Positions 1 through 64,000 of a stretch of 64,000 nucleotides of DNA are shown one piece after another. A program made the position numbers and the translations under genes. Source of the stretch: Bacteroidota bacterium (GTDB taxonomy: Bacteria; Bacteroidota; Bacteroidia; B-17B0; Aurantibacillaceae); the NCBI GenBank assembly GCA_025362395.1, contig JANYGK010000115.1, positions 1 through 64,000 of the forward strand. Direction: 5' to 3'. Position 1 is the first letter of the stretch; each line of letters starts with the position of its first letter. The notes beneath the pieces are model-generated. The model searched no databases. It was given only the letters and a program-made list of their open reading frames with translations, and was not told the DNA's origin.

Positions 1-379
1 GCGCAGGCTTAATAAATTTCCAAAGTTCATATAATACATATGGGAAAGCTAGGATAAGGCCACCAACCAAAGCGATCCACATGTGTGTAAAAAACTGTTC
101 GGATGCCGAAAGAGTTTGCAGGTGCGGGGTTTTTACAGTCATGCACATAACATCACCGGCGCCAACATGGTAGCCTAAAGAACATAAAGCCCTGTATGAA
201 ATAAAATCCTGCTTTAACGGCCCGAAAATAACTGTATCAAATAAAAAGTCATTAAAGAAAAACAATGTTACGGCAAACAGGGTTATGGCAATTGCGCTGC
301 GAACTAAATGCCACCTTAGGGCATCAAGGTGCTGCATAAAAGACATTTGAGCAGAATGTTGTTCCTGAGTATCAGCCAT
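1..379 (-). CDS. tatC: Sec-independent protein translocase TatC (partial, C-terminus outside window)
   Basis: Core membrane subunit of the twin-arginine translocase, which exports folded proteins. The minus-strand frame starts at ATG 377-379 and runs off the window edge after about 126 codons. It shows the family N-terminus (MSFMQHLDALRWHLVRS, compare HLEELR in TatC), a first membrane segment at about residues 22-42, a long periplasmic loop, and the start of the second segment with the conserved stretch AFPYVLYELWKFIKPA. A Bacteroidota -7 box lies 11 bases upstream of the start. The family call is firm; only the C-terminal half is missing. Confidence 0.93.
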   Translation of the reverse strand, partial: MADTQEQHSAQMSFMQHLDALRWHLVRSAIAITLFAVTLFFFNDFLFDTVIFGPLKQDFISYRALCSLGYHVGAGDVMCMTVKTPHLQTLSASEQFFTHMWIALVGGLILAFPYVLYELWKFIKPA

Positions 380-389
380 ATTAACGTCG

Positions 390-397
390 CAAATTTA
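390..397 (-). promoter_or_regulatory. -7 promoter box for tatC
   Basis: On the minus strand this reads TAAATTTG, an exact match to the Bacteroidota -7 consensus TAnnTTTG, 11 bases before the tatC start, so the leader would be only a few bases. No clear TTG was seen at the -33 distance. Confidence 0.5.
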
Positions 398-550
398 CAC
401 AATATTATTCATGCCACTTTAAAAATTAGGTGTGAATATATAATATGTGCATTATGAGAATAAGACCACTTTCTTATCATATCAATGATTAAAAATAATT
501 GCTGCCGGAAAATAACTCGCTTTAGTGCCTTGTAAGATTGAAAGCTGAAG

Positions 551-1222
551 TTAATTGGCCAATAATTTTTTTGCTTCGGGTAAAATCAATGTTTCCCATA
601 AAGCGTATTCTTCGGCTGAAGGGTGCAATCCATCGCCTGCAACAAGGGTCTTAGTATTAAGCATGCCTTTAGAAAGAGGAAATATATCCACGCAACGTAA
701 ATTTCTTTTTTTAGCTTCCGCTTTTATAATATCGTTAAACTCCGTAATACCTTTCGATATATCCCTGCCGCTCCCATACAATGCACCTTGCGGCGTAACG
801 CCAAAATCGGGAATGGTAATTAATATAAGGCGCGATTTATTGGGAAGCGCTTTTTGTACCTGTTCAATAATATGGTTTAGGTTTTTGTGATAAGTAACAA
901 TATCCACCTGTCTTACCCAATCGTTTACACCTATCAGTAAAGTTACAAAATCAACCGGGTTGGTGCTAAGTAACGGTAATTCATTGTCTATTAAATTTTG
1001 TGTACTAAAGCCGTTGCGCGCCGGGTTTGCCACAAGCTCTGTTGCAATGCCGGCTTCCGTTAAATGATTGGCTAAAAGGTTAGGCCAATGTTCCGCTTTA
1101 GTAGCTGTGCCGGTGCAAATGGTATATGAATCGCCAAGGGCAATATAATGAACCGTCTTTTTATCGGGTTTGATAAACGACAAAAGTCCTGCTGCTGAAA
1201 AAAGTAATAAGGATCGAATCAT
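551..1222 (-). CDS. SGNH/GDSL hydrolase, exported
   Basis: Probable esterase or acetylhydrolase of the SGNH superfamily. The catalytic blocks are visible: GDSY with the nucleophile at about Ser32, the GVND block at about residue 98, and DGLHP near residue 197 supplying the Asp-His pair. I chose the start at 1222 because it gives a short hydrophobic signal-like N-terminus (MIRSLLLFSAAGLLSF); upstream starts at 1246 and 1315 are possible but would bury this signal. Length (223 aa) fits compact SGNH hydrolases. Substrate cannot be told. It stands alone, with the partial tatC upstream in the same orientation. Confidence 0.82.
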   Translation of the reverse strand: MIRSLLLFSAAGLLSFIKPDKKTVHYIALGDSYTICTGTATKAEHWPNLLANHLTEAGIATELVANPARNGFSTQNLIDNELPLLSTNPVDFVTLLIGVNDWVRQVDIVTYHKNLNHIIEQVQKALPNKSRLILITIPDFGVTPQGALYGSGRDISKGITEFNDIIKAEAKKRNLRCVDIFPLSKGMLNTKTLVAGDGLHPSAEEYALWETLILPEAKKLLAN

Positions 1223-1464
1223 GGTTAATATACGGATGCCGCTCATGCGCGGATTTCTAGATTTAAGTGATGTAATACGCTGATATACCTTCGTACACTT
1301 ACAAACAAAGCGCAAAGCAATCCTTTAGAAAAAGTACAGCATCATAAAATCATTTTTGAGGCAGAAAACTTAAACAAATTAAAAAACATGATGAAATTAA
1401 AAGAGAAAATCGCAAGCCCGCAATCACAGCCTTCCCTATCCAACTAATTGAACTGACATCCTAC

Positions 1465-2730
1465 TTACAGTAAGCGTAACAGTATTTCTCCAAACCTGTA
1501 AATATCTTCAAAAGAATTATACATTGGTACCGGTGCACAGCGTATTACATTTGGTTCGCGCCAATCAGGAATTACGCCATTCTCTATTAATTTATTGTAT
1601 AATGCTTTGCCGTGGCCATGCGCTACAATGCTTATCTGGCAGCCGCGGTTTGCCTTAGGTGTAATAATTTCAAGGCAATTGTTTTTCTGCTTATTTATTT
1701 CTCCTACTATAAACTCTAAATAGGCAGTTAATTCGCTGCTTTTTTCATTCAACTTTTCCATGCCCACCTCATCAAACATATCAAGTGATGCCTTATAGGC
1801 CGCCATTGATAATATGGGCGCATTGCTTAACTGCCAGCGTTCAACGGTTTCAATAGGCTTAAAATTTTGATCCATTTTAAACCGCTCCGTTTTATCATGT
1901 CCCCACCAACCGGCAAATAAAGGCAGCTCGGTGTTTTTATGATGGGTTTCATGCACAAAAGCCCCCGCCACACTTCCCGGGCCGGCATTTAAATATTTAT
2001 AGCTGCACCATGCCGCAAAATCAACGTTCCAGTTATGCAGTTGCAATTGTAAGTTACCGGCAGCATGTGCCAAATCAAAACCAACAACAGCGCCCGCCTT
2101 ATGCCCTGCCTCCGCAATAGCTTTCATATTAAACACTTGGCCGCTAAAATAATTAACGCCGCCAATCATTACTAAAGCCAATGAATCTTTATGTTCTTCA
2201 ATCGCTTTATAAATATCTTCGTGCTTAATTTCATATTCACCTTCACGCGGCGCTACTTCTATAATTGCATCGCTCGGCTTGAAGCCATGAAATTTTACCT
2301 GCGATTGTAACGCGTATTGGTCGCTCGGAAAAGCTTTTGCTTCGCATAAAATTTTGTACCGTTGTTTAGTTGGCCTGTAAAAAGACACCAGTAATAAATG
2401 CAGGTTCACTGTTAACTGGTTCATCATAACCACTTCTGTAGGTAATGCCCCTACAAGCTTTGCGGTTTTATCCGCTAACAGTTCGTGGTAGGATACCCAT
2501 GGATTCTTTGCCAAAAAATGGCCTTCAACACCATAGGCAGCCCAATCATTAAGCTCCTGCTGTAAATACTCCTTAGTGGTTTTTGGTTGCAGGCCTAAAG
2601 AATTTCCTGTAAAATAAACCATATCGGCCCCGTTATGCTGCGGAATGTAAAATTTATTCCTGTATGCGCTTAACGGATCGTTTTTATCAAGTTGTTTTGC
2701 AAACTCTAAGGTATTTAGATATTGGTTCAT
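1465..2730 (-). CDS. kynU: Kynureninase
   Basis: PLP enzyme that cleaves kynurenine or 3-hydroxykynurenine to (hydroxy)anthranilate and alanine. The 421-residue length is standard. Family stretches include YFTGNSLGLQPK near the N-terminus, the GVEGHF region, GFDLAHAAGNL with the cofactor-contacting Asp, and the PLP-lysine block WCSYKYLNAGPG at about residue 243. The C-terminal WREPNVIRCAPVPMYN is also typical. No other tryptophan-degradation or quinolinate genes (tdo, kmo, hao) lie beside it, so whether it serves catabolism or NAD synthesis is not shown here. Confidence 0.95.
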   Translation of the reverse strand: MNQYLNTLEFAKQLDKNDPLSAYRNKFYIPQHNGADMVYFTGNSLGLQPKTTKEYLQQELNDWAAYGVEGHFLAKNPWVSYHELLADKTAKLVGALPTEVVMMNQLTVNLHLLLVSFYRPTKQRYKILCEAKAFPSDQYALQSQVKFHGFKPSDAIIEVAPREGEYEIKHEDIYKAIEEHKDSLALVMIGGVNYFSGQVFNMKAIAEAGHKAGAVVGFDLAHAAGNLQLQLHNWNVDFAAWCSYKYLNAGPGSVAGAFVHETHHKNTELPLFAGWWGHDKTERFKMDQNFKPIETVERWQLSNAPILSMAAYKASLDMFDEVGMEKLNEKSSELTAYLEFIVGEINKQKNNCLEIITPKANRGCQISIVAHGHGKALYNKLIENGVIPDWREPNVIRCAPVPMYNSFEDIYRFGEILLRLL

Positions 2731-2840
2731 TTTAGAAAGCCTTTTTTAAATGCAGCTAAAATTAGTAATAAATTCTAACCGGCGGATTGCTAAATATGCT
2801 CTTAGTCATGTTAAACACACCCGGTATTCATTATAATCTT

Positions 2841-2848
2841 TATCTTTG
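2841..2848 (+). promoter_or_regulatory. -7 promoter box for radical SAM gene
   Basis: TATCTTTG matches the TAnnTTTG consensus exactly and ends only 4 bases before the GTG start at 2853. Transcription would begin at or very near the start codon, implying a leaderless mRNA. Confidence 0.5.
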
Positions 2849-2852
2849 AATA

Positions 2853-3869
2853 GTGTCCCTTTCCAACAACATACAATTAGCAAAAAAACTTACACTTACA
2901 AAAGTAAGCAACGCGTTTAAAGTATGGCTGAGCTATCATATTTCCAAATCGCGCAAAACGGCTTCTGCCATGGGGGCGCCTATTAGTATGGCCATTGAGC
3001 CTACTACAAGCTGTAATTTACGTTGCCCCGAATGCCCGAGCGGCTTGCGTCAATTTACAAGGCCGATAGGCATGTTGGAACCTTCTTTTTTTAAAACAAC
3101 TATTGATTCTGTTTATAAAGAACTCATTTACTTAACTTTTTATTTCCAAGGAGAACCCTATCTCAACCCTCATTTTTTAGAGATGGTAAGATACGCCTCC
3201 GATAAAGGGATTTATACATCAACCTCAACCAATGCTCATTATTTAAATAAGGAGCAAGCCAAAAAAACGATTGAAAGCAAGTTGGACATGCTAATTATTT
3301 CAATAGACGGCACCACGCAACAAACCTATGAACAGTATAGGATTGGTGGAACCCTGCAAAAAGTAATTAACGGCACAAAACACATTGTAGCGGCTAAAAA
3401 AGAATTAAAAAGCAGCACGCCGCATATTGTATTTCAGTTTTTGGTAGTTAAGCCAAACGAACATCAGTTAAATGACGTAGAACGACTGGCGGCTGAATTA
3501 GGAGTTGATGAAGTTGTTTTTAAAACTGCCCAGGTATACGATTTTGAGAACGGCAATCCGTTAATACCGGTAAATGAAACTTACAGCCGTTATAAAAAAC
3601 AGGCGGACGGGACTTACAGCATTAAAAACAAATTGCTCGATCAGTGTTGGCGCATGTGGAGCAGCTGTGTAGTAACATGGGACGGTGTGGTGGTGCCGTG
3701 TTGTTTCGATAAAGATGCCAAGCATCCATTGGGTGATCTGAAAACACAATCGTTTAAAGAGTTATGGGGTTCGGTTAAATATCAAAACTTTCGACACTCT
3801 GTTTTAAGATCGAGGGAAGAAATAGATATTTGCAAAAATTGCAGCGAAGGCACACAAGTATGGACTTAA
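2853..3869 (+). CDS. Radical SAM/SPASM domain protein
   Basis: Radical SAM enzyme of 338 residues. The [4Fe-4S]/SAM cluster motif CNLRCPEC lies at about residues 54-61, and a C-terminal SPASM-type cysteine set follows (CWRMWSSC, then VPCCF, then ICKNC) for auxiliary clusters. Start is GTG at 2853; a later ATG at residue 40 would remove the basic, partly hydrophobic N-terminal region, which I recall as usual in Bacteroidota homologues. No short precursor peptide with core-like repeats sits beside it, so a RiPP-maturase role is not supported; substrate unknown. Confidence 0.85.
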   Translation: MSLSNNIQLAKKLTLTKVSNAFKVWLSYHISKSRKTASAMGAPISMAIEPTTSCNLRCPECPSGLRQFTRPIGMLEPSFFKTTIDSVYKELIYLTFYFQGEPYLNPHFLEMVRYASDKGIYTSTSTNAHYLNKEQAKKTIESKLDMLIISIDGTTQQTYEQYRIGGTLQKVINGTKHIVAAKKELKSSTPHIVFQFLVVKPNEHQLNDVERLAAELGVDEVVFKTAQVYDFENGNPLIPVNETYSRYKKQADGTYSIKNKLLDQCWRMWSSCVVTWDGVVVPCCFDKDAKHPLGDLKTQSFKELWGSVKYQNFRHSVLRSREEIDICKNCSEGTQVWT

Positions 3870-3973
3870 ATACTGTGATTACATATAGTTAACGCGGGTA
3901 TTTGTAGTTTTATTGTACTTATGCGGTTTCGAGACGGTTGTCAGGGACACTATACATCCTACAGCCACAGGCT

Positions 3974-4069
3974 GATGTAGCAGACGGAACTTATTTTTAT
4001 GTGATAAGAGCCAAAGGCCTTGACGGCAAAGACTTTGATTTTAAAGGAACCGTTAATGTTTTCAGGTAA
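3974..4069 (+). pseudogene. Orphan fragment of a T9SS type B C-terminal sorting domain
   Basis: One open frame reads DVADGTYFYVIRAKGLDGKD and ends FKGTVNVFR before TAA at 4067-4069. This parallels the last about 30 residues of the secreted protein encoded just downstream (DGTYFYIIKANGLDN ... LKGTVSIFQ). The frame continues upstream without stops but has no recognisable homology and no ATG. It is immediately followed by a strong terminator hairpin. I read it as the surviving 3' end of a deleted T9SS cargo gene. Confidence 0.7.
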
Positions 4070-4097
4070 TATTAAATTAATTAAGTTTAAAGCTAAA

Positions 4098-4127
4098 GCC
4101 TCGGTGAACTATCACCGGGGCTTTTTT
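4098..4127 (+). terminator. Rho-independent terminator
   Basis: GCCTCGGTGA pairs with TCACCGGGGC (10 pairs with one G-T) around a short loop and is followed by six T. It ends the transcript carrying the sorting-domain remnant and possibly the radical SAM gene. Confidence 0.85.
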
Positions 4128-4264
4128 AATGTTGTTTTTTATCTCGTCTTAACGGGCTTATCAGATATATTCAAAATCATAAGCATGCTATTAATATATT
4201 TATTCATTAAACTTATTTAACGTTTTAAACATAGAATCCGTTAAATTTTAAATGGATATAAATT

Positions 4265-7200
4265 ATGAATATGAATTTTACTAAATTATTACTTGCATTT
4301 TTCATGATGGGCTTTTTAATTTCAAAAGCTCAATTAAAACAAAGCCATGGGCATGACAATACGGCATTGATTGAAAAAAAATTAAAATCTGTGCAACATG
4401 ATTTTGATTCTGACTCCTTAAGGGGTTTTAATGAAAACGCCGCGTGGGAGCAGGCAAGAATGGGTGGGGGACCTGACTGGGAACAAAAAATGCAGGTATC
4501 TTATTCGAAACGAAGGTATATAAATACAAAATACGGAGTGGTAAAATACTTCAACCAATCAACAAACCCTACCGTACAGGCACCTTGTACAAATGTAGAT
4601 TTTGAAAACGGAACCGCGTCAGGCTGGACCATTACTGAAGGATTAAACAGTAATTCCACCACCATGGGAGGTTGCTGCCCTACCGCTTCTACAAGGTATT
4701 CAGTAGTTACGGCGGGTACAGATCCCTCTGTATCGGCTCTGCAAAAAGTTCCTGCGGGAGCAGGTAATTATACTTTAAAAATCGGCGACGGATCAACAAC
4801 CGGCGGCTATGCGGTGAGGGCAAAGCAAACTTTTTCAGTATCTGCATCCAATTCTGTTTTCATTTATAAATTTGCTGTGGTATTAGAGGATGGCGGTCAT
4901 ACTTGTAGTGAGCAACCATATTTTAATATCACGTTTACCGATGCAAGTAATAATCCTATTCCCTGCGGAGATTTTAATGTAGTTCAAGCCGGTTCAGGGT
5001 GTTCTTCCGGTGCTGACCCGTCTTTTGTGACATCTGGTATTTATAGCTATAAAAATTGGAGCACACGGGCATTTGATCTGAGTTCTTACATCGGGCAAAA
5101 TGTAACGGTTGAATTTACGGCCAGCGACTGTACTTTGGGAGGGCATGCCGGTTGGGCATATGTTGACGCTTCCTGCCAACCGATGACTTTAAACCTAAAC
5201 GGCTCTAATATTCCTGTAGGACAAACTAATTCTGCATCTTGCGGAGCAGTAAGTAATAATACATTATGTGCGCCTCCGGGCTTTGGTTATACTTGGACAG
5301 GGCCGGGCGTTACAGGGCAAACGGGGCAATGTGTTAATGCAGCATCGGCAGGCAGTTACTCTGTTTCGCTTAGTATAACGGGCGCCGCGTGCGCTTTTAG
5401 CCCGGTTTTATATTCCAATTTTACATACTCGCCAAATCCGGTTGTTACAGCATCCGTTACACAACCCGTATGTGCTACCCCTGCGGGTTCAGCCACTATA
5501 ACGGCAACAAGCGGTTTGTCGCCGTACACTTATTCCTGGACGCCGGCTGCTCCGTCAACTTCAGTTAATGCAAACCTGCCTACTAATACGCAGTATACGG
5601 TTTCTGTAAATGATGCCAATGGCTGTTCGGGCTCAACTACTTTTTCCATTAATCCTTATCCGCCGGCGCCTGCCTATACACTCGCTACCTTGCCGGGGCT
5701 TGTACTGTCCTGTACTAACCCAACTATTACTATGACCTTTGCAGCAACCAACTCAAGTACAACCGCACAGTGGTCGGGCCCTTCAGGATCAATAACAGGC
5801 ACAACTTCTGTTATTACGGCACCGGGTGTTTATACATACACTGCCATTAACACCGTGAGTACTTGTTCCTTAACGGGTACGGTAAATATTACAGGTTCAG
5901 TTGTATACCCGGTTGTGACCTCAACAGTTACGCAGCCCTCATGTGCCTTACCTGTAGGGAGTGCAACAGTAAGTGCTGCCGGTACAGGGCCATATACATA
6001 CACATGGACGGCACCGGCTTCATTACCTTATAATACAAATAATACTAATTTACCACCCGGTTCATCTTATACGGTTTTTGCTACTGATGCTATAGGTTGT
6101 ACAGGGTCAACCACGTTTTCCGTCAATAATTTTTCGGGTGCTGCCGGTTATACGTTAACTAATATTCCCGGTTTGGCATTAACGTGCCCGTCACCAAGCA
6201 CCACGTTAACGTTTGCTCCAACCAACACAAATACAACCACTCAATGGACCGATATTTTTGGCTTACCAATTACAGGAACAACATCCATTGCTACTCAAAC
6301 AGGCGTATACAGTTATACGGCAAGCAACACGTCAAGCGGATGCGCTATAACGGGAACAATAGGTGTTACCAGTTTAATTGCACAACCTTCGGCAACTACA
6401 GCAGTAGTTTGTAATTCGGTTGGCATACAGCTTACGGGTACAACAACAGACCCTGAGTTTACGTTAAACTGGGCAAGCCCTACAAATACATTAATGGGGA
6501 ACCCTGCTACATCAACGGCTACAGCAGTATTTACTTTAACCGTTACTAATCCACTCAATGGTTGTTCGCAAACTTATACGGCAACTTCCATTCGCCCTAC
6601 CATAGGTATAACGTCTGCTCCTTCCACTAATACTATAACGTGTGTGGTTTTGGCCATACAAGCAACGGCCGTAACTTCTCCTACAAACACAACAATATTG
6701 TGGAGTAATGGTGTATCCACCTCAGCCTCAAACCCTTACCCTATAAGCGTCGCAGGAACTTACACGGCACTGGTTCAAATACAGAACGGATGTCCTACGC
6801 AATCTGTCATAACTATTGGTTCAAATACCGTGGCAGATGTAACTGTTACATCCCCTTCTACAGTGATATCATGCGCAACAGGTTCGCTCGCGCTAAACGC
6901 TGCCGGTACAACAGGCGGCGGGCCTTACGTTTATGTATGGACACCGGCTACACCTACTTTTACAGGCAACCCATACACTGCAACAAATTCGGGAACCTAT
7001 ACGGTTGTTGCACTAAATACAGCAAACGGCTGCACGGCAACGGCCATACAAGCTGTAAGTCAGGAAACGATAAGTGCGTCGTTTATAGCAAATCCCCATA
7101 ACGGGTTAATGCCTTTAGCCGTTACTTTTACAAATACAAGCAGCCCTAATGCAACTACTTTTAACTGGAACTTAGGAACAGGGCCAACTTATACAACTAC

Positions 7201-7588
7201 AAATGCCGCCATTGTATATAATGCGCAAGGTTCTTACACTGTAATTTTAACTGCCAGAAATGGCATGTGTGTGGCAACCGCAACGGATGTTATACTTGTA
7301 GACCTTGTATCGTCGTTTAATGTGCCAAATGTATTTACGCCTAATGGTGACGGCAGAAATGATGTGTTTACCTTTGATGCAAAAAATATGGGCGAAATTA
7401 ATTTAACCATATTTGACCGTTGGGGATTAAAAATGTTTGAGTCTACCGATTCAGGAAATATTATTTGGGACGGTAAAAACAAAGGGGGCAGTACCGTAAC
7501 TGACGGAACGTATTTTTATATTATAAAAGCTAACGGTTTAGATAATACGCCTTACAATTTAAAAGGAACGGTGAGCATATTTCAGTAA
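4265..7588 (+). CDS. Large secreted protein with T9SS type B sorting domain
   Basis: A 1107-residue surface or secreted protein. It has an N-terminal signal peptide (hydrophobic to about residue 22, ending near SKAQ), a Cys/Gly-rich region around residues 110-310, then several Thr/Ser-rich beta-sandwich modules with SprB-like repeat phrases (YTYSWTP ... YTVSVNDANGCSG; YTYTWTAP ... YTVFATDAIGCTG). A PKD-like module lies near residue 940-1020, and the C-terminus is the gliding-motility/CHU_C type (NVFTPNGDGRNDVF ... IFDRWG ... WDGK ... DGTYFYIIKA). This ending directs secretion by T9SS and surface attachment. Function is probably adhesive, but no enzymatic domain is seen. It is monocistronic, flanked by terminators on both sides. 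Confidence 0.85.
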   Translation: MNMNFTKLLLAFFMMGFLISKAQLKQSHGHDNTALIEKKLKSVQHDFDSDSLRGFNENAAWEQARMGGGPDWEQKMQVSYSKRRYINTKYGVVKYFNQSTNPTVQAPCTNVDFENGTASGWTITEGLNSNSTTMGGCCPTASTRYSVVTAGTDPSVSALQKVPAGAGNYTLKIGDGSTTGGYAVRAKQTFSVSASNSVFIYKFAVVLEDGGHTCSEQPYFNITFTDASNNPIPCGDFNVVQAGSGCSSGADPSFVTSGIYSYKNWSTRAFDLSSYIGQNVTVEFTASDCTLGGHAGWAYVDASCQPMTLNLNGSNIPVGQTNSASCGAVSNNTLCAPPGFGYTWTGPGVTGQTGQCVNAASAGSYSVSLSITGAACAFSPVLYSNFTYSPNPVVTASVTQPVCATPAGSATITATSGLSPYTYSWTPAAPSTSVNANLPTNTQYTVSVNDANGCSGSTTFSINPYPPAPAYTLATLPGLVLSCTNPTITMTFAATNSSTTAQWSGPSGSITGTTSVITAPGVYTYTAINTVSTCSLTGTVNITGSVVYPVVTSTVTQPSCALPVGSATVSAAGTGPYTYTWTAPASLPYNTNNTNLPPGSSYTVFATDAIGCTGSTTFSVNNFSGAAGYTLTNIPGLALTCPSPSTTLTFAPTNTNTTTQWTDIFGLPITGTTSIATQTGVYSYTASNTSSGCAITGTIGVTSLIAQPSATTAVVCNSVGIQLTGTTTDPEFTLNWASPTNTLMGNPATSTATAVFTLTVTNPLNGCSQTYTATSIRPTIGITSAPSTNTITCVVLAIQATAVTSPTNTTILWSNGVSTSASNPYPISVAGTYTALVQIQNGCPTQSVITIGSNTVADVTVTSPSTVISCATGSLALNAAGTTGGGPYVYVWTPATPTFTGNPYTATNSGTYTVVALNTANGCTATAIQAVSQETISASFIANPHNGLMPLAVTFTNTSSPNATTFNWNLGTGPTYTTTNAAIVYNAQGSYTVILTARNGMCVATATDVILVDLVSSFNVPNVFTPNGDGRNDVFTFDAKNMGEINLTIFDRWGLKMFESTDSGNIIWDGKNKGGSTVTDGTYFYIIKANGLDNTPYNLKGTVSIFQ

Positions 7589-7603
7589 TTACCCAATATT
7601 CTT

Positions 7604-7638
7604 AAAAACCCCTGACACGTTGACCGTCAGGGGTTTTT
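7604..7638 (+). terminator. Rho-independent terminator after T9SS protein
   Basis: AAAAACCCCTGAC pairs with GTCAGGGGTTTTT across a 9-base loop, ending in a T run. It lies 15 bases after the stop of the upstream gene. Confidence 0.88.
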
Positions 7639-7688
7639 TATTGATTATGCTATCCGAAAAGAAGGTTAAAATAATTATCCGAAACGAT

Positions 7689-7718
7689 AAAAGTCTTCCT
7701 GAAACCGGGAAGACTTTT
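7689..7718 (-). terminator. Terminator of sdh operon
   Basis: AAAAGTCTTCC and GGAAGACTTTT form a perfect 11-pair stem with an 8-base loop. On the minus strand it follows the sdhB stop by 22 bases and ends in a T run. It could act in both directions. Confidence 0.8.
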
Positions 7719-7740
7719 ATTTAAAATTTACAGAATAGAC

Positions 7741-8505
7741 TTATGTTAAGCTTGCTCCAATCATTTCGCGGTTTAAGCGGGCGATGTTTTCAAGGCTGAT
7801 CTCTTTAGGACATTCTGCTTCGCAGGCTCCTGTGTTTGTACAGTTACCAAACCCTTCTTCATCCATTTGCTGTACCATTTTAAGTACGCGCTCTTTACGT
7901 TCTACTTGTCCTTGCGGCAACAATGCCAGTTGAGAAACTTTTGCTGAAACGAATAACATAGCTGACCCATTTTTACAAGCCGCTACACAAGCGCCGCAAG
8001 CAATACAAGCTGCTGCCGAAAAGGATTCATCAGCGGCAGTTTTAGGAATTAAAATATTGTTAGCATCCTGTGCATTACCGGTATTTACCGAAACGTAACC
8101 GCCTGATGCAATAATGCGATCGAATGCGCCTCTGTCTACTGCCAAATCTTTAATTACCGGAAATGCAATGCTTCTCCATGGTTCAACAATAATTGTATCA
8201 CCGTTTTTAAAGGAACGCATGTGTAGTTGACAGGTTGTTACCGCATGTTTTGGCCCGTGTGGGCGCCCGTTAATATACATACTGCACATGCCGCAAATTC
8301 CTTCACGGCAATCATGGTCAAAAGCAATAGCTTCTTTGTTTTCGCTGATCAGTTTTTCATTTAACACGTCGAACATCTCTAAAAAAGACATATCTGTTGA
8401 AATGCCTTTTAACTGGTGTGTTTCAAAGCTTCCTTTTGCTTTGCTGTTTTTTTGTCTCCACACTTTAAGTGTCAGATTCAATAATTCTCCGTTTCCGCTT
8501 CCCAT
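7741..8505 (-). CDS. sdhB: Succinate dehydrogenase/fumarate reductase iron-sulfur subunit
   Basis: Electron-transfer subunit of complex II, between the flavoprotein and the membrane cytochrome. It has the [2Fe-2S] motif CREGICGMC with a later Cys in TTCQ, and two cluster motifs [11 protein letters not shown] and [12 protein letters not shown] for the [4Fe-4S] and [3Fe-4S] centres. I start it at ATG 8505 ([10 protein letters not shown]); the longer frame to 8574 would overlap sdhA and adds an unrelated N-terminus. About 254 aa, typical for Bacteroidota SdhB. Last gene of sdhC-sdhA-sdhB. Confidence 0.95.
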
Positions 8506-8551
8506 CGTATTTTGGTTAGTGATTATGTTTAATGTTTTCTTTAGATGAATG

Positions 8552-10573
8552 TTATTTATAAGACCGCTGAGCAATTTTAATATTCTCGTAAACTAATTCT
8601 TCTTTATTTAATTCCCAGTTGCTGATGCCTTTAAACTCCCATGCAGCTACGTATGCAAAATTCACGTCATCCCGTTTTGCTTCACCTTCTTCTGTTTGAT
8701 ACTCTTCACGGAAGTGGCCTCCACAGCTCTCTTCACGGTGTAAAGCATCTTTACACATTAATTCGCCAAGCTCAATAAAGTCAGCCACGCGACCTGCCTT
8801 TTCTAAATCCGGATTAAATTCATTTGCTTCACCCAATACACGCACGTCTCGCCAAAACTCTTCGCGTAAAGCTTGTATCTCGGCAATAGCTTCTGTTAAA
8901 CCTTGCTTGTTACGAGCCATACCGCATTTATCCCACATAATTAATCCTAAACGCTTGTGGAAACTTTCTACTGATTTAGTGCCTTTAATGGTTAAGAATT
9001 TAGTGATCAATGCCGTTTGTTCCGCTAGTGCTTTTTCAAATTCCGGATGATTGGTTTTTAAAGTTTCAATGGAATCCGCTTTACCTTTTTCAGCACTCAT
9101 ACGGGATACCTCATCCGATAAATACACACCTAATGTATATGGGATCACAAAATACCCATCTGCTAAGCCTTGCATTAAAGCGGAAGCTCCTAAACGGTTA
9201 GCGCCGTGGTCGGAGAAATTTGCTTCACCTAAAGCGTACAAGCCCGGTATAGTTGTCATTAAATTATAATCAACCCATAAGCCACCCATTGTGTAGTGAA
9301 CGGCAGGGTAAATACGCATGGGTACTTCATAAGGATTTTCACCCGTAATTTGTTGATACATGTCAAACAGGTTACCGTATTTTTCTTTTACCACTTCTTT
9401 ACCCAATGCCATAATTTGTTCTTTGCTTGGGTTGTGAATATTTTGCTTGGCAACTTCTGTTTTACCGTAACGTTCTGTGTTAGCAGCAAAATCAAGATAT
9501 ACCGCTTTTTTAGAAGAGCCTACGCCATATCCTGCATCGCAACGTTCTTTAGCAGCACGCGAAGCAACATCACGAGGTACTAAGTTACCGAACGCAGGGT
9601 AACGACGCTCTAAATAATAATCTCTTTCGTTTTCAGGAATATCGGTTGGCTTGCGGGTATCATCTTTTTTTAACGGAACCCAAATACGTCCGTCGTTGCG
9701 TAACGACTCTGACATTAGGGTTAATTTAGATTGATGATCGCCCGAAACCGGGATGCAAGTAGGATGAATTTGTGTATAACAAGGGTTACCGAAGAAAGCA
9801 CCTTTTTTATGAGCTTTCCATGCGGCAGTCACATTACTTCCCATTGCATTAGTAGATAAATAGAATACGTTTCCGTAACCGCCTGTGCATAATAAAACGG
9901 CATGGCCGAAATGTTTTTCCATTTCGCCGGTAATTAAGTTACGGGCAATGATACCGCGCGCAACGCCGTTAATGGTAACTACATCCAACATTTCATGACG
10001 GGCACATAATTCAACTGCACCCATGCCTACCTGGCGTTGTAATGCTGAATATGCTCCCAGTAATAATTGTTGGCCGGTTTGGCCCGCCGCATAAAACGTA
10101 CGTTGCACCTGTGTACCGCCAAATGAACGGTTACTTAACAAGCCGCCGTATTCGCGCGCTAAAGGAACGCCTTGCGCCACACATTGGTCAATAATACTTG
10201 AGGATACTTCGGCAAGGCGGTGAACGTTAGCTTCACGAGCCCTGTAATCTCCTCCTTTAATAGTATCGTAAAATAAACGGTAAGTAGAATCACCGTCGTT
10301 TTGATAATTTTTAGCAGCATTTATCCCGCCTTGTGCTGCAATAGAGTGTGCACGACGCGGTGAATCCTGAAAACAAAATACTTTTACTTTGTATCCCATT
10401 TCAGCTAATGAAGCTGCTGCGGAGGCGCCTGCAAGTCCTGAACCAACCACTAATACCTCTAAGCTGCGTTTGTTGGCAGGGTTTACAAGGTGTACGGTAG
10501 AACGGTATTTTGACCATTTTTGATCAATGGTTCCTTCAGGTATTTTTGAATTTAATTTTGGTGAGCTTGCCAT
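8552..10573 (-). CDS. sdhA: Succinate dehydrogenase/fumarate reductase flavoprotein subunit
   Basis: Catalytic subunit oxidising succinate to fumarate (or the reverse). It has an FAD Rossmann motif [17 protein letters not shown] near residue 43, the covalent-FAD His in [13 protein letters not shown], the substrate-site phrase [11 protein letters not shown], and a C-terminal fumarate reductase domain with [13 protein letters not shown]. The 673-residue length matches the Bacteroides/Flavobacterium class. It is 37 bases after sdhC and upstream of sdhB in one operon. Confidence 0.97.
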
Positions 10574-10610
10574 ATCTTATTAATTAAGAATGAAGATTAA
10601 AAATGAAAAA

Positions 10611-11285
10611 TTATTTTATTACGCCGGCATACATCAGTATCGGCATTAATGCAAAAATGAAAGGGATAATGATTGAAAATGCTACGCCGATATTTTTAAT
10701 AAGAGGCGTGTATTTTTTATGGTTTAACCCCAATGTTTGAAATGCTGATTGAAACCCATGTAATAAATGGTAAGCCAATGAAACCATTGCCAGTGTATAA
10801 ACAACCACTACCCAAAGCATGGTAAAGGTGGTTTGCATAACGGCATATAAATTTTCGTGACCATTAGCGTCTTCTCCCGGTAAGCCCGTAAACCGTGATT
10901 TTACCCAAAAATGCGTTAAGTGAATAATTAAAAATATTAATAACAAGGTTCCCAATAAGCCCATAGAACGGCTGTACCACGATGAGTTAGCGTTACCGTT
11001 AACCATTTCGTAGCCTATGGGTCGTGCTTTCCTGTTTTCTATTGTTAAGATTAATGCCTGAATTATATGCAGGATCAAGCCTGCAAATAAAACTAATTCA
11101 CCCGCCCTTATAAGCCAGTTATGAGCCATAAAATTAGCGCCGGTATTAAAGGTTAAACCTCCGTCGTTAAAAAATATAAGACTATTAATAAAACAGTGAA
11201 CTACTAAGAAGGAGATCAGAAATATGCCTGTGAGAGCCATAACTGTCTTTTTTCCGATTGATGATTTTAAGAATCCTTGACTCAT
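10611..11285 (-). CDS. sdhC: Succinate dehydrogenase cytochrome b subunit
   Basis: Single membrane anchor (224 aa) of the type in which one polypeptide with five membrane helices carries the hemes and quinone site. Helices with conserved His residues are seen (LVVHCFINS, ILHIIQALILT, IIHLTHFWV, LAYHLLHGFQSAF). It is the first gene of the sdh operon and is preceded by a good promoter. Confidence 0.94.
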   Translation of the reverse strand: MSQGFLKSSIGKKTVMALTGIFLISFLVVHCFINSLIFFNDGGLTFNTGANFMAHNWLIRAGELVLFAGLILHIIQALILTIENRKARPIGYEMVNGNANSSWYSRSMGLLGTLLLIFLIIHLTHFWVKSRFTGLPGEDANGHENLYAVMQTTFTMLWVVVVYTLAMVSLAYHLLHGFQSAFQTLGLNHKKYTPLIKNIGVAFSIIIPFIFALMPILMYAGVIK

Positions 11286-11314
11286 AAGAGATGTGATGTT
11301 AATTTTTTACTTGG

Positions 11315-11345
11315 CAAATGTATCATTGTGAAGCGTTTTAAACAA
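11315..11345 (-). promoter_or_regulatory. Promoter of the sdhCAB operon
   Basis: On the minus strand TTG (11343-11345) is followed after 20 bases by TACATTTG (11315-11322), a full match to the two-part Bacteroidota promoter. The expected start site gives a leader of about 25 bases before sdhC. Confidence 0.7.
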
Positions 11346-11481
11346 TATTTTTTAACGCTTTTCTTAACTAAATAACAAGTTTAAGCCCAAATAGGTTTAC
11401 TGCCGGACTAAATAAAGCTTATTTGGAATTGTTCTAAATTTAAATTTTTTTGCGCTGCGTGTAAAGGAAATTTATTTGATT

Positions 11482-12471
11482 TTACACATCTGTTATGACA
11501 TCAAACTCTTTAAAGCTTCCTACTATAGCTAATCCTGTAACTTTTTTAGCAATATTCTTATTCTTAATTTTTTCAGCTATTTGATTTAAAGTTGACCCCG
11601 AACCAACAGCATCATCAATAAGCAAGACATGTTTAAAATTTCTATTATCTACAACGGCAAACGTATTTTCCGCATTTCTAATACGTTCATTCATTTTTGA
11701 TAATGATTTTTGAGGTATCGGTATGATGCCGCTTATCTTTTGAATTTCAATATGCGGCATATTTAAATTTAGTTTTTGTTGTATGAATTTCATTATTTGC
11801 ACTTCCCTTCTAACAGTGGGTGGTACAAAGGCAACAGCATCTATTTTATGTTCCAGGATAAATGTTTTAATTTTTACTTCAATCTCATCCATCATTATTT
11901 GCATAAGATATTTGTTTTGACCTTGCTTGGCATAATGTAACAAAGTACCCAATCGCGTTTTGCCAAAACGCTCAATCGCATAAAAATCCAGATAATATAA
12001 TTTATCAAGCCAAATCTTTTTGTATTCTTTAGTATTAATCAATTTTTCTGTGCCATCAATTAATTTTGACTTTGTATAGTACACATCATATTTGTTTTTT
12101 GTAATTATAAACTCCTTTATTGTTTTTTCAATAGGCAAATTGCGTTGTACACACCAATAGTTAAAGGCTTCAATACCGGTTAGTAGATTCCCTGTATCAG
12201 TAATAATTAAAAAGTTTTCAGTTAAAAATTTCAATTCTGCATCAGAAACATTTGCTAAAGCCGGTATAATGTCGGCATCATTTATTTTTGAATTTTTCCG
12301 ATAGATCGTTTTAGGCGGAGACCCAAGCTTTATAATATTTTTATTTTCTAATAATTGTTTAATTGCCAGATGAACCATCTGTTTGGATACATTTAATTTT
12401 CCTGCAATTTCATTTACAGATAACTCGTTGTAAGTTTCTAGTAGTTTTTCAATATTTTGCTTAACTGTCAT
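11482..12471 (-). CDS. Winged-helix regulator fused to a phosphoribosyltransferase domain
   Basis: 329 residues. Residues 1-60 form a helix-turn-helix (LSVNEIAGKLNVSKQMVHLAIKQLLE). The middle part (about 70-190) is not recognised. The C-terminal part has a type I PRTase fold with the PRPP-binding loop VLLIDDAVGSGSTLNQIA near residue 285. This architecture recalls PurR of Gram-positive bacteria in concept (DNA-binding domain plus PRTase effector domain), but the sequence is not obviously PurR. Two palindromic sites flank its own -7 box, so it is probably autoregulated and may sense PRPP or a nucleotide. It is monocistronic, and its biological target is unknown. Confidence 0.72.
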   Translation of the reverse strand: MTVKQNIEKLLETYNELSVNEIAGKLNVSKQMVHLAIKQLLENKNIIKLGSPPKTIYRKNSKINDADIIPALANVSDAELKFLTENFLIITDTGNLLTGIEAFNYWCVQRNLPIEKTIKEFIITKNKYDVYYTKSKLIDGTEKLINTKEYKKIWLDKLYYLDFYAIERFGKTRLGTLLHYAKQGQNKYLMQIMMDEIEVKIKTFILEHKIDAVAFVPPTVRREVQIMKFIQQKLNLNMPHIEIQKISGIIPIPQKSLSKMNERIRNAENTFAVVDNRNFKHVLLIDDAVGSGSTLNQIAEKIKNKNIAKKVTGLAIVGSFKEFDVITDV

Positions 12472-12475
12472 TTAT

Positions 12476-12499
12476 TACTTTACTGTTTACTATAAAGTA
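12476..12499 (-). promoter_or_regulatory. Proximal operator palindrome
   Basis: TACTTTA (12476-12482) and TAAAGTA (12493-12499) are perfect inverted arms with 10 bases between. The site lies between the -7 box and the ATG of the HTH-PRTase gene, over the expected transcription start. It shares its arms and the TTTACTGTTTACT core with the distal site. Confidence 0.6.
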
Positions 12500-12500
12500 T

Positions 12501-12508
12501 CAAATATA
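12501..12508 (-). promoter_or_regulatory. -7 promoter box of HTH-PRTase gene
   Basis: On the minus strand it reads TATATTTG, an exact TAnnTTTG match, lying between the two operator palindromes. Confidence 0.55.
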
Positions 12509-12520
12509 AATAAATATTGT

Positions 12521-12551
12521 TACTTTACAGTTTACTGTAAATAGTAAAGTA
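12521..12551 (-). promoter_or_regulatory. Distal nested operator palindrome
   Basis: Two nested perfect palindromes: outer arms TACTTTAC (12521-12528) and GTAAAGTA (12544-12551), inner arms TTTACAG (12524-12530) and CTGTAAA (12535-12541). The site covers the -33 region of the HTH-PRTase promoter, where no TTG was found, which fits an operator blocking polymerase. Confidence 0.62.
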
Positions 12552-12600
12552 TAAAATTATAAATAGCTGGCATTTAAAACGTTAAATAAAATGGTGGGAT

Positions 12601-15600
12601 TTAATTCCCGATCAGCACGAAAGCACCCCAATAATACGGTTGGGGATAGCGTTTTTTGATTTCCAATTGTGCTTTTCGTAATGAGCTGCGTTTGGAGTTT
12701 TGAAAATCGGTTTGCAGGTAGTTCTTATAAAATTCTGTCATTAATTCCTGTGTGGCATCATCATCAACCACCCATAAGCTCATAATAATTGATTTTGCGC
12801 CGGCAGTTAAAAAAGCCCTTTGCAACCCGTAAACACCTTGTCCGTTAACTAAATCACCCAGTCCGGTTTCGCAGGCAGAAAGGGTTACAAGATCTGTGTT
12901 TTGTAAATTTAGCAGAGATGCCTCATAAGCAGTGAGGATACCGTCCTCCTGTTGTATTAACGTGGTATCTTTAGCGGCCGAAGCTCCTGCCATAATTAAT
13001 CCCGAACGCAATAATGGATTCCGGTGCGCCTGTTCAGTTGAAAAACCTACTATTTTGTCGTCCCCTGTATCTTCATCAGGCAAAAAGAACCCATGTGTGG
13101 CAACGTGCAAAATAGCAGGGCTATTCAATTTTTTGATTTCGTCTTCGGTAGCATATTGACTTAAATACAAATCGGCTTTCCAGTTTTTTGTTTTTAGTAA
13201 AGCCGTAATAGCTTCTGTCTCTTTTTTTGTTCCCGGCAGTTCAGGTAAATCTGTAAACACTGCGCGGGAAGCAACGGCAGCGGTGTTTGACTTAGTATTA
13301 GATTTTAGATCGTAGTCGGGAAAGCCGAACAGTGAGGCGGTTTGTGAAACATTGGCAGGTTCATTTGTATTTAATAAATCTTTTAAGCTATTAACCTGAG
13401 TTATTTCGGTGTTCTCTAAAAGGTATGTTTTTGTTTTAGGATTAAATAAGGTATAAAGGTTTAGCTTTTGATAAATGCCGTCTGCCGAAAAATAAATATT
13501 TGTAATACCGCCGGTATATTTTTCAAACGCTTTATAAAAACGATTGTACGATAAAAAATCACAAAGCGTATCTTCTATGCATTGCTTATAACGGTTTATA
13601 AATAAAGTATCAAAAAAAGCGCAGCTGTCTAAGGTAATTAGTTTTGGAACTGCATAGTTTTTACCTATCAACAAAGCTGCATAGTTTATTTGAGGAACAC
13701 CGGCATCAACGGATATAGCGGTTCTTATAATTTCAATTGCGAGGTCGGTTTTAGTTAAACGGTTTTTGATAGCGGTAAATGCATCGGTTTTACCGGTTGC
13801 TTTTTTAAAAAGTGAAGAGGACTCGCTTAGTTTTTTTTCAAGCGTATTTTTAAACGCTTCCTCTTGTTCTAAGTCTACATCATTTTGCGCCAGTTCTTTT
13901 AAAGAATATTTGTAGAGTTCCTGCAACCGGCTTTTTTGTTGCAGCCAATCTGTAAACAAATGCTTAACGGCCGTATCATTACTTGCCTGTATTATTTTGT
14001 TAATGTTTCCGGATTCACTCAGGAGCAGCGATTTATCAAGCAACCGAACATTTAAGAGTGTTTTAAACAGGCTGCCATTTTTATAAGCCGGGCTCTGTTT
14101 GTTCAATTTAATGACGAAGCTGTAAAAGGTTTCGAAACGGTTTGAAAGAATATAATAGAAATCTGTTTTCTCCTCTTCGCTCATCGACACAAAATTGTCT
14201 TCCACTATTTTTTTATACCCGCTCATGGAGCTTAAATAATAATGAATAGCTTCCGGGTTATTCTTTAACCTGTCGTATATGTTAGCAATGCTAAATTGCA
14301 TATCTATATACTCGAAATTTTGCACGCCAAAATTAGCTTTAAAGATGGTAGCCGCTTCTGTAAAGGTATTAATCGCGGCTTTATAGTTCTTCATTTCGCA
14401 TTCAATAGTTCCTTTGCCGCTCAGGTACAAGCCATATTTATCGGTTTCTTTAGCGCCGCTTTTTTCCATAAGACGTAAACATTTTTCCTTATACTCAAGC
14501 GCCTTGGCATAATTCTTTTTACGAGCATAAAGAGTCGATAAATTACTCAGGCAGTTCGCATACCGTTGGTTATCTTCTCCCAACTTATTTTTATAAATAG
14601 CCTCACATTGCAGCAACAAGACTTCTGCATCGTTTAAGTAATTGAATTCCATTTTTAATAATGCGAGGTTACTTAGCGAATTAGCATAATATTCATGGGT
14701 TTCACCGCTTGTGTTCTTCCTGATTTCCACTGCTTGTTCTATACTTGAAACAGCCGCTTTATAATTTCCCATCATCCGGTACAGATCGCCCAAATTGTTT
14801 AAAGGGTTTGCCAATTCTACATTATTCTGGTAACCCGCGGCTTTATAGTAAGCTATACTTTTTAAAAAACATTTTTCTGCCTGCGAATAATTACTTTTTG
14901 CTTTATAAAGTAAGGCCATATTGTTTAAGAGTGATGCCAATTCTTCTTTGGTGATTTTACTGTAAGCATTTTCCAATTTAAAAGCATCTAAATATAAAGG
15001 CTCGGCACCATTGTAATTGCCCATCATGCGGTAACATTCGGCTACATTATTAGTGAGTGTTGCAATAGTCGATGTGTCTGTATTATGATATTGTTGCGTT
15101 GTATATAAAGCCTTTAAAAACAATTCAGAAGCCTCATTATAATTTCCCTGACCTTGTGAGATACGGGCTTTATTATTAAGACAGCTTAAATAATAGGAAT
15201 TATTTTCTCCTTTAAGCGTTTTAAAATAATACAACAGCGCGTCATTTAAAGGAATTGCCGAGGCATAATCTCCCATCTCAATTTTCATGTCGACATACTT
15301 TTTATACATTAACGTATATTCTTGACTTGATTGGCCAAAAAACTTTGACATTAAAGGCAGCGATACTAAGTAATACTGCTCTGCTCGTTCGTAGTTACCG
15401 GCAACGCCCGAAACATAAGCAAGGTTATATACATAGAAACCGTAATCGAAACTTGTGTCTGCTTTTACAGAATATACTTTATTTACCGCTCTTGAATAAC
15501 AATAAATAGAACTGTCAAAATTATTATGATTAAAATAGTAATTTCCGAATGAATTTTCGATCTCCGCAAAAAATATAGGGTCTTTTAATAATTCCTTTAT

Positions 15601-15804
15601 ATAATTTTTTACCAACACGTTTCCTGTTTCAAACAATTTGTCGGTATTTGCCTGCTCCCTGAATGCATTATAATCAGCACGAAGCATGTTGTAAGATTGT
15701 GAACGTCCTATTACCGAAAGAAAAAGAAAGCATATAACAACCCCGGTACGGCGTATATATATGTTTAAAGCAGCAGGTTTCATTTGAATGCTAAATAGAA
15801 ACAT
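12601..15804 (-). CDS. TPR-CHAT domain protein (caspase-like protease fold)
   Basis: A 1067-residue protein with a signal/anchor segment (about 20-36, GVVICFLFLSVIG), about ten TPR units from roughly residue 90 to 530, a helical linker, and a C-terminal CHAT domain. The CHAT His lies in HVATHGFF (about residue 903) and the Cys in LSACETGLG (about 976), so the catalytic dyad is intact; the ending YYWGAFVLIGN is typical. CHAT proteins are predicted cysteine proteases; with a signal peptide this one acts in the envelope or outside, unlike cytoplasmic defence CHATs. Start ATG at 15804; ATG at 15783 (MKPAALN) is an alternative. It starts 15 bases after the oxidoreductase upstream, so the two are likely co-transcribed. 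Confidence 0.85.
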   Translation of the reverse strand: MFLFSIQMKPAALNIYIRRTGVVICFLFLSVIGRSQSYNMLRADYNAFREQANTDKLFETGNVLVKNYIKELLKDPIFFAEIENSFGNYYFNHNNFDSSIYCYSRAVNKVYSVKADTSFDYGFYVYNLAYVSGVAGNYERAEQYYLVSLPLMSKFFGQSSQEYTLMYKKYVDMKIEMGDYASAIPLNDALLYYFKTLKGENNSYYLSCLNNKARISQGQGNYNEASELFLKALYTTQQYHNTDTSTIATLTNNVAECYRMMGNYNGAEPLYLDAFKLENAYSKITKEELASLLNNMALLYKAKSNYSQAEKCFLKSIAYYKAAGYQNNVELANPLNNLGDLYRMMGNYKAAVSSIEQAVEIRKNTSGETHEYYANSLSNLALLKMEFNYLNDAEVLLLQCEAIYKNKLGEDNQRYANCLSNLSTLYARKKNYAKALEYKEKCLRLMEKSGAKETDKYGLYLSGKGTIECEMKNYKAAINTFTEAATIFKANFGVQNFEYIDMQFSIANIYDRLKNNPEAIHYYLSSMSGYKKIVEDNFVSMSEEEKTDFYYILSNRFETFYSFVIKLNKQSPAYKNGSLFKTLLNVRLLDKSLLLSESGNINKIIQASNDTAVKHLFTDWLQQKSRLQELYKYSLKELAQNDVDLEQEEAFKNTLEKKLSESSSLFKKATGKTDAFTAIKNRLTKTDLAIEIIRTAISVDAGVPQINYAALLIGKNYAVPKLITLDSCAFFDTLFINRYKQCIEDTLCDFLSYNRFYKAFEKYTGGITNIYFSADGIYQKLNLYTLFNPKTKTYLLENTEITQVNSLKDLLNTNEPANVSQTASLFGFPDYDLKSNTKSNTAAVASRAVFTDLPELPGTKKETEAITALLKTKNWKADLYLSQYATEDEIKKLNSPAILHVATHGFFLPDEDTGDDKIVGFSTEQAHRNPLLRSGLIMAGASAAKDTTLIQQEDGILTAYEASLLNLQNTDLVTLSACETGLGDLVNGQGVYGLQRAFLTAGAKSIIMSLWVVDDDATQELMTEFYKNYLQTDFQNSKRSSLRKAQLEIKKRYPQPYYWGAFVLIGN

Positions 15805-15819
15805 TTTCTCTTAAACTTG

Positions 15820-17412
15820 CTAATTTTTATTTTTATACCGACTTATGCGCCAAAATAAATTACGGTTCAGTATGCTTATGGCAGTTACTATGCCCGAAAC
15901 CATTGCTGAGCAAACACCAACTGCTATTATATCCTGACCTGTAAGGTATAAATTTTTGTAATTTGTTTTAGGCCTTAATTGTTTTAGTTCAAAACGTTTT
16001 GGGGTATGCTCCAATCCATAAATTTCACCGGCAGCATATCCCGAAAAATGTTTGGTAGATAATGGCGTAGAGAGTTCACATACTTCTACATGTCCTTTTA
16101 TTTGAGGCACGGTATCATATAACTTTTCAAGAAAATTTAACCGTATAGCTTCTTTTATTTTTTCATAGTCATCGCCTCGCTTTTGCCATTGTTTAGTTTC
16201 CCATTCGCGCATCCAGTTATACGGGTAAGCTCCCAATACCTGTATGGTAGAGGTGCCCGGATGTCTGATTTGCCGGTTGCTGTCTTTTGCGGAACAAAAA
16301 GAAATATAGTACATTGATGGAGTAATGCTTTTATTTTTTAAACGGTCTTCACTCGATTCATCTATCCGGTAATTTTCATAAAGCCACATGTTATGTTTAG
16401 GTAATTTTAATGCTTCGTCTGTTGCGTTTAGTCCAACATACATACACACGTGTGATACGGATGGTTTTATTTTATTTAGTTCGATCGTGTTTTCTTCTTT
16501 CTGAAATTCTTTTAAAATTAATTTATTAAACGTGTTGTGTACCCCGGCATTACTGATAATATTTTTAGCATGCAATGTATCTCCGTTTTGCATTAACACA
16601 CCAATGGCTTTATTATTTTTAATAATTATATTTTTCACATCGGCTTTAACGGCTATTATTCCTCCATGAGTTTCAATAACATCAGCCATAGTTTTAAAAA
16701 TAGTACCCGAACCGCCAACCGGGTAAGCGGCACCTTCCAAGTAATGGGCAACCACCAACGCGTGTATGCCAAAGCTGCTTTTTTTAGGCGTTAAGCCATA
16801 GTTGCCGCACTGCGAACAAAGCACGGCAATCAGCTTTTGGTTATCGGTTAAACCCAGTAACACATCGTAAGTAGTTTGTTTGGAATACGCCAAGAAGTTT
16901 TTTTTTAAACGGTATCCTATCAAATTACCCAACCAGTCGGGCATTGTTTTTTCGCAAAAAAATAATGAGGCATCATTACTTACTTTTATAATTAATGCAT
17001 AATAGGAACGGATCGCGTCTTCTTCAGCCGGGAAATAGGCAATGATCTGATTTACCTGATTAGTAAATCCTTTTCTAAAATTGTAAGTATCACCTTCAAT
17101 AATGGCACGGTCATAAACATCCCCCATGTCATCCCACATTAGTTTGCCGTTGGTAATATAATCAAACGCTTTTCTTATACGCGTGCCTGAAATGTTAACT
17201 TGGCCTATGTAATGCGCGCCAACATCCCATTCAAATTTTTTGCGTTTAAAGGTGTGTGTAAATCCACCGGCGGTATAATGTTTTTCGAGTACTAATACTT
17301 TTTTTCCCGCTTTTGCCAGAAATACGGCTGTTGTTAAACCTCCTACTCCTGAGCCAATAATAATTGCATCATAGGTTGTTTTTGCAAGGTTTGAAGAATA
17401 CAAGTTTTTCAA
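15820..17412 (-). CDS. FAD-dependent oxidoreductase, RetSat/CrtI-like
   Basis: 530 residues of the phytoene desaturase/all-trans-retinol 13,14-reductase family. It has the dinucleotide motif IIGSGVGGLTTAVFLAKAG near residue 18, the second FAD phrase VLEKHYTAGGFTHTF, and the C-terminal FAD-contact region (LTGQDIIAVGVCSAMVSG) followed by a hydrophobic end. GGFTHTF and the absence of neighbouring crtB/crtE argue for a saturase or lipid/isoprenoid reductase rather than a carotenoid desaturase. It sits between the SpoIIE phosphatase (81 bases) and CHAT (15 bases) genes in a likely operon. Substrate unknown. Confidence 0.8.
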   Translation of the reverse strand: MKNLYSSNLAKTTYDAIIIGSGVGGLTTAVFLAKAGKKVLVLEKHYTAGGFTHTFKRKKFEWDVGAHYIGQVNISGTRIRKAFDYITNGKLMWDDMGDVYDRAIIEGDTYNFRKGFTNQVNQIIAYFPAEEDAIRSYYALIIKVSNDASLFFCEKTMPDWLGNLIGYRLKKNFLAYSKQTTYDVLLGLTDNQKLIAVLCSQCGNYGLTPKKSSFGIHALVVAHYLEGAAYPVGGSGTIFKTMADVIETHGGIIAVKADVKNIIIKNNKAIGVLMQNGDTLHAKNIISNAGVHNTFNKLILKEFQKEENTIELNKIKPSVSHVCMYVGLNATDEALKLPKHNMWLYENYRIDESSEDRLKNKSITPSMYYISFCSAKDSNRQIRHPGTSTIQVLGAYPYNWMREWETKQWQKRGDDYEKIKEAIRLNFLEKLYDTVPQIKGHVEVCELSTPLSTKHFSGYAAGEIYGLEHTPKRFELKQLRPKTNYKNLYLTGQDIIAVGVCSAMVSGIVTAISILNRNLFWRISRYKNKN

Positions 17413-17493
17413 ATAAATAGATTATCAGGTTTTCTTAACCCGGCAGTTAGTATAAATTAAAGGGAAATGTGAATGTACATTTTATTTATACAA

Positions 17494-20400
17494 TTAAATA
17501 GAAACGCCTATCATGCACACATCATCAATTTGCTCGTAGCCCGCACGCCACTCTTCAAAAAAAGTATCAATGGCTTCTTTTTGTTTAGGCATGGGCTTTT
17601 CGTAGTTATCCAATAATAGTTTACGAAAAGCATTATATTTTAATTTTTTTCCACCTGCTCCTCCAAACTGATCTACAAAACCGTCGGAGAAAATATAAAT
17701 TTTATCATTCGGCAACAGGTCAATATGATGATTAGTAAATTCATAATTTTCCACACCCACAAAATTACCGATAGGATGTTTGTCTCCTTTGGTTTTTAAT
17801 ACTTCTCCGTCTCTTACAATAAATAAAGGACTGAACGCGCCTGCAAATTCAAGGGTATTGTTTTCGAGGTCAATAGAACAGATCGCTATATCCATACCGT
17901 CGCGGATCTTAGAGTCTTCCACTTTTTGACGAAGTGTGTCGCTGATATTTTTATTTAAATGCGTTAAAATTTCGGAAGGCTTGGTGTAATTGTATTCATT
18001 AACTATTTGGTTAAGCCCGTTAAAGCCAATGATGCTCATAAATGCCCCGGGAACACCATGCCCCGTACAATCCACCACAGCAAATAAAATTTTATTTTCT
18101 TTTTTCTCTATCCAGTAAAAATCGCCGCTTACAATGTCTTTCGGCTTGTATAAAATAAAGGCGTCTTTTAATAGCGTTGTAACGGTTTCTTCTGAAGGTA
18201 AAAACGCTTCCTGAATCCGTTTGGCGTATTTAATACTATCTGTAATATGCTTATTTGTTTCTTCAATAATTTCTTTTTGTTTTACAACCTCTTTAGTACG
18301 TTCACTTACTTTATCTTCCAAATTCTCAACCAAGCTTGCATTCTCTAAGGCAATAGCGGTATAGGTTCCAAGTGTTTTTAAAATATTCATATGCAAAGGC
18401 GTGTAAGCATTTTTTTTAAAACTTTGTACCGTAATAACGCCAATTACTTTTTCGCCGATCATCATCGGGCAAAACAATAATGAGCTTGGCATATCGCCGG
18501 TTGGTACTACTATTTTATTGGTGTATTTCCTGTATTCATTTGCATTATCATTAATAAAAATCTCTTTTTTATGTTTAACGCACCACACCGAAAAGTTATC
18601 TTCATTATCCATAGATATAGCTAATGGTTCCAACAACTCTCCCTTTTCTATTTCATATTTATATTCTATCTCATTTGTTTTAGGGTCGTAAATGCGAACT
18701 CCAAAGCAATCGGCATTCATCAATTTGCTGATGTTTTCGTGTAATTTACCGAATATAGAATCGAAATTAATATTTGAAATGATGTGCTGGCCTATTTCAC
18801 TAAGCAAGCGGGTGTTTTCGTGAGACTTTTCTATCTCTTCTTTTTGTCGCGTTACTTCTCTAGTTCTTTCCTGTACACGGTCTTCAAGTCCTTTGTATAA
18901 ATTTGCATTTTCAATGGCACTCCCCACATATACTGAAAGGCTTCTTAAAATATCAAGGTGATGGTCTTTATAAATGTGTTTTTCGAAACTCTGTACCGTA
19001 ATTACACCAATAGTTTTGCCTTTGGATACCAACGGCAAATAGATCATTGATTCGGGATTTTCACCTTCTACCGCACTATAAGAACCTTGTACGTGCTGAC
19101 TGTATTCTTTTTCCCAATCGTTAATTACGAACTCCCGGCAGTGTAAAAAACAAAGCGTTGCTGTTCTCTCATCTTTTAAGCTGAATGCAAAATCCGACAA
19201 TTTTTCTCCTTTTTCCATAGATCCTGAAAAGAAAAGATCATTGTGTTCAGGGCGATGCAAAGCAATGCCGAAAACCGTGGCATCCATTAAATTATTAATC
19301 CGCTCGTATACTTTTGAAATAATTTCACTAACGGAAAGCGTAGAGGCAATCTCTTTTCCTATTTCACTCAGCAACTTATTATTACGGAAACTTTTTTCCA
19401 CCTGCTCTTTTTGCGATACAACCTCAGAGGTTCTTTCTTCTACTTTTTCTTCCAGGTGTTCAATCAGGTGGGCATTCTCTAAGGCAATAGCTGTGTAGGT
19501 TCCAAGCGTTTTTAATACATCCATGTGAAATGGCGTGTAAGCATTTTTTTCGAAGCTTTGTACCGTAATAACGCCTGTTACATTATCGCCGATGGTTAAT
19601 GGGCAAAACAATAAAGAGTTAGGCATATCGCCTGAAGGCACTACAATTTTTTTAGTGTATTTAGAATATTCCGTTAAATTATCATTGATAAATATTTCTT
19701 TATTATGTGTTATGCACCATACCGAATAGTTATCTATATCATCCATTGATACGGATAGCGGCATTTTTAATTTGCCGCGTTCCATCGAATATTTATACTC
19801 TATCTCTCTCTGTTCTTTTTGATACACCCTTACACTAAAGCAATCGGCATTCATTAGCTTTCCTACATTTTCATGCAGCTTCTGAAAAATAGAATCAAAA
19901 TCAACATCCGAAATAATTTGCTGGCCGATCACATTCAGCATTCGGGTTGTTTCCTGGGCTTTTTCCAACTGTACTTTTTGCTCTGTTACTTTTTGCGTTC
20001 TTTCTTTTACCCGTTCCTCCAATTTTTCGTAAAGCGTAGCGTTTTCAATAGCTATAGCGCAATATACAGCCAGGTTTTTGACAAGGTTTACCTGGTATTC
20101 GTCATAAGCATTTTTATTAAAGCTTTGAACAGTTAGCACACCTAATTTTTTACCGTTAATTTTTAAAGGTAAATAGATGATAGATTGCACCGATTGCCCA
20201 ACCACGGGTTTTAAAACTTTTTGAATGTATTTTCCCGACTCCAACTGATGGTCATTGATAACAATATCAATTTCTTTATTAAAACACACGGTTGCCAAAC
20301 GGTTCGTATCGGTAAGCTCGTACCCCGAGGAAGCCAATACAACATTCTCTTCTATGTACCCCGGAAAAATTAATTCTTTACCGTCGGCAGAAACCACACC

Positions 20401-21621
20401 GATGCCAAAACCGCCGGCATCCATGATGTTTTTTATGATTTCGTAAACTTTTTTATTAATGGCCTCCACCGATAAAAGTGATGTAATGGTTTTTCCAAGG
20501 TCGCTTAATACCATTAAATCATTTGACAGAACTTCAAGCTGCTTATTTTTTTGACTCAACAGTTCTTTGTCTTTTTCCATTTGCGAAATACTTACCTGCA
20601 TTTCTATTCCTTTCAGCTTTTGTTTATTTTTTTCACTGAAGTACTCTTCCTTTAATGTGTAGTAATTTTTAAAATGTTCAATAAATTTAACGGTGTTAGC
20701 CTGCTTTTCATAGATTCTTGATAAAGCTTCATGAGCCTTATAAATAACCTCTTTCGTCTGGGTTTCTTCCGCAATGGCTAACGCTTTATTTAAATGGAGA
20801 ATAGCATAATCGGGGCGGTTCATTTTTAAATACAGGTCGCCCAACTGAAAATTAGTTTCCGCAATGCCCGATTTAAAATTAAGGTCTTCTCTTATGGCCA
20901 GGCACTCACGCAGTTGTTTTTCAGCATCGATTAAATTACCCGCTGCCAAATATATTTTCGCTAACCCATCAATGGCATAAGCTTCTACATGCTTTGAGCC
21001 AATGGAGCGCGCTACCTCTAAGGTGCGTTTTTTGAACTCAACGGCTTTTTGAACATTATTTAAATTAAAATACGCTGACCCTAAACCATCAAGGATGCGG
21101 GAGAGCAAATGCTTATCATTTTCTTTTTCCGCGAGCTCGAGCCCTTTAGTAAGCGCCTCAATCGCTTTTTCGTTATCGCCCGATGTATAATAAACGGAGC
21201 CAATACCGTTTAACGCGTTGGCTTTAGCAAAAGTGTCGTTATTTTGCACTGCCTTATTAAGCATTTCATGCGAATATTTTAACGCGTTGTCATAATCGGC
21301 TAAATAATAATACGCGCAAAAAATATGATATAAGGCATGCGCTTCAAATTTTTTATCCGGGATTTGCTCAAATAATGTAAGCGATTGAAAAAGGTCTTTT
21401 AGGGCATCGTCATAATTTCCAAGCCATACCATACATGAGCCTTTACAGGCCAGCGCTTTCGCGCGTGCTCTTTCATTCTCACTTTTATGAATAGCCGTCA
21501 ACACTTCATCGGCAAGCCCGGCACCTAACTGCGGGTTATTCCTACATATTTCAAACGATTGAGAAAGCAGCTTTTCAATTTGAAAAGAGTCAATCATATC
21601 TTTATTGTCAATGTTAGACAT
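17494..21621 (-). CDS. TPR / four-GAF / SpoIIE-type PP2C phosphatase
   Basis: A 1375-residue signalling protein without membrane segments. TPR repeats span about residues 10-325 and a coiled coil 325-370. Four GAF domains start near 374, 562, 752 and 940, each followed by a coiled-coil linker of the form LEExVxERTxxVxxQK. A C-terminal SpoIIE/PP2C phosphatase starts near 1155 (KPKDIVSGDFYW, VDCTGHGVPGAFMS, DGMDIAICSID, FSDGFVDQFGG). The metal-binding Asp residues are present, so it is likely an active Ser/Thr phosphatase controlled by ligand binding to the GAFs, as in partner-switching systems, though no anti-sigma kinase or STAS gene is nearby. GAF1-2 and GAF3-4 are a tandem duplication. Confidence 0.88.
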   Translation of the reverse strand: MSNIDNKDMIDSFQIEKLLSQSFEICRNNPQLGAGLADEVLTAIHKSENERARAKALACKGSCMVWLGNYDDALKDLFQSLTLFEQIPDKKFEAHALYHIFCAYYYLADYDNALKYSHEMLNKAVQNNDTFAKANALNGIGSVYYTSGDNEKAIEALTKGLELAEKENDKHLLSRILDGLGSAYFNLNNVQKAVEFKKRTLEVARSIGSKHVEAYAIDGLAKIYLAAGNLIDAEKQLRECLAIREDLNFKSGIAETNFQLGDLYLKMNRPDYAILHLNKALAIAEETQTKEVIYKAHEALSRIYEKQANTVKFIEHFKNYYTLKEEYFSEKNKQKLKGIEMQVSISQMEKDKELLSQKNKQLEVLSNDLMVLSDLGKTITSLLSVEAINKKVYEIIKNIMDAGGFGIGVVSADGKELIFPGYIEENVVLASSGYELTDTNRLATVCFNKEIDIVINDHQLESGKYIQKVLKPVVGQSVQSIIYLPLKINGKKLGVLTVQSFNKNAYDEYQVNLVKNLAVYCAIAIENATLYEKLEERVKERTQKVTEQKVQLEKAQETTRMLNVIGQQIISDVDFDSIFQKLHENVGKLMNADCFSVRVYQKEQREIEYKYSMERGKLKMPLSVSMDDIDNYSVWCITHNKEIFINDNLTEYSKYTKKIVVPSGDMPNSLLFCPLTIGDNVTGVITVQSFEKNAYTPFHMDVLKTLGTYTAIALENAHLIEHLEEKVEERTSEVVSQKEQVEKSFRNNKLLSEIGKEIASTLSVSEIISKVYERINNLMDATVFGIALHRPEHNDLFFSGSMEKGEKLSDFAFSLKDERTATLCFLHCREFVINDWEKEYSQHVQGSYSAVEGENPESMIYLPLVSKGKTIGVITVQSFEKHIYKDHHLDILRSLSVYVGSAIENANLYKGLEDRVQERTREVTRQKEEIEKSHENTRLLSEIGQHIISNINFDSIFGKLHENISKLMNADCFGVRIYDPKTNEIEYKYEIEKGELLEPLAISMDNEDNFSVWCVKHKKEIFINDNANEYRKYTNKIVVPTGDMPSSLLFCPMMIGEKVIGVITVQSFKKNAYTPLHMNILKTLGTYTAIALENASLVENLEDKVSERTKEVVKQKEIIEETNKHITDSIKYAKRIQEAFLPSEETVTTLLKDAFILYKPKDIVSGDFYWIEKKENKILFAVVDCTGHGVPGAFMSIIGFNGLNQIVNEYNYTKPSEILTHLNKNISDTLRQKVEDSKIRDGMDIAICSIDLENNTLEFAGAFSPLFIVRDGEVLKTKGDKHPIGNFVGVENYEFTNHHIDLLPNDKIYIFSDGFVDQFGGAGGKKLKYNAFRKLLLDNYEKPMPKQKEAIDTFFEEWRAGYEQIDDVCMIGVSI

Positions 21622-21904
21622 GTGGTTCAGGGGGCCTATTAAAAGGTTAATTTATAAAATAATACTATCAAAAACAAAAAATATCGTTCTAACGGTATTT
21701 TCTTTTGTTAAAATCATTAAAAGCTTCATTATATATTAATTTGTTAAAACTAATTTGATACAAGCGTGTTTATGATTTCAGGGTATTACCATTTAGGGTT
21801 TACCCTTAAATTTTATAGGATTACAAATCGAAAATTAGTTATTTTACATACATTCATTCATTGGTTTTAAACATTAACGGCTTCTCTTATTATAACACAC
21901 ACTT

Positions 21905-22684
21905 ATGAGTGATTATCTTTTAATTCCTTTAACAGCATGGGCTGTGGTAGCTGTAATAATGACGTTGGTTTTTGTTTGGGCTCTGCGTATCAAAAATTAT
22001 GGTGTAGTAGATGTATTTTGGGCTTTTAATTTTTTAGTAATAGCCTTTATTATTTGGTGCTCGGCAAATGGGTTTACCGAACGTAAAAACATAGTGTGCT
22101 CCTTAGTTTTATTATGGAGCTTACGCTTGGGCATTTATTTATCCTTTAGGGTATTGGGGCATTTGGATGAAGAAGAAGGTCGTTACAGGCAGTTACGGGC
22201 TGAATGGTCTGCTCCAAAGTTCTTTATCTTTTTTCAGATGCAGGCTTTATCAAATGTATTTTTATGCGTTCCATTCTTTGTAATTGCTTTAAATAAAAGC
22301 GAGCCGTTGTCAATGGTTGAATACATAGGCGCAACCCTATGGTTTATTTGCATTTGTGGTGAAGGCGTTGCCGATTGGCAGTTACAGCAATTCAAAAAAA
22401 ACGCATCCAATAAAGGCAAAGTGTGCCAAACCGGTTTATGGAATTATTCCAGGCACCCCAATTATTTTTTTCAATTCTTTATTTGGATCTCTGTTTTGAT
22501 CTTTGCATTACCAAGCCCTTACGGTTGGTTGGCGGTAATTTGCCCTATTTCCATCGGCTATTTAATTTTTAAAGTTACAGGTATTCCTATGACTGAAGAA
22601 CAATCCATAAGAAGCAAGGGCGAACTGTATAAAGAATATCAACGCACAACCAGTGCCTTTGTGCCGTGGTTTAAAAAAAAATAA
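21905..22684 (+). CDS. DUF1295 membrane protein (steroid 5-alpha-reductase-like)
   Basis: 259 residues with about six to seven membrane segments. The C-terminal phrases WNYSRHPNYFFQFFIW and DWQLQQFKK are typical of DUF1295, which belongs to the same superfamily as steroid 5-alpha-reductases and isoprenylcysteine methyltransferases; homologues reduce lipid double bonds. It is the first gene of the lipid-modification cluster. An NADPH-dependent reduction of an unsaturated lipid intermediate is an inference. Confidence 0.82.
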   Translation: MSDYLLIPLTAWAVVAVIMTLVFVWALRIKNYGVVDVFWAFNFLVIAFIIWCSANGFTERKNIVCSLVLLWSLRLGIYLSFRVLGHLDEEEGRYRQLRAEWSAPKFFIFFQMQALSNVFLCVPFFVIALNKSEPLSMVEYIGATLWFICICGEGVADWQLQQFKKNASNKGKVCQTGLWNYSRHPNYFFQFFIWISVLIFALPSPYGWLAVICPISIGYLIFKVTGIPMTEEQSIRSKGELYKEYQRTTSAFVPWFKKK

Positions 22685-22739
22685 TGGAAAAGGGAAGTAT
22701 GTAAACCGGTAAACGTATCAACGTTCTCACCTTTTCCAT
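22684..22739. repeat. Inverted repeat in DUF1295/methyltransferase spacer
   Basis: ATGGAAAAGG (22684-22693) and CCTTTTCCAT (22730-22739) form a perfect 10-pair stem with a 36-base loop in the 83-base spacer. It lacks a T run, so it is not a standard terminator. It may set relative expression or mRNA stability. Confidence 0.45.
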
Positions 22740-22767
22740 CTTTCCTTTTCCCTTTTACATTAATATT

Positions 22768-23805
22768 ATGTGGTATAATTCATTACTGGAAAACAACAAA
22801 ATTCCTGATCCTCTTTTAAGGATTGGTATTCGTAAACTTTTAAAGCAGCGTTTAACTGATGAGCACAAAGGCAATGTGGAAGTCCGGCAGGCGCATTTAA
22901 TGAAACTTATTGAAGAGCTGAAGGCTACACCAACCATTGCTGTTAATACGCAGGAAGCCAATGAGCAGCATTATGAAGTGCCCACGGAATTTTATAAATA
23001 CTGCTTAGGAAAACATTTAAAATACAGCAGCGGTTACTGGAAAAACGGTGTAACAGATATTGATACCTCCGAAAAAGATATGCTTGAGCTTACTTGCGAG
23101 CGTGCCGAATTGCAAAATGGCCAGCAGGTATTGGAGCTTGGCTGCGGTTGGGGTTCCCTTTCATTATTTATGGCGGCTAAATATCCTCAAAGCACTTTTA
23201 CGGTAGTTTCCAATTCAAGAACACAAAAGCTGTATATTGATGAACAGGCAAACTTACGCGGCATCAGTAACCTAACCGTTATAACCAATAATATTAACGA
23301 TTTTAAATTAAACAAAACGTTTGACAGGATTGTATCTGTTGAAATGTTTGAGCACATGCGTAACTATCAAAAACTAATGCACCTGGTATCTAGCCTGCTA
23401 AAAGCCGAAGGGAAGCTGTTCGTACACATTTTTACGCATAAGAAATATGCTTATAAGTTTGAAGTGATTGATGAAACAGACTGGATGAGCAAATACTTTT
23501 TTACAGGCGGTATTATGCCGAGTGATGACCTGCTATTGTACTTCAATGAACATGTATCTATTGAAAAACACTGGCATGTGAGTGGTATGCACTACAGCAA
23601 AACAGCGGAAGCATGGCTGCAAAATATGGATAAGCATAAAGCGCAAATCATGCTTTTGTTTGAAACTACTTATGGCAAAGAACAAGCGGTAAAATGGTGG
23701 GTGTACTGGCGAATTTTTTATATGGCCTGTGCCGAACTTTGGGGTTATAATAATGGTGAAGAATGGATCGTGAGTCACTATTTATTTGAAAAAGGAGGCA
23801 GCTGA
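22768..23805 (+). CDS. Cyclopropane-fatty-acid-synthase family methyltransferase (short form)
   Basis: 345 residues, SAM-dependent. Motif I is VLELGCGWGSLSLFMAA near residue 125; the family phrases HYEVPTEFYKYCLGKHLKYS, SVEMFEHMRNYQ and FVHIFTHKKYAYKFE are present. It lacks the N-terminal domain of classical Cfa and resembles the sub-family that includes coclaurine N-methyltransferase-like proteins. The Cys of the YSC motif that helps bind bicarbonate in E. coli Cfa is Ser here (KYSSGYW). It precedes the hydrolase gene and is in the same operon. Methyl transfer to an unsaturated acyl chain is the likely class of reaction; the exact product is unknown. Confidence 0.83.
   Translation: MWYNSLLENNKIPDPLLRIGIRKLLKQRLTDEHKGNVEVRQAHLMKLIEELKATPTIAVNTQEANEQHYEVPTEFYKYCLGKHLKYSSGYWKNGVTDIDTSEKDMLELTCERAELQNGQQVLELGCGWGSLSLFMAAKYPQSTFTVVSNSRTQKLYIDEQANLRGISNLTVITNNINDFKLNKTFDRIVSVEMFEHMRNYQKLMHLVSSLLKAEGKLFVHIFTHKKYAYKFEVIDETDWMSKYFFTGGIMPSDDLLLYFNEHVSIEKHWHVSGMHYSKTAEAWLQNMDKHKAQIMLLFETTYGKEQAVKWWVYWRIFYMACAELWGYNNGEEWIVSHYLFEKGGS
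23791..23798 (+). promoter_or_regulatory. Ribosome binding site deciding the hydrolase start
   Basis: AAAGGAGG lies 8 bases upstream of ATG 23807, which itself starts just after the TGA of the previous gene (23803-23805). Strong Shine-Dalgarno sites are rare in this window, and this one favours 23807 over the in-frame ATG at 23786. Confidence 0.6.
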
Positions 23806-23806
23806 T

Positions 23807-24934
23807 ATGTGGCGTTTAATTGTAGCAATTATTTTATTTTTAATATCCCTACTGGCTTTAGTTAAAGCGCCTACTAATTTCTTTTGGTTGGCAGCAGTAG
23901 CTGTAACTGAGTTTCCTTATATTCCTGTTTTAGTATCCATCGTATTTTTTGTTGCCTGCATCAATACACAACATTATAAAATGCCTGTGCTGATGGTTAC
24001 GGGCGCGGCAGTTATTATTTATTCCTTACCTATTATTGAAGCTTATGTAAGGGGTAATAAGCTGGATGATTTTAATAAAACATTTCCTTCAGCAAAGGTA
24101 AATCACAAATTACGGCAGCCCTATTCTTTTATAAAAATGTTTAGCGGCGTAGGAATTAAAAAAATTGAGCCGGAAATTTTTACCTATAAAAAAACACCGG
24201 GGCACGATCTGAATATTGATTTTTATTCGGCCGGTAAAACCAAAGCGCCCTGTGTAATTGTTATTCATGGAGGCTCATGGAGCCAGGGTGACAGCAAACA
24301 GCTCCCGGCACTAAACAGTTATCTGGCAAATAGAGGTGTACATATAGCAGCTATTAATTACAGGTTAGCGCCAACTTATAAATTCCCTGCACCTGTTGAA
24401 GATACTAAGGAAGCAATAGCTTACTTAAAAAAACATGCCGACCTGTTATGTATTGATACTACTCACTTTGTATTACTGGGAAGATCGGCCGGGGCGCAAA
24501 TAGCATTAATGGCGGCATATACTTTTCATGATCCCGGCATTAAAGGAGTAGTGTCGCTGTACGGCCCTGCGGACATGGCTTGGGGAGCAACACTAAAATC
24601 AAATAAGCTGGTATTGGATGTAGACAAAGTATTCAGCGACTACTTAGGCGGCTTAATAAGTGAAGTGCCAAAAATTTATGACGAAAGTACGGCTTGCAAT
24701 TACGTTACCCCGCTATCAATACCAACTTTATTGATACATGGGCCTAACGATGCGTTAGTATCTTATTACCACAGTGTGCGATTAGCGGAAAAATTAAAAA
24801 CTAACGGTGTGCCTTATTACTTTCTAAATTTACCGTGGGCCACACATGGTTGCGACTATAATATTAACGGGCCGAGCGGGCAGTTATCCACTTACACCAT
24901 TGAGCGATTTATAAATTCGGTAACCACACATTAA
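23807..24934 (+). CDS. Alpha/beta hydrolase with N-terminal membrane segments
   Basis: 375 residues. The N-terminal about 95 residues hold three hydrophobic segments. The hydrolase domain of the acetyl-esterase/HSL type follows, with oxyanion motif VIHGGSWSQGD, nucleophile elbow LLGRSAGAQIAL, the acid in HGPNDALVS and the His in ATHGCD. Its domain would face the periplasm if the anchor is real. It is in the lipid cluster between methyltransferase and FAD protein; the next gene overlaps it by one base (TAATG). It may release or transfer an acyl group, but the substrate is not known. Confidence 0.8.
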   Translation: MWRLIVAIILFLISLLALVKAPTNFFWLAAVAVTEFPYIPVLVSIVFFVACINTQHYKMPVLMVTGAAVIIYSLPIIEAYVRGNKLDDFNKTFPSAKVNHKLRQPYSFIKMFSGVGIKKIEPEIFTYKKTPGHDLNIDFYSAGKTKAPCVIVIHGGSWSQGDSKQLPALNSYLANRGVHIAAINYRLAPTYKFPAPVEDTKEAIAYLKKHADLLCIDTTHFVLLGRSAGAQIALMAAYTFHDPGIKGVVSLYGPADMAWGATLKSNKLVLDVDKVFSDYLGGLISEVPKIYDESTACNYVTPLSIPTLLIHGPNDALVSYYHSVRLAEKLKTNGVPYYFLNLPWATHGCDYNINGPSGQLSTYTIERFINSVTTH

Positions 24935-26187
24935 TGCAGAAATTAGCAATTATAGGAACAGGTATAGCGGGTATGGGCTGCGCGCATTTGTTACAACACA
25001 TTTACGATATTACTCTTTTTGAAAAGAACATGTATATTGGCGGACATACTAATACTGTTGCGGTTGACGAAGACGGCGAGACTGTTTTTATGGATACCGG
25101 CTTTATGGTATTTAATTTTGAAACCTATCCTAATCTCTGCAAATTGTTTGATGAAATAAAAGCCCCGATCAAAAAAACAGACATGTCATTTAGTGTACAA
25201 TATACTCCTACAGGGCTTGAGTACTGCGGCTCAGGGCTGAACGGTTTATTTGCACAGCGAAAAAATATATTCAACATTAGTTATATAAAAATGCTGATGG
25301 AAATTACGCGCTTCAATAAAATAAGCGTGGACATTTTAGACAAGCCGGAGTATGCCTACTATTCTTTAGCAGATTATATTAAAGAATTTAAGTTCAGTAA
25401 TGAAATGTTGGTGAAGTATTTGATCCCGATGAGTTCCGCCGTGTGGAGCACTCCTATGGATAAGATGCTTGATTTTCCGGCTGTGGCTTTAATCCGGTTT
25501 TTTAAGAACCATGGTTTTTTAGGGTTGAATACACAGCATCAATGGTACACGTTACACAAGGGGAGCCAAGCTTACAGAGAAATTTTAATTAAACCGTTCA
25601 AAGATAAAATTCATATAAATAACGGAGTAGTAAATGTAAAACGATTGGATAACGGAAAAGCATTGCTGACATTATCCGACGGGCAACAACGCGAATTTGA
25701 TAAAGTTATTTTTGCTTCTCATGCCAATGAAACAGTTCAATTGCTTGATAAGCCAACGCACAATGAACAACGTTTACTGTCTGTTTTTAAATACGAAAAA
25801 AATATTGCTACAGTTCACACAGATGAATCCGTGATGCCAAAAAATAAACGGACTTGGAGCAGCTGGAATTACCGTATTGAGGAAAAAAACGGAACGCAAA
25901 TGCCAACTACTATTTATTGGATGAACCAATTACAGGGCGTTTCAAAGAAGCAAAATTATTTTGTGTCCATTAACGCAATTCCCGGGAGTATAGATCCGGC
26001 AAAGCTTATTAAAGAAATTGATTATGAGCATCCGCTATTTGATGTGCCGGCCATAAAAGCACAGGATGAGTTACCTATCTTAAATGAAAAAGGACCACTA
26101 TATTTTTGCGGCAGCTACTTTAAATACGGCTTCCATGAAGATGCTTATAAAAGTGCGGTTGAATTGTGTAAAATGATTAAAGGATAA
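24934..26187 (+). CDS. FAD-dependent amine-oxidase-like protein (UfaD-like)
   Basis: 417 residues with N-terminal FAD motif IIGTGIAGMGCAHLL and the phrase IGGHTNTVAVDEDG, continuing with DTGFMVFN and a C-terminal FAD contact (LYFCGSYFKYGFHEDAYKSA). This is the COG2907 type found fused to or beside cyclopropane synthases, for example the N-terminal domain of plant CPA-FAS. In Rhodobacter sphaeroides a member of this family (UfaD) is, to my recollection, the desaturase of methylated fatty acids on the way to furan fatty acids. Start overlaps the hydrolase stop, so translation is probably coupled. Function by analogy only. Confidence 0.82.
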   Translation: MQKLAIIGTGIAGMGCAHLLQHIYDITLFEKNMYIGGHTNTVAVDEDGETVFMDTGFMVFNFETYPNLCKLFDEIKAPIKKTDMSFSVQYTPTGLEYCGSGLNGLFAQRKNIFNISYIKMLMEITRFNKISVDILDKPEYAYYSLADYIKEFKFSNEMLVKYLIPMSSAVWSTPMDKMLDFPAVALIRFFKNHGFLGLNTQHQWYTLHKGSQAYREILIKPFKDKIHINNGVVNVKRLDNGKALLTLSDGQQREFDKVIFASHANETVQLLDKPTHNEQRLLSVFKYEKNIATVHTDESVMPKNKRTWSSWNYRIEEKNGTQMPTTIYWMNQLQGVSKKQNYFVSINAIPGSIDPAKLIKEIDYEHPLFDVPAIKAQDELPILNEKGPLYFCGSYFKYGFHEDAYKSAVELCKMIKG

Positions 26188-26243
26188 ACAAAGCGGCAAT
26201 CTCAGGTGTTCTATATATCTATGTGGTTAAACAATTAATAAAC

Positions 26244-27041
26244 ATGCTCTCTTCCCTCTATAAAACTACCGTTATGCACCACAGGCTTGCTCCCAAAAAG
26301 CATCACTTCCGGTATAATGTGTTTATGTTTTATATTGACTTAGATGAGCTTGAATTACTTAAAAAGAAATTCCTGTTTTTTAGTTTAAATCGTTTCAACT
26401 TTTTCAGCTTTCGGGATAAAGAACATTTGCAACTACCGATTGATAACCCGGATACATCAAAAAACACAAAACAACACATTACAGATTACTTAAAACAGAA
26501 CGGAGTTGATCTTCCAATAAGTAAAATAATGTGCTTAACTAATTTAAATATCCTTGGTTATAATTTTAATCCCGTTTCTTTTTATTATGTATTTGATTCA
26601 AATAATGAGCCTCTATGCAGTGTAGCGGAAGTAGGGAATACATTCGGAGAAATGAAACCTTATTTGTTAACTAAAGAAACACTTAACCAAAACACGTATC
26701 ATTTAAACACGATCAAGCATTTTTACGTGTCGCCGTTTTTTAACCACGATGCCAATTTTGATTTTAATTTAAGTATTCCCGGCGAAAAACTTACAATTCG
26801 CATTGATACATTTGATAAAGGAGAACGTGTATTCATCAGCACTTTAACAGGTATTAAAAAACCATTGACAACCCTTAATTTACTATGGTACAGTTTTCGT
26901 TTTCCGTTTTTAACCTTACAAATTATTACATTAATTCATTGGAACGCTTTATTATTATGGATGAAGAAAATTCCGTATCGTAAAAAAGGAGATATGTTAA
27001 ATCTGCAAAAGAACGTCTATCGTAAGTATAACAAGAATTAA
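26244..27041 (+). CDS. DUF1365 protein (UfaO-like)
   Basis: 265 residues with the family signatures MHHRLAPKKHHFRYNVFMFYIDLDEL at the N-terminus (several His), FNPVSFYYVFD, EVGNTFGEM and HFYVSPFF. DUF1365 proteins travel with the FAD protein and cyclopropane-synthase homologues; in R. sphaeroides one member is UfaO, needed for furan ring formation (from memory). I start it at ATG 26244, since the in-frame GTG at 26223 adds seven residues with no homology. It sits between the FAD and methyltransferase genes on the same strand. Biochemical role here is inferred. Confidence 0.85.
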   Translation: MLSSLYKTTVMHHRLAPKKHHFRYNVFMFYIDLDELELLKKKFLFFSLNRFNFFSFRDKEHLQLPIDNPDTSKNTKQHITDYLKQNGVDLPISKIMCLTNLNILGYNFNPVSFYYVFDSNNEPLCSVAEVGNTFGEMKPYLLTKETLNQNTYHLNTIKHFYVSPFFNHDANFDFNLSIPGEKLTIRIDTFDKGERVFISTLTGIKKPLTTLNLLWYSFRFPFLTLQIITLIHWNALLLWMKKIPYRKKGDMLNLQKNVYRKYNKN

Positions 27042-27073
27042 AAAATAAAATTATATCTTCGTATCTATAAAAA

Positions 27074-28312
27074 ATGTTTACATCAGTTAGCATAACATCC
27101 CCTAAAGAAAGCTTTTACCAAAAAGTAATTTTAGGTTTATTAGCAAAAATGCCTTTAGGAAAAGCAGTTATTACTTTGCCGGACGGCTCTGAAATGAGCA
27201 TTGGTAACGGCGAAGGGGCTTCCTGTAACATGAGTATTAAAAACGCAGTGTTTTTTAAACGGTGTGTATTATACGGCGATATTGGCTTTGGTGAATCGTA
27301 TGTAGACGGTGATTGGGATACAGATAATATTACCGATGTTATTAAATGGTTTTTATTAAATATCGATCACGCTCCTACGGTTTCAGGTAGTAGTGTAAAA
27401 TCTTTTATACTTAATGTTTTAAAGGCCATTAATAAAGTGTATCATTCCAAACGGGCTAATAGCATTGCGGGCTCGCGTAAAAATATTTCGGAACATTACG
27501 ATCTCAATAATGATTTTTTTTCGTTGTTCTTAGATCCCACCATGACTTATTCTTCCGCTTATTATACGCAAGAAAAAATGACTCTGCAGGATGCCCAGCT
27601 GGCAAAATACGAGCGTTTATGTAAGCAGCTTAATTTAAAGCCGACCGACCATGTATTGGAGATTGGCAGTGGCTGGGGAGGTAACGCTATCTACATGGCC
27701 AAAAATTACGGTTGTAAAGTTACCACACTTACCATTTCGGAAGAACAGTATAAGCTTGCCAAAGAACGCATTGCCAAAGAAAATTTATCAGACAAGATTA
27801 CTATTCTTATTAAAGATTACCGGTTAATGGAAGGGAGATTTGATAAAATTGTTTCCATAGAAATGTTGGAAGCGGTAGGGGCTGAATTTTATAACGACTA
27901 TTTTAAAAAATGCAGCGAGCTGTTGAAGAAAGACGGTATTTTCGCCATACAAACCATTACGTGCCCCGACTCGCGTTTTGAAAGTTTAAAGACCGGTGTT
28001 GACTGGATCCAAAAACATATTTTCCCGGGATCGCTATTGCCTTCTGTAGCCGCCATTAACCAAGCGGTTAACAGCACAAGTGACTTAACATTGGTTGATC
28101 TTAAAGATATTGGATTACATTATGCACATACCTTAAATGTTTGGTACAAAAATTTTAATGAACATATTTCCGAAGTAAAAAAGATAGGCTTCGATGATTA
28201 TTTTGTCCGCAAATGGAATTATTATTTATGCTATTGCGAAGCGGCTTTTGCTACACGTAATATAAATGTGATGCAGTTGGTTTATACAAGGCCGAATAAT
28301 ACGGGAAGGTAA
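27074..28312 (+). CDS. Cyclopropane-fatty-acid-synthase family methyltransferase (long form)
   Basis: 412 residues, with the full N-terminal lipid-binding domain (LGKAVITLPDGSEM, GFGESYVDGDWD) and a SAM domain with VLEIGSGWGGNAIYMAK near residue 195. Compared with E. coli Cfa, the Glu of the bicarbonate site is kept (EMLEAVG), but the Cys in the YSC motif is Ser (TYSSAYY) and the His in LLHTIG is Gln (AIQTIT). Loss of both argues against ordinary cyclopropanation and for methyl or methylene transfer with a different outcome. It is the last plus-strand gene of the cluster. Its name as UfaM-like is an inference. Confidence 0.85.
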   Translation: MFTSVSITSPKESFYQKVILGLLAKMPLGKAVITLPDGSEMSIGNGEGASCNMSIKNAVFFKRCVLYGDIGFGESYVDGDWDTDNITDVIKWFLLNIDHAPTVSGSSVKSFILNVLKAINKVYHSKRANSIAGSRKNISEHYDLNNDFFSLFLDPTMTYSSAYYTQEKMTLQDAQLAKYERLCKQLNLKPTDHVLEIGSGWGGNAIYMAKNYGCKVTTLTISEEQYKLAKERIAKENLSDKITILIKDYRLMEGRFDKIVSIEMLEAVGAEFYNDYFKKCSELLKKDGIFAIQTITCPDSRFESLKTGVDWIQKHIFPGSLLPSVAAINQAVNSTSDLTLVDLKDIGLHYAHTLNVWYKNFNEHISEVKKIGFDDYFVRKWNYYLCYCEAAFATRNINVMQLVYTRPNNTGR

Positions 28313-28380
28313 ACTATAAATGTTCAGTATAGTTACTGTAATTGCTGATGTAGAATGCATTTTTATTTCACGTATTTCCC

Positions 28381-29718
28381 CTATTGCCTCTCTTCTTTAA
28401 ATCTCAAGAAAATAATGGATGCGGCAAAGCAAAGAACGAATCCTAGAATTCCATTCAGCCTTATTCCGAAATCATTTCCTACATCTTTCCCGTAAATTAA
28501 AAACATTGAAAAAAGAGCGATACCAAAGGTTTGCGCGATCTTAACAAAAAAGTATCGCACTGCAAAATAAATAGCTTCTTTATTTTCTTTTGTATCACGG
28601 CTATCTTTCTCTATTATTTCTGCAAGGATGGCATTGGGCAAAATATTAAGTGAGGCTAAAGGAATAGCCGCCAAAGCGATTAATCCATAGATTTGTGTTT
28701 TTGGATCCATAGGAAATTTTCCTAAAAAATAAATTCCTAAAAATATTCCGGACAGTAAAACCAGTGAAACGATCACAATTTTCTTTTTACCTATTTTTTT
28801 TGCCAGATAATTTACTATCGGGTAAAAAATAAAAGATACTAATACCATAGTAATCATCAGCTTATTACCCAGTGACTCCGGAAGTTGTAACAGTACCGTA
28901 ATAAAATATAATAAGCCCGAAGTAATAATGGTAACAGCAATAAAATAAGAGAAATCAGCGACAATAAATAGCAGGAAATTTTTATTTTTAAATGCCTGAG
29001 CCAATGCTTTTTTTAAAGGAATGGCGTGTGGCACCGCTGTGGAATATTTTTTTTCATCAATGGCAAGTACTGTTATCAATAATGCTGTCGCACCTAATAG
29101 AGCCAATGCAATTACCGCGTATTGCAACGCATTAAGTCTTGCTTCAATATGAAATTGATGCTGAATAAAATTGGTTAAATTAAACACATTGGAGGCCGTG
29201 CCGATACCAATTACATAGCCTATTGATTGCCATGTGGAAAGCCTTACCTTATCGGCTGACGTTGGCGCAAGCTCAGGCAATAAAGCATTGTACGGAATAA
29301 TATAGGTGGTTGAAGAAACATAAAAACCAATTAATGTAACCGTTAGCCACATTATATTTAAGCTTGATTGTTCTTTATGCAACGGAAAAAAAATAAGGGA
29401 ACAAAAAATAAGGGAAGGAATAATTGCTTTCTTCATTAAAGGAATTCTTCGGCCCTTAGGATGGTTGCTCCGGTCGCTTACTTGTGCAATATAAGGATCA
29501 TAAAAAGCATCCACTAGTCTTCCTCCCGCCGTAATAATAGCAATCACATTAAAGATCCCAAAAATAGCTATTTGGGTAATAAGGTTTGGAAGTCCACTAT
29601 TTTGAGGCGGTACATACAGGTAAACCAGAATAACACTTATTAGGTTTATCATGATGCTCCATCCCATCATACCAAAGGCGTAAGCAATTTGTTTAGAAAG
29701 AGGCAGTTTCAAACTCAT
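28381..29718 (-). CDS. GPH-type MFS transporter
   Basis: 445 residues with 12 membrane segments. The motif DAFYDPYIAQVSDRSNHPKGRRIPLM near residue 70 is the glycoside-pentoside-hexuronide:cation symporter signature, and the second half has AKKIGKKKIVIVSL. It converges on the lipid cluster from the opposite strand. Members also occur beside ufaD/ufaO-like genes in proteobacteria (recollection), so it may move a lipid or its precursor rather than a sugar. Substrate unknown. Confidence 0.85.
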   Translation of the reverse strand: MSLKLPLSKQIAYAFGMMGWSIMINLISVILVYLYVPPQNSGLPNLITQIAIFGIFNVIAIITAGGRLVDAFYDPYIAQVSDRSNHPKGRRIPLMKKAIIPSLIFCSLIFFPLHKEQSSLNIMWLTVTLIGFYVSSTTYIIPYNALLPELAPTSADKVRLSTWQSIGYVIGIGTASNVFNLTNFIQHQFHIEARLNALQYAVIALALLGATALLITVLAIDEKKYSTAVPHAIPLKKALAQAFKNKNFLLFIVADFSYFIAVTIITSGLLYFITVLLQLPESLGNKLMITMVLVSFIFYPIVNYLAKKIGKKKIVIVSLVLLSGIFLGIYFLGKFPMDPKTQIYGLIALAAIPLASLNILPNAILAEIIEKDSRDTKENKEAIYFAVRYFFVKIAQTFGIALFSMFLIYGKDVGNDFGIRLNGILGFVLCFAASIIFLRFKEERQ

Positions 29719-29881
29719 AAAGTAAAGTTAACTATAACGGCAGTAAAATTGTAGATAATTTTACTCTCTTCTATAAAAAATTAACCTGATTTTAGTTTTT
29801 TAAGAGTATTAGACGTTTTCAAATTTGCTGAAATCCGGTATAGAATTGTATTATATTTTTTAACTCAATCCGTAAGTTTAT

Positions 29882-30805
29882 ATGAAAACATCGTCTATTC
29901 AAACCATTCATGATATTACGCCCAAAGAATTTAAAAACCGGTATTTAGTGCCGCAAAAACCGATAGTAATAAAAGGCTTGGCGAATGCATACCCTGCAGG
30001 TAAAAAATGGACCATTGATTATATAAAAGACCTTTGCGGGTCAGTGATGGTTGATGTATTTGATAACAGCAACAGCAACAAAGGTTCTGCCTTTACAACC
30101 CCTGATTTAAAAATGCCTTTTGTAGAATATGTAAATACAATTATTGAAAACAAACCCACAACCCTGCGCATGTTTTTATTTAATATGTTTAAATGCAAAC
30201 CTGAATTAAGAAAAGACTTTCCATGCCCTGATTTTTTTAAAGGAATATTAGGAAGGATCGGTTATATGTTTTTTGGCGCTAAAGACATTAAAGTTCGCAT
30301 CCATCAGGATATTGACATGTCAAACGTATTGTTAACACAGTTTTACGGACGCAAAAAAGTAATGTTGATCGCTCCTGAATATTCTGATTTACTTTACCGC
30401 CTACCTTTTAATACACATTCCTTAATTGATCTTGATAACCCGGATTACGAAAAATACCCCGGCTTAAAATATATTGAAGTGCAGGAATGTATTTTAGAAC
30501 ACGGTGATTCATTATTTATGCCAAGCGGTTTTTGGCATTATATTACGTACGTGGACGGCGGTTTTTCAGTAAGCTACCGAAAATTAGCTCATAGTTTAAA
30601 TGCAAAGTTAAACGGCCTTTTAAATTTAGTTATATATATGCCTTATGATAAGGTGATGAATAAATTGCAAGGAGAAAAATGGATCATTAAAAAAGAATTA
30701 ATGGCAGAGGAAAGAGCCAACCTGGCAATTGCTAAATTGAAAGAAAAAGAGCAACCGCTTGAATTTAATATAATACATACGGAAAAAACAACACTGGCAG
30801 CATAG
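29882..30805 (+). CDS. JmjC/cupin_8-like 2-oxoglutarate oxygenase
   Basis: 307 residues. It begins with the cupin_8 opening (KNRYLVPQKPIVIKGLA). The iron-binding triad is visible as H-x-D in RIHQDIDMSN (about residues 140-143) and the distal His in FMPSGFWHYITY (about 218); a Lys in GRKKVML could bind 2-oxoglutarate. It is therefore likely an active Fe(II) hydroxylase on a protein or small molecule. It lies alone between the transporter and a small regulator, close to the lipid cluster and desaturase; a link with lipid hydroxylation is only a possibility. Confidence 0.82.
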   Translation: MKTSSIQTIHDITPKEFKNRYLVPQKPIVIKGLANAYPAGKKWTIDYIKDLCGSVMVDVFDNSNSNKGSAFTTPDLKMPFVEYVNTIIENKPTTLRMFLFNMFKCKPELRKDFPCPDFFKGILGRIGYMFFGAKDIKVRIHQDIDMSNVLLTQFYGRKKVMLIAPEYSDLLYRLPFNTHSLIDLDNPDYEKYPGLKYIEVQECILEHGDSLFMPSGFWHYITYVDGGFSVSYRKLAHSLNAKLNGLLNLVIYMPYDKVMNKLQGEKWIIKKELMAEERANLAIAKLKEKEQPLEFNIIHTEKTTLAA

Positions 30806-30867
30806 AAAACTCTTTTTATAGTGCCGGCTATTTGTGAAAATACTTCAGTATCATAAAATACAGGAGT

Positions 30868-31239
30868 TTATTTTTTACCGTATTTCTTTTTAGATGCTGC
30901 TTTCTTTTGAGGCAATTGTTCAAGGACCTTTTGCATTTGCAGAGCTAATACTTCCAATGTATTACTAAGTACCAAAAAATCCTCTTTGGTAGCGAAGCCG
31001 TAATCAGGTTTACCTTCTTTAGTTTGGCTTAATTGGTTTTGCTGACTATAGTAAGCAAAGAAATCATGTTCTAAAACAGTGCTAATGGTTTGGAGTAATC
31101 CAGTATCAATAGTTTCACGATCAAAAATGTCATAAATTACCTGACGGTCCCTGTTGATCATTGAAGCAAATTCTGTTCCTTTTAATCTGGAAATTTTCCA
31201 TATTTCCTTTATCTTCTTGCCTATGTGTATTTTAGCCAT
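30868..31239 (-). CDS. Small HTH-like protein with basic tail
   Basis: 123 residues starting at ATG 31239 (an ATG at 31254 is possible). The first 65 residues look like a diverged XRE-type helix-turn-helix (GKKIKEIWKISRLKGTEFASMINRDRQVIYDIFDRETIDTGLLQTIS). The rest is a helical stretch (about 85-110) ending in a Lys-rich tail (KKAASKKKYGKK). I have no named family beyond HTH. Convergent with the JmjC gene and divergent from the desaturase. Confidence 0.65.
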   Translation of the reverse strand: MAKIHIGKKIKEIWKISRLKGTEFASMINRDRQVIYDIFDRETIDTGLLQTISTVLEHDFFAYYSQQNQLSQTKEGKPDYGFATKEDFLVLSNTLEVLALQMQKVLEQLPQKKAASKKKYGKK

Positions 31240-31633
31240 TATTACAAAAGTCATATTTTAGGGTAACAGGCAGATAATATCACGTAAGTATTTTTAATAC
31301 ACTATGTATGTTTTATTTATACATGTGTGTAAGGTAAATTATGCGTTCATTACACATGGCATAGAAAGAAAAAGTTATTAAATCCACACTTTAGTATATT
31401 TATTAAGCTGAGATACGGCTCAGAAATAAAGCGAATAAATCGATTTTTTGAAAACGGTTAATCTGTAAGGTTCCAACTCATTTCCTGTTTTTTTATGAAA
31501 ACATCTGTTTTTATACTGTACTTATTGAAACGGACAAACGGCGTTTATATAATAATTAAACGCTTAATCCCTTTTTCAGGGCTTGTCGATGATTCAATTC
31601 TGAACTTTGTACCATAATTTAATTTATAATACT
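31240..31633. other. AT-rich intergenic region between HTH gene and desaturase
   Basis: About 390 bases between divergent genes. No long reading frame, hairpin with T run or tRNA was found. A weak -7-like GAACTTTG lies at 31600-31607, about 27 bases before the desaturase ATG. It probably holds the promoters of both genes, but I cannot mark them firmly. Confidence 0.4.
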
Positions 31634-32719
31634 ATGAGCACACAGGCGGTAAGATTCAATAATAATTCAAATCGTAATTTTCAAACAGAGCTGCGTAAAA
31701 GGGTAGACTCTTATTTTAAAGACAACAAGCTTAGCAAAAACGGCAACATACATCTTTATTTAAAAACCGTTGTAATGTTTGCCGCCTATCTTGTTCCTTA
31801 TTTTCTAATCGTATGTAATGTCTTTGATAGCAAGTTAGTTTGGCTGATGCTATCTGTTTTAATGGGATTGGGTATGGCAGGCATAGGTATGTGTGTAATG
31901 CACGATGCCAACCACGGAAGTTATAGCAAGAGTGACAAGCTCAATAAAATTTTAGGATTTTTTTCCATCGGCTTAGCTTCCGGCAATTCATTGAATTGGA
32001 GAATTCAACATAACATTATTCATCACACCTATACCAATGTACATGATTATGATGAAGACATCGCGCCTATAGGGTTTTTACGTTTTGAGCCTCACGCTGA
32101 AAAAAAGACGATTCATAAATTTCAGTTTTTATATGCTTGGTTCTTTTACGGATTAATGACATTTATGTGGAGCACCACAAAAGATTTTAAACAAGTGGTG
32201 CGGTATAATAAGGATGGCTACTTAAAAGCTGCGAAAACAACTTTAAGTAAAGAGCTTGCTATTATTATCATTTCTAAAATAGCGTATTACGCGTATATGT
32301 TGATCCCTTATTTTATAATTCCGCAAATGACCATTTTAAATTGGCTTACGGGTTATTTAATTATGCATTATGTTGCCGGATTAACACTGGCTATGGTGTT
32401 TCAGGTGGCTCACGTTACCGAAGAAAATGAATTTCCTTTAGTTGTAGACGGTGCATTAGAAAACAATTTTATTGAGCATCAATTAAGAACAACCATGAAC
32501 TTTGCCACCGAAAACCGGTTGATTTCTTATTTAGTAGGGGGATTAAATTACCAGGTAGAACACCATTTATTCCCTGCTATTTCACACGTGCATTATCCTA
32601 AAATTTCGAAGATCGTTGAAGCAACGGCACTTGAATTTAACATGCCTTACAAAAAAGAGAAAACATTTTTAGGGGCTATTTCTTTGCACCAAAAAATGCT
32701 TTATAAGTTAGGTAATTAA
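31634..32719 (+). CDS. Membrane fatty-acid desaturase
   Basis: 361 residues. Three histidine boxes of membrane di-iron desaturases are clear: HDANHGS (about residue 89), HNIIHHTY (about 125) and QVEHHLF (about 309), with four to five hydrophobic segments. The QxxHH third box is seen in front-end and bacterial acyl-lipid desaturases. Start at ATG 31634 (MSTQAVRF) rather than nine codons upstream. It lies 3.3 kb from the lipid-methylation cluster and could supply its unsaturated substrate (inference). Confidence 0.9.
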   Translation: MSTQAVRFNNNSNRNFQTELRKRVDSYFKDNKLSKNGNIHLYLKTVVMFAAYLVPYFLIVCNVFDSKLVWLMLSVLMGLGMAGIGMCVMHDANHGSYSKSDKLNKILGFFSIGLASGNSLNWRIQHNIIHHTYTNVHDYDEDIAPIGFLRFEPHAEKKTIHKFQFLYAWFFYGLMTFMWSTTKDFKQVVRYNKDGYLKAAKTTLSKELAIIIISKIAYYAYMLIPYFIIPQMTILNWLTGYLIMHYVAGLTLAMVFQVAHVTEENEFPLVVDGALENNFIEHQLRTTMNFATENRLISYLVGGLNYQVEHHLFPAISHVHYPKISKIVEATALEFNMPYKKEKTFLGAISLHQKMLYKLGN

Positions 32720-32729
32720 TAGTTTGATT

Positions 32730-32785
32730 AACCGCATAGATACATAGAAAGTTTTAGTTTTATAATCTGTGTGCCTATGTGGGTT
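32730..32785. repeat. Imperfect palindrome between convergent genes
   Basis: A left arm AACCGCATAGATACATAGA (32730-32748) is complemented with mismatches by the right arm ending at 32785 (TCTGTGTGCCTATGTGGGTT). It fills the desaturase/LytTR spacer and may end both transcripts. Confidence 0.4.
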
Positions 32786-32792
32786 TCAAAAT

Positions 32793-33470
32793 TTACTCAA
32801 GCAATACAGAATACTTCCGCCCTATAGGTAATATTGCTTTATTTGTTAAGGTAATTTCAGTTTTCTTAATATCCATAATAGCTTCCCGTTTTACAATATA
32901 CGATTTATGAATACGGGTAAAATAGTGAGGAGGCAACAGAGAGCCAATGTACTTAAGGGTTTGCGTAACAAGCATTGGTTTTTCATTTTCTAAATGAATT
33001 TTAATGTAATTTCCAACGGCTTCAATAAACAAAATATTCTTGGTATTGATTACTTTTAAGATCCCCTCATATTTTAATTCAATATCCGGAAATTTAACGG
33101 GCTCTTTTTCGGTCCCGATAATCTTTATCACTTTATTAATTGATTTTAAAAACCGCGGAAAAGAGATTGGTTTTAATAAATAATCAACCACATCATTCTG
33201 ATAGGCTTCAAAACCAAAATTGCTGTAAGCCGTTGTCAATATAATAGGTGTGTGATAAGGCAGGCATTGCATTAATTCAAGCCCCGATAATTTTGGCATT
33301 TCAATGTCAAGAAATAAAATATCCACTTTTGTTTTAATCATAAAATCAATGGCTTCTTTACCATCGTATACATCTCCGGCTATTTCAAGCTGTTCTATTT
33401 TACTGATGTGTGAGTGCAATACCTTGTGGGCAGGGGCTTCATCGTCTACAATTAAACATTTATATTTCAT
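32793..33470 (-). CDS. LytTR-family response regulator
   Basis: 225 residues. Receiver domain with phosphoacceptor Asp in ILFLDIEMPKLSG (about residue 56), Thr and Lys in TTAY and LLKPISF. LytTR DNA-binding domain from about 120 (FIEAVGNYIKIHLEN, FTRIHKSYIVKREAI). Starts 7 bases after its kinase. Direct targets unknown. Confidence 0.93.
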   Translation of the reverse strand: MKYKCLIVDDEAPAHKVLHSHISKIEQLEIAGDVYDGKEAIDFMIKTKVDILFLDIEMPKLSGLELMQCLPYHTPIILTTAYSNFGFEAYQNDVVDYLLKPISFPRFLKSINKVIKIIGTEKEPVKFPDIELKYEGILKVINTKNILFIEAVGNYIKIHLENEKPMLVTQTLKYIGSLLPPHYFTRIHKSYIVKREAIMDIKKTEITLTNKAILPIGRKYSVLLE

Positions 33471-33477
33471 ATTGATA

Positions 33478-34470
33478 TTATAACTTTATAATGAGTTCAA
33501 TCGTATAAATTTCATCTACTTCATTGATCAATAATTGATGTTTGTTTTTATACATCAGCTCTAATCTTTTTTTTGTGTTAGAGATCCCTGTATTGGTCCC
33601 TGAAAATTTACGGCCGCTCTCGTTAAAATTATTTTCTATTTTAAAAATCAGCTTACGTTTATCTGCTACAATACTTATTGAAAAGGCCGGCTTATCCGTG
33701 TAACTGCTGTATTTAATGGCATTTTCAATGAAAGGCATAAACAGCATGGGCGATAACGTCACTCTATCTGTATCAATATCTGTTTCAAAATTAATAAGCA
33801 GTTTTGGGTTTCGGTTTCGCTCGTAGCTTAAATATTTCTTTATAAATTCAATTTCATCTTCCAACGATACCCGTTCTTTTTTTGAAGATTCAATCTGGTA
33901 ACGCAGTAACTCTGAAAGCTCCAATATTTTGTCAGGTGTTTCGGCTGGGTCTGTAAGTGCCGTTCCATAAAGGTTATTAAGGGCATTAAATAAAAAATGC
34001 GGATTCAGCTGAGCTTTTAAATGCCTGATCTCTTCATCGCGTTCTATTAATTCGGTTTGGAATAATAAATTCCGTTCCAGAATATTTTTATGAATGTAAT
34101 AAAAGCCTAAGCCTATAAGGTAGATAAGGAAAACGGAAATACCCATGGTAACAGGGCTTTCATTTTGCATAAACCTGAACGGCGTAAAATAATTAATAAG
34201 GAAATAACTTGCAAATAAAATAACGGTCCCGATAAGGTATTTAACATTGTGTTTACTAAAATACTTTTTATACAAAAACACATTATGAATATAGATCTGT
34301 ATATGCGCAATTAAAATAATAACGGCCCCTTCAAATACAGTGCGTAATACCTTATCGTGCCAATGAATAGGATGGTTTTTGTCGAGCAGTACCATGATGA
34401 GGCCCAGTAGACAAAAGAACAGGTATAAAATACTATTCCTGATCCAAAAATTAAAGTATGAAAAATTCAT
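33478..34470 (-). CDS. LytS-like sensor histidine kinase
   Basis: 330 residues. Four to five N-terminal membrane segments to about residue 130, then a His_kinase domain with the phosphoacceptor in LKAQLNPHFLFNALNNLYG and an HATPase N-box (FIENAIKYSS) followed by a weak G-box. It has no recognisable extracytoplasmic sensor. It is first in a two-gene operon with the LytTR regulator. Confidence 0.92.
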   Translation of the reverse strand: MNFSYFNFWIRNSILYLFFCLLGLIMVLLDKNHPIHWHDKVLRTVFEGAVIILIAHIQIYIHNVFLYKKYFSKHNVKYLIGTVILFASYFLINYFTPFRFMQNESPVTMGISVFLIYLIGLGFYYIHKNILERNLLFQTELIERDEEIRHLKAQLNPHFLFNALNNLYGTALTDPAETPDKILELSELLRYQIESSKKERVSLEDEIEFIKKYLSYERNRNPKLLINFETDIDTDRVTLSPMLFMPFIENAIKYSSYTDKPAFSISIVADKRKLIFKIENNFNESGRKFSGTNTGISNTKKRLELMYKNKHQLLINEVDEIYTIELIIKL

Positions 34471-34662
34471 AGACTAAAAATAGGGCTTATTATTTATAAA
34501 AAGTCGGTTGATGAACGGCGTTTATCTTAGGTTATCGGGAGTTGTTATATAATAGACTTATACAAAATAAAATTTAAGTTAAAATACCTTTATTCTAAGC
34601 ATCACGATTTACTCCGGCTGCAAATAATAGTATCTTTAATCCATAACCAAAACTAAACTCAC

Positions 34663-35175
34663 ATGAAAAAAACAATTACAGCCGGCATCTTGTCACTTAT
34701 TCTTTCATTCTTTTTCTCATTTAATGCGAAGGCGCAAAAACCTATAGAAAGTCCGCGTGACAGCGTAAGTGGAAAAGTGGGCAATGCAATGATCACCATC
34801 AATTACGGCAGTCCATCCGTAAAAGCACGTAAAATATGGGGTGATTTAGTTCCTTATGGTAAAGTATGGAGAACAGGCGCTAACGAAGCAACTACTTTTA
34901 CTACCGATAAGGCTATTGAAGTAGAAGGTAAATCTTTACCTGCAGGAAAATACAGTTTCTTTGCAATACCTAGTGAAAAAGAATGGACGATTATCTTTAA
35001 TAAAACAGCTAAACAATGGGGAGCTTACGATTATAAAGATAAAGAAGATGCATTACGCGTGAACGTTAAACCGAAAAAAGCATCTGCTATGAGCGAGCGT
35101 TTAAAATACACGGTTAATTCTATAGGCATTTCCCTGATTTGGGAAAACCTTGAAGTTCCTGTATCTATTAAATAA
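34663..35175 (+). CDS. DUF2911 exported protein
   Basis: 170 residues with a Sec signal peptide ending near FNAKAQ. The DUF2911 body is visible (GKVGNAMITINYGSPSVKAR, WGDLVPYGKVWRTGANEATTF, LPAGKYSFFAIP). The function of the family is not established; the protein is periplasmic or secreted. Monocistronic, with a bidirectional terminator after it. Confidence 0.88.
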   Translation: MKKTITAGILSLILSFFFSFNAKAQKPIESPRDSVSGKVGNAMITINYGSPSVKARKIWGDLVPYGKVWRTGANEATTFTTDKAIEVEGKSLPAGKYSFFAIPSEKEWTIIFNKTAKQWGAYDYKDKEDALRVNVKPKKASAMSERLKYTVNSIGISLIWENLEVPVSIK

Positions 35176-35203
35176 ATACAGTGTAACGTGTAACGTCCTA
35201 AAT

Positions 35204-35240
35204 AAAAAAGCCGCATTTACATTGTAAGTGCGACTTTTTT
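35204..35240. terminator. Bidirectional terminator
   Basis: A near-complete stem (AGCCGCATTTAC with GTAAGTGCGACT, one mismatch and a T-G pair) is flanked by A and T runs and lies between convergent genes. Confidence 0.78.
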
Positions 35241-35258
35241 TATGAGCTTTGACTATTA

Positions 35259-35561
35259 CTATTTAATTGGCACATCTTTTTCAACTTTAATAATGCCTGA
35301 TTTATCTACACAGTCGCCCGCTTTTAAAGTTGCAGTCACACCGTCAGGAAAAATAACCCTTCCATCAGTTTTAACTTCTGTTCCATTATCAAACACAATA
35401 TCTTCCGTTAATTGTATTCCATCCCTCATTATTACAAGTGTGCTGTCTTTTATTTCAGCGCAGTAGGTTAAGTCTCCTATCGGCTTTGTTGGCTCTCCGC
35501 TTATTAAATTTTGATTTAACATTAAAGTAAAGGCTGCTATGGCTATAATAATACGTGTCAT
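35259..35561 (-). CDS. DUF6799 exported protein
   Basis: 100 residues with a signal peptide (IIIAIAAFTLML). The body has the repeated Asp-Gly pattern of the DUF6799 family (IMRDGIQLTEDIVFDNGTEV, TDGRVIFPDGVTATLKAGDC). The function is unknown. Confidence 0.7.
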   Translation of the reverse strand: MTRIIIAIAAFTLMLNQNLISGEPTKPIGDLTYCAEIKDSTLVIMRDGIQLTEDIVFDNGTEVKTDGRVIFPDGVTATLKAGDCVDKSGIIKVEKDVPIK

Positions 35562-35606
35562 GATTGAAAATTTTAAGTAAATACTTTTAAATTACTAAAT
35601 CATCAG

Positions 35607-35656
35607 AAAACCCCATACCTGTTAATCAGTATGTTAATAGTACAGGTTGGGGTTTT
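35607..35656. terminator. Hairpin of unclear role upstream of vsr
   Basis: CCCCATACCTGT pairs with ACAGGTTGGGG (one bulge), flanked by AAAA and TTTT, with a 21-base loop. Its position between divergent genes makes a terminator function uncertain. Confidence 0.4.
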
Positions 35657-35764
35657 ATTTCTATTTATTGTTGGTGAAATTCCCCAAACAGCATGAATTA
35701 TCCCAAAAAAATTGGGCGCGTAATTGGAACTACAAGGAAAGCGAAATAGGCAATAACTAATCTT

Positions 35765-35772
35765 TACTTTTG
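35765..35772 (+). promoter_or_regulatory. -7 promoter box for vsr
   Basis: TACTTTTG matches TAnnTTTG. It is 84 bases before the vsr start, leaving an A/T-rich leader. No TTG at the -33 position was found. Confidence 0.45.
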
Positions 35773-35856
35773 TAAGTAATATTAACGCTACAATGCTTTA
35801 TTGTAATTTAATATATTTTCACATCCTATTACCGGTTACCTTATTAATTTTGTTAA

Positions 35857-36288
35857 ATGGATACGTTATCTAAAGAGCAAAGGCGTAAAAACATGCAAGC
35901 CGTTAAAAGTAAAGGATCAAAAATTGAAATCTTACTTTCAAAAGCGCTTTGGGCAAAAGGGTACAGGTACAGGAAAAATGACCGATCGGTATATGGCAAG
36001 CCGGACCTTACTTTTAAAAAATTAAAAATTGCGGTGTTTGTGGATAGTGAGTTTTGGCACGGAAAAGATTGGGAAACAAAAAAGTTCGAGCACAAAAGTA
36101 ATCAGGAATTCTGGCTGGCCAAAATTGGCCGAAACATGGAAAGAGACAAGGAAGTGAACGCTTTTTTGTTAAAAGATAATTGGAAAGTTTTACGGTTTTG
36201 GGGTAAAGAGATAGAGAAAAATGTGCAATCTTGTACCGATAAAATTGAACTCGTCATACATGAAGCCAAAGCAAAAAATATCCATTGA
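35857..36288 (+). CDS. vsr: Very short patch repair (Vsr) endonuclease
   Basis: 143 residues. Nicks DNA 5' of T in T:G mismatches formed by deamination of 5-methylcytosine. The Vsr pattern is clear: LSKEQRRKNMQAVKSKGSKIE at the start, VYGKPDLTF with the catalytic Asp, FWHGKDW with the His, and EFWLAKIGRNMERDKE. It lacks the zinc-binding Cys residues of E. coli Vsr (the segment GCFWHHHHC is SEFWHGKDW here), so it is a zinc-less variant. The 3' end overlaps the cytosine methyltransferase start by 29 bases. Confidence 0.92.
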   Translation: MDTLSKEQRRKNMQAVKSKGSKIEILLSKALWAKGYRYRKNDRSVYGKPDLTFKKLKIAVFVDSEFWHGKDWETKKFEHKSNQEFWLAKIGRNMERDKEVNAFLLKDNWKVLRFWGKEIEKNVQSCTDKIELVIHEAKAKNIH

Positions 36289-37531
36289 AGATTTGGATGA
36301 CAAAAAGTTCAATAGTTCATCAAACATACGGCACGATAATAAAAAGGCCGTTATTACACATTACCTGCACAATTCAGGCGGAGATTCTAAATTATATAAA
36401 AAAGATGCGGAAACTTTTATAAAAGAATTATCTGCTCACAAATTTCCAAAAGAAAAAATTAACGAAACTAAAGAAGAGGTCTTTAAGCAATTATTTCAAG
36501 AAGCATCGAATGTATCTTTCCCTGCTCCCGAAAACTATACTTTTAAATTTATTGACCTGTTTGCAGGCATTGGCGGCTTTAGAATGGCTATGCAAAGCCT
36601 AGGCGGGAAGTGCGTATTTACCAGCGAGTGGGATAAGCAGGCACAAAAAACATACAGAACAAATTACGGTGAAGTACCTTTTGGGGATATTACAAAAGAA
36701 GAAACTAAAAAATATATTCCCAATGGCTTTGATGTGCTTTGTGCCGGTTTTCCCTGCCAGGCATTTTCAATTGCCGGCAAACGGGGTGGTTTTGAAGACA
36801 TAAGAGGAACCTTGTTTTTTGATGTAGCAGAGATCATTAAACGGAAAAAACCTAAAGCTATTTTCCTGGAAAATGTAAAAGGATTAAGAAACCATGATAA
36901 AGGCAAGACGCTGGAAACTATACTAAACGTGTTACGTAACGATTTAGGCTATTTTGTCCCGGAGCCGAAAGTGGTGAATGCAAAGAATTTTGGCGTACCG
37001 CAAAACCGTGAGCGTATTTACATTGTCGGTTTCAGAAAAGATCAAAAAGTAACTGAGTTTGAATACCCTAAACCTAACGGTAAGCAGGTTACCTTTGCCA
37101 AAGTAAAAGAAAAAAAAGTAGTGCCTACCCGTTATTATTTATCTACACAATACCTGCAAACGTTATACGATCATAAAGCAAGGCATGCCGGCAAAGGAAA
37201 CGGTTTTGGTTTTGAAATTATACCTGACACGGGCATTGCCAATGCTGTGGTTTGCGGTGGTATGGGGCGTGAGCGTAACCTGGTATTAGATCACAGAATT
37301 AAAGATTTTACTCCGGAAACAAAAATTAAAGGGGTAGTTAACCGGGAAGGTATTCGTAAAATGACACCGCGCGAATGGGCACGGCTGCAAGGCTTCCCCG
37401 ACCAATACATTATACCCGTAGCGGATGCATCGGCATACAAGCAATTTGGGAATTCGGTAGCTGTACCTGCCATTAGGGCAACTGCTGTTAAGCTTTTGGA
37501 AGCCGCCGGCATTAAACATACAATCAGTTGA
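36260..37531 (+). CDS. DNA (cytosine-5) methyltransferase
   Basis: 423 residues, starting at ATG 36260 inside vsr. Motif I IDLFAGIGGFRMAMQSLGG, motif IV GFPCQAFSIAGKRGGF (catalytic Cys), motif VI FLENVKGL, motif VIII QNRERIYIVGF, motif X KQFGNSVAVPAI. The first 85 residues form an unusual charged N-terminal extension. The target sequence cannot be read. No restriction endonuclease gene is next to it, so this is an orphan methyltransferase with Vsr or a remnant of an R-M system. Confidence 0.95.
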   Translation: MKPKQKISIEDLDDKKFNSSSNIRHDNKKAVITHYLHNSGGDSKLYKKDAETFIKELSAHKFPKEKINETKEEVFKQLFQEASNVSFPAPENYTFKFIDLFAGIGGFRMAMQSLGGKCVFTSEWDKQAQKTYRTNYGEVPFGDITKEETKKYIPNGFDVLCAGFPCQAFSIAGKRGGFEDIRGTLFFDVAEIIKRKKPKAIFLENVKGLRNHDKGKTLETILNVLRNDLGYFVPEPKVVNAKNFGVPQNRERIYIVGFRKDQKVTEFEYPKPNGKQVTFAKVKEKKVVPTRYYLSTQYLQTLYDHKARHAGKGNGFGFEIIPDTGIANAVVCGGMGRERNLVLDHRIKDFTPETKIKGVVNREGIRKMTPREWARLQGFPDQYIIPVADASAYKQFGNSVAVPAIRATAVKLLEAAGIKHTIS

Positions 37532-37537
37532 TAGGTA

Positions 37538-38017
37538 ATGAAACAAAGCGCGGGTATTTTATTATATCAAATTCACAAAAAAAGTTTGCAGGTTTTGTTA
37601 GTGCACCCCGGCGGACCTTTTTGGGCAAAGAAAGATGGAGGTGCCTGGACTATTCCCAAAGGTGAATTCGAAGAAAATGAAGAACCTTTAACCGCTGCTA
37701 AAAGGGAATTTGAAGAAGAAACAGGACAGACCATTAACGGTAGTTTTATACCTTTAAAATCATTGAAACAAAAAAGCGGTAAGCTCATCCACGCTTGGGC
37801 CGCAGAAGGCATTATGGATGTAACACACTTAAAGAGTAATACCTTTGAAATGCCTTGGCCGCCTAAATCGGGGAAAATACAGTCATTTCCTGAAGTTGAT
37901 AAAGCACAATGGTTTAACACGGAAGAAGCACATAAAAAAATAATACCCGGGCAAGCCGGTTTTATAACTGAACTGGAAATTATATTGACACAAAAAGGGT
38001 TGACCATCAAAAAATAA
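37538..38017 (+). CDS. NUDIX hydrolase
   Basis: 159 residues with a Nudix box GEFEENEEPLTAAKREFEEETGQ (consensus Gx5Ex7REUxEExGU fits) and the family start SAGILLYQI. The middle stretch HAWAAEGIMDV and WPPKSGK are typical of small bacterial NUDIX proteins with nucleoside polyphosphate substrates, but the substrate is not known. It starts 6 bases after the methyltransferase and is likely in its transcript. Confidence 0.9.
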   Translation: MKQSAGILLYQIHKKSLQVLLVHPGGPFWAKKDGGAWTIPKGEFEENEEPLTAAKREFEEETGQTINGSFIPLKSLKQKSGKLIHAWAAEGIMDVTHLKSNTFEMPWPPKSGKIQSFPEVDKAQWFNTEEAHKKIIPGQAGFITELEIILTQKGLTIKK

Positions 38018-38026
38018 AAATTGAAT

Positions 38027-38500
38027 ATGAAACATAAAATTATAACAGGCATCATTAGTGTATTTATAATCGCATTGGTAAGCTTAATTATTTCCTGTAA
38101 AAAGAAAAAAGCAAAAGACCAGGCGAAGACAGACAATGATATTATTACTAAATACATTGCTGATAATAAGCTTAATGCACAATCTACAAGTGACGGCCTA
38201 TACTACGTTATAACAACACAGGGCACAGGCGCACAGCCCAACGCAAGTTCAAACGTTACAGTTAATTATAAGGGGTATTTAACCAACGGCACTGTGTTTG
38301 ACCAAAGCGCTTCTACAGGTCTTTCGTTCGGCTTAACATCTGTTATTAAAGGATGGCAGGAAGGCATTCCTCTTTTTAAAAAAGGCGGTAAAGGCATATT
38401 ATTAATTCCTTCAGCGTTAGGCTATGGTGATCAGGCATCGGGCAGCATTCCTGCTAACTCCGTTTTAATTTTTGATATTACATTAATTAATGTGCAGTAA
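38027..38500 (+). CDS. FKBP-type peptidyl-prolyl isomerase lipoprotein
   Basis: 157 residues. Lipoprotein signal with lipobox LIISC at about residue 24, a Lys-rich linker, then an FKBP domain (VTVNYKGYLTNGTVFDQS, VIKGWQEGIPLFKKGGK, IPSALGYG, SVLIFDITLI). ATG at 38027 is favoured over the TTG at 38021. It acts in the periplasm on protein folding. Ends at a strong bidirectional terminator. Confidence 0.92.
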   Translation: MKHKIITGIISVFIIALVSLIISCKKKKAKDQAKTDNDIITKYIADNKLNAQSTSDGLYYVITTQGTGAQPNASSNVTVNYKGYLTNGTVFDQSASTGLSFGLTSVIKGWQEGIPLFKKGGKGILLIPSALGYGDQASGSIPANSVLIFDITLINVQ

Positions 38501-38524
38501 TAAACTAATTTTAATACATAAAAT

Positions 38525-38557
38525 AAAACCCCCAACAAATGGTTCGTTGGGGGTTTT
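38525..38557. terminator. Bidirectional terminator
   Basis: A perfect 12-pair stem of AAAACCCCCAAC with GTTGGGGGTTTT around a 9-base loop lies between convergent genes (FKBP and the T9SS type A protein). Confidence 0.9.
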
Positions 38558-38575
38558 AAATGAGAGGTGCTTCTC

Positions 38576-40201
38576 CTATTCTATTATCAACTTCTTGCTC
38601 GTTTGCACCTGCCCCGTTGTTATAGTTAAAATATATACACCTTTTGCTATAGTATTTAAATTAAGCTGCTGTGTAAGACTGTTTAATTTTTCATCCGCTA
38701 CTTTTTCACCTAATATATTGTAAAGTGCAATAGTTGAGCCAACCAACGCTTGCTCCGTTACGCTAACCGTTAAATAATCGTTTGCCGGGTTAGGATAAAC
38801 GCTCATTTCAAACGTTTTATTTTCCGCATTTTTTATACCTGTTACGTATTGTGTGCCGAATTTTAGAGTCACAACATCTATGGCGTCGGCACCGCTGCCT
38901 CTTGTTTCCGAAACACCTGCCATAATAATATTCCGGTTATTATCCAATACTATTTGATAAGGCCTGTCTCCTCCGCTTGAACGAAGTGGATTGCTGAAAG
39001 TCGAATTCCATAGTACTGCACCGATGGGTGATAAAATTAAAGCGCTTATATCTCCGCCGTTTACACCGTCAAAATAACCGGAGATGTATATATTGCCCAT
39101 TGTATCTACTATCGCGTCTGTAAAGTTATCGCTGCTTCTATTATTAAAACTGATATTCCATACAGAAGTTCCCGTTATATTATTTAATTTAAACGCTACC
39201 AGATCACCCTGGTTGGCAGTAGATACACCGGCATCCCCGGTTACAATCACATTATTATGCTTATCTACTATTACTTTTTTTGTATTGTAACGGTTTAAAT
39301 CGTGAGCTGTATAGGTATTAGTCCATAAAATAGTACCACTCGGGCTATACTTCACTGTCTGCCAATCGGCTACCGAACCTGTTACGTAACAATTACCTGT
39401 AACATCAGTAGCAACGCCCAATCCGCGCTCATCATCGCTGCTTGCACCGCGTGCCATGCGTTGTACCCATTGACTTGCTCCCGTATTATCAATTTTTATA
39501 GTGATCATATCGCGGGCACTTGATCCGTAACTTGAACCCGTAATAAAAGTATTATTGCTGATGTCACTAGCCACGGCCAAGGCCCTGTCTTCCCCATTGG
39601 TAGAGCTGTTATTGTATGTATACGACCAAAGAAAAGTTCCGGCAGTAGACCATTTTGCTACACCTACATCATCGCTGTTGGTCCCAAAGTAATTAGCTAC
39701 TCCTGCCACTACTATATTGCCTGCATTATCAAAGGCGGCAGACGTTGGATAATCTTTGGTATGCTGGCCCCCGTCCCAATATTTTACCCATAGCTGGTTG
39801 CCGGCGTTATCGTATTTCATAACCATAAAATCTTCCGCATTCACATGGTCATGTTTCCCGTAACCGCACACGTAACTGTTGCCTGCTTTATCCACTAATA
39901 CAGACACCACATAAGTGCCGTTATAGCCTGAGCTCGCATCATTGTTATCGTATGTCTTAATCCACTGTTGAACACCGGTACTGTTGTATTTTATCAGCAT
40001 AGCCTTATTGGAATTATTTACCGTATCTGCCATAGAGGCGCCTGTATATACATTTCCCAAACTATCTGTTCCTACTGAAACTTCGGTTACATCGTAATTG
40101 GCATAATTAGAAGGGCCTGAGTATTTAACCCATGCAGGGGCCTGCGCTGCACCGTATAAAGAGGATGCAAGCAGCGTAATGGTTGTAAAGATTTTTTTCA
40201 T
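38576..40201 (-). CDS. Secreted SBBP-repeat protein with T9SS type A sorting domain
   Basis: 541 residues. Signal peptide ending near GAAQA, then seven to eight repeats of about 55 residues with the pattern DxxGNxYxxG and (Q/L)WxxxY, a propeller-like SBBP arrangement from about residue 40 to 440. The C-terminus is a T9SS type A domain (MSVYPNPANDYLTV, YNILGEKV, GVYILTITT, KKLIIE). It is exported to the surface or medium. No enzymatic residues are seen. Confidence 0.87.
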   Translation of the reverse strand: MKKIFTTITLLASSLYGAAQAPAWVKYSGPSNYANYDVTEVSVGTDSLGNVYTGASMADTVNNSNKAMLIKYNSTGVQQWIKTYDNNDASSGYNGTYVVSVLVDKAGNSYVCGYGKHDHVNAEDFMVMKYDNAGNQLWVKYWDGGQHTKDYPTSAAFDNAGNIVVAGVANYFGTNSDDVGVAKWSTAGTFLWSYTYNNSSTNGEDRALAVASDISNNTFITGSSYGSSARDMITIKIDNTGASQWVQRMARGASSDDERGLGVATDVTGNCYVTGSVADWQTVKYSPSGTILWTNTYTAHDLNRYNTKKVIVDKHNNVIVTGDAGVSTANQGDLVAFKLNNITGTSVWNISFNNRSSDNFTDAIVDTMGNIYISGYFDGVNGGDISALILSPIGAVLWNSTFSNPLRSSGGDRPYQIVLDNNRNIIMAGVSETRGSGADAIDVVTLKFGTQYVTGIKNAENKTFEMSVYPNPANDYLTVSVTEQALVGSTIALYNILGEKVADEKLNSLTQQLNLNTIAKGVYILTITTGQVQTSKKLIIE

Positions 40202-40260
40202 GATGCGTATTTTAATTTATTATTCTTTTAGTATTTATAAAATCATTCATAAACTCTCTA

Positions 40261-40268
40261 CAAAGGTA
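40261..40268 (-). promoter_or_regulatory. -7 promoter box of the T9SS type A gene
   Basis: On the minus strand TACCTTTG matches TAnnTTTG, about 60 bases before the ATG. No -33 TTG was seen. Confidence 0.42.
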
Positions 40269-40401
40269 TTTTGCCACCTCTTTTATATTATCCCCTAAAA
40301 GGGGGAATTTAATCTGCGCAACAATTCTTCATTTTTGTATAAACAAATGCAGAAATTGATTTGTCAATAAATTATATTTACAGATAAACTCATTTTGTAT
40401 A

Positions 40402-42375
40402 ATGAAACGGTTACTTTTTTTACTGATAACTTTGCTTCTAACAATTGCTTCCTATAGCCAATTACCAAGCCCGAAAGGGCGTGAAAAAATTATGATCCTT
40501 CTATCAAAAATGAAAGAAGATTCGAATAAGGTCCTGGCCTACATGAGATACGGCTGGTGGTGGGAAACCTACAGCATGGATAGTGCCGCTGCCTGTTATA
40601 TTAAAATGCATGAGCTGTCTCAAAAAATAGATTACCTCAACGGAGATTTAAAATACTATGCAAACTATACCTATATATTAAACCAACAGGGAAACTATGC
40701 AAAAAGCTTAAAGTTAAACCTGGAAAGTTTGGAGCTTGCTAAAAAGAAAGGAACAAAAGAACAGGTGGCCATTTGTTTATTTAACACCGGTTCCAGCTAC
40801 AATAACATGGCTAAATATAATGAAGCTGTTTCCTGTTATTTACAAGCTGTAAAAGTGTTTGAAGAATTAAACCTGAATAAAAATCTTGCTGTTGCTTACG
40901 ATAATATAGGAGGTGTGTTTTCAAATATAGGGCAGCCCGACAAAGGATTTAAATACCATACAAAAGCGTTTGAAAAAGCACAACAAATTGGAGATAGTGC
41001 CGAGATAGCCACTGCCGGACTGAATGCGGGAATGCAATTAAATAAATTGAACCGGTTAAAAGAAGCAGAAAAGTATATTAATATTGCATTGGATGTAGCC
41101 CAAAAAATTAAAAGTACCTATCTTGAAATCAATGCGAACATAACGCTTGCTGAAATTTATGTAAAACAAAATAGGACGGACAAAAGTATTGACTATGCAT
41201 TACGGGCGTTTAAGAGTGCTACTGCTATCGACTCGAAATACAGTGAAATGGAAGCGCTTAAAATTTTGGCGCGCTGTTATTATCTAAAAAAAGATTTTCC
41301 TTCAACTATTAAGTATGGCGAAAAGGCCATTTCCTTTGGCAGGAAAAATGGTATTACGGCTGATCTGGCGGGCATTTACAAAGTAGTGTCTTCAGCTTAC
41401 GCTGAAACAAATAACTATAAGGCGGGTTACGAAAACTTAATGGTTTCTAAAAATTTGCAGGATGTAGCCAACGAAAAAGAAGTGACCAAAGAAATTGAGC
41501 AATTAGAAATCAATTACCAAACCACAAAAAAGGAAAATCAGATCTTAGAATTACAACAAGTTAAAAAACAACAGCAACTCCTCATTTGGGGCTTAACGGC
41601 AGGCATCAGCGTTATTTTATTGATCAGTTCATTGATCTATAAAAATTACCGGCAAAAAAGAAAGCTAATGCTCTCGGATGTAACACTACAGCAACAAAAA
41701 ATAAATGAGCTCGAAACTGAAAAACGGTTATTGGCTACACGCTCCGTTTTGCAGGGGCAAGAAGAGGAACGGACACGACTTGCTAAAGACTTACATGATG
41801 GATTAGGAAGTATTTTATCGGGCGCAAAATATTCTTTCAGTCATGTAAAAAGTACCTTAACTATTTCACCTGAAAATTCTTTGGCCTTCGACCGCAGCAT
41901 TGCTTTATTGGATACATCTATACAGGAACTGCGTCGCATTGCACATAACATGATGCCCGAAGCCTTGGTGCGCTTTGGTTTAGACACTGCTTTAAAAGAT
42001 TTTTGCGAGAGCATAGATCAAAGCCACGCCTTGCAGGTTACCTACCAATCTTTTGAATTAAATGATGATACAATTCCGCAAAGTAAAACCTCTTCTATTT
42101 ACCGTATTATACAGGAATTGGTAAATAATATTTTAAAGCACGCACATGCGCAAACCGCTTTAGTACAGCTTATAAAAAAGGAAGATGTATTAAGCATCAC
42201 CGTTGAGGATGACGGCCAAGGCTTTAACCCGGACATTTTAAAAAATAATACAGGCATCGGGTACCTTAATTTAAAAAAGAGAGTAGCTTATATTAACGGC
42301 AAAATGGATGTACAAACCGCTCTTGGTAAAGGCACTTCCATAAACATTGAAATACCAAACATAACGCATGATTAA
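40402..42375 (+). CDS. TPR sensor histidine kinase (HisKA_3 type)
   Basis: 657 residues. Signal peptide (ending near ASYSQ), TPR repeats about 30-370 outside the cytoplasm, one membrane segment at about 395-415 (LLIWGLTAGISVILLISSLIY), a coiled coil, then HisKA_3 with the phosphoacceptor in LAKDLHDGLGSI and an HATPase with IIQELVNNILKHA and DDGQGFN. TPR-containing periplasmic sensors are typical of Bacteroidota. Overlaps the NarL-type regulator by 8 bases, so the pair is translationally coupled. Confidence 0.93.
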   Translation: MKRLLFLLITLLLTIASYSQLPSPKGREKIMILLSKMKEDSNKVLAYMRYGWWWETYSMDSAAACYIKMHELSQKIDYLNGDLKYYANYTYILNQQGNYAKSLKLNLESLELAKKKGTKEQVAICLFNTGSSYNNMAKYNEAVSCYLQAVKVFEELNLNKNLAVAYDNIGGVFSNIGQPDKGFKYHTKAFEKAQQIGDSAEIATAGLNAGMQLNKLNRLKEAEKYINIALDVAQKIKSTYLEINANITLAEIYVKQNRTDKSIDYALRAFKSATAIDSKYSEMEALKILARCYYLKKDFPSTIKYGEKAISFGRKNGITADLAGIYKVVSSAYAETNNYKAGYENLMVSKNLQDVANEKEVTKEIEQLEINYQTTKKENQILELQQVKKQQQLLIWGLTAGISVILLISSLIYKNYRQKRKLMLSDVTLQQQKINELETEKRLLATRSVLQGQEEERTRLAKDLHDGLGSILSGAKYSFSHVKSTLTISPENSLAFDRSIALLDTSIQELRRIAHNMMPEALVRFGLDTALKDFCESIDQSHALQVTYQSFELNDDTIPQSKTSSIYRIIQELVNNILKHAHAQTALVQLIKKEDVLSITVEDDGQGFNPDILKNNTGIGYLNLKKRVAYINGKMDVQTALGKGTSINIEIPNITHD

Positions 42376-42985
42376 AGTATTTATTATAGACGACCACCAA
42401 CTCATTATTGAGGGCATTCACTCGTTATTGGAAACTGAAAAAGATATTGAGTGGGCAGGAAGTGCAAAAATGCCGGATGAATTATTAGCGTTTTTAAAAA
42501 CAGGATCTCCCGATGTGATCCTTATGGACATTAACCTTCCGCAAAAAAGCGGGCTTGATTTGTGTAAAGAAATAAAACAGAAATATCCTGCCATACATAT
42601 CATCGGGCTAAGTACATCGGAACAGGCCAGTATTATTCGTAAAATGATAGAGAACGGCGCTTCCGGTTATTTACTGAAAGACGCCTCTAAAAAAGAAATT
42701 ATTGAAGCCATACATACGGTCGTAAAAGGAAAAACGTATGTAAATTTTTCAGTATCGCAGGCCCTGAAAAATAAAACAACCGATGAAGCCATTCCTATGT
42801 TGACACGTAGAGAGAAGGAGGTACTTGACTTGATAGCCGAAGGATTTACCAATCAGGAAATTGCCGATAAATTATTTTTGGATGTTACCACCATTAATTC
42901 GCATCGTAAAAATATGCTGACTAAATATAACGTAAAAAATACGGCGGCTTTAGTAAAGCTTGCCTTAAATAATAACCTAATCTAA
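42368..42985 (+). CDS. NarL/FixJ-type response regulator
   Basis: 205 residues. Receiver domain with Asp in VILMDINLPQKSG (about residue 57), and a C-terminal LuxR-type HTH (LTRREKEVLDLIAEGFTNQEIADKLFL). Cognate regulator of the kinase upstream. The stop overlaps the end of the convergent gene by 4 bases. Confidence 0.94.
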   Translation: MIKVFIIDDHQLIIEGIHSLLETEKDIEWAGSAKMPDELLAFLKTGSPDVILMDINLPQKSGLDLCKEIKQKYPAIHIIGLSTSEQASIIRKMIENGASGYLLKDASKKEIIEAIHTVVKGKTYVNFSVSQALKNKTTDEAIPMLTRREKEVLDLIAEGFTNQEIADKLFLDVTTINSHRKNMLTKYNVKNTAALVKLALNNNLI

Positions 42986-44400
42986 ATAAATTTACACTTC
43001 CTGCTGGCAAAGGCGCACATGCGCAGTAAAATTAAGCCGTGCTTAAAGCGGGAAATGTTTGTACTTCCGTAAGTACGTTCCCTGTAACGGATTGGAACCT
43101 CAACAATTTTTAAGTTCAATTTATGAGCGCCGAATAACAAATCGAAGTCTCCGAAAGGATCAAACTCACCAAAGTATTTCCGGTTCTTTGTCAGCTTAAT
43201 GTAGTCTTCCCTGAACATCACTTTAGTTCCGCAAAGCGTGTCTTTAAAGCGTTGCTCAAGCAACCAGGTAAACGCCCAACTGAAAAAATGATTTCCCAGA
43301 TAATTTAAAAAGCGCATTGCTTCTTTATCCATAGGGTATACAAGGCGTGTGCCATTTATAAAATCACCTTTACTGCCGGCAATAGCGTCATAAAATTTAG
43401 GAATATCTTCCGGCGGAACGGTTAAATCAGCATCAAGGATCATTAAAATATCCCCCGTTGCAATTTTATAACCTTCACGTACCGCATCTGCTTTCCCCTT
43501 GCCTTTCTGCTGACCTATTTTAATGTCGTGCGTAGCAGCATATTTTTTTTGAATTTCCTGAATTTTTAACCAGGTATCATCCGTGCTGTTTCCTTCAATA
43601 AAAATAATCTCCACGTGCTTTCCGAATTTCGGTAAACGAGTAATCGCATTTTCAATATTACCGCTCTCATTACGCGCAGGTATAACAACCGTAGTAGAAT
43701 ATTTTGTTTTGTAATCTTCCTCTTTACTGGATGGTAAAGGTTTTGCAAAGGAATATGTGTTTAAGCTGAAGAACCTGAAAAAAGGAAATTTAGCTAAGAA
43801 TAAATTAAAAAATTCGGAGACTAACGGAATATAAAACGGAAAAATAAAACGCTTACTGTTCCTGTAAACATCAAAGCCTGAAATAAACAATAAATTGTTC
43901 ACGTCTTTCGCATTCAACCAATTTTGTACCGGTGTTTTTGTTTTTAGTCCAATAACCTCTGCAAACTTTAAAGCCGGTTCCCACAACGAATTATAATATT
44001 GGACAATGATTTTTGTATTGGCGTGTGATACTTTTTTAGCTTGTTCAAATACTACCTGTATATCATCTACAAAACCTATTAAATTGCTGATTACAATAAA
44101 ATCGTATGTTCCCGGAAGTGCAATATTATTGGCATCCATTACAAGGAACTCAATATTTTTATCTTTGTGTTTTTCTTTTGCCCATGTAATTTGTTCTTCG
44201 CTAAAATCGATCCCTGTCTTTTTGCTCCCTGCAATTCCTGCCAGCAAATCACCGCTGCCACAGCCTATTTCAAGCACAGAGCTATCCTCATGCGAAAAAT
44301 AATTACAATAATCGGTAATTTCCTTCCAATAGTAATTACTGATTCCGCGACCTTTTCGTTTAGCCGCCAGCTGATTAAAATATGCTTTGATGTTTTGCAA
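42982..44400 (-). CDS. SAM methyltransferase fused to a family 2 glycosyltransferase
   Basis: 472 residues. Residues 1-150 are a class I methyltransferase (VLEIGCGSGDLLAGIAG, FIVISNLIGFV), and 235-460 a GT2 domain of the dolichyl-phosphate mannosyltransferase type (VVIPARNESGNIENAI, ILDADLTVPPEDI, GTKVMFRED). The linker has a hydrophobic patch near 180-205. Start is TTG at 44400; a TAA codon lies 18 bases upstream in the same frame and no ATG fits. Such fusions build lipid-linked or cell-surface sugars. The acceptor is unknown. Confidence 0.85.
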   Translation of the reverse strand: MQNIKAYFNQLAAKRKGRGISNYYWKEITDYCNYFSHEDSSVLEIGCGSGDLLAGIAGSKKTGIDFSEEQITWAKEKHKDKNIEFLVMDANNIALPGTYDFIVISNLIGFVDDIQVVFEQAKKVSHANTKIIVQYYNSLWEPALKFAEVIGLKTKTPVQNWLNAKDVNNLLFISGFDVYRNSKRFIFPFYIPLVSEFFNLFLAKFPFFRFFSLNTYSFAKPLPSSKEEDYKTKYSTTVVIPARNESGNIENAITRLPKFGKHVEIIFIEGNSTDDTWLKIQEIQKKYAATHDIKIGQQKGKGKADAVREGYKIATGDILMILDADLTVPPEDIPKFYDAIAGSKGDFINGTRLVYPMDKEAMRFLNYLGNHFFSWAFTWLLEQRFKDTLCGTKVMFREDYIKLTKNRKYFGEFDPFGDFDLLFGAHKLNLKIVEVPIRYRERTYGSTNISRFKHGLILLRMCAFASRKCKFI

Positions 44401-44484
44401 AAATGTAATTTTTTAGAGGTGTAAAGATATTAATTTAAACAGTATGGCAAAGTGCAATAAAAGCCGCTGTTATTAAACAATTCT

Positions 44485-45108
44485 TTATTTCAATACCCAC
44501 TTCAGCTCATTCATAATCATAGCCGTAGCGCCCCACAGCACTTTCTCCTTAATGTCAAAATAAGGCGTATTAAACGTTACGCCGGGCATTGGCTCAACGG
44601 TTGTTTGCTTAACTGTTTCAGGCAATATCAACTCTGCTAAAGGCCATTCTATCAATTGCTCTACCTCACGTTCACTGAGCGTAAAGTTTGGGCGTTTTTT
44701 TAAATAGCCTACAAAAGGATGAACCACAAATTTACTTACCGGGATAAATACGGGCGTTAATGGGCCTAGGATTATAGGTGTTTCATCACTTCCGGTTTCT
44801 TCAAAAAATTCCCGTAAAGCCGTTGCTTCTAAATTAGCGTCGCTTTGCTCTGCTTTCCCACCGGGTAATGCTATTTGTCCGCTGTGGAAACCATCGTAAG
44901 CCACCCGTTCAATCAATAACAAAACAGGTTCATTCAATTCGTTAGGGTAAGTTGCTATTAATACAGCGCTTTGCCTGTAACTTTTTGCATCAGGCATATC
45001 ATGCAACACTTTCTCCCTCTTTAAATGCGCCATTTCAAATTGTGCATCAATCCCCGGAAGCGGAAGCTGTAATTTTATTTTTAAATTAATAATAAATTCC
45101 TCAAACAT
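44485..45108 (-). CDS. CoA pyrophosphatase (NUDIX)
   Basis: 207 residues. The NUDIX box GGKAEQSDANLEATALREFFEETGS and the UPF0035-type upstream phrase FHSGQIALPGGK are characteristic of CoA pyrophosphatases (NudL/PCD1), which split CoA to phosphopantetheine and 3',5'-ADP. The substrate is by family. Divergent from the SRPBCC gene. Confidence 0.9.
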   Translation of the reverse strand: MFEEFIINLKIKLQLPLPGIDAQFEMAHLKREKVLHDMPDAKSYRQSAVLIATYPNELNEPVLLLIERVAYDGFHSGQIALPGGKAEQSDANLEATALREFFEETGSDETPIILGPLTPVFIPVSKFVVHPFVGYLKKRPNFTLSEREVEQLIEWPLAELILPETVKQTTVEPMPGVTFNTPYFDIKEKVLWGATAMIMNELKWVLK

Positions 45109-45146
45109 TGCTTTCAGTTAATTGTCTTACCGTAAAGATATACTAT

Positions 45147-45611
45147 ATGCAATTCTATTCTATTAAAAGCAAGCAACATTTACCCATTTCTTTAGAGAAA
45201 GCCTGGGCGTTTTTTTCATCACCGAATAATCTGCAAAAGATTACTCCTTCCGATATGAATTTTAATATCACGTCCGATAAAAAAGACGGAGAATTGATGT
45301 ACCCCGGGCAAATTATCAGCTATACGCTAACCCCTGTATTAGGCATTCGCGTAAAGTGGATGACAGAAATTACACATGTTAAAGAAGGGCATTATTTTGT
45401 GGATGAACAACGCTTCGGGCCTTACAAATTATGGCATCATAAACACACCTTTGTTGTAACGCCCAACGGTGTTGATATGTATGATGATGTAAATTATGTG
45501 ATACCGTTTGGGTTTTTTGGCACTGTTGCACATAAATTATTTATAAGAAAACGTATTGAAGAGATTTTTACGCACAGAACAAAGGTAGTTGAAGAGTTAT
45601 TTGGTAAATAA
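45147..45611 (+). CDS. SRPBCC family protein
   Basis: 154 residues starting at ATG 45147 (an in-frame ATG at 45108 would overlap the divergent gene). It has the START-like phrases WAFFSSPNNLQKITPSDMNF, ITHVKEGHYFVDEQRFGPYKLWHHKHTF and VIPFGFFGTVAHKLF, as in proteins once called cell-division inhibitors related to SulA (not the true SulA). Probably binds a small lipid or hydrophobic ligand; no function is assigned. Confidence 0.85.
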   Translation: MQFYSIKSKQHLPISLEKAWAFFSSPNNLQKITPSDMNFNITSDKKDGELMYPGQIISYTLTPVLGIRVKWMTEITHVKEGHYFVDEQRFGPYKLWHHKHTFVVTPNGVDMYDDVNYVIPFGFFGTVAHKLFIRKRIEEIFTHRTKVVEELFGK

Positions 45612-45725
45612 AACGGCCTCTCAGATTTAGCAAATTTACCTGATAAATTCTCTGCGGTTAAGCAAAATCAATAGGCTTAACGCGCACATAATTCATAAAA
45701 TAACTCTTTAAAGGGATTAAATCCG

Positions 45726-45733
45726 TAAATTTG
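45726..45733 (+). promoter_or_regulatory. -7 promoter box of ribBA
   Basis: TAAATTTG is a full match, ending 7 bases before the ribBA ATG, so the transcript is predicted to be leaderless or nearly so. There is no room for an FMN riboswitch after this start site. Confidence 0.5.
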
Positions 45734-45740
45734 CGCGCAA

Positions 45741-46946
45741 ATGGAAACAATTAAAGTAAATACAATTGAAGAAGCTATTGCCGACATTAAAGCCGGTAAG
45801 GTGATTATTGTGGTGGATGATGAAGACCGTGAGAATGAAGGCGATTTTTTAACAGCTGCCCGCAATATAACACCTGAGATCATTAATTTTATGGCGACTC
45901 ACGGCCGCGGCTTAATATGCGCCGCTGTTACCGAGCAACGTGCCAAGGAATTACAATTAGAATTAATGGTTACTTCCAACACAGCATTACATGAAACAGC
46001 ATTTACGGTTTCTGTTGACTTGTTGGGACACGGCTGTACTACCGGTATTTCAACGGCAGATCGTTCTAAAACTGTACAGGCTTTGATTGATCCTAACATG
46101 AAAGCAGCTGACTTTGGAAGACCCGGGCATATATTTCCGTTGATCGCTAAAACAGGCGGTGTATTACGCAGAACAGGCCATACAGAAGCAACAATTGATT
46201 TTGCAAAGCTTGCCGGTTTTGAACCTTGCGGTGCTTTAGTAGAAGTGTTAAATGAAGATGGTACCATGGCCCGCTTGCCTGACTTAGTAAAGGTTGCCAA
46301 ACAATTCGATTTGAAAATAGTGACAATAAAAGACCTAATCTCTTACCGTTTAGCTAAAGAAAGTATTGTTACAAGACAGGTGGAAGTGAACATGCCAACC
46401 AAATGGGGCGATTTTAAATTAATAGATTATAAAGTAGATACAAACGGTGAAGAACATTTAGCTTTAGTAAAAGGTGAGTGGGATAAAGATGAGGCCGTTT
46501 TGGTGCGCGTACACTCCTCATGCGTAACCGGTGACATCTTCGGATCATGCCGTTGTGATTGCGGCCCGCAGTTGCACCAGGCTATGGAGATGATAGAGAA
46601 AGAAGGCAAAGGTGTTATTGTATACATGAACCAGGAAGGCAGGGGCATCGGCTTATTAAATAAATTGAAAGCCTATAAATTACAGGAACAAGGCCGTGAC
46701 ACGGTTGAAGCTAATTTAGAGCTCGGCTTTAAAATGGATGAACGCGATTACGGTGTAGGCGCTCAAATATTGAGAGACCTTGGCGTAAGTAAAATGCGCT
46801 TAATGTCAAACAACCCTGTAAAACGGGTAGGTTTAATAGCTTATGGTTTAGTGGTAACAGAAAATATTCCTATTATTATTCCTTCTAATCCGCATAACGA
46901 AAAATATATGCAGACCAAGAAAGATAAAATGGGACATAGCATTTAA
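45741..46946 (+). CDS. ribBA: Bifunctional DHBP synthase / GTP cyclohydrolase II
   Basis: 401 residues. The N-terminal half is RibB ([30 protein letters not shown]), making 3,4-dihydroxy-2-butanone 4-phosphate from ribulose 5-phosphate. The C-terminal half is RibA ([21 protein letters not shown] with zinc cysteines, [12 protein letters not shown], and an Arg-containing [13 protein letters not shown]), opening GTP. These are the two branch inputs to riboflavin. It is followed 9 bases later by truB. Confidence 0.97.
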
Positions 46947-46955
46947 CGAGCCTGC

Positions 46956-47657
<702 letters not shown>

Positions 47658-47810
47658 AAAAATCAGTACAGGAACCTTAAAACTAACGACATTAAGCTAT
47701 TGGATTTACAGAAATAATCGAAACGCGTATACTCTTAAGAAAGAGAACAGAACTTTTTTTGACAAACTGAAACGTACCAAGCCAAAAATTTAGATTCAAG
47801 GTTTCACCAA

Positions 47811-48179
47811 TTGCACGAAGAATTCTTTGAAAAAACAGACTGCTTGGCCTGTGCCAACTGCTGCAAAACAACTTCTCCTATTTTCTATAACCGTGACGTG
47901 GAAAGGCTTGCAAAGCATTTACGTGTAAAGCCCGGAGAATTTATTGAAACGTATTTACTTATAGATGAGGACAAAGATTACGTTTTAAAACAAGCGCCTT
48001 GTACTTTTTTAGGTTCAGACAATTACTGCTCTGTATACGAAGCAAGGCCTAATGCCTGCAGGGAATACCCGCACACTGATCGTAAGCGTATGGAACAGAT
48101 TTTAGACCTTACTTACAGGAATACCATGGTTTGCCCTGCTGTATTGGAAATAACGGAAAGGTTGAAGAAAGTTGTTTAA
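47811..48179 (+). CDS. YkgJ-family cysteine cluster protein (5' end apparently frameshifted)
   Basis: 122 residues from TTG 47811. Metal-binding cysteine pattern CLACANCCKTTSP at the start, then CTFLGSDNYCSVYEARPNACREYPH and a final Cys (MVCPAVLE), as in the CxxCxxCC zinc/iron-cluster family; function unknown. The frame stays open upstream (no stop from 47763) but has no ATG. In another frame, ending at TAG 47791, the stretch KKENRTFFDKLKRTKPK (about 47737-47787) looks like the usual N-terminal part of this family. The two would join if the A run at 47784-47788 had one more A. The gene may therefore be disrupted or hold a sequencing error. Confidence 0.75.
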   Translation: MHEEFFEKTDCLACANCCKTTSPIFYNRDVERLAKHLRVKPGEFIETYLLIDEDKDYVLKQAPCTFLGSDNYCSVYEARPNACREYPHTDRKRMEQILDLTYRNTMVCPAVLEITERLKKVV

Positions 48180-48192
48180 ATGTTCTGAATAT

Positions 48193-48303
48193 TCTCGATA
48201 CAATTTTTTGTAAGAGACAGCCAAAAAATCACTCGAACCGACTTAAACTTGAGTCCTGTCACATCGAATGAAAATTCTGTCTCTTTGAATTTTTGTATCA
48301 AGA
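48193..48303. repeat. Long imperfect palindromic element between convergent genes
   Basis: A 111-base near-palindrome. Paired blocks from outside in: TCTCGATACAA (48193-48203) with TTGTATCAAGA (48293-48303), AGAGACAG (48213-48220) with CTGTCTCT (48277-48284), and TCACTCGA (about 48229-48236) with TCGAATGA (48264-48271). The blocks are separated by A/T-rich unpaired stretches. It lies between the convergent YkgJ and dut genes. I recall similar TCGATACA/CACTCGAAC elements dispersed in flavobacterial genomes. Confidence 0.6.
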
Positions 48304-48317
48304 TGCTTGCTAAAAAA

Positions 48318-48752
48318 TTATTTAGTCCCCGTATGCCCGAACCCGCCTGCTCCCCGCTGTGTCTCGTCTAAAGATTCTGTTAGCTCCCAAGTGATTTGCT
48401 CGTGCTTCGCTATTACCATTTGTGCAACGCGTTCGCCATCATTAATTATAAACGGTGTATTTGATAAGTTTACCAATAACACTTTTATTTCTCCGCGGTA
48501 ATCGGCATCAATAGTCCCCGGCGAATTTAAAACCGTGACTCCATTTTTAAATGCTAAGCCGCTTCGCGGACGAATTTGTGCTTCATACCCTTTATGTAAC
48601 TCTATAAATAAACCTGTCGGCACTAAGGTTCTTTCCAATGGTTTTAACTCCATAGGTACATCTATTTTTGCTCTCAGGTCAAGCCCGGCAGACAATTCTG
48701 TAGCGTATTGTGGTAATTCGTGTTTCGATTGGTTTACTACTCGTATTGTCAT
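48318..48752 (-). CDS. dut: dUTP diphosphatase
   Basis: 144 residues from ATG 48752. Hydrolyses dUTP to dUMP. The five dUTPase motifs are present: [38 protein letters not shown], and the C-terminal GAGGFGHTG. The start is one base after the stop of the flippase gene, favouring the ATG at 48752 over 48767. Forms a homotrimer in the family. Confidence 0.95.
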
Positions 48753-48753
48753 A

Positions 48754-50241
48754 TTAATTAGCGTCAAGGTGTTTTAGTTTCTTTAAATTATCAAATTCTA
48801 ATTTATAAAAGATCCATCCGAATAATAGCAATAACACATTATTAAAAAATAACTTTAATAAAATGCTTTGCATATCCGAATAAAACGTTGAAATAAAATA
48901 AAATCCTAGGGCAAGGCCTGTAAATACAAAAATACTGCGAAGATTATAGTTGACCGGGTAATATTTTTGTCCGAGCAAATACGATACAACCATCATGCTG
49001 CTATAGGAGGCAAAGGTGGCCCAGGCACAAGCCATGTAACTGTATTTGGGAATAAACATAAAATTAATAACCAATGTAATAAGCGCTCCAAAAATGGTAA
49101 TGTAAGCGCCGAACTTTGTTTGCCCGGTAAGCTTATACCAAATTGATAAGTTCCAATACACGCCCACACATAAGTTAGCCATTAATAAAATAGGTACCAC
49201 AGCTAAACCAACTCTATAGTTTTCACTAACGGCTTTTTGCAGCCATGGCAGGTTCATCATGGTTCCCAAAAACAAAAACAGGCAAAATAAAATGTAATAT
49301 TTCATTACTACAGCATTCAGCTTTTGAGAATTCTTATCCTTGGCATTATTAAAAAAGAACGGTTCTGCCGCATATTTAAAAGCCTGTGTAAAAATAGCCA
49401 TCAACATAGCGATCTTATAGCAATTACTATATACGCCTACTTCATTATCCGCAATATTGCCCGGCAATAAATAATTTAAAACAAGGCGGTCAAACGTTTC
49501 ATTGATCATGCCTGCCAAACCAAGCACTAATAAAGGCAATGCGTAAAAAAACATTTTACGCCAAAGCACTTTATCAAATACATACTCAAAGCCTTTAAAC
49601 TCGTTTGCCAATAAAGCAATGGAAACCAAATTGGCAATTAACTGAGCTAAAAAAGCATAGCCAATACCGACCTCAGGCTTATACAGGCTTGCAAAAAAAG
49701 AATCGTCACCATGTTCAAGCGCACGTTTACATATAACGAAGTAAAAAATATTAACGGCCAAATTAACCATCATGTTTGCAAACTTAATAACCGCAAAGCG
49801 TTTGGCGCTGTTGGTTAACCTGAGTCGCGCAAAAGGAATTGCTGTTATGGTATCGGTAGCAATAATAAGCACACACCATATTACAAAATTACCGTGCCCG
49901 TGTTGTTTAATAAGATCAGCCAACGGGGCGGAAAATAAAATCAATACTAATGATAAGCCTGCTGTACTTACTAAAAGTGAGATTAAGGCCGTAGAGTAAA
50001 CCCGTTCTTTTTGCTCCGATTTATTAACAAAATTAAAAAAAGCAGTTTCCATGCCATAGGTAAAAATAATATTCATGAAACTGATGTACCCGAAAAAAAC
50101 CGCGTTTGGGGCTAATGCAGCGGGTTCTTTAAAAATATAAGTAAGTACAAATGTAAACAGGTAACCAATAAACCGGGGCAGCACATTTCCTAAACCATAA
50201 ATGGCGGTTTGTGAGGCGAGTTTCTTGAGCGGGTTAGACAA
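48754..50241 (-). CDS. Polysaccharide biosynthesis flippase (Wzx/MurJ-like)
   Basis: 495 residues, about 14 membrane segments. The start ([26 protein letters not shown]) and the phrase [30 protein letters not shown] are typical of Bacteroidota oligosaccharide flippases of the MOP superfamily. It probably moves a lipid-linked sugar across the inner membrane. It is next to the LPS-related genes rfaE2 and UPF0104, so a cell-envelope glycan role is likely. Confidence 0.87.
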
Positions 50242-50258
50242 ATCAGTGTATTAAACCG

Positions 50259-50266
50259 CAAAAATA
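50259..50266 (-). promoter_or_regulatory. -7 promoter box for flippase-dut
   Basis: The minus strand reads TATTTTTG (TAnnTTTG), 17 bases before the flippase start. The match lies in an A-rich stretch and could be chance. Confidence 0.38.
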
Positions 50267-50351
50267 AAGTTTATTCAGCTTGCAGTAATTCCTTGTAACC
50301 ATAAGATATTAACGGGCAAAAGTGTCTAATTATAATAGATTCGGTTTTTTG

Positions 50352-50846
50352 CTATTCCGAACGTAATTTTTCGATGAGCATTGTAGTAGAAAAGCCTTGT
50401 ACTAAAGGAATAGTTTTAACTGACCCGCCTTTAGCTTTAACGATATCATAACCAACAATATCTTCTGCTTTATAATCGTTGCCTTTTACCAATATATCCG
50501 GTTGAACCAGCTTTATAAGGTCATAAGGTGTATCTTCATCAAATAAAATAATGGCATCAATACATTCAAGTGCTGCTAATACAAAAGCTCTTGTTTCTTC
50601 ATTATTAATAGGCCTTTCGGGCGATTTACCTAAGCGTTTAACGGAAGCATCGGTATTTAAGCCAACTATCATTTTATCGCCGAGGTCGCGTGCATGACAT
50701 AAATATTCCACATGGCCGCGGTGTAAAATATCAAAACAGCCGTTTGTGAAAACTATTTTTTGATTCGCCTCATTCCACATTTTCAAAAGTGCCGGTAGCG
50801 ACTCTTTTGAAATAAATTTTTCTGATAATTTTTTATGATACAACAT
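50352..50846 (-). CDS. rfaE2: D-glycero-beta-D-manno-heptose 1-phosphate adenylyltransferase
   Basis: 164 residues. Nucleotidyltransferase with VFTNGCFDILHRGHVEYL (HxGH-type), GLNTDASVKRLGK and the end ILVKGNDYKAEDIVGYDIV. It transfers AMP to heptose 1-phosphate in ADP-heptose synthesis. It is a free-standing domain rather than the HldE fusion. Overlaps the 3' end of the UPF0104 gene by 14 bases. Confidence 0.93.
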   Translation of the reverse strand: MLYHKKLSEKFISKESLPALLKMWNEANQKIVFTNGCFDILHRGHVEYLCHARDLGDKMIVGLNTDASVKRLGKSPERPINNEETRAFVLAALECIDAIILFDEDTPYDLIKLVQPDILVKGNDYKAEDIVGYDIVKAKGGSVKTIPLVQGFSTTMLIEKLRSE

Positions 50847-51852
50847 CTTCCGGTTTATTTTTATTTATGATTGGAAGTATAATAAGGCTTAATATGCCTA
50901 ACACCATAATTAAAATGAACTGGGAGGTCCATGACATCCAGGGGAAAGCAACGGCTGAAATCCTTTCCACGTGATACGTAGAGAGTAATAAAGCCGTAAT
51001 AATTGCAGGGTAGGCCCCTAGGCCTCCCGGGGAAAATACAACGCCAAAAGTGCCAAACAATAACAAAACAAGGCATTCGGATTGACCAAGCCGGGATGTG
51101 CCGCTAAACGCGAAGAAACAGGCATATAGACTATAAAAATAAGCAGCCCAAATAGCAAAGCTTAAAACGATGAACTGAAATTTCTTATCAATGTCCTTTA
51201 CGGAACTTAATCCTTTAGCAAAGCCTTTAATAATAGTTCCGAATTTACCGGTCAATGCTTTTGAAATTTTTTTTCGGACTAAAAAAAGTCCGACGACCAT
51301 CCCTAAACATATTGTAATTAAAATAACGACTTGTGTAGGGTGTTGAGCCATACTACTCAGTTTTAATTTAAGCGGATCAATTATATATTGCGCAGCCAAA
51401 TTACTTAACTGTGTAAACTGTGCAAAAAGAGTAAGCACAAATATTACGGTTAATAAAAGCAGGTCCACGATGCGTTCGGTTATAACAGTACCCAATGCTA
51501 TTTCAAAAGGCACTTTATCATATTTGGTAACTAAGGTGCAGCGCGTTATTTCTCCCATACGGGGCAAGCCGTAATTTGCAAAATAGCCTACCAGTACAGC
51601 TCCAAGTGCATCCGGAAGCTTCACTGAATAGCCCGCAGGCTTCAGCAAGTAATTCCACCGAAATGCTCTTAAAAAATGACTAAATAAAGAAATAAGTATT
51701 GAAATAATAACCCAAAAATAATTGGCTGTTTTAAATGAGTTAAGGATTTTATCCTTTTCAGCCCAAACAGAGCGCAATGATAGCCAAGTCAGAAGAATTC
51801 CCACACTAAGTAAAACAACAAATTGTATAATAGATTTAGTACGTTTGCTCAC
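50833..51852 (-). CDS. Lysylphosphatidylglycerol synthase-type flippase domain (UPF0104)
   Basis: 339 residues with about eight membrane segments. The family phrases RAFRWNYLLKPAGY, ALGAVLVGYFANYGLPRMGEITR and GTFGVVFSPGGLGAYPAII fit the integral membrane domain found in MprF and in free-standing proteins. It likely moves a lipid. It is followed by the overlapping rfaE2 gene, so an envelope role is likely. Confidence 0.85.
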   Translation of the reverse strand: MSKRTKSIIQFVVLLSVGILLTWLSLRSVWAEKDKILNSFKTANYFWVIISILISLFSHFLRAFRWNYLLKPAGYSVKLPDALGAVLVGYFANYGLPRMGEITRCTLVTKYDKVPFEIALGTVITERIVDLLLLTVIFVLTLFAQFTQLSNLAAQYIIDPLKLKLSSMAQHPTQVVILITICLGMVVGLFLVRKKISKALTGKFGTIIKGFAKGLSSVKDIDKKFQFIVLSFAIWAAYFYSLYACFFAFSGTSRLGQSECLVLLLFGTFGVVFSPGGLGAYPAIITALLLSTYHVERISAVAFPWMSWTSQFILIMVLGILSLIILPIINKNKPEDVVS

Positions 51853-51856
51853 ATTC

Positions 51857-52207
51857 TTATTTTAAACCGTTGGTTTCAGTATTAGGAAAAACTACCCATG
51901 GCCTGAAGGATTTAGCTTCTTCAAAATCCATATCGGCATAGGAAATAATGATAACCACATCGCCTAAGCTTACTTTCTTTGCAGCAGGCCCGTTTAAACA
52001 AATTACTCCGCTTTTTCTTGCCCCTTTAATAACATAGGTGATAAATCGTTCGCCGTTATTTTTATTTAAAATATGTACCTGTTCGTTTTCTATTAAGTTA
52101 GCGGCATCCATCAAATCTTCATCAATCGTAACACTGCCTATATAGTCTAACTCCGCTTGTGTTACGGTTACACAGTGTAGTTTCGACTTCATTACTTGAA
52201 TTTGCAT
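51857..52207 (-). CDS. panD: Aspartate 1-decarboxylase
   Basis: 116 residues. Makes beta-alanine for pantothenate/CoA. The start ATG at 52207 gives the canonical position of the self-cleavage site (Gly24-Ser25 in YIGSV), whose Ser becomes the pyruvoyl group. Lys9 and other conserved residues, such as the phrase [14 protein letters not shown], are present. Next gene begins 5 bases later. Confidence 0.96.
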
Positions 52208-52445
52208 TTTCATTATACGTTATTTTAAGCTGTGAAAATTCCTCATTAATAGGATGAACAATTTACGCGTTAAATGTACTAAATTACTATGATAGTTAAC
52301 CATAGGCGGCTAAACACAAAAACTAATACAACACCGGTTTCACACCGATTATATTGTTTCCCCATAACTCCAATTTTAGCTTATTGGCTTATATTATGGG
52401 ATAAATTCACTTTTAAATGTGCCCAAAATAAGTTTTAATATTTCC

Positions 52446-52476
52446 TTGCAAACATACCTTAAATGTGGTACTTTTG
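52446..52476 (+). promoter_or_regulatory. Promoter of the suf operon
   Basis: TTG (52446-52448) is followed after exactly 20 bases by TACTTTTG (52469-52476), a complete Bacteroidota promoter. The leader would be about 60 bases. The rest of the 336-base panD/suf region (52208-52543) shows no gene or hairpin that I can support. Confidence 0.7.
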
Positions 52477-52543
52477 TGAGGCGTTTAGATTTAATCTAAA
52501 TAAGAATAACACATAAGTAATTAACTATTAAATACTTAACAAA

Positions 52544-52870
52544 ATGATTACAGTTAGCAATGCGGCAAAAGAACATGCCATACAATTAATAAAAGACGAG
52601 CATAAACCTGATGATACATTTATTCGTGTCGGTGTTGACGGTGGAGGTTGCTCGGGTTTAATGTACAACCTGGTGTTTGATAATTTAATGAAAGAAGGTG
52701 ACCAGGTATTTGAAGATAACGGCGTTAAAGTGGTTGTTGACAGAAAAAGCTTTTTGTACTTAGTAGGAACGGAGCTTGATTACACAGGCGGCTTAAACGG
52801 AAAAGGCTTTACATTTAAAAACCCTAACGCTTCGCGTACTTGCGGTTGCGGAGAATCTTTTTCAGTATAA
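52544..52870 (+). CDS. A-type iron-sulfur assembly protein (IscA/SufA/ErpA)
   Basis: 108 residues with the three conserved cysteines: DGGGCSGLMYN and the C-terminal TCGCGESF. Carries Fe-S clusters to apo-proteins. First gene of the suf operon, downstream of a good promoter. Confidence 0.92.
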   Translation: MITVSNAAKEHAIQLIKDEHKPDDTFIRVGVDGGGCSGLMYNLVFDNLMKEGDQVFEDNGVKVVVDRKSFLYLVGTELDYTGGLNGKGFTFKNPNASRTCGCGESFSV

Positions 52871-52884
52871 TTAAAGTTACGAAA

Positions 52885-52957
52885 GTTAAAAGTTATGAAA
52901 GTTGTTTTAAATTCAACTGTAACTGTATAAAACTTTCTAATTCTTCAAACTTTTAAC
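52885..52957. repeat. Inverted repeat in the sufA-sufB spacer
   Basis: GTTAAAAGTT (52885-52894) and AACTTTTAAC (52948-52957) are perfect arms; inner GAAAGTT/AACTTTC copies add to it. It almost fills the 94-base spacer. The segment AAGTTATGAAAGTT has its exact inverse complement before sufD at about 57087-57100. Confidence 0.5.
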
Positions 52958-52964
52958 TAAAGAA

Positions 52965-54416
52965 ATGGCAAACGAAATATTAGAAGAACATATTCAGAAC
53001 GACTATAAGTGGGGCTTTACTACGGATATTGAAGCTGATGAGGCTCCCAAAGGATTGAATGAAGATATTATCCGATTTATTTCTGCAAAGAAAAATGAAC
53101 CGGAGTGGATGTTGGAGTTTCGCCTGAAAGCGTTTCGTAACTGGCAGAATATGATAGAGCCCGAATGGGCACATGTATCTTACAAAAAACCGAACTTCCG
53201 GGATATTATTTATTACTCTGCCCCTAAACCAAAAAAAGAATTAGCGAGCCTTGATGAAGTAGATCCTGAATTACTAAAAACGTTTGAAAAGCTTGGCATC
53301 TCGCTTGAAGAACAAAAACGCTTAAGCGGTGTACAAAGCAATATTGCCGTAGATATAGTATTTGACAGCGTTTCCGTAAAAACAACTTTTAAAGAAACAC
53401 TTGCCGAAAAAGGAATTATTTTTTGTTCATTCAGCGAAGCCGTACAAGATCATCCCGATTTAGTAAAAAAATATATGGGCATGGTAGTTCCGCCAACCGA
53501 TAATTTTTATTCCGCTTTAAATTCTGCCGTTTTTACTGACGGTTCGTTTTGTTATATCCCTAAAGGTGTTCGCTCACCTATGGAATTATCGACTTACTTC
53601 CGTATTAACGCCAGTGGTACCGGGCAATTTGAAAGAACATTAATTATTGCCGATGAAGATTCGTATGTGTCTTATTTGGAAGGATGTACTGCACCGCAAC
53701 GGGACGAAAATCAACTTCATGCGGCCGTAGTAGAAATTATCACTCATAAAAACGCGGAAGTAAAATACAGTACTGTACAAAATTGGTATCCCGGTGATAA
53801 GAACGGAAAAGGCGGTATTTTCAATTTTGTTACCAAACGCGGTTTATGTTTGGAGGATAACTCTAAGATCAGCTGGACGCAAGTAGAAACAGGCTCTGCG
53901 GTGACATGGAAATATCCTTCCGTTATTTTAAAAGGAAATAATTCGGTAGGCGAATTTTACTCTGTTGCCGTAACCAATAACTACCAACAAGCCGATACAG
54001 GAACTAAAATGATCCATATCGGTAAAAACACACGTTCCACTATTATTTCGAAAGGAATTTCTGCCGGCTTTAGCAATAACAGCTACCGTGGCTTGGTTCA
54101 AATTAAAAAAGGCGCAAGTAACGCGCGTAACTTTTCACAATGCGATAGCTTGCTGATGGGCGATAAATGCGGCGCTCACACCTTTCCTTATATCGAAATA
54201 AAAGATAAAACGGCAATTGTTGAACATGAAGCCACTACCAGTAAAATTGGTGAAGATCAATTATTTTATTGCAAGCAGCGCGGCATTGATAATGAAAAAG
54301 CCATCGGCTTAATTGTAAACGGTTATTGCAAAGAAGTATTAAATAAGTTACCCATGGAATTTGCCGTGGAAGCACAAAAATTACTGGCCATTAGTTTAGA
54401 AGGAAGCGTGGGGTAA
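52965..54416 (+). CDS. sufB: Fe-S cluster assembly scaffold SufB
   Basis: 483 residues. The scaffold core is clear ([50 protein letters not shown]-type phrase, [35 protein letters not shown]). Works with SufC and SufD as SufBC2D. Upstream of an inserted membrane gene and sufC. Confidence 0.97.
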
Positions 54417-54440
54417 TTGAATTTTTAAATTGATTTTGGT

Positions 54441-56195
54441 TTGAAACAACTTTTTTATAATTCATCTTTTTTTATCTTACTTTTTATAGCGGTATCAAGT
54501 GTTACATTGATTGTTTATGATTGGATGGCGCGGGCATCCACACAGAATTATATTAAAATTGACGGCGACGGAAAAGATTATTATTCTTACCTAACCTCTG
54601 CCTTTATTACAAAAGATCTTGCTCATTTAAAACCCAATAATAATTTTGTTGTTGAAACTCCTACAGGTAATATAAATATGCACCCTGTTGGTGTAGCTGT
54701 TTTACAAGTACCCTTTTTTGGATTAGGGTATTTTGCCGCATATCTTACTCAACAAAAATTAGACGGCTATTCAACTCCTTTTCAATTAGCGGTTAGTTTA
54801 GCGGCATTATTTTATGTGTTGCTCGGCATATTTTTTATTCATAAAACCCTTATAAACACAGGCTTTGACAAAAAAATAATCTTTGCAGCATTAATCTGTT
54901 TGTTTTTTGGAACTACCCTTTTAAATTATACGATCACTGAACCTTCTATGTCGCATGTCTATTCTTTTTCGTTAATATCTGCCTTTATTTATTACAATCA
55001 AAAATTATCTAAACAGTTTTCTACACGCAAAGTATATGCACTTGCTTTTATATTTGGGTTAATACTTTTAGTACGGCCGGTTAATGTATTGACAATTCTT
55101 TTGTTGCCTTTCTTTTACAATTCATTCAGTGAATTTAAAGATCAGGTAAAACGGTTTGTAAATAACAAAAAAGCATTCTTCGCTTCAACCCTCATTGTTG
55201 CTGCTATTTTCAGCATTCAATCCATTGTATGGTTTATTCAAACGGGGCAGTTGTTTCAATCCGGTTATAAAGGAAACGGTTTTTATTTTTTACATCCTCA
55301 AGTATTTTCTATGCTGTTTGGCTTTAAATCCGGGATCTTTATCTATACCCCTTTGTTCTTTCTTGCATCAGCAGGTATTTATTTCATGTATAAAAATAAC
55401 CGTTTTAAAGCCGGTTGCTTGATCCTATTTTCCCTGCTATTACTTTATGTATTTTCATCATATTGGGGTTGGACTTACTTCGATGGTATAGGGACACGCA
55501 CCGTGGTTGACTTTTACGCGTTAGTTGCTATAGGTTTGTGTTATGTATTGACGGCTGTTAAACCCGGGAAAACAAAATGGATCGTAGGATCAACAGCAAC
55601 TATTTGTGTGTGTTTTAATTTGATAATTTGCTATCAATACAAAGAAGGCATTATTCCAACCAACGGAATGAATTTTAATAAATTCGAATATGTATTCTTA
55701 AAAACATCTTCCGGTTATAAAGATGCATTAGGCGGATGTGACGATCTAGAGCCCTATTCAAAGGGATTTAAGAAGCCTTTTATAACTTATAAAAACACAT
55801 TCGATACCGAAAAAACACATTTCTACAATTACAATAAAACAGAAGGAGGCGTAGCCTACAAAACGGATAACCTCAATATTGATTCCAGGAAAATTCATGT
55901 AAAAATTAATTTGGACAGGCTTGAAATGGTTCAAAATGCTACTAAAAATGTCCTAATGGCGCTTTCTTTAAACGATATTGAAAATAATTGTAAGGCTTGG
56001 CAAACATTTAAATTAAACGATGTGCCTTCTAAAATAAACTATAGCAATTGGAAACATTATGATTACGGAGTAAACATCATAGCTGATATTACACAAACGG
56101 ATAAGCTTTCTGTATTTATATGGAATGTAGAAAAAAAACAATTCGGAATAGATAATTTTAAAATAGAGCTGTATGATTACGGCCACATTAATTAA
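54441..56195 (+). CDS. Large membrane protein, GT-C glycosyltransferase-like
   Basis: 584 residues from TTG 54441 (a TAA lies 15 bases upstream in frame and no ATG fits). Ten to eleven membrane segments span residues 10-400; the first loop is long and includes a DGKDYYSYLTS phrase after the first segment, similar to GT-C enzymes with an Asp-based active loop. The last about 160 residues are hydrophilic and would form an extracytoplasmic domain. It lies between sufB and sufC with gaps of 24 and 8 bases, so it shares the suf transcript. No link with Fe-S assembly is visible. Glycosyl transfer is an inference from topology and loop only. Confidence 0.65.
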   Translation: MKQLFYNSSFFILLFIAVSSVTLIVYDWMARASTQNYIKIDGDGKDYYSYLTSAFITKDLAHLKPNNNFVVETPTGNINMHPVGVAVLQVPFFGLGYFAAYLTQQKLDGYSTPFQLAVSLAALFYVLLGIFFIHKTLINTGFDKKIIFAALICLFFGTTLLNYTITEPSMSHVYSFSLISAFIYYNQKLSKQFSTRKVYALAFIFGLILLVRPVNVLTILLLPFFYNSFSEFKDQVKRFVNNKKAFFASTLIVAAIFSIQSIVWFIQTGQLFQSGYKGNGFYFLHPQVFSMLFGFKSGIFIYTPLFFLASAGIYFMYKNNRFKAGCLILFSLLLLYVFSSYWGWTYFDGIGTRTVVDFYALVAIGLCYVLTAVKPGKTKWIVGSTATICVCFNLIICYQYKEGIIPTNGMNFNKFEYVFLKTSSGYKDALGGCDDLEPYSKGFKKPFITYKNTFDTEKTHFYNYNKTEGGVAYKTDNLNIDSRKIHVKINLDRLEMVQNATKNVLMALSLNDIENNCKAWQTFKLNDVPSKINYSNWKHYDYGVNIIADITQTDKLSVFIWNVEKKQFGIDNFKIELYDYGHIN

Positions 56196-56203
56196 TAAAA
56201 TAA

Positions 56204-56977
56204 ATGAGCAATACTATGATATCAATTAAAAATTTACACGCGAGCATTGGCGATAAAGAAATTTTAAGAGGAATAAATTTAGAAGTAAAAGCCGGCGAAA
56301 TCCATGCCATCATGGGCCCTAACGGCTCAGGAAAATCAACATTATCAAGCGTTTTAGCGGGTCGTGAAGATTATGACGTAACAGAAGGCGAAGTTATTTT
56401 TAACGGTAAAAATTTACTGGATCTTTCAACGGAAGACCGCGCCAGGGAAGGATTATTTTTAGCGTTTCAATACCCGATAGAAATTCCGGGAGTGAGTAAT
56501 ATTAATTTTTTACGTACGGCGTTAAATGAAATTCGTGCTTACCATGGAAAAGAAGAAATGCCCGCTAAAGATTTTTTAGCCCTTGTAAAAGAAAAACAAA
56601 AATTAGTGGAATTGGATGTAACGTTAACAAGCCGTAGCGTAAATGAAGGCTTTAGCGGTGGTGAGAAAAAACGAAATGAAATTTTTCAAATGGCAATGCT
56701 CAATCCTAAATTAGCAATATTAGATGAAACAGACAGCGGGTTAGATATTGATGCGTTAAGAATTGTAGCTCAAGGCGTAAATGCTTTAAAAACGAAAGAT
56801 AATGCAACCATTTTAATTACACACTATCAGCGCTTGTTGGATTATATAGTTCCTGATTTTGTGCATATTTTATATAAAGGCCGCATTGTAAAAAGCGGGG
56901 GTAAAGAATTAGCACTTGAGCTTGAGGCTAAAGGATATGACGAGATTAAAACTCAGTTCGAAAGTTCAGAAAGCTAA
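56204..56977 (+). CDS. sufC: Fe-S assembly ATPase SufC
   Basis: 257 residues. ABC-type ATPase: Walker A GPNGSGKSTL, signature FSGGEKKRNEIFQM, Walker B LAILDETDSGLDID, switch His in ITHYQRLLDYI. Drives SufBC2D. Starts 8 bases after the inserted membrane gene. Confidence 0.97.
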   Translation: MSNTMISIKNLHASIGDKEILRGINLEVKAGEIHAIMGPNGSGKSTLSSVLAGREDYDVTEGEVIFNGKNLLDLSTEDRAREGLFLAFQYPIEIPGVSNINFLRTALNEIRAYHGKEEMPAKDFLALVKEKQKLVELDVTLTSRSVNEGFSGGEKKRNEIFQMAMLNPKLAILDETDSGLDIDALRIVAQGVNALKTKDNATILITHYQRLLDYIVPDFVHILYKGRIVKSGGKELALELEAKGYDEIKTQFESSES

Positions 56978-57075
56978 TTATTATTTGAACTCGAAAGTGT
57001 TAGAAACAAGTAAAACAATACGTGGATTTATTTCTTAATTAAGAACGCAAAAGAAACAAAGTATAGAAAACAAAA

Positions 57076-57108
57076 AACTTTCTAAACTTTCATAACTTAA
57101 AAACTTTC
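57076..57108. repeat. ACTTTC-rich repeats before sufD
   Basis: Three copies of ACTTTC (57077, 57086, 57103) in the 140-base spacer. The stretch AACTTTCATAACTT here is the inverse complement of a stretch in the sufA-sufB spacer. No hairpin with a T run. Confidence 0.4.
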
Positions 57109-57117
57109 ATAACCAAA

Positions 57118-58398
57118 ATGATAGCAGAAAAATCACAAGTCACCCGGCAACTGATGGAAGGTTTGCAGAAACTTTCCTCAAAAATTGCATTTATACCTGA
57201 TGAAGAAATTGTATCAGCCATACGACAACTGGAAGAAAAAGGACTTCCGAATAATAAACATGAAGATTACAAATACTGTAATATAGAATCGTTTATTCGC
57301 AGAGAATTTAAAACGTTGGATCAAACATTTAATCCGTTAGATCTTAAAGTTATTGAAGCCTATAAATTAGAGGATGCTATTAATTTAGTAGTATTAAACG
57401 GAAATTACAGTGAAGCATTAAGCGAAAAAGTAATTGCTAAAGGCATTACTATTAAATCACTGAATGAAATTACTTCATCTGAAAAAAACTATATTGCAAG
57501 TCAAGCAAAATCTTCTTCAGACTCTTTAATCGCCCTGAATACCGTGTTCTGCGGGAACGGCCTGTTTTTTAAAGTGGAAAAAGGAAATGTAATTCCCATG
57601 CCCGTACACATTATTTATCTGAATAATAACAGCGCTCCCTCTTTATCAAATGCCCGTAATTTTATTCATATAGAATCCGGAGCAGAGTTAACGTTGATTG
57701 AAAGCTTTATAAATAGTGGTGGAGGCAAAATTTTCTCAAATTATGTCAGTGAAAAATTAGTAGATGAAAATGCTAAACTGACTTGCTATACATTTCAAAA
57801 TGAAGGTCCTTTATCTTATTCTGTGCATACAAACGCCGTAAAGGTAAATACGTATGCGCATTACAGTAACACTACTATTACATTAAGCGGCGAATTGGTT
57901 CGTAACAACCACAATATCGAATTAGCGGCAGCATCTTGCGAAGCACACCTAAACGGGCTATTTATTACTAAAGGAACTCAGTTGGTAGATAACCACACAT
58001 TGATTGATCATCAGATGCCGCACTGCGAAAGCAACGAATTATACAAAGGCATTGCAAACGGTAAATCAATCGGTGTGTTTAACGGGAAGATCTTTGTAAG
58101 AAAAGATGCACAAAAAACAAACGCGTATCAAAGCAGTAAAAATATTTTGATGAGCGACGACGCAACTATTAATACAAAGCCACAGTTAGAAATTTACGCC
58201 GATGATGTAAAATGCTCTCACGGAACCTCAACAGGAAAAATAGATATGGACGCTTTATTTTATTTAAAAGCGAGAGGTATTGGTGAAGAGAACGCCCGAA
58301 AGCTTCTGTTACAAGCCTTTGCGGAAGAAGTGATCAATAAAATAGAAGTTGATTCTTTAAAAGAAAGAGTGCTTCATTTGTTTGAGAAAACATTATAA
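57118..58398 (+). CDS. sufD: Fe-S cluster assembly protein SufD
   Basis: 426 residues. Paralogue of SufB in the same scaffold: HEDYKYCNIESFI at the start, and ELAAASCEAHLNGLF, VDNHTLIDHQMPHCESNELYKGI, DDVKCSHGTSTGKID near the C-terminus. 140 bases after sufC and 52 before sufS. Confidence 0.95.
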   Translation: MIAEKSQVTRQLMEGLQKLSSKIAFIPDEEIVSAIRQLEEKGLPNNKHEDYKYCNIESFIRREFKTLDQTFNPLDLKVIEAYKLEDAINLVVLNGNYSEALSEKVIAKGITIKSLNEITSSEKNYIASQAKSSSDSLIALNTVFCGNGLFFKVEKGNVIPMPVHIIYLNNNSAPSLSNARNFIHIESGAELTLIESFINSGGGKIFSNYVSEKLVDENAKLTCYTFQNEGPLSYSVHTNAVKVNTYAHYSNTTITLSGELVRNNHNIELAAASCEAHLNGLFITKGTQLVDNHTLIDHQMPHCESNELYKGIANGKSIGVFNGKIFVRKDAQKTNAYQSSKNILMSDDATINTKPQLEIYADDVKCSHGTSTGKIDMDALFYLKARGIGEENARKLLLQAFAEEVINKIEVDSLKERVLHLFEKTL

Positions 58399-58450
58399 TT
58401 ATTTACTAAGGATACGTAATCCGGTGAACGTTATATAAAAATAAAACAAA

Positions 58451-59671
58451 ATGTTTGATATAAATAAAATAAGATCCGATTTTCCTATCCTTAACAGAAC
58501 CGTTAATAATAAGCCGTTGGTTTATTTTGACAACGGCGCTACCGGGCAAAAGCCAAAACAAGTTATTGATGCTTTGGTAAATTATTACAGCAATCAAAAC
58601 AGTAACATTCACAGGGGTGTGCACACCTTGAGTCGTGAAATTACGATTGCTTACGAAGAAGCGCGTCAAACCATTGCTTCCCACATTAATGCAAAACAAG
58701 TTTCGGAAATTGTTTTCACAAAAGGAACAACAGAATCTATCAACTTGGTAACCTATTGCTTCGGAAAAATTGAATTGAATGAAGGGGATGAAATCTTGAT
58801 TACCGAGATGGAACACCACAGTAATATTATTCCATGGCAAATAGTGTGTGAAGAAAAAAAAGCAGTTTTAAAATACATACCTATTAATGAGGCCGGTGAA
58901 TTAATTTTAGAAAAGCTTCCTCAATTAATTACATCCAAAACTAAGCTGGTTGCGTTTACTCATATTTCCAATACATTGGGGACTATTAACCCGGTTAAGG
59001 AAATGATTGTACAAATTCGTTCTCTGTGTAAAGCAGCAGTACTAATTGACGGTGCACAGGCTGTACCGCATTTAAAACCGGATGTACAAGATTTAGACTG
59101 CGATTTTTACGTATTTAGCGGGCATAAATTATTTGGCCCTACAGGTGTCGGGATATTATATGCCAAACAACACTGGCTCGAAAAATTTCCTCCTTACCAA
59201 ACCGGCGGCGGCACTATAAAAACAGTTACTCTTGAAAAAACAGAATTTGCCGACCCTCCTTTAAAATTTGAAGCAGGAACCCCTCACATAGAAGGCGGTA
59301 TAGGCTTGGCAGCTGCAATTAGTTATGTAAACGCTATTGGTTTTGAAGCCATACAAAAACACGAAAATACATTATTGGATTATGCCACTAAAAAACTTTT
59401 AGAAATTGAAGACATAAGAATTTACGGCACATCAAAACACAAAACTTCTGTACTATCTTTTAATGTTGGCAACATTCATCCGTTTGATGTGGGTTCCATA
59501 TTGGATAAATATGGCGTAGCCATTCGCAGCGGCCATCATTGCACACAACCTATTTGTAAATTTTATAACATTCCGGGTACCATAAGGGCTTCTTTTGCAT
59601 TCTACAATACCGTGGAAGAGATTGATGTTTTTATTGCAGCGTTGAAAAAAGCGATCAGGTTGTTGAGCTAA
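58451..59671 (+). CDS. sufS: Cysteine desulfurase SufS
   Basis: 406 residues. PLP enzyme mobilising sulfur from cysteine. PLP lysine in FSGHKLFGPTGVGIL (about residue 224), active Cys in RSGHHCTQP (about 362), N-terminal YFDNGATGQKP and MEHHSNIIPW. No sufE gene follows in this window, so its sulfur acceptor is not shown. Confidence 0.97.
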   Translation: MFDINKIRSDFPILNRTVNNKPLVYFDNGATGQKPKQVIDALVNYYSNQNSNIHRGVHTLSREITIAYEEARQTIASHINAKQVSEIVFTKGTTESINLVTYCFGKIELNEGDEILITEMEHHSNIIPWQIVCEEKKAVLKYIPINEAGELILEKLPQLITSKTKLVAFTHISNTLGTINPVKEMIVQIRSLCKAAVLIDGAQAVPHLKPDVQDLDCDFYVFSGHKLFGPTGVGILYAKQHWLEKFPPYQTGGGTIKTVTLEKTEFADPPLKFEAGTPHIEGGIGLAAAISYVNAIGFEAIQKHENTLLDYATKKLLEIEDIRIYGTSKHKTSVLSFNVGNIHPFDVGSILDKYGVAIRSGHHCTQPICKFYNIPGTIRASFAFYNTVEEIDVFIAALKKAIRLLS

Positions 59672-59811
59672 ACAACCTCTCTTATTCCCTTCTAAAGAGA
59701 AATTGATGCACCTTCGGGTAGTCTGAAAGTTTAAAATTCGGTTCAACTTACCGGATAAGAGAAGATCCGCACCGGATATAAAGTGGTAGGCTCGTGTATA
59801 AAAAAATTGCC

Positions 59812-59819
59812 TAATTTTG
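59812..59819 (+). promoter_or_regulatory. -7 promoter box for PstS-like gene
   Basis: TAATTTTG matches TAnnTTTG and lies 29 bases before the chosen start at 59849, which supports that start over 59783. Confidence 0.45.
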
Positions 59820-59848
59820 AACTAATAGAAAATAAAATACCTTCACCT

Positions 59849-60772
59849 ATGAAATTATTATTTGCCCTGAGCGTTATTTCCCTATCTCTTGCTTCTTGTG
59901 GAACAACCGATGACATAAGGAAACGGAATACTCCTACTTCGGGGAAATTAAAATTATATTATGATGAAGGAATAACACTGCATATACAAAATCAGGTTTA
60001 CACATTTAAGTCAATTTATAAAAACGCGGATATACAAACCGTTTCTTCCAATGAAAAAAATTGTATTGAAGCTTTATTTAACGATAGCGCTAAGGTTATT
60101 GCCATTACACGAGCTCTTAGCGCCGGCGAGTTAAAAAAGTTCAAGGCGAAAAACATTTATCCTGAAAGTTCAGTAGTAGCAAGGGACGCCATTGCTTTTA
60201 TTGTATCTGTTACATTTCCCGATTCAGCAATTTCTATTACGCAATTAACCGATATTTTAAAAGGAACGGACTCATTATACATTCAAGGAAAGCATATTAA
60301 ACTAGTTTTTGACAATCAAAACTCAGGAAGTACAAGGCAACTTAAAGATTCGTTAATACCAACTCACGCGTTCGGTAAAAATTGTTCAGCAGTTACTACA
60401 ACAGAGCAACTTGCAGAGACAGTTGCTGCAAATGATATTACAATCGGTGTTTGTGATTATGCTTGGTTCAGCGACAAGGACGATAATACAACTAAAAAAT
60501 TATTACAAAAAGTAAAGATCCTGGCAGTATCTAAAAAAAATAATGAAATGGCCTATATGCCTGATCAGTCTAATATTGCCACTTCAGAATATCCTTTGTG
60601 TCGTAACATCCGTATTATTCGCCGGTCGTCAGAATTCAGCTTAGGCAAAGGTATAGAAACATTTATAGCCGGTGAAAAAGGCCAGTTAATGTTTCTTAAA
60701 CAGGGCCTGCCTCCCAACAGGCAGGAAGAACGGTTAATAGAAGTAGATATGAAACCGTTTCCCTCTAAATGA
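59849..60772 (+). CDS. PstS-like phosphate-binding lipoprotein
   Basis: 307 residues starting at ATG 59849. Lipoprotein signal with lipobox SLASC at about residue 17. The PBP-like body has the phosphate-loop-type phrase FDNQNSGSTRQLKDS and ends in a helical region with GKGIETFIAGEKGQ. No pstCAB transporter genes are nearby. In Bacteroidota such proteins are often beside tonB and TPR genes, as here, so its role may differ from ABC phosphate uptake. Confidence 0.82.
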   Translation: MKLLFALSVISLSLASCGTTDDIRKRNTPTSGKLKLYYDEGITLHIQNQVYTFKSIYKNADIQTVSSNEKNCIEALFNDSAKVIAITRALSAGELKKFKAKNIYPESSVVARDAIAFIVSVTFPDSAISITQLTDILKGTDSLYIQGKHIKLVFDNQNSGSTRQLKDSLIPTHAFGKNCSAVTTTEQLAETVAANDITIGVCDYAWFSDKDDNTTKKLLQKVKILAVSKKNNEMAYMPDQSNIATSEYPLCRNIRIIRRSSEFSLGKGIETFIAGEKGQLMFLKQGLPPNRQEERLIEVDMKPFPSK

Positions 60773-60915
60773 TCCCAAATATTTTAAAAGACTAAGCGTT
60801 GTAAGATTAAAATAATGTTAAATTTAGCCTCCGGTACTCATGCAACATAGCTATTGGCAGGTTAATTGATTTTTAAAACTGTATTTTTAACCATACCTGA
60901 CTATAATTTTATACT

Positions 60916-61473
60916 TTGAAAAACATTTTTAAAATATGCATCCTGTTTGTGGCCCTATCCGGTTTTATGAATGCACAAATTGCCACTGATTTTTTTTCAG
61001 AATCACGTATAACAATAAGGTCTGAAGACAAAACTCAAAAATTATTTGAAGCATCAACAGAGTACTCCTATATGGTATTAAACACCACTAACGGAGATTT
61101 TATGTTAACAACAGATGCATCAAAATTTATTACAGGCAATTCAAGGTTAGACAGCATACTTTCAAGCAAAGGCTCTCAACCCATTATGTTTAAAGGGAAT
61201 ATTAGTGAGAACCTGTTTTTATTCAATCAGCAAATTAATGATGAAAAGTTGTACAACATGCCGGGTCAACTAACCGTAAATAGTACAACTATGGATTGTG
61301 TAGCACAGTTTGATCCTGTAAATTATGCCGATAGAACAGACACTAAAAATTACAGAATTGATTTCAGACTCTCAGTTGACCCGGCGAGATTAAGCATTAC
61401 GGGCCTTGAAAGTAAATTAAATAAGCAACTCATTATTGAAGTAAAGGGCGGCAAATTAAACATAAGACAATAA
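60916..61473 (+). CDS. Exported protein, possibly YceI-like
   Basis: 185 residues from TTG 60916 with a signal peptide (ICILFVALSGFMNAQ). The body is all-beta looking (DFFSESRITIRSEDKTQKLF, MFKGNISENLFL, MPGQLTVNSTTMDCVAQFDP). A lipocalin-like YceI fold is suggested by the alternating pattern but I do not see diagnostic residues. It lies between the PstS-like and TPR genes; the spacing of 24 bases to the TPR gene suggests co-transcription. Confidence 0.6.
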   Translation: MKNIFKICILFVALSGFMNAQIATDFFSESRITIRSEDKTQKLFEASTEYSYMVLNTTNGDFMLTTDASKFITGNSRLDSILSSKGSQPIMFKGNISENLFLFNQQINDEKLYNMPGQLTVNSTTMDCVAQFDPVNYADRTDTKNYRIDFRLSVDPARLSITGLESKLNKQLIIEVKGGKLNIRQ

Positions 61474-61497
61474 TTTATAAAGAATCAAATAAGGACA

Positions 61498-63159
61498 ATG
61501 AAAAAAATAACTTTAATTACTACGGGCTTAATAGTTGCACAAACGGTGTTTGCGCAAACCCTGCAGGATGCCATTACAAAAACCGATAACGAGCGCTACG
61601 CTTCAGCTGCTGCGGACTTTAGAAGCTTAATCGCGAAAGAATCTTCGAAAGGAGAAAATTACTTTTATTCCGGGGAAAATTATTTTAATAACGGAAATCT
61701 TGATTCTGCTAATATCTTTTATCAAAAAGGTGCCGACGTTAATGCAACTTATCCTTTAAACAATGTGGGTTTAGGAAAAGTGCTTTGGTATAAAGGCAAA
61801 ACAGCCGACGCTAAAACACAGTTCTTTAAAGCGGCTACTTTGGGTGCCAATAAAAACGCGGAAGTAATGCGTAAAACAGCCGAAGTATATATTAACTCCG
61901 ACAATAAAAGCTTAGATGAGGCTATTGCTTTATTAAATACAGCCATTAAACTTGATCCAAAAAACGCGGAGAACCATATATTAATGGGAGACGCCTTACT
62001 TGAAAAAAATCCTTCCGACGGTGGCCCTGCTATTAAAGAATATAATAAGGCAACGGAATTAAATCCCAAATCACCTAAAGGGGTGTTACGTTCCGGTAAA
62101 CTTTACCAACGTGCCCGTAATTATCAATTGGCATTAGATCTATACAAACAAGCAGAAACTATTGATCCTACTTATGCTCCTGCATACCGCGAAAAAGCGG
62201 AGTTATATTATAAAGCCGGACAAAAAGCAAATGCAGTTGAAAGCTATAAAAAATATCTGGCATTAAATAATAGCGATGAAGCCCGTACGCGTTATGCTGC
62301 TTTTTTATATGATAATAAACAATATACTGAAGCAATAACCGAAATTGAAGCATTACAAAAAGCGGGAAATAAAGATTTGTATTTAGATCGGTATTTAGCC
62401 CATTCATACGCTGAGCTTGGAAATAAAACTGATACGGCTGCATACGTTAAAGGCTTAAAGGCAATAGAGTCTTTCTTTCAAAAAGCGGGTCAGACGGGAC
62501 CTAATTTTAAATATTCACCGCTTGATTATAAATACAGAGGAATTTTACTTATTAAAACAGGAAAAGACAGCTTAGGTGTTCTTGAAATGGAAAAAGCCGT
62601 TTCGTTGGATCCTAAAATGGCCGGTGATATTACAACCACTATTGCACAAGCACATTTAAAAGCAAAAAGATATTCTAAAGCCATAGAAGCTTATACTAAA
62701 AAAATGGGTGGAGATAAAAACAACCTTGCTCTACAGGATTGGTATGACTTTGGGCGCGCTTATTATTATGAGGGTGGAAATAAACAAAAGGAGAAAAAAG
62801 AAGCAGATGCGTCACAACTGTTTATACAAGCCGATACCTGCTTCTCTATCCTTGCACAAAAAAGTCCTGATTACGCTATTGCTTATTTTTGGAGAGCAAA
62901 AACCAACGTACAGCAGGATCTTAAAAATGAAAAATGGTTAGCAAAGCCTTATTATGAAAAAGCATTGGATCTTGTAACAAAACAAGCCGCGCTTCCTGCA
63001 AATAAAAGTAACGTTATTGAAGCCTGTGAATATTTAGGCTACTATTATGTTACTAAAAAAGAATATACAAAAGCAAAAGAATATTTTGGAATGATCAGCG
63101 GTCTTGATCCTAACAATAAGAAAGCAATTGAATTTCTTAAGAGCCCGCAAGGCAAATAA
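61498..63159 (+). CDS. Exported TPR protein
   Basis: 553 residues. Signal peptide ending near TVFAQ. TPR units are spread along residues 25-540, for example AIALLNTAIKLDPKNAENHI, AIKEYNKATELNPKSPKG, ALDLYKQAETIDPTYAPAY, and the last unit YTKAKEYFGMISGLDPNNKKA. It is periplasmic and likely a scaffold. The PstS-like/TPR/TonB neighbourhood is recurrent in Bacteroidota; the role is unknown. Confidence 0.85.
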   Translation: MKKITLITTGLIVAQTVFAQTLQDAITKTDNERYASAAADFRSLIAKESSKGENYFYSGENYFNNGNLDSANIFYQKGADVNATYPLNNVGLGKVLWYKGKTADAKTQFFKAATLGANKNAEVMRKTAEVYINSDNKSLDEAIALLNTAIKLDPKNAENHILMGDALLEKNPSDGGPAIKEYNKATELNPKSPKGVLRSGKLYQRARNYQLALDLYKQAETIDPTYAPAYREKAELYYKAGQKANAVESYKKYLALNNSDEARTRYAAFLYDNKQYTEAITEIEALQKAGNKDLYLDRYLAHSYAELGNKTDTAAYVKGLKAIESFFQKAGQTGPNFKYSPLDYKYRGILLIKTGKDSLGVLEMEKAVSLDPKMAGDITTTIAQAHLKAKRYSKAIEAYTKKMGGDKNNLALQDWYDFGRAYYYEGGNKQKEKKEADASQLFIQADTCFSILAQKSPDYAIAYFWRAKTNVQQDLKNEKWLAKPYYEKALDLVTKQAALPANKSNVIEACEYLGYYYVTKKEYTKAKEYFGMISGLDPNNKKAIEFLKSPQGK

Positions 63160-63237
63160 ATAACTTTATATGTAAATTAATGAATGTGATAAGAGCAATC
63201 GCGTTTTTTGATATATCCAATTTAACTGACTTTACTA

Positions 63238-63453
63238 TTAACCGGCTTGTTTGCTTTTAAGAATGCCATACATGCGGTAAGTTCTGTAAATAGCATACGC
63301 TAAAAAAACAGTTCCCAAAATATAACGCTTATTGCCGTATACCCTGTCGGATAAAAGGCCGGTAAAGAAAAATACAATAGTGCCCGTTAACGTAAGTAAT
63401 ACCATTAACCCGCTAAAGGTTAGGTTTATCAATTCTGTTGGAGAAAGCTTCAT
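63238..63453 (-). CDS. Small two-helix membrane protein
   Basis: 71 residues with two hydrophobic segments (GLMVLLTLTGTIVFFFTGLL and ILGTVFLAYAIYRTYRMYGI). I do not recognise a named family. Follows partial tonB on the same strand. Confidence 0.65.
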   Translation of the reverse strand: MKLSPTELINLTFSGLMVLLTLTGTIVFFFTGLLSDRVYGNKRYILGTVFLAYAIYRTYRMYGILKSKQAG

Positions 63454-63517
63454 AGGTCGTGTGTTTAAGTATAATACTAACTATTAGTTTAGATATCTTT
63501 GCAATTGTTTCTAAAAA

Positions 63518-63545
63518 AAATCCCCCCGTGTTGGCGGAGGGATTT
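63518..63545 (-). terminator. Terminator after tonB
   Basis: On the minus strand AAATCCCTCCG pairs with CGGGGGGATTT (one mismatch) and is followed by eight T. It lies 16 bases after the tonB stop and would separate tonB from the small membrane gene. Confidence 0.8.
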
Positions 63546-63561
63546 AAAGTTTAAGATCAGT

Positions 63562-64000
63562 TTATTTTAATTGGAAGTTGATCGGTAAATTAAAAAATAC
63601 AGGAACCGTTCTACCGTTTTGCTTACCTGCTTTCCAGTTTGGCATGGATTTTACAACGCGAATCGCTTCTTTGTCGCACTCCTGGCAGCCCGGAACTCCT
63701 TTTAATACGGTAACATCACTAATGTTACCGTTACCGTTAACAACAAATTTCAGGAAACATTTTCCGCTTAAGCCTGCTTCTTTAGCCATTTGCGGATATT
63801 GAATATTTTTTTGAATATACTTCATCATTTCCATCGGTCCACCCGGAAATTCAGGCATCTCTTCTACCACCGTAAAAATTTCAGGCGGTTTTTCTTCAAC
63901 CACACCGTTACCGTTTCCTTCAGAAGGCACAACAACTGCATCTCCATCACCTTCCTGTGTTACTGTACTTACATTTGTTTCAGCTAATTTATCCTGTGGC
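63562..64000 (-). CDS. tonB: TonB energy transducer, C-terminal part (partial)
   Basis: Open minus-strand frame that runs through the window edge at 64000. The region near the edge is an Asp/Gly/Val-rich linker (EGDGDAVVVPSEGNGNGVVEEKPP), then the TonB C-terminal domain: FPGGPMEMMKYIQKNIQYP, GLSGKCFLKFVVNGNGN, and MPNWKAGKQNGRTVPVFFNLPINF. Links the inner-membrane ExbB-ExbD motor to outer-membrane receptors. N-terminal membrane anchor is outside the window. Confidence 0.92.
   Translation of the reverse strand, partial: PQDKLAETNVSTVTQEGDGDAVVVPSEGNGNGVVEEKPPEIFTVVEEMPEFPGGPMEMMKYIQKNIQYPQMAKEAGLSGKCFLKFVVNGNGNISDVTVLKGVPGCQECDKEAIRVVKSMPNWKAGKQNGRTVPVFFNLPINFQLK

Follow-up and report, generated by a model that had tools for sequence, protein, structure and literature searches.

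Why a gene for a membrane protein lies between sufB and sufC is the question raised by the SUF operon of the window, the 64,000-nucleotide stretch of Bacteroidota DNA analyzed here. Pfam and NCBIfam models place sufA, sufB, sufC, sufD, and sufS in a one-strand run on the plus strand. The first gene, sufA (positions 52544 to 52870), encodes an A-type carrier of the HesB/IscA family (PF01521, TIGR00049) and is followed by sufB (52965 to 54416; NF008773, 902 bits, and TIGR01980), sufC (56204 to 56977; TIGR01978, 366 bits), sufD (57118 to 58398; TIGR01981, 269 bits), and the cysteine desulfurase gene sufS (58451 to 59671; TIGR01979, 584 bits). The intervening gene, here called GT (54441 to 56195, plus strand), encodes a GT-C glycosyltransferase-like protein of 584 residues that is predicted to be strongly multi-span, and it is separated by 24 bases from sufB and by 8 bases from sufC. 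A sequence-only reading of this locus had described the split, the size and type of the protein, the common strand, and both gaps, and all of these details are correct; its suggestion that the insertion kept the operon working fits a same-strand insert with such short gaps.

The GT reading frame begins with TTG. Its first in-frame ATG is codon 29, within the predicted first membrane helix (residues 8 to 32), such that an ATG start would cut into this helix, and TTG, as a weak start, may hold down translation within a strong operon. In 12 of 29 suf-located copies, the start codon lying farthest upstream is TTG, a choice of start that is mechanical.

An AlphaFold2 model of the protein, built on a 30-row alignment (pLDDT, 88.2; pTM, 0.87; a prediction rather than a solved structure), has the multi-span GT-C fold, and Foldseek searches with it return PglB and other oligosaccharyltransferases (OSTs) as top matches. 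Residues 1 to 429 (54441 to 55727) make up the membrane GT-C module, for which VIA-align ranks ArnT first (5f15; Z score of 21.6 over 345 residues, rmsd of 4.0), with yeast OST (8agc) at a Z score of 21.5 and OST, PMT, and ALG enzymes near ArnT. The membrane fold is common to ArnT (GT83, which transfers aminoarabinose to lipid A), PglB, AglB, and Stt3, with most OST chains at Z scores of about 17 to 21.5, but the window protein is only about 11% identical to ArnT and the OSTs and differs in its C-terminal domain, a predicted jelly-roll beta domain (residues 439 to 584; 55755 to 56192), presumably periplasmic, that matches 2df7 (Z score of 10.1, 126 residues) and CBM22 4xup (Z score of 9.0, 121 residues). 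An invariant aspartate in the first outer loop occurs in ArnT and the OSTs as well as in the window protein, where G42-D43 of an IDGD motif is conserved in all 30 aligned rows and lies in the loop after the first helix, in keeping with the acidic first extracytoplasmic loop of GT-C enzymes. We take Asp43 (codon at 54567 to 54569) to be the candidate catalytic base, a role carried over from those enzymes.

The protein reaches no Pfam model at its cutoff and no curated family in Pfam or NCBIfam. Its membrane part is weakly similar to PF20176 (DUF6541; 22 bits, E value of 5.9e-5, below the gathering score of 29) and to NF047440 (LA_3751/LA_3752 "putative glycosyltransferase"; 33.4 bits, below the NCBIfam cutoff of 200). 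ArnT- and OST-type models of Pfam and NCBIfam give no match at an E value of 1, nor does a sequence search of solved structures at that threshold; PMT_2 (GT39; PF13231) does not match the window protein at an E value of 0.01 and weakly matches 5 of its 30 relatives. The earlier description of the product as membrane glycosyltransferase-like is borne out by the predicted fold (Z scores of about 21 with ArnT and OSTs), which supports its assignment as a GT-C-type glycosyltransferase, and by analogy with these enzymes it would transfer a lipid-linked sugar on the periplasmic face.

SufB is present in 81 of the 87 genomes of the window's family (f1). The search yielded 84 SufB matches, with downstream DNA retrieved at 78 places, and the sample was extended with the window and with stretches from G034 and G002, which were picked by the position of GT or a paralog. 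A single stretch carries both sufB and sufC in 76 genomes, and among these the junction holds GT in 28, another same-strand reading frame in 20, and nothing in 28; in a further four genomes, outside these 28, GT adjoins sufB or sufC on broken contigs (G034, G035, G117, and G054). GT, another gene, and an empty junction occur, respectively, in 4, 3, and 12 of the 19 genomes of genus g1, in 19, 8, and 7 of the 34 of g2, and in 4, 1, and 1 of the 6 of g8. The only g6 genome has GT, all seven g9 genomes and the only g7 genome have another gene, and the eight genomes of g3, g4, and g5 are empty at this site. The complete sufB-GT-sufC order is thus found in four genera of f1 (g1, g2, g6, and g8), and one g10 genome has the order GT-sufC.

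Beyond f1, GT occupies the junction in 1 of 20 genomes of family f21 (G429) and is absent from it in all 23 genomes from other families that were viewed with 1.5-kb flanks. A search of 395 genomes of the class places 11 of the best 30 loci at suf, all in f1 members or G429, with the remainder, the G075 copy and 18 weaker relatives, away from suf. Within f1, identity to the window ranges from 31 to 53% for GT copies and from 78 to 96% for SufB copies. When the literature was searched for suf together with Bacteroidetes or with glycosyltransferase, no paper turned up that describes this arrangement in its title or the opening part of its abstract, and in PMC11613949 the term is confined to the reference list.

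On balance, we think that GT is probably an accessory GT-C glycosyltransferase, a passenger in a permissive sufB/sufC slot and not a part of Fe-S assembly. Most likely, the protein would act at the inner membrane and, on its periplasmic side, move a sugar from a polyprenyl-phosphate carrier to a surface glycan, lipid, or protein, and the jelly-roll domain may aid acceptor binding. The gene would have entered the junction once, early in family f1, and would have been retained by being transcribed together with a vital operon that is probably regulated by iron; its inheritance appears to have been mostly vertical, with frequent losses and at least one in-place exchange between lineages (G006).

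Two elements upstream of sufA bear on expression. The first (52446 to 52476, plus strand, located by regular expression) matches TTG-N20-TACTTTTG, which we take to be a Bacteroidota-type promoter motif; there are six matches on the plus strand of the window, and the site is therefore weak by itself. The second is a palindrome, TTTAGATTTAATCTAAA (52484 to 52500), a putative suf operator that resembles a Fur box. When 3 to 6 bases are allowed between half-sites, the palindrome TTAGA-N5-TCTAA occurs no more than 200 bp upstream of sufA in 73 of 74 f1 genomes, against 0.4 expected from shuffling, and the rest of the loci contain two matches in 685 kb. The window has one match (0.08 expected), and the strict form has two sites in the whole genome, against none for the reversed control. 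The other genomic site (locus L206, at about 1500 to 1532) lies, by eye, just upstream of a 414-residue membrane-barrel-like reading frame. The Riemerella Fur box, ATTTAGAATTATTCTAAAT, which is reported along with EMSA on selected promoters (PMC5609570), is identical by eye to the window palindrome at 16 of 19 bases. The genome encodes one Fur-family protein. Since GT lies within the operon behind the Fur-box-like palindrome, it would be expressed with suf.

These features are what favor a functional tie, in which the cell alters a surface glycan upon iron or Fe-S shortage and GT resides in suf so that a Fur-type regulator governs both. The near-universal palindrome and its likeness to the Riemerella box, the single Fur-family protein, the second genomic palindrome before a membrane-barrel-like gene, and the long maintenance of GT at one spot all speak for it, and long retention at one place is equally expected under such a tie. 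However, the junction is empty in 28 of 76 genomes and holds other genes in 20, the palindrome is present with or without GT, and a close relative of GT lies outside suf in a glycan cluster of G075. In that genome (locus L039), the gene stands by eye between flippase-like and AsnB-like (asparagine-synthase-like) genes, with GT4- and GT2-like genes nearby, all of which appear to be glycan genes. We therefore regard a functional tie as possible but unlikely. The tie with Fe-S or envelope stress that had been proposed from the sequence remains hypothetical: an Fe-S role is at odds with a slot that is shared or empty, whereas iron-responsive co-expression is a fair hypothesis given the Fur-box-like site. 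At this locus, whether iron limitation is connected with surface glycosylation can be tested directly.

The passenger interpretation draws on the variety of genes found in the slot. Other suf junctions are occupied less often than sufB/sufC: 13 of 74 for sufA/sufB, 5 of 71 for sufC/sufD, and 3 of 60 for sufD/sufS. The sufB/sufC junction holds a 23S_rRNA_IVP four-helix gene in G001 (Pfam), an IVP gene of the g9 type in G043 (33.9 bits against a cutoff of 33.8), a BD-FAE esterase with a secretion tail in G013, RhuM and Fic in G047, ORF6N in G110, and a PMT_2 glycosyltransferase that stands beside GT in G045 and alone in G111. In other families, it holds a GIY-YIG protein (G144) and a secretory-lipase-like protein (G390, in f21). 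With two kinds of GT-C genes among its occupants, the slot could suit glycan genes in particular. An extension of this idea, which we find doubtful, is that sufB/sufC is a true cargo slot in which non-Fe-S genes, glycosyltransferases above all, are swapped in place under an iron-responsive suf promoter, with surface glycosylation being switched by iron via operon position alone. Under the passenger interpretation, an essential and highly conserved operon is the long-lived host of fast-evolving accessory genes at one junction, and it provides a natural setting in which to ask if the order of genes inside an operon has to be functional.

Genes for IVP-type four-helix bundles also occur elsewhere inside suf, for example at sufC/sufD in L051 and at sufA/sufB in L074, L087, L091, and L053. 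Such inserts resemble the intervening sequences of rRNA, yet they lie within an mRNA. The flanks of inserted reading frames of 100 to 190 residues are strongly complementary in 11 of 29 cases (RNAduplex z below -3, reaching -7), compared to 1 of 24 GT inserts below -3 (median, 0.18). Complementary flanks of the IVP type were rejected for GT; in the lone case (G020), the left flank includes coding sequence, the start having been set too far downstream. In the window, the sufA/sufB junction (52871 to 52964) has clustered GAAAGTT/AACTTTC repeats, with six AACTTT/AAAGTT matches against 0.14 expected from mononucleotide shuffling, and the sufC/sufD junction (56978 to 57117) has AACTTTC repeats, neither with a reading frame. 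By eye, the stretch from 56978 to 57117 is similar to the right flank that the IVP gene has at sufC/sufD in G003, and both window junctions are possibly empty or vacated IVP sites. A further insert, a nucleotidyltransferase-like gene of 156 to 157 residues, occupies sufA/sufB in 8 of 74 genomes (G008, G037, G042, G047, G048, G108, G109, and G116), assigned by DUF2204 at 21.9 bits in G008 and by likeness in the other seven.

The suf-located GT copies form one clade, with the non-suf copy of G075 nested within it (UFBoot/SH-aLRT, 100/100), in a tree from which the long-branched G055 was left out and in which non-suf rows were reduced to six (G075 and five related rows); a second GT tree, from a quick search, also has this clade. 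Trees with G075 outside the suf clade are rejected (P = 7.5e-6), and the sufB/sufC gap of G075 itself holds a 131-residue reading frame that resembles an IVP gene by eye. Distances among GT copies correlate with those among SufB+SufC (Spearman coefficient of 0.476, with none of 2,000 permutations as high), and the coefficient rises to 0.591 without G006 and G429. In the 5 scorable of 7 pairs, dN/dS is 0.096, 0.061, 0.105, 0.042, and 0.089 for GT and 0.007, 0.008, 0.016, 0, and 0.011 for SufB; values that are low but above those of SufB indicate that GT is under purifying selection yet evolving much faster. Its divergence is about 6 to 13 times that of SufB+SufC (for example, p-distances of 0.41 versus 0.067, 0.09 versus 0.008, and 0.28 versus 0.022), and its base composition tracks that of the suf genes of each host.

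The presence of GT requires at least 12 changes on the SufB+SufC tree, or 5 when only well-supported branches are counted; this tree keeps 116 of 123 SufB and 119 SufC rows, and among its labels the IVP of G486 is assumed from gap length and that of G080 is incomplete. Such changes, and a junction that repeatedly accepts other genes, could reflect repeated independent insertions of related genes rather than one insertion followed by losses and swaps. Against this, the suf copies are a single clade relative to the five related non-suf rows (100/100), GT and suf distances correlate, and a non-suf pool predicts common near relatives outside suf, where only that of G075 was found. Repeated insertion is already disfavored, and we judge it improbable. 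One old insertion with many losses and at least one in-place swap is the best fit because it accommodates the single clade, the distance correlation, the case of G006, and the 12 or more changes.

In G006, SufB and the operon belong to genus g1, but GT groups with the g2 copies. Grouping this GT with its own genus is rejected (AU test, P = 4.4e-8), as is grouping it with its own genus and G024 (P = 9.7e-48), and a change of lineage in place is clear for this gene. Scans of G006 revealed no recombination tract, nucleotide windows being without a breakpoint. An apparent SufC mosaic toward g2 in the same genome (6 of 10 diagnostic sites in a first scan) was dropped, the other g1 members G010 and G013 being alike in a fuller scan. 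In G429, GT groups with g8 (95/96) while SufB+SufC fall within f21, although a tree with its GT outside g8 is retained (AU test, P = 0.121). Mosaic operons formed by in situ gene displacement were reportedly described by Omelchenko et al. in 2003. In G006, as in such operons, the operon is intact and one gene, its tree in conflict with those of its flanks, has changed lineage at the same position, but the gene that was swapped is an accessory passenger rather than a functional part of the operon, and a homologous recombination tract was not found. In situ displacement within operons is also known from repABC (PMC2783167). As to carriers, there are no GT relatives among 50,697 phage records or among the 38 pattern matches in viral contigs, and one relative among 72,556 plasmid records (31.5% identity over 58%).

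A direct Fe-S role, with the protein serving as a membrane anchor or helper of the SufBC2D complex, has the position between sufB and sufC in its favor and nothing else. It is very improbable because relatives without GT (48 of the 76 with sufB and sufC) keep suf intact, and it also conflicts with the predicted sugar-transferase fold, the presumed periplasmic domain, and the many-fold greater divergence of GT. This locus cautions against guilt-by-association annotation, such as naming GT an Fe-S factor. A recent strain-specific insertion or an assembly error, both raised in the sequence-only reading, is scarcely conceivable, since a check of relatives finds the arrangement in 28 of 76 f1 genomes, including G100 within a single 4.6-Mb contig, and GT has a single origin, spans four f1 genera, g10, and G429, is only 31 to 53% identical to the window copy within f1, and follows the suf genes of each host in base composition.

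The divergent neighbors of the operon (48754 to 52213, minus strand) include, by eye, look-alikes of a polysaccharide flippase, an RfaE2-type nucleotidyltransferase, a UPF0104-type membrane protein, and PanD.
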